Shown: positions 1 to 33,491 of the stretch, piece by piece
Layout: each line of letters starts with the position of its first letter
Position numbering within the stretch: position 1 is the stretch's first letter
Origin: an uncultured Clostridia bacterium
GTDB lineage: Bacteria > Bacillota > Clostridia > Christensenellales > CAG-314
Direction: 5' to 3'
Assembly (NCBI GenBank): GCA_947630425.1
Contig: CANRHN010000017.1
Location: 1-33,491, forward strand
DNA length: 33,491 nucleotides
Notes under the pieces: model-generated
Seen by the model: only the letters and a program-made list of their open reading frames with translations
Databases searched by the model: none
Told to the model about the DNA's origin: nothing
Made by a program: the position numbers and the translations under genes

Positions 1-335
1 CGTTCAGTACTCCCAAAATTCCACTCAAAACAAGCTACACTGTACACAGCTTTGTATTCACCGCATAGCAGGTTTAACCTCAGAGAGTAATCGCTTATCT
101 GTTAGGCAACCACCCTGTAGAGTCTCCACGATTGGTGGGGATAGAGCGTATGCCATTACGCCTTACCCGCCAATCTTAACTTCCAGCACCAGCCCCCGTT
201 TGGGCAACGAAAGCAAGCACAAGAAACTTCATCGTTGTGCTCGGCGGCGGTCTTTTAGGCCCGCCTTCAACACGTCAATCGCTGACTAGAATACTGCACC
301 ACCAAATTTTATTTAGTTGTAGTGAGCTTTCGCTC
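1..335 (-). ncRNA. ole: Candidate OLE (ornate large extremophilic) RNA, 5' portion; continues past the left window edge
   Basis: Non-coding, directly downstream of ispA on the same strand, the known OLE locus in Firmicutes. Several hairpins visible: 216-222/235-241 (AGCACAA/TTGTGCT), 246-250/261-265 (GGCGG/CCGCC), 130-135/170-175 (GATTGG/CCAATC) enclosing GGG/CCC and 146-150/157-161 (GCGTA/TACGC). Preceded by its own promoter. Family call rests on context plus structure; no covariance-model search was run. Confidence 0.65.
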
Positions 336-342
336 GTATATT

Positions 343-371
343 ATTGTAGCACAAATTCGGCAAAATTGCAA
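343..371 (-). promoter_or_regulatory. SigA-type promoter for the candidate OLE RNA
   Basis: Minus strand TTGCAA (366-371) - 17 nt - TACAAT (343-348) with extended TGC immediately upstream of the -10. Confidence 0.7.
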
Positions 372-409
372 ACATTTATATATATGTAACAATTTTGCAC
401 ATTGCCATG

Positions 410-1219
410 CTATTTTTTTCGTGCGGCGTTTTGATCGCAGAACTGCTTGATATATTCAAGATCGTAAGGAAGTTTGTCGCACGTTGCTTTGATTTCGTCG
501 TTGAGCAGCCTGACGTGGTCGAGCAAATCTTCCGTCGTGTAAACGTCGAGGAATGATTTTTCGCATTTCTGCGAATCGAGAATGTCGTCGATAATCTGAT
601 AGCAAACGCCCAGCTTGCAGGCAATTTCGTCAAACAAGGCAATTTCCTCGTCGGACGCGCCGCCCACCATTGCTCCGCACACCAAAGCCGCGCGTATAAG
701 CGTACCCGTTTTGGCTACCGCAAGCTCGGTGGCGTCATCGACGTTTTTCATTTCGGCGAACAAATCCAAAGACTGACCGTGTACCAAGCCCTCTATTCCG
801 CTCATCTTGAACAAAAAGACGCAAGCATTTTTGTAATTTTTGTTGGAAATAGGTCCTTTCAACGCCGTTTCAAATGCCAGATTGAGCAACGCGTCGCCCG
901 CCAACACCGCCGACGCCTCGCCAAACTGCATGTGGCAAGAACGCTTGCCTCTGCGTATGTCATCGTTATCCATGCAAGGAAGGTCGTCGTGTATCAGCGA
1001 GTAGGTGTGTACCATTTCCAAAGCCGCGGCGAGCGTTTTCGCTCCTTCCGAGACATGCTTGCCCACTGCCTTTGCTGTACGAAGCAAAAGCATTGGACGG
1101 AAACGTTTTCCGCCGCTGAAAAGACTGTACTCTATCGCTTGCAGCACCTTGTCGCGACTGTGAGGAAGGTATCCTCTCAACAATTCGTCTATATACTCCA
1201 CCGTAAAATCAGTTTTCAT
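410..1219 (-). CDS. ispA: Polyprenyl (farnesyl/geranyl) diphosphate synthase
   Basis: 269 aa; FARM-like DDLPCMDNDD and second Asp-rich motif DDILD; GGKRFRP; next to xseB. Confidence 0.95.
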   Translation of the reverse strand: MKTDFTVEYIDELLRGYLPHSRDKVLQAIEYSLFSGGKRFRPMLLLRTAKAVGKHVSEGAKTLAAALEMVHTYSLIHDDLPCMDNDDIRRGKRSCHMQFGEASAVLAGDALLNLAFETALKGPISNKNYKNACVFLFKMSGIEGLVHGQSLDLFAEMKNVDDATELAVAKTGTLIRAALVCGAMVGGASDEEIALFDEIACKLGVCYQIIDDILDSQKCEKSFLDVYTTEDLLDHVRLLNDEIKATCDKLPYDLEYIKQFCDQNAARKK

Positions 1220-1403
1220 CTGTCAACCTCACTTTTTCTTGCAAAATTTGCAACTTGCCCTTGCAGTCGTTCAAAGCCGCCATACATTCGTTTGCAAGAG
1301 CCACGCTTTCCTCGAAAATTTTGAAAACATCCTCAATGGGCACGTCACCCTCTATTTTTTCTGCCAGCTCGTTCAACTTGGCAATTTTTTCTTCGAGTTT
1401 CAT
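1209..1403 (-). CDS. xseB: Exodeoxyribonuclease VII small subunit
   Basis: 64 aa, typical XseB sequence (KLEEKIAKLNELAEKIE), between xseA and ispA. Confidence 0.92.
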   Translation of the reverse strand: MKLEEKIAKLNELAEKIEGDVPIEDVFKIFEESVALANECMAALNDCKGKLQILQEKVRLTDEN

Positions 1404-2575
1404 TTATGTTCCTCCTTGTGAAAGACCTTTGCGCAAACAGTTCCGTCGCTTAGCCGAACCTGTATTTCCGACCCGACGTCAAGGTCGCTTGCGGATCGAA
1501 CCGACTTGCCCTGCGTTGTAACGTACCCGTAGCCCCGCTTCAACACGTTCATCGGGTTAAGCTCCGCAAGCCTGCCCGTTGCTTGTTCAAACGCCGCCCA
1601 AACGCGCTCCGTTTTTGTTTTCGCCGCGTGAGATACAGCCTGCAAATAGTATTTGACTTTTGACGAAAGATTGTCCAGCTTGCGCCCCGCGCCGTGATAA
1701 ATCAACGTACAGCTGTTTTGAACGCTTTGCCGACATGCGGCAAGTTTGGCTTCCGCGAAAGTGCTGATTTTGTCTAAGTGGGCGACAATGCGCGCCCTTT
1801 CGCGAACCACGTCCAAAGTAACAAATTCCGCTGCTTCGCTCGGAGTTGCGGCGCGTTTGTCTGCGGCAAAGTCGGACAAAGTAAAATCTATTCCGTGCCC
1901 CACTGCCGATACAATGGGTTTGGGACATTCGGCAATGGCGCGCACAACGATTTCCGAATTGAAAACGGAAAGATCCTCGTTTGAGCCTCCGCCCCTGCCC
2001 ACTATCACCACGTCCACGTCGCTTGTGCCGAAGTACTTGATTCCGTTGACAATTTCCACGTCCGCACCTGCCCCCTGCACTTTGACAGGGTACAAAATTA
2101 TGTCTGTAAAGGGCTGTCTGCGCAGAGCAACGTTTTCGATGTCGTGTATGACCGCGCCTGTTTCGCTGGTAACAACGCCTATTTTATTTGCGCTGTGCGG
2201 AACGATTTTTTTGCGCGACTCCTCAAACAAACCTTCTTTGCGCAGCTTTTCTCTCAACTCCACAAATTTTTGATACGCCTCTCCGTTGTTGTCGGTTGCC
2301 GTAAGTCTGCGCACAAAAAAGGAAACATTGCCCGACTTGACGAAGTAATTCAATTGTCCTTCGGCAACGGCGACCATGCCCTGTTGCGGCTCGGTAACGT
2401 TGGCGTAACAAAAACAGTTTATCGCCGCGTCGGCGTCCTTAAGGGAAAAGTACCAGCCGTTATAGGAGCGTTTTACATTCGTAACCTCTCCGCAAACGGA
2501 AAGATCGTTCAGTACTCCGTCAATTTCCACTATGCCGCGAATGTAGTTGTTCAGTTGTGTAACGCTTATGGTCAT
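1400..2575 (-). CDS. xseA: Exodeoxyribonuclease VII large subunit
   Basis: 391 aa; N-terminal OB domain and VGRGGGSNEDL / AVGHGIDFTLSDFAADKRAATPSEAAE motifs. Confidence 0.96.
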   Translation of the reverse strand: MTISVTQLNNYIRGIVEIDGVLNDLSVCGEVTNVKRSYNGWYFSLKDADAAINCFCYANVTEPQQGMVAVAEGQLNYFVKSGNVSFFVRRLTATDNNGEAYQKFVELREKLRKEGLFEESRKKIVPHSANKIGVVTSETGAVIHDIENVALRRQPFTDIILYPVKVQGAGADVEIVNGIKYFGTSDVDVVIVGRGGGSNEDLSVFNSEIVVRAIAECPKPIVSAVGHGIDFTLSDFAADKRAATPSEAAEFVTLDVVRERARIVAHLDKISTFAEAKLAACRQSVQNSCTLIYHGAGRKLDNLSSKVKYYLQAVSHAAKTKTERVWAAFEQATGRLAELNPMNVLKRGYGYVTTQGKSVRSASDLDVGSEIQVRLSDGTVCAKVFHKEEHK

Positions 2576-3378
2576 TTGGCTTGAAACGCCTTTAACATAT
2601 TTTCAAAAAGAATTGCTCTCGTGACAGGTCCAACGCCGCCCGGTACGGGCGAAATCGCGCTGCACTTGGTGCAATCCGAACTTACATCGCCGCAGGTTTT
2701 ACCCTTGTCAAAGTTCAGACCGACATCCACTACAACGGTTTTTTCCGTCACAAATTCATTTGTTACAAGAGAGGGAACGCCGCAAGCGGAAACGAGTACG
2801 TCCGCCGAACGGCACACTTCGGCAAGGTTTACCGTCTTTGAGTGACAAACGGTGACTGTTGCGTTTCTGTTCAGCATCATCAGCGCAAGAGGCTTGCCCA
2901 CGCCGCCTCTGCCGATAATGACGACATGTTTTCCTTCAAGCTCCACTCCGTAAAAATCCAACAAGCGAACGACTGCGCTCGGAGTTGCGGGACGAAATCC
3001 CGATTTGTTTCCGTAAAGCGCAGCAATCGACAGCGGATTAAGGCAATCCACGTCCAACGAAATGTCGATAAAGGAATACGCCTCTCTGTACACAACGGGC
3101 AGCGGCTGCTCCACCAACACTCCCACTGCGTCGGTTTGGGCGCAGGCTTCTTTAACGTAATTGCAAAGCGTCTGCGCCGAGACATCGGGACGGAGAAACA
3201 CAGCGTTTACGTTGACGCCGCACTTTTCCGCGTTGCGTGAAAGAGAGGACACATACTGTTTCCACTGCGGATCGTCAAACCCGAGCGTGTAGAGCGCAGC
3301 ATTGCGTCCTTGCAGCCCCTTACTCACGTTTTCGAAAATTTTATCGGCGCATGGCTTGCCCAACAGCGCGACGCTCAT
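2572..3378 (-). CDS. folD: Methylenetetrahydrofolate dehydrogenase/cyclohydrolase
   Basis: 268 aa; VGVLVEQPLP, GRGGVGKPLALMML and PVPGGVGPVT motifs. Confidence 0.95.
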   Translation of the reverse strand: MSVALLGKPCADKIFENVSKGLQGRNAALYTLGFDDPQWKQYVSSLSRNAEKCGVNVNAVFLRPDVSAQTLCNYVKEACAQTDAVGVLVEQPLPVVYREAYSFIDISLDVDCLNPLSIAALYGNKSGFRPATPSAVVRLLDFYGVELEGKHVVIIGRGGVGKPLALMMLNRNATVTVCHSKTVNLAEVCRSADVLVSACGVPSLVTNEFVTEKTVVVDVGLNFDKGKTCGDVSSDCTKCSAISPVPGGVGPVTRAILFENMLKAFQAK

Positions 3379-3764
3379 TTCAGACTCCGTTCGTAAGCGG
3401 CAAGAATACCGTTTACATAGCCGACGCTTTTTGCCGTGGAAAATTTTTTTGCCAGAGCAACTGCTTCGTTGATAACAATCGGGTGAGGCGTGTCAAGGTT
3501 GTTCATTTCCCATATAGCCATTTCCAACGCGGCAAGATCGGGGCGGTATATTCGCGACAGCTTGTACGATACGGAAAAACGCGCGACAATTTCATCAATT
3601 TGAGCCTTCTGACCGACAACCCCCTTGATAACGTCCGTTGCAAATTGCACGTCCTCTTGGGTAAGCTTGTCCTGCTCGAATTGCGAAAAGTCGTCGTCAA
3701 AACTTCCGCTTATCAAAAAACAATATATTTTGCAAAATGCCACCTCTCGGGCATAGCTTCTCAT
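3375..3764 (-). CDS. nusB: Transcription antitermination factor NusB
   Basis: MRSYAREVAFCKIYCF...INEAVALAKKFSTAKSVGYVNGILAA; start chosen at the ATG preceded by AAAGGTGG. Confidence 0.93.
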   Translation of the reverse strand: MRSYAREVAFCKIYCFLISGSFDDDFSQFEQDKLTQEDVQFATDVIKGVVGQKAQIDEIVARFSVSYKLSRIYRPDLAALEMAIWEMNNLDTPHPIVINEAVALAKKFSTAKSVGYVNGILAAYERSLK

Positions 3765-3818
3765 ATATCCACCTTTGTACCACAACGCGCAAAACCCTTT
3801 GATAAACAAAGGGTCGCG

Positions 3819-4148
3819 CTAATTTTCTTCAAACTCCACTTCGATCACGTGAACATTGACGTCTTTGACTTTGAATTCCGTCATGTTCTCGATTGTATTT
3901 TTTACCGTGCTTTGAATGTTGCTGGCAACGTCGCTTACTTCCACGTTGTAGGCAAGTTTGACGTACACATCAACGTACACCTCGTCGTCTACGTACTCCG
4001 TTTTGACGGACTCGCGCGCTTGCTTTGAACCGGCAAGGTACTTGACTACTCCCTCCACCTCGTTCAGAGCGCAGTCTACAATGTCGCGAATGATTTCGCT
4101 GCTGTAAACAAGTCTACCCGATTCGTCAAATTTATTTACAACTTTCAT
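3819..4148 (-). CDS. Asp23/Gls24 family envelope stress response protein
   Basis: Asp23-like sequence (IRDIVDCALNEVEGVVKYL...VDVYVKLAYNVEVSDVASNIQSTVKNTIENMT); between spoIIIAH and nusB as in Firmicutes. Confidence 0.9.
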   Translation of the reverse strand: MKVVNKFDESGRLVYSSEIIRDIVDCALNEVEGVVKYLAGSKQARESVKTEYVDDEVYVDVYVKLAYNVEVSDVASNIQSTVKNTIENMTEFKVKDVNVHVIEVEFEEN

Positions 4149-4177
4149 GGTATTGCTCCTGTTTTGTCTTTTGTACA

Positions 4178-4206
4178 ATTGTACCACAGTTTTACAAAAA
4201 AAACAA
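4178..4206 (-). promoter_or_regulatory. Putative SigA promoter for the asp23-nusB-folD-xseAB-ispA operon
   Basis: Minus strand TTGTTT (4201-4206) - 17 nt - TACAAT (4178-4183) with extended TGG. The -10 lies inside the palindrome GTACAATTGTAC (4173-4184). Confidence 0.5.
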
Positions 4207-4208
4207 GG

Positions 4209-4685
4209 CTATACGGACAGTATTCTTACGTATTCGGGCTCAATGGAAACTTCCGTGGCAATGATATTGTAAATTTTTACTGTGTCCTGACGGGTCAGCT
4301 CGTCCTTGTCAACGATAACGCTCACGTTGTCAAGTCCCGCATTGACGGTTATAAGCACGTCCTCGTAGCCTTGTGCCTTCAAAAGCGTTTCCAGCAACAG
4401 CTCCGTTTCCATTGCGTCCACAATTTGCTGCTTTTTCACAAGAGCGTTTTGCCTTGCCTCGGCGTACTCGTCCCCTTCCATTGCAATTATGGCGTTCAGC
4501 TCCGCAATTTCATAGTCGCGCTTTGTTTGTCTGTCGAGACGGGACGTGGCAAAGAAGCTTGTTTGAATGGTGGCTGAGTCGTCGGTTTTGTTTTTGGTGG
4601 TAAGCAATGTGACGTTTAGCACTGCAGCAACCACCAGAACAGCCACCATAGACACAATGAGTGCGATTTTCTTTCCTTTTGACAT
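4209..4685 (-). CDS. spoIIIAH: Stage III sporulation protein AH
   Basis: N-terminal TM, SpoIIIAH-like soluble domain; last gene of a full spoIIIA cluster. Confidence 0.9.
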   Translation of the reverse strand: MSKGKKIALIVSMVAVLVVAAVLNVTLLTTKNKTDDSATIQTSFFATSRLDRQTKRDYEIAELNAIIAMEGDEYAEARQNALVKKQQIVDAMETELLLETLLKAQGYEDVLITVNAGLDNVSVIVDKDELTRQDTVKIYNIIATEVSIEPEYVRILSV

Positions 4686-4697
4686 AAAAAATCCTCC

Positions 4698-5189
4698 CTA
4701 ACTTTTATATGTTAGCACGCTGACGTCCTTTTCCGGAACGTCCAGCAGTGTTACAACCACCTGAACAATTTGAAATTTTATTATCGGATCGTCCGCTCCC
4801 TCGGCGACTACCACCACCCCGAGAATTTTGGGAGGGAGCGTTGTCGTCAGCAACGGCTCTCCCTTGTAAGTGACGAGGCTGTTTGTATGCTTTGTCACCC
4901 CGTTGGAGATTGTCGATTCCGTTTCGTAAGCGTACACCTTTTCTTCGTTGCTTGCATAAGATATGGCAACAGAAGCCTTACCGCAACCCTTGATTTTTTC
5001 TACTACGCTACAAATTTTATGCTCCATTTGGCTTATATATGATTCGTCCGTAGAGGTTTTTTCCTTTTTTGAAGCGCCGTTGCTTGCAAAAATGACAACA
5101 ACCGCCACAATTGCCAAAATTAAGGCGATATAAAGCTCGATATTTTTTATGGATTTGAGCTTTGCAAAAAAATTCTTTATTGCGTTCAT
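4698..5189 (-). CDS. spoIIIAG: Stage III sporulation protein AG
   Basis: N-terminal TM and GVVVVAEGADDPIIKFQIVQVVVTLLDVPEKDVSVL; start chosen at the ATG preceded by GGGAGAT. Confidence 0.9.
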   Translation of the reverse strand: MNAIKNFFAKLKSIKNIELYIALILAIVAVVVIFASNGASKKEKTSTDESYISQMEHKICSVVEKIKGCGKASVAISYASNEEKVYAYETESTISNGVTKHTNSLVTYKGEPLLTTTLPPKILGVVVVAEGADDPIIKFQIVQVVVTLLDVPEKDVSVLTYKS

Positions 5190-5239
5190 GCCGATCTCCC
5201 GATTTTGTTGATTTGATGAGTTAAACGTGCGCCGTCCTT

Positions 5240-5665
5240 TCAAACCCAAACGACGGAAAGAGTACTATTGCCGAAAAAGGGCGCTACCAAATCTTTGATC
5301 CTTTGCTCCAACCCTTGTTCCCACGATGTTTTTACAGCTACCGTAACCGTTTTTTCCGTCGCAGTTATGTCCGCGTCTATTCCGTTGGCGACAAGGGTCT
5401 TTTTTGCCGATTCCGCCGCCGATTGAAGTTGTCTGTCGTTTACGCTGTTCACATAGGACTGCTGAATTTCAACGGCGTTTTCCCTGCCACGGGAAAAAGA
5501 AATGTCCCCGTTGAACAGCCCGACAAGAGGCTGAACGATAACCAACGTTACCACCACGCCAAACACCGTTTTTACGTATCGGCGAGTTTGACCCTCGGGC
5601 AAGATAATGTCGCACAACACCGACAAAATTGCTATTCCCGCAACGGTTACTACCCACTGTCCCAT
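5240..5665 (-). CDS. spoIIIAF: Stage III sporulation protein AF
   Basis: Two TM segments, LCDIILPEGQTRRYVKTVFGVVVTLVIVQPL; cluster position. Confidence 0.9.
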   Translation of the reverse strand: MGQWVVTVAGIAILSVLCDIILPEGQTRRYVKTVFGVVVTLVIVQPLVGLFNGDISFSRGRENAVEIQQSYVNSVNDRQLQSAAESAKKTLVANGIDADITATEKTVTVAVKTSWEQGLEQRIKDLVAPFFGNSTLSVVWV

Positions 5666-5670
5666 ACAAA

Positions 5671-6801
5671 CTACACTCCGTTCGCCATACAGATGGCAAC
5701 AAGTATCAACAGGCAAAACATAAAGCCGACGGCAAGTATCAACACCGACAAAAAGGTAAGCGTTTTACTCATTCCTCCCAACAGCTTTACGTATCTTTCG
5801 TCCACTACAGGTTCGCTTACCGCGGCTACGGCTTGTAAACCCAAATTGAGGCAAACCAGGCTTACAAGGGGCTTTATCGCAAGAAAAAGCAAAATCAGCA
5901 AGGTGACCACTCCGAAAGCATTTTTTATGAGCGATGTGCTTGCGGCAACAATGTCGAAACCGTCTGCAAGGTAGCCGCCCAAAATCGGTATGTAATTTTT
6001 TGTTGCGAACTTTGCCGCGCGGTATGACACGCCGTCTATCGAAGCGGCTGTAATACCCTGCACCGTTGTTACCGCGGAAAACAGCATAAACAGCACTCCG
6101 AGTATCCAACCGGAAGCGTTGGAAAAAAACTCCGACGCTTTGCTAACCCTGACGTTTGAAGAAATGTTACCGACAGCCGTAAACACAAGCGCGAACACCG
6201 ACAGAGGAAGCACCACGGCGCGAATTACCTCTATTATCGTTGTGGAGAACATCACCATGGAGGGCTGACACACTCCGGAAGCCACGTTGCCGCCGTTGGC
6301 TATCAAAAGCGTCAGCAAAATGGGCGACGCTACCTCCGACAGCGTTGCAACCTGATTGAGCAACACATATATCTGCTTGTAGGCGTCCACCAACATCGAC
6401 AGCACCGACACCAGCACTACAGTAACGCCAACAAAGGAAATTACTTGATTTGTGCTGTCCGAAATCATTCCCCCGTTTGTTTTGCGAACAAGCCCGAGAA
6501 GAACGATAACGGTAAAAATTGCAATCAACTCCGGTAAAAGACTTTTTATACCGTCGCCGAACAACGACAAAAAAATGTCCCAAAAGCTGTCCGCAGTGTC
6601 AAATTCGCCTTTTACTATGCTTTTTACCTTGTCGGCTACGCTATCGAAAAAATCGGTAGCAACGTCGTCCACTTGCGAAAAATCGATGTTTGCCAACCCT
6701 TCGTCAACGTTTTTATTCAGCTCCTCCTCGATGTCGGCAAATGCCACGGCGGGCGCGCAAAGAATTGCTATTAAAATTGCAATTGCAATCAAACGCTTCA
6801 T
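5671..6801 (-). CDS. spoIIIAE: Stage III sporulation protein AE
   Basis: 376 aa, signal peptide and multiple TM; VGYLADGFDIVAASTSLIKNAFGV-type region; cluster position. Confidence 0.94.
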   Translation of the reverse strand: MKRLIAIAILIAILCAPAVAFADIEEELNKNVDEGLANIDFSQVDDVATDFFDSVADKVKSIVKGEFDTADSFWDIFLSLFGDGIKSLLPELIAIFTVIVLLGLVRKTNGGMISDSTNQVISFVGVTVVLVSVLSMLVDAYKQIYVLLNQVATLSEVASPILLTLLIANGGNVASGVCQPSMVMFSTTIIEVIRAVVLPLSVFALVFTAVGNISSNVRVSKASEFFSNASGWILGVLFMLFSAVTTVQGITAASIDGVSYRAAKFATKNYIPILGGYLADGFDIVAASTSLIKNAFGVVTLLILLFLAIKPLVSLVCLNLGLQAVAAVSEPVVDERYVKLLGGMSKTLTFLSVLILAVGFMFCLLILVAICMANGV

Positions 6802-7184
6802 AACGCCAACCCTATGATAGCCTCAAACAGTTTTTCTACGATAGGCAGCGCACAAAACAAAATTGCCACCTTTGCCGCCAACAACACCTTGTCGCCAACG
6901 CTTTTGCAATTGGCGTCCAAGCAAAGATTATTGCTGAATTCCGCCAAGTAACCTATGCCGACCACCTTGATAACACAGCCGATGGCTTCGCTATCCACCC
7001 TTGCCCTGTCGGCAAGATTGTAAAGAGTGTACACAACGTCGTAAAGCGCGTCGCAAATCATCAGCAACAGCACAACAGCCGCGCCTATAGTCAAAGGAAC
7101 AGCAAACTCCGGTTTGAGTTGCCGTACTATAACGATACCCACTGCCGACAACAACGCCAACAGCGCAATTTTGTAAAAATCCAT
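6798..7184 (-). CDS. spoIIIAD: Stage III sporulation protein AD
   Basis: 128 aa membrane protein, IKVVGIGYLAEFSNNLCLDANCKSVGDKVLLAAKVAI. Confidence 0.93.
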   Translation of the reverse strand: MDFYKIALLALLSAVGIVIVRQLKPEFAVPLTIGAAVVLLLMICDALYDVVYTLYNLADRARVDSEAIGCVIKVVGIGYLAEFSNNLCLDANCKSVGDKVLLAAKVAILFCALPIVEKLFEAIIGLAL

Positions 7185-7186
7185 AG

Positions 7187-7381
7187 CTACAAGTCGAATA
7201 AGGATTGCAACGTGTCGTATAGCTGCACAATGACGTCCAGCATCATTACAAGCGCGACCACAAGTCCAACCACCGAAACGACGGTTGCAATTTCGTCCTT
7301 GCCCGAACGTTTCAAAAGCATAGTTGCAATGGCGGTTATAATGCCAACTGCGGCTATTTTCAAAATTACTGCAATATCCAT
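7187..7381 (-). CDS. spoIIIAC: Stage III sporulation protein AC
   Basis: MDIAVILKIAAVGIITAIATMLLKRSGKDE...; a TTG start at 7399 is also possible. Confidence 0.9.
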   Translation of the reverse strand: MDIAVILKIAAVGIITAIATMLLKRSGKDEIATVVSVVGLVVALVMMLDVIVQLYDTLQSLFDL

Positions 7382-7385
7382 TTTT

Positions 7386-7832
7386 TCAGATGAGAACAAT
7401 TCCCACCATTACCCCCAACAATATTCCGAGCTTTACGTAAACGGACTCCCTGCGCGCTTGATCGTTTGCCTCCTTGTTCATATCGGCAAATATCGCCTCG
7501 TAGTAATCAACATGCTTTTTCAATTCCTGCGTGCTTACAGCGTTTAGCCCCTCGAAAAAGGTTTTAACGTAATTTTGCTCGCGCGTGTTCAAGGAACACT
7601 TTGTTTTGCCTTTTTCAATATATTCGCAAAAAACCTCGCTGCAATTTGCGCAGAAATCTTTGTTGAACTTGTCTATTTCCAGCTGCCGTACATCGAGATT
7701 TACCTTGAACAGAGCCAAGTATTTGCACAAATCACTGCAAAACATAAACTTACTTCTCACTCGGCGTTCAAAGTACTTTCCCAATGCAAAACCACACAAA
7801 GCGCACGCAATAATGGCTACTATGTCTGTCAT
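7386..7832 (-). CDS. spoIIIAB: Stage III sporulation protein AB
   Basis: 148 aa with N- and C-terminal TM; position between AA and AC. Confidence 0.85.
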   Translation of the reverse strand: MTDIVAIIACALCGFALGKYFERRVRSKFMFCSDLCKYLALFKVNLDVRQLEIDKFNKDFCANCSEVFCEYIEKGKTKCSLNTREQNYVKTFFEGLNAVSTQELKKHVDYYEAIFADMNKEANDQARRESVYVKLGILLGVMVGIVLI

Positions 7833-7838
7833 ATTAGT

Positions 7839-8687
7839 CTACAAATTCGCGTTTTCGGAAGTAGTTGACTGCTTTATGGAGAAAATTTGGGGTTCGCTTC
7901 CCGCTCCTTTCAACACCACGGCAAAATCAAAGCAGTCTGTCAAATCGAACTTTTCGTTGAAATCGGCAACAGTTCTGCCATGCACGCTACAAGCAAGCCG
8001 CACGCCGCTGTTGGCAACGGACTTGACGGCGGGAATGTCGTCCGCGCTCAATTCGTCGCATACGATCCAATCGGGAGAGATCGCCCTTACGCCAACCTCG
8101 AACGCGTATGCCTTGCTCGACCATCGGAGAACGTCGCAGCAACTGTCGCTTTGCAATCCGTCAAAAAACAGCTCGCCCCGCTCGTCCACCGCCAACACAT
8201 TGTATCTGCGAGAAAGTTTTGTTGCCAAATCTCTCAAAAAGGTTGTTTTGCCGCTCCCCGGCGCGCCAACAACAATCACATTCCCCTGTTCGCATAACGA
8301 CATTGTTTGAGCGTCCACAAGATTGACGCAATGAGGTATGCGGAAACATAGCGACGTGTATTTTCGAAAAACGGTATCATTTGCGGCGACATGTCCGCAA
8401 ACTCCCACTCTAACGCCGTCCTCCAAAGTAAAAAAACCTTTTGCCAACATTTTTTCGTAAGCATAGACGGAGCTGTTGCAAGCGCGATACACAATTTGGT
8501 CACAGTCCTCTTGGGGGACGATTGCACCGCCGCTTTCAAGCTGCAACTCATTCTGACCCAAAACATACCACTGTCCCCCGACGTTGACTCGTACGGGTTT
8601 GCCGTTTCGTATGCGAATTTCCCTGACATTTTTATGGCTGCACAGTCTGTCGGAAATCTCCCTTGGCAAACAATCCCACACTTTCAT
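7839..8687 (-). CDS. spoIIIAA: Stage III sporulation protein AA (secretion-type ATPase)
   Basis: Walker A VGAPGSGKTTFLRDLA, VDERGEL; start set to MKVWDCLPREI. Confidence 0.94.
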   Translation of the reverse strand: MKVWDCLPREISDRLCSHKNVREIRIRNGKPVRVNVGGQWYVLGQNELQLESGGAIVPQEDCDQIVYRACNSSVYAYEKMLAKGFFTLEDGVRVGVCGHVAANDTVFRKYTSLCFRIPHCVNLVDAQTMSLCEQGNVIVVGAPGSGKTTFLRDLATKLSRRYNVLAVDERGELFFDGLQSDSCCDVLRWSSKAYAFEVGVRAISPDWIVCDELSADDIPAVKSVANSGVRLACSVHGRTVADFNEKFDLTDCFDFAVVLKGAGSEPQIFSIKQSTTSENANL

Positions 8688-8802
8688 ACAATAACATATA
8701 GGACAAGCCCGCAAAATATGCAAAAAAAGGTTTTGTATCATTCAAAGCCTTCTTCTGTAAATTGTCAAAAAACCAAAGAATTTCACAGCAAGAAAAAGAT
8801 AA

Positions 8803-8833
8803 CAAAAAAAAGGCGACCGCCGAAGCAGTCGCC
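8803..8833 (-). terminator. Rho-independent terminator after efp
   Basis: Minus strand GGCGACTGC-TTCG-GCGGTCGCC followed by TTTTTTTT; 9-bp stem with a UUCG tetraloop, 13 bp after the efp stop. Confidence 0.93.
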
Positions 8834-8845
8834 CCACAAACCAAG

Positions 8846-9406
8846 TTACTTTGCGCGTTCCATATACTCGCCCGTGCGGGTGTCGATACGGATCAAGTCG
8901 CCTTCATTGACGAACATCGGGACCATCAGCGTGTAGCCTGTCTCAACGGTTGCCGGCTTGGTGGCATTTGTTGCCGTGTTACCTGCAACGGCGGGTTCAC
9001 AAGTTACAACCTGCAAAACAACAAAGTTGGGAGGTTCAACGGAAAACGCTTCGCCCTTGTAAAACTTGATTGTGGCGGTCATGTTCTCCTTGAGGAACTG
9101 CAACGCGTCCTCCACTTGTCCTTTGTTGAGAGGAACTTGTTCGTAAGTCTCGTTATCCATAAAGTAGTACAAATCGCCATCGGAATACAAATACTCCATT
9201 TCTTTGTTTTCGATGTGTGCCAATTCGTACTTTTCAGATGGATTGAAAGTTTCCTCACGCACGGCGCCGGTCACAACGTTCTTTATTTTTGTTCTGACAA
9301 AAGCCGCTCCCTTGCCGGGTTTGACATGTTGAAAATCAACAATCACGTATATGCCGTTGTTGTAAACGAACGTTACGCCCTTTCTGAAATCGCCTGCTAA
9401 AATCAT
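8846..9406 (-). CDS. efp: Translation elongation factor P
   Basis: 186 aa; [21 protein letters not shown]-terminal [31 protein letters not shown]. Confidence 0.97.
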
Positions 9407-9430
9407 AAAATGTAGCCTCCCTTATTTATC

Positions 9431-10498
9431 CTATATGATTATAATAGTTTTTTCCGATGTTGTCAAGTCGGTAATACCGTCTTCCTCAATAAGCAGCAAA
9501 TCTTCTATTCTTACTCCGCCCACGCCCGGAACATAAATCCCCGGTTCGCAGGTGATAAACTGTTTTGCCTGCAATTCGTCGGTAGAACGTGCGGACGCGC
9601 TCGGCGTTTCGTGAATGTCAATTCCCAAGCTGTGCCCCGTGCTGTGAACAAAAAACTTTTCGTAGCCGTTGGACTTTATTACCTCGCGGCAAAAAGAATC
9701 CAATTCTCTGCCCGCCATTCCGCAGTAGGCATTGTTGATGCCCATTGTTTGCGCAAGCAACACCACGTTGTAAATTTTGTGCAATTCCTCGCTTGGCTGC
9801 CCCACAAAAACCGTGCGGGTCATGTCCGAGCAATAACCATGATAGCGAGCGCCGAAATCCATTGTGACAGGGTCTCCGAGTTCTATAATCTTGTCCGTTG
9901 GATGAGCGTGCGGTTTGGAAGAATTGACGCCCGAAGCAATGATTGTGTCAAATGCAAGCCCCTCCGCGCCGTTTTTTGCCATTTGGTACTCCAGCTCAAC
10001 TTGGACGTCTCTTTCGCTCATGCCGGGCTTTAGTACCTTCAGAATTTCCGAAAAAGCAATGTCGGTAATGGACTGCGCCTTTTTGATGTAAGCAATTTCC
10101 GTTTCCGTCTTGAAGCTGCGCACGCGGCAAATATCATCGCCCACAGGCACAAGTTTTACGCCCGTCAGCTTACGTTTGAAGTCGCCAAACTCCTGAACGG
10201 TCAGCTCGTTATCCTCGTAGCCTACGGTCTTTACATCATGCTTTTGGAATACCTCAATCAACGCGTCCGTTGCACTTGTGCCGTTGTCGATTTGCACGAC
10301 GTCCACGCCTTCTTTTGCAAGCACTTGTGCCATTTCAAAGTATCTCGGGTCCGTGATGAACACGTTTCGGTTGCCCTTAAGCAGAACGAGAAAACCGAAC
10401 GTGGAAGCAAAACCCGTAAAATACATACGGTTCTTTTCGCTGACAACCAAAACCGCGTCAACCTTAGATAACTCAAAAAGCTTGTCGGTATTTTTCAT
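9431..10498 (-). CDS. Xaa-Pro aminopeptidase (M24 family)
   Basis: M24 metallopeptidase motifs (FDTIIASGVNSSKPHAHPTDKII, MDFGARYHGYCSDMTRTVFVG, HSTGHSLGIDIHETPS); ATG preceded by GGAGGAAACT. Confidence 0.94.
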   Translation of the reverse strand: MKNTDKLFELSKVDAVLVVSEKNRMYFTGFASTFGFLVLLKGNRNVFITDPRYFEMAQVLAKEGVDVVQIDNGTSATDALIEVFQKHDVKTVGYEDNELTVQEFGDFKRKLTGVKLVPVGDDICRVRSFKTETEIAYIKKAQSITDIAFSEILKVLKPGMSERDVQVELEYQMAKNGAEGLAFDTIIASGVNSSKPHAHPTDKIIELGDPVTMDFGARYHGYCSDMTRTVFVGQPSEELHKIYNVVLLAQTMGINNAYCGMAGRELDSFCREVIKSNGYEKFFVHSTGHSLGIDIHETPSASARSTDELQAKQFITCEPGIYVPGVGGVRIEDLLLIEEDGITDLTTSEKTIIII

Positions 10499-10510
10499 AG
10501 TTTCCTCCAA

Positions 10511-11356
10511 TCAGATGCTATCGTAGATTTGCCTCATAGTCAAAGCGTCGTCGGCTTGCGTGCCGTCCGATTCGCAAATAACAACAGGCTCGAGCTTGTA
10601 CTTTTTCAACACGCGGGCAAGGGGCTCGAACTCCGGTCCGAAAAGGGTGTCGGCAAAGGTAAGATGACGAACTTCCCCTCCGACCGAGTATTCGATTTTT
10701 GAAAAATGTATATGCACCTTGCTTGCGCGCTCAAAACCGAGGTCGTTTGTCAGGTGAACGATTATTTGTTCAAAATCCTCCTCCGTTTTGAGACTGCCGT
10801 ACGTGCGCGCATTTATGTGACCGAAATCTATCGTCGGAATGAAAAAGTCGGCAATTTTACAAAATTCCGTCACTTCGGCTACATCGCCGATTTGATTGAT
10901 TTTGCCCATTGTCTCGGGACAAAAAATGCAATCGTCCATTTTGTTTTCCACAATTTTGCGAGCAAGAATCTCCATGCGTTTTTTTGTCAGCTCCACCGCT
11001 TCCTTGCGCGTCATTTTGCCCACGGTGGACGGGTGAAAAACCACCCTGTTTCCGTAAAAGGCGCGAACCTTGTCGCAACTGCGCAAAACGTAACCGTAAG
11101 ATTTTTCCGCCATTTCGTCGGACGGGTTTGCAAAATTGATGTAGTAAGGCGCGTGAACGGAAATAGCCACGTCAAACACCTTGCCGAGCTCTCCGATTGC
11201 ATTGGCTTTTTCGTTGCTGATGTTGATACCTCTGCCGAATGAGTATTCGTAGGCATTCAACCCCTGCTCTGCAAGCCATTTTGGAGCGTCCACGCTTGAG
11301 GTGTGTCCCTCGTCGTAAAATCTGTTGCAATTGCCGCTTGGACCAAATCTAATCAT
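10511..11356 (-). CDS. Endonuclease IV-like (AP endonuclease 2 family) TIM-barrel protein
   Basis: RFGPSGN, SVHAPYYINFA, PETMGKINQIGD, IDFGHINARTYG, KVHIHFSKIEYS. Confidence 0.85.
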   Translation of the reverse strand: MIRFGPSGNCNRFYDEGHTSSVDAPKWLAEQGLNAYEYSFGRGINISNEKANAIGELGKVFDVAISVHAPYYINFANPSDEMAEKSYGYVLRSCDKVRAFYGNRVVFHPSTVGKMTRKEAVELTKKRMEILARKIVENKMDDCIFCPETMGKINQIGDVAEVTEFCKIADFFIPTIDFGHINARTYGSLKTEEDFEQIIVHLTNDLGFERASKVHIHFSKIEYSVGGEVRHLTFADTLFGPEFEPLARVLKKYKLEPVVICESDGTQADDALTMRQIYDSI

Positions 11357-12236
11357 TTTGTACCCTTTCTTTGTCTTTTCGCAGCTGTTCGGAAAGCTGC
11401 TCCTTGCTGTCGAATTTGCATATGGGGCGCAAAAACTGCGTTAAAGACAGCTTCAGTTGTTTGCCGTACAAATCGCCGTCAAAGCCCAAAAGATGCGCTT
11501 CAACGCTCACGCCGTCCAAATCGAATGTCGGTTTTTGTCCGATGTTGATTATTGCGGAAAAAACCGTCTCGCCAATTTGCGCTTTTCCGCCGAAAACCCC
11601 TATCGGAAGCAATTTGTCCTGCGCCACCTTCAGATTTGCCGTCGGAAAACCCATTTGATGCCCCACTTGTCTGCCGTGAGCAACCGTACCTGTCACAAAA
11701 AAGGGTTGAGAAAGCAAATCGTTTGCCGCTTGGACGTTTCCGTTTGCAATCAAACCGCGCAACATTGTTGTGCTTACTTTTGCGCCGTCAATGCAAATTG
11801 CGTCTACAATGTCCACATCGCACACGTCTGTCAGCGCATGTACCAAATCGTTGCAATCCTTTTTGTCGCGCCCGTATGTGTAATCGAATCCGCACACAAC
11901 GCCTTTGAGACAATAACGTTTGAGCATGTTGACAAAAGCGTTGCCGTTGTTGTCGCGAAATTTTTCATCAAATTCGGCGGCAATAACGTAGTCAACATTC
12001 AAGCTCCGATAGATATCCAGCCTTTCTTCAAAGGTATACAGCACCTTTTGCTCTCTGCCCAACAAAGCCAAATGATTGTTGGAAAAAGTAAACAAAGCAA
12101 CCTTTGCGCGGCGTTCGGCGGCTCGTTGTTTGCAAAGCTCCGCCAAACGTACATGCCCAAGGTGCATGCACCCGAAGTAACCCAAACACATCACTATCGG
12201 TTCATTCAGTTGGTCTCCGAATTTTTTTACCTGCAC
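11349..12236 (-). CDS. ribF: Bifunctional riboflavin kinase/FAD synthetase
   Basis: 295 aa; GYFGCMHLGHVRL, VCGFDYTYGRDKKG-like, GHQMGFPTANL. Confidence 0.94.
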   Translation of the reverse strand: MQVKKFGDQLNEPIVMCLGYFGCMHLGHVRLAELCKQRAAERRAKVALFTFSNNHLALLGREQKVLYTFEERLDIYRSLNVDYVIAAEFDEKFRDNNGNAFVNMLKRYCLKGVVCGFDYTYGRDKKDCNDLVHALTDVCDVDIVDAICIDGAKVSTTMLRGLIANGNVQAANDLLSQPFFVTGTVAHGRQVGHQMGFPTANLKVAQDKLLPIGVFGGKAQIGETVFSAIINIGQKPTFDLDGVSVEAHLLGFDGDLYGKQLKLSLTQFLRPICKFDSKEQLSEQLRKDKERVQND

Positions 12237-12243
12237 AGTTCTC

Positions 12244-13095
12244 CTAAGTGGCGTTTTTCAGATAGTAGTCTATTTTCAGTCTGCCGGCAAAGCTGCTTCC
12301 CAAACCGAAAAACGTACCCTTACAGTAAATTTTACGCGTTCCGTCAAAGTTTGCGGCAACGGGACGTCCGTTTTCCAGATCCGCAAAAAACTTGTCGTCC
12401 ACAACATGGTTTTGCAAATCCGCAAGAGGGTAGGCGATGTCAAGAAGGCACTCCTGTTTTTTTTCGCGAATTTCGTCAAGCGTGTACGCGTCCGCAATCT
12501 CGAAACAGCCCGACGCCAATCGAATCAATCCGCTCATATAGCCGACAGTTCCGCATGCGGCGGCAATGTCCCTTGCCAAGGAGCGAATGTATGTTCCGCC
12601 ACTACATTTGACGTCAACGACAAAAGTGTCGGAGCAGCGTTGTTCCACAAGGGAAATTTCGTAAACGTTTACCGTGCGTGAATCGAGCTTTACCGCTTCG
12701 CCCTGTCTTGCCAACTTGTAGGAACGAACCCCTCCGACCGATATCGCGGAATACGTAGGCGGAATTTGCTGCAATTCTCCCCGAAACAGTTTAAGCGTCT
12801 GTTCCAATTGATGTCGCGTCGGTACAACGTCGCTTGTTTCGGTTACTATGCCGTAGGCGTCAAGCGTATCGGTAGTTTTTCCGAAAGTGAAAAAAGCGCG
12901 GTAGTACTTTGTTTTGTTCGTTAGAAAGTTGAACAGTCTTGTTCCCATGCCTACCGCAACAGGCAAAACGCCGCTTGCCCCGGGGTCCAATGTGCCGAGA
13001 TGTCCCACCTTTTCGCGAAAAAGGTGCTTCAAACACACCACCACGTCGCTTGCCGTTGCCCCTACAGGCTTCAAAACATTTACAAATCCGTTCAT
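12244..13095 (-). CDS. truB: tRNA pseudouridine(55) synthase
   Basis: GHLGTLDPGASGVLPVAVG, QIPPTYSAISVGGVRSYKLARQG, CSGGTYIRSLARDIA. Confidence 0.96.
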   Translation of the reverse strand: MNGFVNVLKPVGATASDVVVCLKHLFREKVGHLGTLDPGASGVLPVAVGMGTRLFNFLTNKTKYYRAFFTFGKTTDTLDAYGIVTETSDVVPTRHQLEQTLKLFRGELQQIPPTYSAISVGGVRSYKLARQGEAVKLDSRTVNVYEISLVEQRCSDTFVVDVKCSGGTYIRSLARDIAAACGTVGYMSGLIRLASGCFEIADAYTLDEIREKKQECLLDIAYPLADLQNHVVDDKFFADLENGRPVAANFDGTRKIYCKGTFFGLGSSFAGRLKIDYYLKNAT

Positions 13096-13098
13096 ATA

Positions 13099-14064
13099 CT
13101 AAATACTGTAGCCGACGACTCGCTCGATTTTTTCTATGACATCCTCGAGAAATCCGCTTATCATGCAGCCCGCTGCATACATGTGTCCGCCGCCGCCGAA
13201 TTCCTTGCAGACATCTCTGACGGAAAAGTCCTTTCCGCGCATACTTACCTTGAAAGTGTTGGGCAAGTACTCGGTTAGCATAACGCCGACTCGGGCGGTA
13301 TCAATGTTGATAACGTTTTGCACAATGCCCGCCGTTGTTCCGATATCGGCGTCAAATTCTTTCAAATCCGCCTGCGTCAAGTACATTAACGCCATTTTGC
13401 CGTCGTAAAAAGTGCGCAGGTGGCTTATCGCGCGACCGAGCAGCTTTGTTTCTGTAATGCTCGTATCTTTGAAAAATATTCTGTTGATTTTTTCCATGTC
13501 CGCGCCGCCATCACACAGATCCGCAGCCATCAAAAAGCTCGCTTTGTCGGTGTTGTTGTGAGAAAAGTTGCCCGTATCTGTACACAAACCCATGTAAAGA
13601 TAGGTTGCAATGCGAGCGTCTACCTTAACGGGAAGCTGCCGCACTATCTCATAAACAATTTGACATGTACTTGCATAATGCGTTACGAGGTTGTACTTGG
13701 AATAGTACTCGCCGCCATGGTGATCCAACGTGAGCGTTTCGCGATTGTTGGAATACAAGCCTCCAAACTCTCCAACACGGTTTATATCTCCGCAATCTAC
13801 GGCAACCAAAAGGTCGAATTTACCCGAAAACTGAGCGGATATCTCCCTCGTTTCCTCAAAGGAGTCCGTAATTTTGTTTCCGACAGGCATATCGCAAAAA
13901 ATTTTTACTGTTTTGCCCAATTGTCTCAAAGCCAAACAAAGCGCAACTGCAGAACCGATTGCGTCGCCGTCGGGATTTGTGTGAACAAACAACGCCGCGC
14001 TGTTTATACTTGCAAGCAAATCTGCCGCCTGTTTAGCTGTTACCGTCTTTCCTGTTGATCTCAT
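13099..14064 (-). CDS. nrnA: DHH-family phosphoesterase / nanoRNase
   Basis: NPDGDAIGSAVAL, LDHHGG, DTGNFSHNNT, GGGGHMYAAG; operon position between rbfA and truB. Confidence 0.9.
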   Translation of the reverse strand: MRSTGKTVTAKQAADLLASINSAALFVHTNPDGDAIGSAVALCLALRQLGKTVKIFCDMPVGNKITDSFEETREISAQFSGKFDLLVAVDCGDINRVGEFGGLYSNNRETLTLDHHGGEYYSKYNLVTHYASTCQIVYEIVRQLPVKVDARIATYLYMGLCTDTGNFSHNNTDKASFLMAADLCDGGADMEKINRIFFKDTSITETKLLGRAISHLRTFYDGKMALMYLTQADLKEFDADIGTTAGIVQNVINIDTARVGVMLTEYLPNTFKVSMRGKDFSVRDVCKEFGGGGHMYAAGCMISGFLEDVIEKIERVVGYSI

Positions 14065-14392
14065 ATATCAATTCGTCGATTTTTTGTCCGTATTCCATTG
14101 TCGTATCCAAAACAAATTTGAATTCCGGTACTTTTCGAATGTACATTGCACGAGACACTTCACGGCGTACGGCAGGTTCGTTTTCTTTGATTGCCTCAAA
14201 CGTAGCCGCCGCTTTTTTTGCATCCGTCGAATAAATACTGACGTAAACCTTGGCTGCGGTCAATTCCCTGTCGCAATCCACGTCCAACACCGTAAACATT
14301 TCCGTTATACGTGGATCTTTGATTTTTTTTGTTAAAATTTCGGCAATAAGACGCTTAAACTCCGAATTAAGTTTGCTTGTTCTGGTGTTCAT
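14033..14392 (-). CDS. rbfA: Ribosome-binding factor A
   Basis: [15 protein letters not shown]...VYVSIY...[34 protein letters not shown]. Confidence 0.94.
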
Positions 14393-16920
14393 TGCTCGAT
14401 CTCTTCCATCTGATAAACTTCGAATACGTCGCCGACCTTGATGTCATTGTAGTTTTCCACGGAAATACCGCATTCGTAGCCGGATGCAACCTCTTTGACG
14501 TCATCCTTGAAACGCTTTAGCGCAAGAATGTTGCCTTCGTAAATACTTACATCGTTACGGTAAATACGCACTTTGCCGCTGCGCGCTACTTTTCCGTTTG
14601 TCACATAGCAACCTGCAACAGAGCCGACGCCTGTAATTTTGAATACCTCTCTGACCTCTGCGCTTCCCAGCACCGTTTCGCGGAATTTGGGAGCAAGCAG
14701 GCCTTTCATTGCCGCAGTAACGTCGTCCACCGCGTCGTAAATCACATTGTACAAGCGAATGTCAACGCCTTCTTTTTCCGCCAACGTTTTGGCATTGTTG
14801 TCGGCGCGCACGTTAAATCCGATAATGATTGCTTCCGACGCTTTTGCAAGCATGACGTCCGTTTCCGTGATTGCGCCCACGCCGCCGTGAATTGCGCTGA
14901 CTTTTACTTCGTCATTCGAAATCTTTTCAAGGCTGCCCTTCAATGCTTCGAGACTTCCCTGAACGTCTGTCTTGATGATAAGATTGAGCGTCTTAAGCTG
15001 ACCTTCGGAAATACGACCGAACAAATCGCCCAAATTGATGGAAGGCGTTTGACGGGCATTTTCCAACTTGACTTTGTTTTTGCGTTCCTCTGCCGCTTTC
15101 TTTACAAGCTTTTCGTCGGCGACATACATATAATCGCCCGCTTGCGGCACTTCGGAAAAGCCCAACACCTCGACAGGCATGGACGGACCCGCGCTTTTGA
15201 TTTTTCTTCCCTTGTCGTCAAACATGGCGCGAATTTTTCCCGTTGCATAGCCCGCAATCAAACTGTCGCCGACATGCAACGTGCCGTTGCTGATAAGTAT
15301 TGTTGCGACAGGACCTCTTCCCTTGTCCAGCTTTGCCTCAATTATCGTTCCCGTGGCTCGCTTTTCGGGATTAGCTTTCAATTCCTTTATTTCCGTCACA
15401 AGCAGAACGCTTTCAAGCAGCTTGTCAAGTCCCATACCTGATTTTGCGGAAACGGGGACCATAATGGTGTCGCCGCCCCACTCTTCGGGAACGAGTTCAT
15501 ATTCGGACAACTGTTGCTTTACCCTGTCGGGGTCCACGTGCGGCTTGTCCATCTTGTTGATTGCGACAACGATAGAAACTCCCGCCGCTTTGGCGTGGTT
15601 TATCGCCTCAATCGTTTGCGGCATAACTCCGTCGTCCGCCGCCACGACGATTATCGCAACGTCGGTGATTTTTGCTCCGCGCGCACGCATAGCGGTAAAC
15701 GCCGCGTGTCCGGGGGTGTCTATAAACGTAATCTTTTCGCCGTTGACTTCCACGGTGTACGCGCCTATGTGTTGCGTGATACCGCCCGCTTCGCCGCTTG
15801 TTACGTTTGTGTTTCTTATAGCGTCGAGCAACGACGTCTTTCCGTGGTCTACGTGTCCCATAACGGTGACAATGGGCGGACGTTTGGTGTTGTTTTCCAA
15901 GCCGTCATCCGTCTCGGCGTCAATGATGATTTCCTCGGCGGTAAGCTCTTGCTTAAGCTCCAACGTTACGCCATGCTCGCCTGCAATATATTCGGCATAG
16001 TCAAAATCGACCGTATCGTTGATTGTTTTCATTATGCCTTCTTTGAACAACTGTTTTATAATCTCCGACGCGGAAACGCCAATACGTTCGCTCAAAAGCT
16101 TGATGGGCACTTCTTTGTCGTTGACGACGGCATGCGTAATTTTGGGAGCAACAGAAACGTTGGAGGATTCGCTCTTTTTTGTGCGGTTTTTGCGGACAAC
16201 TCTATCCTCGTCGTAGTCTGCCGTGTAGTCGCGCGTAAGAAGTTTTTTAAGGTTGTTTTGACGTTTTTCGTCGGGATGTTCCTTTGTTTTGTTTTTGTTG
16301 CCGTGCGACTTTTGCGCGTCAACGCGCGGCACTTCCACAACGGGGGTAAATTTCTTTCCTGCCGAAGCGCCGTTTCGGGTACTGCGGTTTGCAGAACCTT
16401 GTTCGTCCTTGACGGCGGGGCGAGAACCTGTTTGCGCTTTGCCGGATGCGCGCTGTTCGCGTTTGGCGTTGCCGGCAGAGCCGCCTTGGGAAGTTGAGGA
16501 GATATCGATAAATTTTCTTATCTTTACATTACCCTTTTCGTCGGTGTAACGCTTGATTTCTCTTCCGTTTTCTATGATAGTATCTACCTTGGTCTGCGGT
16601 TTTTCCACCTTGGGAGCTTCAACCTCGGGTGCGGCAGGAGCTTCTTCCGTTGCAACAACCACTTCCGCCGTTTGCTCGGTTTCGACAGCGACGGTCGGCT
16701 CTTCTTGCGCTTGTTCTTTTTCCGCGTTTGCAAGTGCCTCCATCTCTATCTGTCTGAACTCTATCTTGCGTTGCTGTATTGCTTCGGATATCGCATTTGC
16801 ACGCAACTTGACAGACGCCAATGTTTGTTGTAGAGCACGAGCAACATTCAAAACGCTCGTTTTGACCGTTTTGATGTTTTCATAGCTTCTTTGTTTTTGT
16901 GTATTGGTTGTATTTGCCAT
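14389..16920 (-). CDS. infB: Translation initiation factor IF-2
   Basis: [38 protein letters not shown]; start set to [10 protein letters not shown]. Confidence 0.97.
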
Positions 16921-17222
16921 TATTTTTCCTCCCGAGGCATATACATCAAATTTTCCGTTATTGCGCCGGCTAACGATTTGTCGCAGATAGCCAACGCTTT
17001 GCAATTTTTACTTTGCAAAAATTGATAAGTTTCGATTTGCAAAAGGGGACATTGTACGCGTTCGCTTACGCTACGCAACACGCTTTGAGAGTTGGGCGAC
17101 AAGTCCTCGGTGAAAAGAATCAAGTAGATCCTTTTTCTGCAACTTTTGATTTGGTCGCAGCCGAATACCGCCGAACCCTTTTTTATTGCAAACCCTATAT
17201 AAGTTTGAATTTTACTGTTCAA
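16920..17222 (-). CDS. L7Ae/L30e/S12e-family protein (YlxQ-like)
   Basis: 100 aa; [20 protein letters not shown]...; between ylxR and infB as in Firmicutes. Confidence 0.85.
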
Positions 17223-17472
17223 GTAATTTCTCCAATTGTTGCTCCACCGTCTCCAAAGAAAAGCCGTGCTGTTTTACAAACCCCTTGCTTTTGAGAGCTT
17301 TGTGAATACACTCGGCGCACCTACACAAATATACTCCCCTGCCGTTGAGCTTTCCGCTCAAATCCACTACTACGCCGTCAGCGGAATTTACTATTCGCAC
17401 AAGTTGATTTTTTGGCTTCATTTGGCGGCACGCAACGCACATTCTTTCCGGTTGTTTTTTGAGTGATGACAC
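17212..17472 (-). CDS. YlxR family RNase P modulator / nucleic-acid-binding protein
   Basis: PERMCVACRQMKPKNQLVRIV...GRGVYLCRCAECIHKAL; GTG start with GGAGAG upstream, overlapping the end of nusA. Confidence 0.9.
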   Translation of the reverse strand: MSSLKKQPERMCVACRQMKPKNQLVRIVNSADGVVVDLSGKLNGRGVYLCRCAECIHKALKSKGFVKQHGFSLETVEQQLEKLLEQ

Positions 17473-17473
17473 A

Positions 17474-18565
17474 CTACTCTCCTTCGCCCTCGCCTTCTGC
17501 GTTGTCGAACATGCCGCTTGCAAGTGCCGCCGAGTAAGATTTGACGTCGATCTTCCAACCCGTAAGACGTGCCGCAAGACGCGCATTTTGTCCTTCTTTG
17601 CCTATGGCAAGGGAAAGTTTTTCATCAGGGACAACAACTTTTGCTTCTTTGGAATCCTCATCTGCCTGCACAATCAGGACTTTTGCGGGAGAAAGCGCTC
17701 TGGCGATGTAGTCGAGAATGTCGTTGCTCCAAGGAATTATGTCGATTTTTTCTCCGCCCACTTCCGAAACAATTGCGTTTACGCGTATGCCTTTGTTGCC
17801 GACGCAAGAACCGACGGCGTCTATTTCGGGGTCGGTGGAATAGACCGCTATTTTTGTGCGGAAGCCCGCTTCACGCACGATGCTCTTTATTTGAACTATG
17901 CCCGCGCGAATTTCGGGAACTTCGTTTTCAAACAAACGCTTGATGAACATATAGCTTGCTCGGGACAGCATAACCTGTGTTCCGCCTATGCCGTCGCGGA
18001 CGCGCTTGACCAAAACTTTGATACGATCTCCCGCGTGGAATTTTTCACCGGGGATTTGGTCCTGCACCGAGAGAACGCCTTCCATTTGATTTTTGCCTAT
18101 TTCGACATAGATCGTACCGTCGTCCTTAACTCTGGAAACAATTCCGATAAGCAGCTCGTTTTCTTTGTCGGAATATTGATTGTAGGTGACGTCCTTCTCC
18201 GCCTGATGCAAACTGTTCTTTATAACCTGAACGGCATTTTGCGTGGCAATTCGGCTGAAATCGCGGGGATTTATTTCCGTCAAAACTTCGTCTCCGACCT
18301 TGTAGCTCTTTTTGATGAGCTGCGCGTCCTCCAACGAAATTTCCTTTTCGGGAGTTTCCACCGTTTCCACAACTGTTTTGCTCGTGTAAATGCGTATGGT
18401 GTTCTTTTCGGGATTGATTTTTACCACGGTGTTGAACGCTTCGCCGTAATGTTTTTTGCAGGCGATCGTCAAAGCAGTTTCCAAGGATTCGATAACTTTT
18501 TCCTTGCTGATACCCTTCGTTTCTTCCAGCTCGTCCAGAGCAAGGAAAAATTCTTTGCTGATCAT
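17474..18565 (-). CDS. nusA: Transcription termination/antitermination protein NusA
   Basis: 363 aa with S1 and KH domains ([51 protein letters not shown]). Confidence 0.96.
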
Positions 18566-18576
18566 GCTTGTTCCTC

Positions 18577-19032
18577 CTAAAATTCGATTATCGGCTCAAC
18601 TAACGCCGTATCTTTTTTGTTAAATGTTATTTGTTCGCCCTTTACCTCAACGGTAAGGCTTTGTTCGTCGTAACTTACAAGCACGCCTTGGAAAACTTTT
18701 TTGCCGTTTTGCGGCTTGTAGAGTTTGACAGAAATTTTCTTGTTGATGTTTCGACGGTAATCGCGCTCCGTTTTTAGAGGACGATCTATACCCGGTGACG
18801 AAACGTTGAGAATGTACGACTCGTCGATGGGGTCGAGTTCGTCAAGCGGCGCGTCTATCGCTCGATGCAGCTTTTCGCAATCATCGATTGTAACGCCATC
18901 CTCCTTGTCAATCACAATGGTGAGGTTCATTCCGCTGTACTTTTTTTCGTACAACACCTCGACAACCTCCAACCCGAAGCTTTCCGCAATGGGCAAAACC
19001 AACTTGTAAACCTCGTCTGCGACCTTTCCCAT
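18577..19032 (-). CDS. rimP: Ribosome maturation factor RimP
   Basis: GLEVVEVLYEKKYSGMNLTIVIDKEDGVTIDDCEKLHRAID, YILNVSSPGIDRPLKTERDYRR; start after AAAGGGGGAGTT. Confidence 0.95.
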   Translation of the reverse strand: MGKVADEVYKLVLPIAESFGLEVVEVLYEKKYSGMNLTIVIDKEDGVTIDDCEKLHRAIDAPLDELDPIDESYILNVSSPGIDRPLKTERDYRRNINKKISVKLYKPQNGKKVFQGVLVSYDEQSLTVEVKGEQITFNKKDTALVEPIIEF

Positions 19033-19053
19033 AACTCCCCCTTTACAGTAAGT

Positions 19054-19080
19054 TGAGAGTGGAGACAATCTCCACTCTCA
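19054..19080 (-). other. Perfect 12-bp inverted repeat (RNA hairpin) in the rimP leader
   Basis: TGAGAGTGGAGA (19054-19065), CAA loop, TCTCCACTCTCA (19069-19080). No U-tract on either side. Confidence 0.9.
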
Positions 19081-19186
19081 CCAAGTAAACGAATATTTGG
19101 CGAAATGTGACTGTACGTTTGAAATTTGAGGCTTCTCTCTGAATTTACGCACAGTACGTAACAAATTTACTCAATTTGTCGGTTAA

Positions 19187-19215
19187 ATTATACCATATCA
19201 AAACAAGTTTGACAA
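19187..19215 (-). promoter_or_regulatory. SigA promoter for the rimP-nusA-infB operon
   Basis: Minus strand TTGTCA (19210-19215) - 17 nt - TATAAT (19187-19192), extended TGG. Confidence 0.82.
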
Positions 19216-19239
19216 CTATTTATATAAAAATTAACAAAC

Positions 19240-20877
19240 TTACTTGGAATTAGCCGCCAAAAAGCTCATGCAACGTGCGGCGGCAAGCGCAGTGTCGTAG
19301 CAGAAAACCGAATCGGGACAGCTGACTTTGCACTTTTTTACCACGTCCTCAAGCTTGGTAGAGCCGCTGTTTTCCATCCTGCTGTGAGCAAAAAGCTCTC
19401 CAAAAACGTCGGTTTGCGAAACGACGTTGTTGGTAAATTTGTAATTCATCGGAGCGGCATAGTAGTCCAATAGCTGCACTATCTGCGACAAATTGTTACC
19501 GACAAGCTCGCAATCGTAACAAAACTTGTACAAATCGGAAATAATTTCCGTCAAGGTCGGGTAAAAGATAAGCTTTGACGCAGCAATTTTGCAATGCTCC
19601 AATGCGCGCTCGTCATTGATTTCCTTCTCGGGATTTACATAGCTGAAAAAGCGTTCCGTGACGTGTCCGTGCACCACTTTGACGGCGCAAAGGGCATAAA
19701 TTTTGTCCTCGACGACATTGCCCAAGCCTGTGGAATTTACGTGCAACACAACATAATTTTTGTCGCTTATAACAGACTGTTCCGAATAGTGTTCGACAAA
19801 GTTCATCTGCCTGTACTCGGTACAATCTTCGGGCTTGACAAGCAAATACTCATCGGCGACCTCACGAGTAAATTCGCGTTCGGGCGAAATGGGACTGATT
19901 TGGCAAGAACACAAATCGTATACGTGCATTTCCAGCTGACCGTTTTGCCCCACGACCGTTTTGCCGCGCACGACAACCGACATTCCGTCGGCAAGACGGG
20001 TAAGCGTTTTTAGCCGTTTGTCGTTGGAAAGAATGCGTTTTTCAGACAAAGTACGCGCTTCCGCTTCGCCCCGTCCCGTTTCGTCCACTATCGTGTTCAC
20101 ATCCGTTATTTGCATACGCAAAAAGAGTATACAGGGCAATGATGCGCCCGTGTCGTCCGTCAAAGTGAACGAGCAAACATAAAGCAACGGATTTTTCTTG
20201 GATTGACGACAGTTTCTCCCCGAAACAACGCCGCACACAGTGCAGCTTTCGACAGGCTTTCGCAAGTCGGCAATGTACATTGGGTCAACCGTCAATTCCT
20301 TTCCGAAAATAACATGTTGACCTGTAACGTGAAAATATCTCGACGGCTTGAGCAATTCCTTGTTTATCGCAAGCCGAACAAGCGTTTCCTGTTCCAAAAC
20401 GGCGTCGGAGCTGTCCGCGTCATCGTTTTTCAACGTAAATGACACATTGTAGCTTGTGTACTCCGCGTAGTGGTCCGTAAGCGTCGAACAAAAATCCGTT
20501 TGTTCCATGTTGCTTTTCGTAACGTCGTTTACTTTGAGTGTAACGTCTATATTTTTACCCGTCAATTTTACGTCGATCTTGCTCCGACCGATATTGGCGT
20601 AAACAGGGTAACGCTCCCTTATCAACTCGGACACGTTGCGCAAAAAGGAATTTACCGTAAAGACGTCTTCGGCAAATTTTACATTGCAAATGTAGCCCGT
20701 CGGCATTTGTCCGCGAACAAACTCGGTAATGCGCGACTTTGCCGCATTGTCAAAGACGACCGAAGGCGGGTAAGACAACGTGCAAAACACCTTGCGTTGC
20801 TGTTTGTCAACGCGTATTTCCCGCATACGCAATTCGGTAAATGATGGAAAAACTTCGTGTAACTGATCAATTAGCAT
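19240..20877 (-). CDS. PolC-like N-terminal/OB + degenerate exonuclease protein lacking PHP and polymerase domains
   Basis: 545 aa intact ORF between ispG and rimP (the polC locus). Exonuclease-like segment YVVLHVNSTGLGNVVEDKIYALCAVKV resembles YVVFDxETTG... but with the D and E lost. Confidence 0.7.
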   Translation of the reverse strand: MLIDQLHEVFPSFTELRMREIRVDKQQRKVFCTLSYPPSVVFDNAAKSRITEFVRGQMPTGYICNVKFAEDVFTVNSFLRNVSELIRERYPVYANIGRSKIDVKLTGKNIDVTLKVNDVTKSNMEQTDFCSTLTDHYAEYTSYNVSFTLKNDDADSSDAVLEQETLVRLAINKELLKPSRYFHVTGQHVIFGKELTVDPMYIADLRKPVESCTVCGVVSGRNCRQSKKNPLLYVCSFTLTDDTGASLPCILFLRMQITDVNTIVDETGRGEAEARTLSEKRILSNDKRLKTLTRLADGMSVVVRGKTVVGQNGQLEMHVYDLCSCQISPISPEREFTREVADEYLLVKPEDCTEYRQMNFVEHYSEQSVISDKNYVVLHVNSTGLGNVVEDKIYALCAVKVVHGHVTERFFSYVNPEKEINDERALEHCKIAASKLIFYPTLTEIISDLYKFCYDCELVGNNLSQIVQLLDYYAAPMNYKFTNNVVSQTDVFGELFAHSRMENSGSTKLEDVVKKCKVSCPDSVFCYDTALAAARCMSFLAANSK

Positions 20878-21913
20878 TTGTAAGAATGTCTATTTCCTTT
20901 TTGAAAAGTTGAACCGCGTCCTCGGCGGGTACGGTTTTGTAGCGTTTGCCGTGCTTAAAAAACACAAAATTGCCGTTTGCCCCCGCCATACCGAGATCGG
21001 CGTCGCTACACTCCCCCGGGCCGTTGACTTCGCACCCCATTACCGCAATTTTGACGTTTTTGTCTATATTTTTGACATAATCGTAAATGTCGTTTGCCAC
21101 AGCCTCGAGGTCAATTGAACAACGTCCGCATTTCGGGCAGGAAACAAATGTAACCCCTTGGCGCAATCCCAACGAAACAAGAATGTCCTTTGCCGCAAGC
21201 ACCTCGTCCACGGGATCGGCAGTCAGCGAAACGCGTATGGTGTCGCCTATACCGTCAAGCAACAACGAACCGATACCTATGGAATTTTTTACCAATCCCT
21301 GACGCAGCAAGCCCGCCTCCGTCACTCCGAGATGCAGCGGGTAACCCAATTGGGCGACAAGTCTGTTTGCCTCTACCGTTTCGCGCACGTCGGTGCTTTT
21401 GACGGACAAAACCAAGTCGTAAAACCCTTTGCTTTCAAAGTAACGCACGTACTGTTCGAGACTCCAAAGCAAGGCGCGCGCTCTGTTTCCCTGCGCCGAA
21501 ACCAACGCGTCCTTGTTTACAGAACCGCTGTTGACGCCTATTCTGACGGGAACGCGGTGTTTTTGCGCGCATGCAATAACGTCGTTTAGCTGAGCCAAAG
21601 ACATGTTGCCGGGGTTTATGCGGATTTTGTCCGCGCCCGCTTCCATTGCCGCAATGGCAAGACGGTAGTCAAAATGAATGTCCGCAACAAGCGGCACGTC
21701 CGTTTGCTTGCGCAACTGCGAAAAAGCCTCCGCCGATTGTCTGTTGGGAATGGCAACACGCATAATGTCGCAACCGCTTTTTGCACAGCGTTCTATTTGC
21801 GCAAGCGTTCCTTCTACGTCGGCGACGGGAATATTGGTCATGGATTGAATGGCAATTGCACTGCCGCCGCCTATGGGCAAACCGCGCACAAAAATCGTCT
21901 TTTTTGTTCTCAT
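20867..21913 (-). CDS. ispG: 4-hydroxy-3-methylbut-2-en-1-yl diphosphate synthase
   Basis: IQSMTNIPVADVEGT, KIRINPGN, CPKCGRCSIDLE, AVMGCEVNGPGECSDADLG; ATGA overlap with rseP. Confidence 0.97.
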   Translation of the reverse strand: MRTKKTIFVRGLPIGGGSAIAIQSMTNIPVADVEGTLAQIERCAKSGCDIMRVAIPNRQSAEAFSQLRKQTDVPLVADIHFDYRLAIAAMEAGADKIRINPGNMSLAQLNDVIACAQKHRVPVRIGVNSGSVNKDALVSAQGNRARALLWSLEQYVRYFESKGFYDLVLSVKSTDVRETVEANRLVAQLGYPLHLGVTEAGLLRQGLVKNSIGIGSLLLDGIGDTIRVSLTADPVDEVLAAKDILVSLGLRQGVTFVSCPKCGRCSIDLEAVANDIYDYVKNIDKNVKIAVMGCEVNGPGECSDADLGMAGANGNFVFFKHGKRYKTVPAEDAVQLFKKEIDILTNAN

Positions 21914-23202
21914 AGTTTCAAAATATCGATCAGTAACATCAACGCAATCAGGACTATCAATCCTATACCGTTGATGTAGCTTTGCACTTTTCGGTTTATC
22001 GGGCGACGTGCGATCCATTCGATCAGCACAAACACCATCTGACAGCCGTCCAACGCCGGTACGGGAAGCAAGTTGAACACCGCAAGGTTTACGGAAATCA
22101 GCACTATCAACATCAGAACGTTACCGAAGCCCGTTGCGACAACTTGGCTGGTCATGCTTATCGTGGTGATAGGTCCGCCCACGCTTTCCAAGCCCACCGC
22201 GCCCGTCAACAGACCGCCCAACGTCCGCAACACCAACATTCCCACCTCGAAGCAATAGGGAACAACGCGCAGCAGTATTTCACCGAAACCGAACTTGTGT
22301 TTCTCGTATGCGACGGACATTCCTATGCCCGTATACGCCTGTTCCTCCGCCACAAGCGAATTGTCGAAAAGGGTCTTGTCAACTTCGTACACATAGTACT
22401 TTGAGCCGTCCGTAACCTTGAGGGTAACGGTTTCGCCCGAATTTCTCAACGCCCTTTCAAAATCGCCTTTTCCGCTCAGTAAAACGCCGTTCAATTCCAA
22501 AACAGCATCTCCCGCGGCAAGTTTGCGCGTTCCTTCTTGGTCAAGATGTTTGCCGTTCACCTTGGTGAGCGAAACCGTGTAGTATTTTTTGCGAAGTACG
22601 TTTTTCGGTTCTGTTTTTTCGTAAACAGTTTTTCCGTCGACCACGCGTTGGCGCAACACTGTTACGGTCATGCTGTCCGACAAATATCTGTCGAGATTGT
22701 CTAACATATAAACGCGTTTGCCGTTTATTTTGTAAATGATATCGCCCGTTTGCAACTGTCTGTTTGTTTCGGGTGCGTATTCGTAGACGTTATTTACCCT
22801 GACAACCGTTTCTCCGTAGGCGGAAAAAACGATGATTGCAATCAATATTGCCGAAACAAAATTAAAAAATGCTCCCGAAAACAGCACTATCAAACGCTTC
22901 CACGGCTTTTGCGAATTGAAAGCCTTGGGGTTTTTGTTGTCCTCTCCCTCTCCCTCGAAAGCGCAGTAACCGCCAAGGGGCAACAGACGCAAGGAGAAAA
23001 TTTCGCCGTTCTTTTTTTTCTTGGAAAAAAGTTTGGGACCCATACCAATGGAAAACTCATTGATTTGAAACCCAAGTATTTTTCCCGCCGTGTAGTGTCC
23101 CGTTTCGTGTATCAGTACCATAAACATCAACACGACAAACGCCAACAGCACATATCCGACGGTTTTCATAACGGATACAAAATCACACAAAAGACTCAGC
23201 AT
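21910..23202 (-). CDS. rseP: Site-2 protease RseP/RasP (PDZ metalloprotease)
   Basis: HETGH zinc motif, FNLLPVPALDG, PDZ region; the start may alternatively be 23169. Confidence 0.93.
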   Translation of the reverse strand: MLSLLCDFVSVMKTVGYVLLAFVVLMFMVLIHETGHYTAGKILGFQINEFSIGMGPKLFSKKKKNGEIFSLRLLPLGGYCAFEGEGEDNKNPKAFNSQKPWKRLIVLFSGAFFNFVSAILIAIIVFSAYGETVVRVNNVYEYAPETNRQLQTGDIIYKINGKRVYMLDNLDRYLSDSMTVTVLRQRVVDGKTVYEKTEPKNVLRKKYYTVSLTKVNGKHLDQEGTRKLAAGDAVLELNGVLLSGKGDFERALRNSGETVTLKVTDGSKYYVYEVDKTLFDNSLVAEEQAYTGIGMSVAYEKHKFGFGEILLRVVPYCFEVGMLVLRTLGGLLTGAVGLESVGGPITTISMTSQVVATGFGNVLMLIVLISVNLAVFNLLPVPALDGCQMVFVLIEWIARRPINRKVQSYINGIGLIVLIALMLLIDILKL

Positions 23203-24284
23203 TGTTTCAAAAGCTCGCCAACGAATAGTTTTGTTTCTGCGTCGAATGAGCAAACGCTCTCCACGGAAAGTTCCGTACGCTCTGCCCGTTTACAGAAAAA
23301 GTCTACCGCTTTCATTATTATATTGTAAAAGCAGTCAAAAGAAAACCTGCCTTGCAAAAAACCGTCCACGCACACATCGTTAGCCGCGTTCATGACAGTT
23401 CTGCAAAGGGCGGGATATGATGCCAATTTGTAGCCAAGTTGCGCACACGGGAACTTGTCAAAATCGCACGGTTCAAATGTCAAATCGAGCAAGTCTCCAA
23501 AGTCCAACTTTTTACAGACAAAATTGCCGTCCGTACCAAGCAACGCCTGCTGAATGGGCAAACGCATGTCCGGCACTGCAAGCTGTGCCAAAACTTCTCC
23601 GTCGGAAAATTGCAACATAGAATGTACGACGCTCTGTCTGTGTACCACGATTTGAATTTTTTCCACGGCAATTCCAAACAAAAAACTTGCCTCCGTCACT
23701 TCCAGAGCTTTGTTCATCATCGTTGCGCTGTCTACGGTAATTTTTGACCCCATGTGCCAATTTGGGTGCTTCAACGCCTGTTCTGCGTTGACTTTAGACA
23801 ACTCTGACTCGGGCACGTTCCAAAAAGGTCCGCCGCTTGCCGTGAGTAAAATTTTGTCTACTTGTTTGTTGTTGCCCTGCAAACACCGAGCAATCGCGCA
23901 GTGTTCGCTGTCAACGGGCAAAATTTTCGCCTTGCCGACTCTGCTCATAATCAATTCGCCCGCGCAAACCAAAGCCTCTTTATTGGCAAGCGCGACGTCC
24001 ACGCCGTTGTCGAGGCAACACAAAATTGCGGGAATAGCGGCAATACCTCTTGTGGCTACAACCGCCACATCCGCGCCTTCAACCGCACGCAAAAGGCAAT
24101 TAGGGTCGCGCGAAATCAATCCGCAAAAGTCGGGACAAAATTCGGCAGTTTGTTCGGCAAGTTTTGATTCATTGGAATATGCAACAAGCGAATGTACCTT
24201 CAGCTTGTCGCTGTTGCAACGTATAACGTCCAATGTTTGTGTACCGATAGAACCGGTACTGCCGAGAACCGCTACCTTTTTCAT
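23196..24284 (-). CDS. dxr: 1-deoxy-D-xylulose 5-phosphate reductoisomerase
   Basis: VLGSTGSIGTQTLDV, NKEALVCAGE, PVDSEHCAI, TASGGPF, KITVDSATMMNKALEVTEA. Confidence 0.97.
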   Translation of the reverse strand: MKKVAVLGSTGSIGTQTLDVIRCNSDKLKVHSLVAYSNESKLAEQTAEFCPDFCGLISRDPNCLLRAVEGADVAVVATRGIAAIPAILCCLDNGVDVALANKEALVCAGELIMSRVGKAKILPVDSEHCAIARCLQGNNKQVDKILLTASGGPFWNVPESELSKVNAEQALKHPNWHMGSKITVDSATMMNKALEVTEASFLFGIAVEKIQIVVHRQSVVHSMLQFSDGEVLAQLAVPDMRLPIQQALLGTDGNFVCKKLDFGDLLDLTFEPCDFDKFPCAQLGYKLASYPALCRTVMNAANDVCVDGFLQGRFSFDCFYNIIMKAVDFFCKRAERTELSVESVCSFDAETKLFVGELLKQC

Positions 24285-25315
24285 TACAAAATGAACATAA
24301 ACACGAAAGAAACAAATACCGAATTGAACATTATACCGTCCATACGGTCGATTATTCCGCCGTGTTCTCCCAAAATTCTGCTGTAATCTTTTATACCGCA
24401 GTAACGTTTGATCATACTTGCAAGCAAGTCTCCGATTTGCGTTGCGACGGAGCCGAAAAGTCCTATCAGCACATACGTTATCACCACGTAAACGGTAGAC
24501 AGCCCCAAACCGTCAAACGTCAAACCGAACTGAGGTCCGAAGATTTTTGCCCAATCGAACAGTGCAAACACCAAAAACGAACCCAACGCACCGCCGAAAA
24601 TTCCGCCAACCGCTCCTTCAACCGTCTTGTTGGGAGAAATGTGCGGACAAAGTTTGTGCTTTCCGAAAAGGCTGCCTACAAAGTAGGCGAATGTATCGGT
24701 AAAGGTGGAAACTGCAAACACCAAAGCCAAACCTATCGCATTCAGCGGCAACAGATATGCCTCGCGCGAAGTGGGACTTTTTCCTATCAGCTGATTTATG
24801 TAAACCCAAATGTCGTTTTCGAGATATCGGTACATCGTGCTTGTCGCGCCGTAAGTGTGAGTGGCTGCGCTACGATTGAGGTAAAGCAACGTAGCCATAA
24901 ACAATCCGGGGTACACCAGCATGAACGCTATGAATATCAAGCTGTCGGCGCGATTGTGCGCCAACGCGGTAACAATCGACACGATAAACACAATCAGCGA
25001 AAAGAACAGTATGCCCACAAATCCGAACAGAACGTAAGCGGGCATCAACCCGAAGCCGTAAAGCCACAACAGCCAACTGAAACAGTCGGGTATTCGGTCT
25101 TTTCCCAATGCGCGTCTCATTTCGATGACGGACAACAGTATAAGTGCCGAGATAATTACTGAATTTATTGCACGACCGCTGATTATCGTATCTTTTGCGC
25201 CGCTATGAGTGTAATTGACAAAAAATACATTCAAAAGTATCATGCCAATCATCACTATAAAAATCACTATGCCCACCAACACGCGGTTGAGCAAAGATTT
25301 TTTATTCAGAGCCAT
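24284..25315 (-). CDS. cdsA: Phosphatidate cytidylyltransferase
   Basis: Multi-TM; STFTDTFAYFVGSLFGKHKLCPHISPNKTVEGAVGG signature. Confidence 0.95.
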   Translation of the reverse strand: MALNKKSLLNRVLVGIVIFIVMIGMILLNVFFVNYTHSGAKDTIISGRAINSVIISALILLSVIEMRRALGKDRIPDCFSWLLWLYGFGLMPAYVLFGFVGILFFSLIVFIVSIVTALAHNRADSLIFIAFMLVYPGLFMATLLYLNRSAATHTYGATSTMYRYLENDIWVYINQLIGKSPTSREAYLLPLNAIGLALVFAVSTFTDTFAYFVGSLFGKHKLCPHISPNKTVEGAVGGIFGGALGSFLVFALFDWAKIFGPQFGLTFDGLGLSTVYVVITYVLIGLFGSVATQIGDLLASMIKRYCGIKDYSRILGEHGGIIDRMDGIMFNSVFVSFVFMFIL

Positions 25316-25988
25316 TTATTCCTCCAAAGTTACGAGTACGCCTGTTATAATCTGCAAGGATTTTGTCGTATTCCTCATTTGTAAAGTCGGGCCAAAGGGT
25401 ATCCGTAAAAGCCAACTCGGAGTAGGCGCTTTGAAAAAGCAGATAGTTACTCAGCCGTTTTTGTCCGCCCGTTCTCACGATAAGGTCGGGGTCGGGCAAA
25501 GCGTTGTACAAATTGGCTTTTAGTCCTTCAACCGTCAGTTCCTTACCTTGTTTTACAAGTTTTTTGGCTGCTTCCACTATCTCTTTTTGTCCGCCGTAAT
25601 TTATGCACAAATTTACGCAAATCGAATTGAAATCCTTTGTTTTTTGTTCGATATCCGCAATTTTGTCAACAAGTCCCTTGGGCAGACCTTCTCTTTCGCC
25701 GGAAACAACAACGCGTACTCTGTCGGCGCAAAATTTTTCAAATCGGCTTAGATATTTGTCAGCCAACGCAAAAAGATTGTTTATTTCCGAACGAGGACGC
25801 TTCCAATTTTCCGTTGAAAACACGTAAAGAGAAAGATATTTGACGCCCACTTCCAAAGAGTGGTCTATGATACGCTCCGCAACATCCAATCCGCGCCTGT
25901 GCCCATGCAAACGAGCAAGCCCTTTTGCTTTTGCCCAGCGACCGTTTCCGTCCATGATAAATGCAACGTGAGTGGGAATGTTCATCAA
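25302..25988 (-). CDS. uppS: Undecaprenyl diphosphate synthase
   Basis: HVAFIMDGNGRWAKAKGLARLHGH, NYGGQKEIVEAAKKL, DLIVRTGGQKRLSNYLLFQSAYSEL. Confidence 0.97.
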   Translation of the reverse strand: MMNIPTHVAFIMDGNGRWAKAKGLARLHGHRRGLDVAERIIDHSLEVGVKYLSLYVFSTENWKRPRSEINNLFALADKYLSRFEKFCADRVRVVVSGEREGLPKGLVDKIADIEQKTKDFNSICVNLCINYGGQKEIVEAAKKLVKQGKELTVEGLKANLYNALPDPDLIVRTGGQKRLSNYLLFQSAYSELAFTDTLWPDFTNEEYDKILADYNRRTRNFGGINGSE

Positions 25989-26185
25989 ACGTCAAATTTG
26001 TAACGGCACACAACAAGCTCGAGGACGTCCTCTTTTTGTCGAACAGCCGTTACCAACTCCTTGTCAAATTCTTTTTGTTTTCTGTCTACATAATAAACAA
26101 ACTTGAAGCCTGTTATACCCAATTTACGCAAAACGTCTTGGGCTTGCCCGACTTCAAGTCCAACCAAATCGTTGAGATTTGTCAT
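25985..26185 (-). CDS. 66-aa PASTA-like small cytosolic protein
   Basis: ORF tightly packed between frr and uppS (overlaps uppS by 4 nt); LVGLEVGQAQDVLRKLGI...ELVTAVRQKEDVLELVVCRY resembles a single PASTA repeat. Confidence 0.65.
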   Translation of the reverse strand: MTNLNDLVGLEVGQAQDVLRKLGITGFKFVYYVDRKQKEFDKELVTAVRQKEDVLELVVCRYKFDV

Positions 26186-26188
26186 ACG

Positions 26189-26764
26189 TTACACAGACAT
26201 TACGTCCGTTTCCTTTTCTTTGGCAAGTTTGTCTACCGACTCTATTTGCTTGGTGAGAGCTTTGTCTACTTCCTCTTCGTAGTCGGCAATCAAGTCCTCC
26301 GACACGGTTTTGGCATTTTTTTCCTTTTTCAAACCGTCCATTGCGTCGCGACGAGCGTTTCTGAGTACAACTTTTGTTTCCTCAGCAAGTTTTTTTACCT
26401 GTTTTACAAGATCTCTGCGGCGTTCTTCCGTTAGCACGGGGAACGTCAAACGAATCAGCGTGCCATCGTTTTGCGGTGTTACGCCGATATTGGCGGCAAG
26501 AATTGCCTTTTCCATATCCTTCAACGCGGATTTGTCCCACGGCGTAATCACAAGACATCTCGGTTCGGGAATGGAAATGTTGCCCATCATCTTGATTGGA
26601 GTGGGCGTTCCGTAGTAATCGACGCGGATACCCTCCACAAGCTTGGGATTGGCGCGTCCCGCACGCATAAGATTGTACTCGTTTTTCATATATTCGATTG
26701 CCTTGTCGCAATCCATTTCAAAGGTCAAAAAGATTTCTTCGATTTGCGGTGTAGCGTAGGTCAT
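26189..26764 (-). CDS. frr: Ribosome recycling factor
   Basis: RAGRANPKLVEGIRVDYYGTPTPI, VRNARRDAMDGLKK; ATG preceded by GGAGGACGCT. Confidence 0.96.
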   Translation of the reverse strand: MTYATPQIEEIFLTFEMDCDKAIEYMKNEYNLMRAGRANPKLVEGIRVDYYGTPTPIKMMGNISIPEPRCLVITPWDKSALKDMEKAILAANIGVTPQNDGTLIRLTFPVLTEERRRDLVKQVKKLAEETKVVLRNARRDAMDGLKKEKNAKTVSEDLIADYEEEVDKALTKQIESVDKLAKEKETDVMSV

Positions 26765-26826
26765 AGCGTCCTCCATATAGATATAATTACTTTCATTTTA
26801 CAATATGCCCGAAAATATTTCAATAT

Positions 26827-27525
26827 TTATTTTACAATTGTCCCCAATTTTTCGCCCTTGAGTGCGCGCACCACGCCATTGGGTTCGTCTTTGCCCAAAA
26901 CGATGATTTTTATGCCGAATTCCCTGCACATGGCGATAGCCGTCAGGTCCAACGCTTTTAGGTTGTCCGCAATCACCTTGTCGTAAGAAATTTCTTCATA
27001 TTTTTTTGCTCGGGGATTAACTTTGGGATCGCTGTCGTAAAGTCCGTCCACCGCTTTGAGGCACACCAGCGCGTCGGCGTGAATTTCGCAAGCGCGCAAG
27101 GAAGCCGCCGAATCGGTGGAAAAATAGGGAGAGCCCGTGCCGCCGACAAAAATTACGACCTTCTTTTCGGCAAAATACCTGTTGACATTGGGCAAAAAGT
27201 AGGCTTCCGCAACCTTGTCTATGGCAAAAGAGGACACCACTCTGTTGTCAACGCCGATACTGCTCAACGCTTCGCCGAGAGCAAGTCCGTTCATAACGGT
27301 GGCAAGCATGCCTATATTGTCGGCTGTGGATCTGTCCATGCTTTCAATTGTTCTGCCTCGCCAAATGTTTCCTCCGCCGACAACCACTCCGAGCTGCACA
27401 TCGGTTTCCGCAATTTGCTTTATTTGCCGAGCAACGTTGGTCACGCTTTCGCCGCAAATGTTCATTTGCCCGTCGGACAACGCTTCACCGCTGATTTTTA
27501 GTAGAATACGATTGTATTTAGCCAT
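26827..27525 (-). CDS. pyrH: UMP kinase
   Basis: ILLKISGEALSD, VVGGGNIWRG, VIFVGGTGSPYFSTDSAASLRA. Confidence 0.97.
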   Translation of the reverse strand: MAKYNRILLKISGEALSDGQMNICGESVTNVARQIKQIAETDVQLGVVVGGGNIWRGRTIESMDRSTADNIGMLATVMNGLALGEALSSIGVDNRVVSSFAIDKVAEAYFLPNVNRYFAEKKVVIFVGGTGSPYFSTDSAASLRACEIHADALVCLKAVDGLYDSDPKVNPRAKKYEEISYDKVIADNLKALDLTAIAMCREFGIKIIVLGKDEPNGVVRALKGEKLGTIVK

Positions 27526-27546
27526 AATTCCTCACTGAAATATTTT

Positions 27547-27580
27547 GCAAAAAAGGGAACAGCTAAGTCGTGTTCCCTTT
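27547..27580 (-). terminator. Rho-independent terminator/attenuator between tsf and pyrH
   Basis: AAAGGGAACA (27552-27561), 9-nt loop, TGTTCCCTTT (27571-27580); minus-strand T-run after the stem. Confidence 0.9.
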
Positions 27581-27594
27581 GTAACTCAAACAAA

Positions 27595-28527
27595 TTACTT
27601 GATATTTTTGAGCTGCTCGGCGATTTCGTCCACAAAGTTGTCAACACGCTTTTCGATGCCTTCGCCCATTTCATAGCGAACAAAGCCCGTAACGGTGATT
27701 TCTTTTGCGACTTTCTTTGCAACTTCTGCAATTACTTGCTTTACGGACAAAGCGGGATCGCGAACATACTCTTGCTCCAAAAGGCAAACTTCCTTGTAGT
27801 ACTTGTGAATACGTCCTTCCACCATTTTGCCGATAATCGCCTCGGGCTTGCCTTCGTTTCTTGCCTGAACGGTGAGAATTTCCTTTTCAGACTCAAGCTG
27901 ACTTGCGTCCACGTCGCCAATACCCACAACCTGCGGTTTGCTTGCGGCAATCTGCATGCAGATGTTGAAAGCAAGCTCTGCCAAATCTTCCTGCGCGGCG
28001 TCGCTTCTCAACTCGCAAAGAACGCCGATTTTTCCGCCCATGTGAATGTAGCTGGAAATAAGTCCGTTACCTTCCAAGCTGAACTTGGTAAATCTGCGCA
28101 AGGAAATTTTTTCGCCGATTGCTGCCGTGGCTTCCGCAATAAGAACGTTTATGGTTTTACCGCATTCGTTGCAGTAGGTTTCTTCCAAAACCTGCTCTAC
28201 GGTAGTAGCGTTTGATTGTAACAAATGCTTGGCAATGTTGTCAACAAGCTCTACAAATTGATCGCTGCGTGCAACAAAGTCCGTTTCGCAATTGACTTCC
28301 ACCGCAACAGCGGTTTTCTTGTCGTCGGCAACAAGGCACTTTACGATACCTTCGGCGGCAACACGGCTTGCTTTTTTGGCAGCGGAAGCCATACCCTTTT
28401 CGCGAAGATATTTTATTGCCTCGTCAAAGTTTCCGTCGGTGGCAACAAGAGCTTTTTTGCAGTCCATCATGCCAACGCCTGTTTGCTCACGAAGTTTCAT
28501 TACGTCTTGGTTTGTAAAATTAGCCAT
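27595..28527 (-). CDS. tsf: Translation elongation factor Ts
   Basis: [28 protein letters not shown]. Confidence 0.97.
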
Positions 28528-29281
28528 TGTTCGTCTCCTCGTCGATTTTTTCTTCTTCCTTTACAGGTTCTTCTTCCTCCTCGGGTACGCTCATCACAAT
28601 GCCTTCCTTAGCTTCGATGACTGCGCCGCTGATTATGGAAGCAATGATTTTGATTGCGCCGATAGCGTCATCGTTGGCGGGAATTACAACATCGACCTGA
28701 TCGGGATCGCAGTTGGTGTCTACAATTGCCACGATGGGAATGTTGAGAGCATGCGCCTCTTTAACTGCGATAGCTTCCATTTTTGGGTCTACAATAAAGA
28801 TACAGCCGGGCATTCCCTTCATATCCTTGATACCGCCAAGGTTGGCTTCCAGCTTGTCGCGTTCTTCGAGAAGCTTTGCCACTTCTTTCTTGGGCAAAAC
28901 GTCCAATTCGCCCAACTTTTCCATTTGATTGATTTGGTGAAGGCGTTCGATACGCGACTTGATGGTCTTGTAGTTGGTGAGCGTGCCGCCAAGCCAACGG
29001 TTGTTGACGTAGTACATACCGCAACGTTCGGCTTCCGTTTTGATAGCGTCCTGAGCCTGCTTTTTTGTACCTACAAACAAAATGGGCTTGCCCTGAGCTG
29101 CGATGTCGCGAACGAATGTGTAGGCGACTTCTGCCTGAGCGACCGTTTGTTGAAGGTCGATGATGTGTATATCGTTACGCTCGGTGTAGATATACTTCTT
29201 CATTTTGGGGTTCCATCTTCTGGTTTGGTGTCCGAAGTGTACACCTGCTTCCAAAAGCTGCTTCATTGATACAACTGCCAT
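28520..29281 (-). CDS. rpsB: 30S ribosomal protein S2
   Basis: [38 protein letters not shown]; acidic C-terminal tail. Confidence 0.98.
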
Positions 29282-29402
29282 TTTTTCATTCTCCTTTTTT
29301 TGTTGTTTTTAACCTCTTTGCACCGTCAACTCTGCGCGCAACCGAGAGGCAAACCTCGGCACAACGAGCAAATCTTGCGCAAATGCGAATTAAACCTTGT
29401 AA

Positions 29403-29431
29403 ATTATAGCACAAGCGCCTATTTTTGGCAA
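29403..29431 (-). promoter_or_regulatory. SigA promoter for rpsB-tsf
   Basis: Minus strand TTGCCA (29426-29431) - 17 nt - TATAAT (29403-29408), extended TGC. Confidence 0.8.
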
Positions 29432-29690
29432 TCAAAAAAGAGCATTTTTATTTAATATAATAATCAGAGAAAAAACCAAAAGTAAATGTGTCTGATGGTT
29501 TACGCGCACCAGATAAGAAATATCGTATTCATCCAGACGATAAAGAAACGATTAGGAAATAAAAAAATGAAGTCGGTGCACATACGTGCCGTTCGCACCT
29601 CGGTTTGACCGCAGCGATGCCGACTTCGATTATTAGTTTATATCATTTTGTGACAGATGTCAACAGGAATGAAATAGCTTGGTGAAAAAT

Positions 29691-29798
29691 ATGAAAAGAT
29701 CTAAATTTTGGAAAAGTGTACTTATACTGCTTGGGATTATCGTGTTTATTCTTGTGGCAAGCTACGTTATTTACACTTTCAATGGGGTAAAAATATGA
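29691..29798 (+). CDS. 35-aa single-TM small protein (hypothetical)
   Basis: MKRSKFWKSVLILLGIIVFILVASYVIYTFNGVKI*; overlaps the next ORF by ATGA. Not in the supplied ORF track. Confidence 0.5.
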   Translation: MKRSKFWKSVLILLGIIVFILVASYVIYTFNGVKI

Positions 29799-30049
29799 GT
29801 GTCAGAAAAAAATGGTATTTTGCAATTTGTATATTCATTACTGCCGCCCTGCTTGTTTTTGCAGGGTTTTGTTTTCCTGCCTTGCGGCGATTGGTGAGTG
29901 CTGTTGTTGATTTGGGAATTTCGTTAGCATACTATTGCTGTAATTTATTCCTTTTTCACAAAAAAAGCAAAAAAATCTCCCTGTTGCGGAAAGCAAAAGG
30001 GAGATTGCTCATCTTGTCGTTAGCGGCAAAGTCACCGCGCCGTCGATGA
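29795..30049 (+). CDS. Small membrane protein, probably with a chimeric/truncated C-terminus
   Basis: MSVRKKWYFAICIFITAALLVFAGFCFPALRRLVSAVVDLGISLAYYCCNLF...; 3' part is read through a minus-strand terminator (29957-30006). Confidence 0.4.
   Translation: MSVRKKWYFAICIFITAALLVFAGFCFPALRRLVSAVVDLGISLAYYCCNLFLFHKKSKKISLLRKAKGRLLILSLAAKSPRRR
29957..30006 (-). terminator. Rho-independent terminator for the ruvX-DUF1292 operon
   Basis: AATCTCCCT (29974-29982)/AGGGAGATT (29998-30006) with inner TTGC/GCAA stem; minus-strand T-rich tail TTTTTTTGCTTTTTTT. Confidence 0.93.
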
Positions 30050-30057
30050 AAATACCG

Positions 30058-30435
30058 TCAATCGTTATCGTCGTGATGATGACACTCGCAATCGGGATCG
30101 TCGCACTCGTCGTCGCCCATTGCGGCAACTTCTTCCTCGAGTTGCTTGAATAACGTCTGATACATATCGTCGTCGATGGGCAGGAAATTGTAGTAAGGCT
30201 CGCCGTCCTCTTCTACCTCTTCCAACTCGAAAATTTCGATTATGGGCTCGTCCTCGTCGTCGGCTTGCTGCAGGCAGGCATATTCTTTGCCGTCGTGTTC
30301 CAACGTGGCAATGTGATAGAAAGGAATTTCGTTGCCGTCTTCATCTTCCAACATGATAACATCTTCGTCAACAGTTTCACATCCGCAGTCGCAAGCCTCG
30401 TCGTGTTCGTGTTGCACCTTTTCTTTTTCGTCCAT
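30058..30435 (-). CDS. DUF1292 (YrzB-like) family protein with Cys/His/Asp-rich ends
   Basis: IMLEDEDGNEIPFYHIATLEHDGKEYACLQQADDEDEPIIEIFELEE; next to ruvX. Confidence 0.85.
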   Translation of the reverse strand: MDEKEKVQHEHDEACDCGCETVDEDVIMLEDEDGNEIPFYHIATLEHDGKEYACLQQADDEDEPIIEIFELEEVEEDGEPYYNFLPIDDDMYQTLFKQLEEEVAAMGDDECDDPDCECHHHDDND

Positions 30436-30451
30436 TTTTTACCTCCAAAAT

Positions 30452-30856
30452 TTATCTTTTTTTGTCTAAATAATTTTGCAAAATGATTGTTGCCGCCACC
30501 TTGTCTATAACCTTTTTGCGATTTTCTCTTCGCACGTTGCCCTCGATAAGCACTCTTTCGGCAGATAAAGTCGTAAAGCGTTCATCCAAAAATTCGACGG
30601 GAATGTCGCAAGCGGCTTTCAGTGAGTCTACAAACTCGCGCGTCTTTTCCGCCTGCTCGGTTTCTCTGCCTTTCAGATCCAGCGGCAGTCCCGAAACAAA
30701 CAGCGAAACTTCTTTTTTCTTGGCAAGATCCACAATGTACTCCACATCTCTCTGAACGTTTCCCGTTCGAGTAAAGGTTTCCAACGGATTTGCAATGATC
30801 CCCATCAAGTCGGACACTGCAATACCGATGCGGACATTGCCTACGTCCAACGCCAT
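30452..30856 (-). CDS. ruvX: Putative pre-16S rRNA nuclease RuvX/YqgF
   Basis: MALDVGNVRIGIAVSD, GLPLDLKGRE, DERFTTLSAERVL; ATG preceded by GGGAAG just downstream of a promoter. Confidence 0.92.
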   Translation of the reverse strand: MALDVGNVRIGIAVSDLMGIIANPLETFTRTGNVQRDVEYIVDLAKKKEVSLFVSGLPLDLKGRETEQAEKTREFVDSLKAACDIPVEFLDERFTTLSAERVLIEGNVRRENRKKVIDKVAATIILQNYLDKKR

Positions 30857-30877
30857 TATTCTTCCCATAACTATTTT

Positions 30878-30907
30878 ATTGTACCACAAAAAACGTCAGG
30901 TTGACAA
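30878..30907 (-). promoter_or_regulatory. SigA promoter for ruvX-DUF1292
   Basis: Minus strand TTGTCA (30902-30907) - 18 nt - TACAAT (30878-30883), extended TGG. Confidence 0.65.
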
Positions 30908-30944
30908 CCCTATTTGAAAAGAATGTTCAAACATTTTTGCTAAC

Positions 30945-30967
30945 AAAAAGACCGCGCAAAGGCGATC
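30945..30967 (-). terminator. Rho-independent terminator after the 40-aa ORF
   Basis: Minus strand GATCGC-CTTTGC-GCGGTC then TTTTTGTT; one G-U pair that forms only in the minus-strand RNA. Confidence 0.75.
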
Positions 30968-30980
30968 TTGATGCTGAACG

Positions 30981-31103
30981 TTACTTCGTCATTTCTTTCA
31001 CTTTCTTTTTGCCCTTGTTGAGCATTTTTTGCACCTGAGGAATTTCGCTTACAATCATTCCCGCGGCTGCTCCCAAAGCCATACCAATCAAAAGTTTGTT
31101 CAT
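30981..31103 (-). CDS. 40-aa small Gly/Ala-zipper membrane-associated protein (YtxH-like)
   Basis: MNKLLIGMALGAAAGMIVSEIPQVQKMLNKGKKKVKEMTK*; strong RBS GGGAGG upstream, terminator downstream. Too short for the supplied ORF track. Confidence 0.75.
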   Translation of the reverse strand: MNKLLIGMALGAAAGMIVSEIPQVQKMLNKGKKKVKEMTK

Positions 31104-31177
31104 AAATGCCTCCCAAACGTTACTGTTGTTAGTTTGGTTTTTAGTTGACAAAATATACGAAAATAGCGAAAAATCAT

Positions 31178-31198
31178 ATACTATGTGTAAAATAGTAT
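31178..31198. promoter_or_regulatory. Perfect inverted repeat, possible operator upstream of the 40-aa gene
   Basis: ATACTAT-GTGTAAA-ATAGTAT, two 7-bp arms and 7-bp centre, in intergenic DNA. Confidence 0.4.
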
Positions 31199-31285
31199 TC
31201 TATAAAACGCCGAAAAATTGAATTGTTAAATGCAATAAGGCAGCAATTCCGCGTCTCAAGCTAAAATCAGAACTAAAATTTGTCA

Positions 31286-31314
31286 CAAAAAAACAGGTCA
31301 AAGTAAATGACCTG
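31286..31314 (-). terminator. Rho-independent terminator after nifU
   Basis: CAGGTCA (31294-31300)/TGACCTG (31308-31314), minus-strand TTTTTTT tail. Confidence 0.9.
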
Positions 31315-31342
31315 CATTTTGCGTAAGTTACAAAAGGATTGT

Positions 31343-31747
31343 TTACACGTAGTCCACTTTTGATTTGTCTACGGTTTTGCCTTCCTTTTTGGCGCGGTAG
31401 TCCTCTATCGCCTTTTTGATTGCTTCTTCCGCAAGAACGGAACAGTGTATTTTTTGCGGAGGTAATCCTTCGAGTTCTTCCACCACTCGAGCATTTGTAA
31501 GTTTCAACGCTTCGTCCACTGTCATACCGATCACCATTTGCGTTGCCGTGGAGCTTGTGGCAATTGCAGCCGCGCATCCGAATGTCTGGAATTTGGCGTC
31601 CGTTATCACATCGTTTTCGATACGAAGCGTAATTCGCATAATATCTCCGCATGTAGCGTTGCCGACAGTTCCCTCACCGTCGGGATTTTCTATTTCTCCA
31701 ACGTTTTGCGGATGTGCAAACGCATCCAAAACTTTTTGATTATACAT
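31343..31747 (-). CDS. nifU: Fe-S cluster scaffold NifU/IscU-like
   Basis: GNATCGDIMRITLRI, FQTFGCAAAIATSS, HCSVLAEEAI; the three conserved Cys are present. Confidence 0.95.
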   Translation of the reverse strand: MYNQKVLDAFAHPQNVGEIENPDGEGTVGNATCGDIMRITLRIENDVITDAKFQTFGCAAAIATSSTATQMVIGMTVDEALKLTNARVVEELEGLPPQKIHCSVLAEEAIKKAIEDYRAKKEGKTVDKSKVDYV

Positions 31748-32921
31748 TGTATGTCCCTCCTTTTTTCAAATCAAACAACGGCGACATTTCGCGCAATTTT
31801 TCAATCGTTTCCTTTAACTTGTCCGCAATGTAGTCCACTTCTTCCATCGTGTTGTGTTTGCCGAAACTAAATCTTATTGAGCCGTGCGACACTTCTATGG
31901 GCACGCCCATTGCAAGCAACACGTGCGAAGGGTCGAGACTTCCGCTGCTGCACGCCGAACCGCTGGAAACGGCAATACCGTTAAAGTCCAACAACATCAG
32001 TATTCCCTCGCCTTCCACAAACTCAAAACTGTAATTGGCAATGCTTGGCACACGGTGGAGTTTGTTTCCGTTTTGGCGAATATAAGGGATTTCTTTCTCA
32101 ACCCGTTGTTCAAAACGGTCCCGCAGTGAAGCAATGTAGGCATTGTTCTTTTCCAAATCCACGCGAGACAATTCCAAAGCGCGAGCCAACCCCACAACGG
32201 CGGGCACGTTTACCGTTCCGCCGCGCTGCGAACGCTCTTGTCCTCCGCCGCAAATCAACTTGTCAAGTTTTACACCGTTGCGAATATACAAAACTCCGAC
32301 GCCTTTCGGACCGTAGAATTTGTGTCCGGAAATTGTCAGCAAATCAACGCCAAGCTCTTTGACGTCAATGTTCATATAAGGTATAGCTTGCACAGCGTCA
32401 GTGTGGAAAAGCGCGCCGTGTTTGTGGGCGATTTCGGCAAGTTCCTTTATCGGTTGGATTGTTCCCACTTCGTTGTTGGCATACATCACCGAAACTATCG
32501 TCGTTTCGTCGTCGATTGCCCTTTCAAGCTCCTCAACGCGCACCATTCCCGTACTGTCAACGGGCAGTTTGGTTACTCGAAATCCGTTTTGCTCCAACCA
32601 TTCGGCGGAAGTAAGAATTGCGTGATGCTCTATCGCGGAAATTATCACGTGATTTCCCCTGTCGCGTTTGTGCAAGGCAACCCCTTTTAGCGCCCAATTG
32701 TCCGCTTCCGTGCCGCCGCCGGTAAAATACACCTCGTTGGGCTTGCACCCAATAATATCGGCGACAGTCTCTCGCGCGTCGTTTACCGCTTTCGCCGCGT
32801 CTCTGCCAAATGCATGTTGACTGTTTGCGTTGCCGAATTCATCGGAAAAATACGGCAGCATTTCCTCCAGAACGCGCTTGTCGCATGGAGTCGTTGCCGC
32901 GTGATCCGCATAAATTTTCAT
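31740..32921 (-). CDS. nifS: Cysteine desulfurase
   Basis: YADHAATTPCDKRVLEEMLPYF, ISGHKFYGPKGVGVLYI, SSGSACSSGSLDPSHVLLAMG. Confidence 0.96.
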   Translation of the reverse strand: MKIYADHAATTPCDKRVLEEMLPYFSDEFGNANSQHAFGRDAAKAVNDARETVADIIGCKPNEVYFTGGGTEADNWALKGVALHKRDRGNHVIISAIEHHAILTSAEWLEQNGFRVTKLPVDSTGMVRVEELERAIDDETTIVSVMYANNEVGTIQPIKELAEIAHKHGALFHTDAVQAIPYMNIDVKELGVDLLTISGHKFYGPKGVGVLYIRNGVKLDKLICGGGQERSQRGGTVNVPAVVGLARALELSRVDLEKNNAYIASLRDRFEQRVEKEIPYIRQNGNKLHRVPSIANYSFEFVEGEGILMLLDFNGIAVSSGSACSSGSLDPSHVLLAMGVPIEVSHGSIRFSFGKHNTMEEVDYIADKLKETIEKLREMSPLFDLKKGGTYNV

Positions 32922-33322
32922 AAATTATCCTCCGATAATTGTGTGAGTGTTATCGTATCGAGATAGGAATTGATGTTTTCGTACAGCTTGTTCCACAAAT
33001 TACGCGCAACGCATTTGCTACGTTGGGCACAATCGGAATGTAAACAATCCACAATTTCCAAATTGTCCTCCACCGCGCGCAAAACCTGTCCCACAGTCAG
33101 CTCGTCGGGACAAACGCTCAACTTGTAGCCGCCCGACGCGCCTCTTGTTGCAGACACAATGTCGGCTTTTTTCATCAAAGCAATTATTTGTTCGAGGTAT
33201 TTTTCCGTAACGCCCGTCGCTTGCGAAAGCGTTGAAACGTTCAAACACTCATTTTTGCTGTAGTTTTTGGCAAGCTCCACAGCCACGTACAGACCGTATC
33301 TTGCCTTTGACGACATCTTCAT
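32918..33322 (-). CDS. iscR: Rrf2/IscR-family Fe-S-responsive transcriptional regulator
   Basis: KMSSKARYGLYVAVELAKN, GASGGYKLS, Cys cluster CLHSDCAQRSKC; heads a nifS-nifU operon. Confidence 0.93.
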   Translation of the reverse strand: MKMSSKARYGLYVAVELAKNYSKNECLNVSTLSQATGVTEKYLEQIIALMKKADIVSATRGASGGYKLSVCPDELTVGQVLRAVEDNLEIVDCLHSDCAQRSKCVARNLWNKLYENINSYLDTITLTQLSEDNL

Positions 33323-33350
33323 TTTTAATTCCTACCAATTTACTATGATT

Positions 33351-33379
33351 AGTTTACTACTATTGTAGTCAGATGTCAA
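33351..33379 (-). promoter_or_regulatory. SigA promoter of iscR-nifS-nifU with operator-like palindrome
   Basis: Minus strand TTGACA (33374-33379) - 17 nt - TAAACT (33351-33356); ACTAC-TATT-GTAGT palindrome (33356-33369) in the spacer. Confidence 0.7.
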
Positions 33380-33491
33380 ACAAAATAGTTATCATTACTA
33401 AAAATATAACAAAAGGTTCTATAATAAATGTTGGGGTGTGAGTAAAAAAAGATAGAGCAAAGACTCTTTTTCAGTGTATAATTGAATTGGA

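Follow-up and report, generated by a model that had tools for sequence, protein, structure and literature searches.

Why does a transcript of about 150 nt precede the start codon of rimP in an uncultured Clostridia bacterium, and which of the structures folded into it are read by something in the cell? The initial annotation of this locus, within a 33,491-nt stretch of DNA (here called the window), proposed that the leader is a cis-regulatory RNA and raised NusA as a possible autoregulator. We examined the leader in the window and in relatives ranging from the same genus to the phylum.

Layout and folding of the rimP leader

All genes of the operon lie on the minus strand in the order rimP-nusA-rnpM-ylxQ-infB, an arrangement that joins transcription, ribosome assembly, and translation initiation. 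rimP occupies 18577-19032, with its ATG at 19032 (PF02576 and PF17384), and is followed by nusA, the second gene and candidate autoregulator (17474-18565; TIGR01953, 389 bits), and then by rnpM (ylxR), a ylxQ-like gene with a weak match, and infB (14389-17586). The promoter that had been placed at 19187-19215 on the same strand was borne out: TTGTCA-17-TATAAT, with an extended -10 element (TG), agrees with the consensus at 11 of 12 positions, and congeners carry a promoter of the same shape. Transcription starts, in the window as in its relatives, were assigned from such promoter matches.

Each of the three structures described earlier was recovered in place on the minus strand. A 5'-terminal hairpin, ACAAATT/AATTTGT, spans 19160-19180 (arms 19161-19167 and 19173-19179). 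A long stem occupies 19107-19157, pairing 19110-19118 with 19147-19155 around inner stems AAATT/AATTT and GAG/CTC; its single G-U pair (ACTGTGCGT/ACGTACAGT) would be A-C if taken from the plus strand. Closest to the gene is a perfect 12-bp hairpin, UGAGAGUGGAGA-UUG-UCUCCACUCUCA, at 19054-19080 (arms 19054-19065 and 19069-19080, 3-nt loop), leaving 21 nt between its end and the rimP ATG. The spacer ACUUACUGUAA and the Shine-Dalgarno sequence AGGGGGAG (19035-19053) occupy the position where a U-tract would lie. The whole leader is present as a single copy in the 1.44-Mb genome.

The 151-nt leader (19030-19180, minus strand) folds with a minimum free energy of -48.4 kcal/mol, compared to -30.2 +/- 3.6 kcal/mol for shuffled sequences (z = -5.06; 0 of 200 shuffles as low), and this fold includes the long stem and both inner stems. 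When the parts were folded separately, the 12-bp hairpin (-19 kcal/mol) had a z of -5.3, and the long stem and 5'-terminal hairpin each had a z of -3.8.

Elsewhere in the window, the ORF directly upstream of rimP (19240-20877, minus strand) encodes a shortened PolC-like protein (545 aa) that has an exonuclease domain and matches an OB fold weakly, but lacks a polymerase domain. It may be catalytically dead, since LHVNSTGLGN replaces the D.E-containing first exonuclease motif; in genus g3, a C-terminus at the same position has an intact HRAVDDS-type motif. An OLE RNA (RF01071, 202 bits) at 1-318 on the minus strand, cut by the window end, adjoins a polyprenyl synthase-like ORF at 410-1219.

Conservation from genus to phylum

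Of 25 congeneric genomes, 24 contain rimP, with the hairpin directly upstream in every case; the one without a rimP match is 79% complete. Also invariant in these 24 are a UCGCC box (19099-19103) and a GGUGA (19078-19082) with which it can pair, in competition with the base of the 12-bp hairpin. The stretch between promoter and UCGCC has diverged in sequence, yet its fold is more stable than those of shuffles in all but one of the 24 congeners (mean z of -3.4 over the 24), and in the lone exception (L023) the -10 box had been wrongly picked by our script. The 5'-terminal hairpin is present in most congeners, with arms that change on both sides. Given the conserved hairpin, the folding scores, and these two-sided changes, all three structures are supported within the genus.

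A covariance model of the hairpin core (R1) gave one strong match per genome, before rimP, and, at E <= 0.1, a match in 9 of the 11 genera of the family; the 12-bp hairpin precedes rimP in most of this family. One R1 match (genome G035) fell on a contig other than that of rimP and is probably false, and the rimP of this genome, at a contig edge, still has the hairpin directly upstream (L093). Genome G031 also retains this type of hairpin, at a distance of over 200 nt upstream. Across the family alignment, two-sided changes are seen in 8 of 11 pairs and 98.7% of cells are paired, values reached by none of 500 shuffles. Other genera of the family have a short leader consisting of promoter, about 25-30 nt, hairpin, and Shine-Dalgarno sequence, from which the 5'-terminal hairpin and the long stem are absent, as is UCGCC...GGUGA. 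The comparison thus indicates that the parts of the leader are of unequal age, with a widespread 12-bp hairpin and with two upstream hairpins and UCGCC...GGUGA that are genus-only. The long stem and the 5'-terminal hairpin, to which the initial annotation gave weight, are supported within the genus as additions specific to it.

Across the order, a second model (R2) found matches in 62 of 396 genomes. Of 30 new matches inspected, 26 lie directly before rimP (families f15, f24, f28, f29, and f32), and the remaining four are weak. Related hairpins, strongly covarying, are present in six of the order's families; here again, 0 of 500 shuffles reach the observed values. In the order, the hairpin reads UGAGAGUGG...CCGCUCUCAA; a U.G pair is frequent, the loop varies, and AAGAGUG/CACUCUU swaps occur.

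At the class level, (A)AGAGUGGG-loop-CCCACUCUU was found by pattern in 29 of 30 rimP loci, and the thirtieth (L164, genome G485) has a match to a third model (R3) just upstream of rimP. Among the matches listed, at least 89 of 117 genomes have an R3 match just before rimP, a count obtained by comparing two tables by eye. All 30 loci sampled from the phylum have the general form AGAGUGGG-loop-CCCACUCU ahead of rimP, and 28 of them carry the exact arm GAGUGGG; the pattern used for class and phylum, composed after the first leaders had been seen, occurred in 1 of 1500 shuffled upstream regions and in 0 of 179 other 400-nt stretches. In the alignment from window to class, 96% of cells are paired and both sides have changed in 8 of 10 pairs (0 of 500 shuffles), and intermediates link GAGAGUGGAG (genus), GAGAGUGGG (order), and AGAGUGGG (class and phylum) within it. 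Many of the relatives' assemblies are fragmented, and E-values from our home-made models are rough.

Alignment of the regions upstream of rimP, the check that the initial annotation had suggested, thus found the 12-bp hairpin conserved and covarying. Its conservation, accompanied by compensatory changes, extends over genera, families, and classes, so a lack of conservation or covariation does not describe this leader, and the proposal of a cis-regulatory function gains support for its gene-proximal hairpin.

We also looked for pairing of the hairpin's 5' flank with the Shine-Dalgarno sequence (UUUAC/GUAAR), as an outer helix or a pseudoknot. When flanks were swapped between genomes, in full, genus, family, and order sets and at about 30 length settings, own flanks paired no better than swapped ones (a single setting gave 68/2000), although hand-picked examples had looked convincing. 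An upstream leader peptide was rejected as well, since hairpin lengths of 22-28 nt are not limited to multiples of three.

Loss of the U-tract and candidate readers of the stem

Terminator properties were assessed with the classical score d, using the d'Aubenton Carafa formula. The window hairpin scores d = -36, with 4 U in its 11-nt spacer. Among the 24 congeners d was above zero in 1, and among 12 other family members in none. In the wider sets it was above zero in 2 of 26 loci from the order, 1 of 34 drawn mostly from the class, and 6 of 30 from the phylum. The mean U-tract score declines from 2.39 in the class set to 1.17 in the family. Class-wide 3' flanks are interrupted U-tracts; those of the window family hold too few U to form one. 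The window hairpin is homologous to that of the known rimP-leader but, by these scores, does not have its terminator form.

Of 34 class loci, 11 (among them L162, L165, L168, L170, and L172) carry TTNTTT, the NusG-dependent pause motif, no more than 18 nt past the hairpin, compared to 5.4 expected; the motif was found in the 3' flank in 5 of 25 cases from other families of the order and 2 of 37 from the window family. A NusG pause motif after the hairpin in the class is suggestive only.

The same stem sequence stands before 30 of 30 Bacillota loci, only about a fifth of which score as terminators. Judged from its covariation, this sequence (in general AGAGUGGG/CCCACUCU, here UGAGAGUGGAG/CUCCACUCUCA) is under selection as RNA, between promoter and rimP. 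Its conservation far beyond the needs of termination suggests that something reads the stem itself. Because the stem has outlived the U-tract, probably either the stem as such is recognized or polymerase pauses there instead of terminating. The near loss of the U-tract, together with a hairpin end 21 nt before the ATG, makes a non-terminating pause or control at the level of translation possible.

The reading that we prefer, in which we place about even confidence, is that NusA autoregulates the operon by way of a pause, or of weak termination, at the hairpin. RNA polymerase would transcribe the hairpin, NusA would favor its formation, and the polymerase would then pause or terminate within the next ~10 nt, such that high NusA would reduce transcription of rimP-nusA-rnpM-ylxQ-infB. 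With the U-tract decayed in the window family, the output would probably be a weak terminator or a pause, and a pause would time release of the RNA against ribosome loading. The two genus-level 5' hairpins would perhaps contribute to 5'-end stability. Counting against attenuation by NusA, the window-family hairpin fails as a terminator by d and has a mean U-tract score of 1.17, and the stem is kept well past the needs of termination. NusA KH domains bind single-stranded RNA, and no anti-terminator was seen in the leader.

The main alternative, possible but doubtful, is control of translation, in which a product of the operon (RimP, RnpM, YlxQ, or IF2) or else a ribosomal protein would attach to the stem next to the Shine-Dalgarno sequence and block or help ribosome loading. 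Such control would account for the conserved sequence of both stem arms and for the position of the hairpin in the window family and in most order matches, where its end is near the start codon and no U-tract is left. Elsewhere in class and phylum, however, the hairpin lies 20-300 nt upstream of rimP, too far for a simple block of the Shine-Dalgarno sequence, and no supported helix reaches that sequence. We also think it rather unlikely that the rimP hairpin is, phylum-wide, a sequence-specific protein landing site and not a terminator, brought beside the Shine-Dalgarno sequence in the window clade; if so, a transcriptional control would there have turned into a translational one.

A constitutive element for mRNA stability or processing, in which the hairpins would shield the 5' end or serve as an RNase site with no feedback, is improbable. 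The great stability of the 12-bp hairpin and the genus-specific hairpin at the presumed transcript start would suit such an element, but a generic stabilizer need neither keep one stem sequence throughout a phylum nor be confined to rimP. Many Firmicutes 16S rRNAs carry GGAGAGUGGAAUUCC at helix 22 (h22), a resemblance that raised mimicry of h22 for binding of ribosomal protein S15. This very unlikely reading was rejected: the clade's own h22 is GGAAAGCGG or GGUAAGCGG, the leader is without the G.U/G-C motif, and no copy of the motif was found in the scanned 16S genes. The motif scan covers 16S, since the regions taken from downstream of these genes contained none of the 23S marker sequences. 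Least credible is a DNA operator for a repressor dimer; despite a perfect palindrome just downstream of the promoter, the alignment disfavors it, as the variable loop with its changing half-site spacing (hairpins of 22-28 nt) and the common G-U pairs point to recognition of RNA rather than DNA.

The window clade is informative: retention of the stem after loss of the U-tract separates stem recognition from termination and so offers a natural test of what reads the stem.

Relation to known rimP leaders

The rimP family in Rfam, a gammaproteobacterial leader, shares its name and gene context with the window leader, but there is no match at the gathering score, and the weak matches in the window leader do not include this family. 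More broadly, neither the window hairpin nor any of 40 loci from class and phylum reaches the gathering score of an Rfam 15 model. The hairpin (L194-L223 and L161-L190) appears near-universal in the phylum, yet lacks an Rfam 15 match.

A closer counterpart is the rimP-leader described from Firmicutes and Gammaproteobacteria, a putative terminator in which a G-rich/C-rich hairpin is followed by a T-stretch (PMC2965389). Naville and Gautheret (2010) reported it to be without an anti-terminator and proposed NusA as the likeliest ligand (PMC2965389). The window hairpin stands before the same gene, in the 5' UTR of a confirmed rimP, nusA, and infB operon as the rimP-leader requires, and is likewise short, with a G-rich 5' arm and a C-rich 3' arm. 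It differs in having the stem GAGAGUGGAG in place of GGGc(...)gCCC, in having essentially no U-tract (no T-stretch follows the hairpin in the window), in abutting the Shine-Dalgarno sequence, and in the two extra hairpins at the 5' side.

Autoregulation by NusA, as raised in the initial annotation, is plausible and has a precedent that may extend to the window RNA by analogy: according to Mondal 2016, as summarized in PMC12288461, B. subtilis nusA, in the ylxS operon, is autoregulated through NusA-stimulated intrinsic termination. NusA-dependent terminators have suboptimal, interrupted U-tracts (PMC8060035). The B. subtilis attenuator, which we compared by its description, shares with the window a place in the leader of the same operon. 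The class-wide relatives carry the interrupted U-tracts expected of NusA-dependent terminators, whereas the window version scores as a non-terminator. From the match to the published rimP-leader and the B. subtilis precedent, the 12-bp hairpin is best classed as a variant of this known element, an identity absent from the initial annotation, and thus as a lineage form of the Bacillota rimP-leader.
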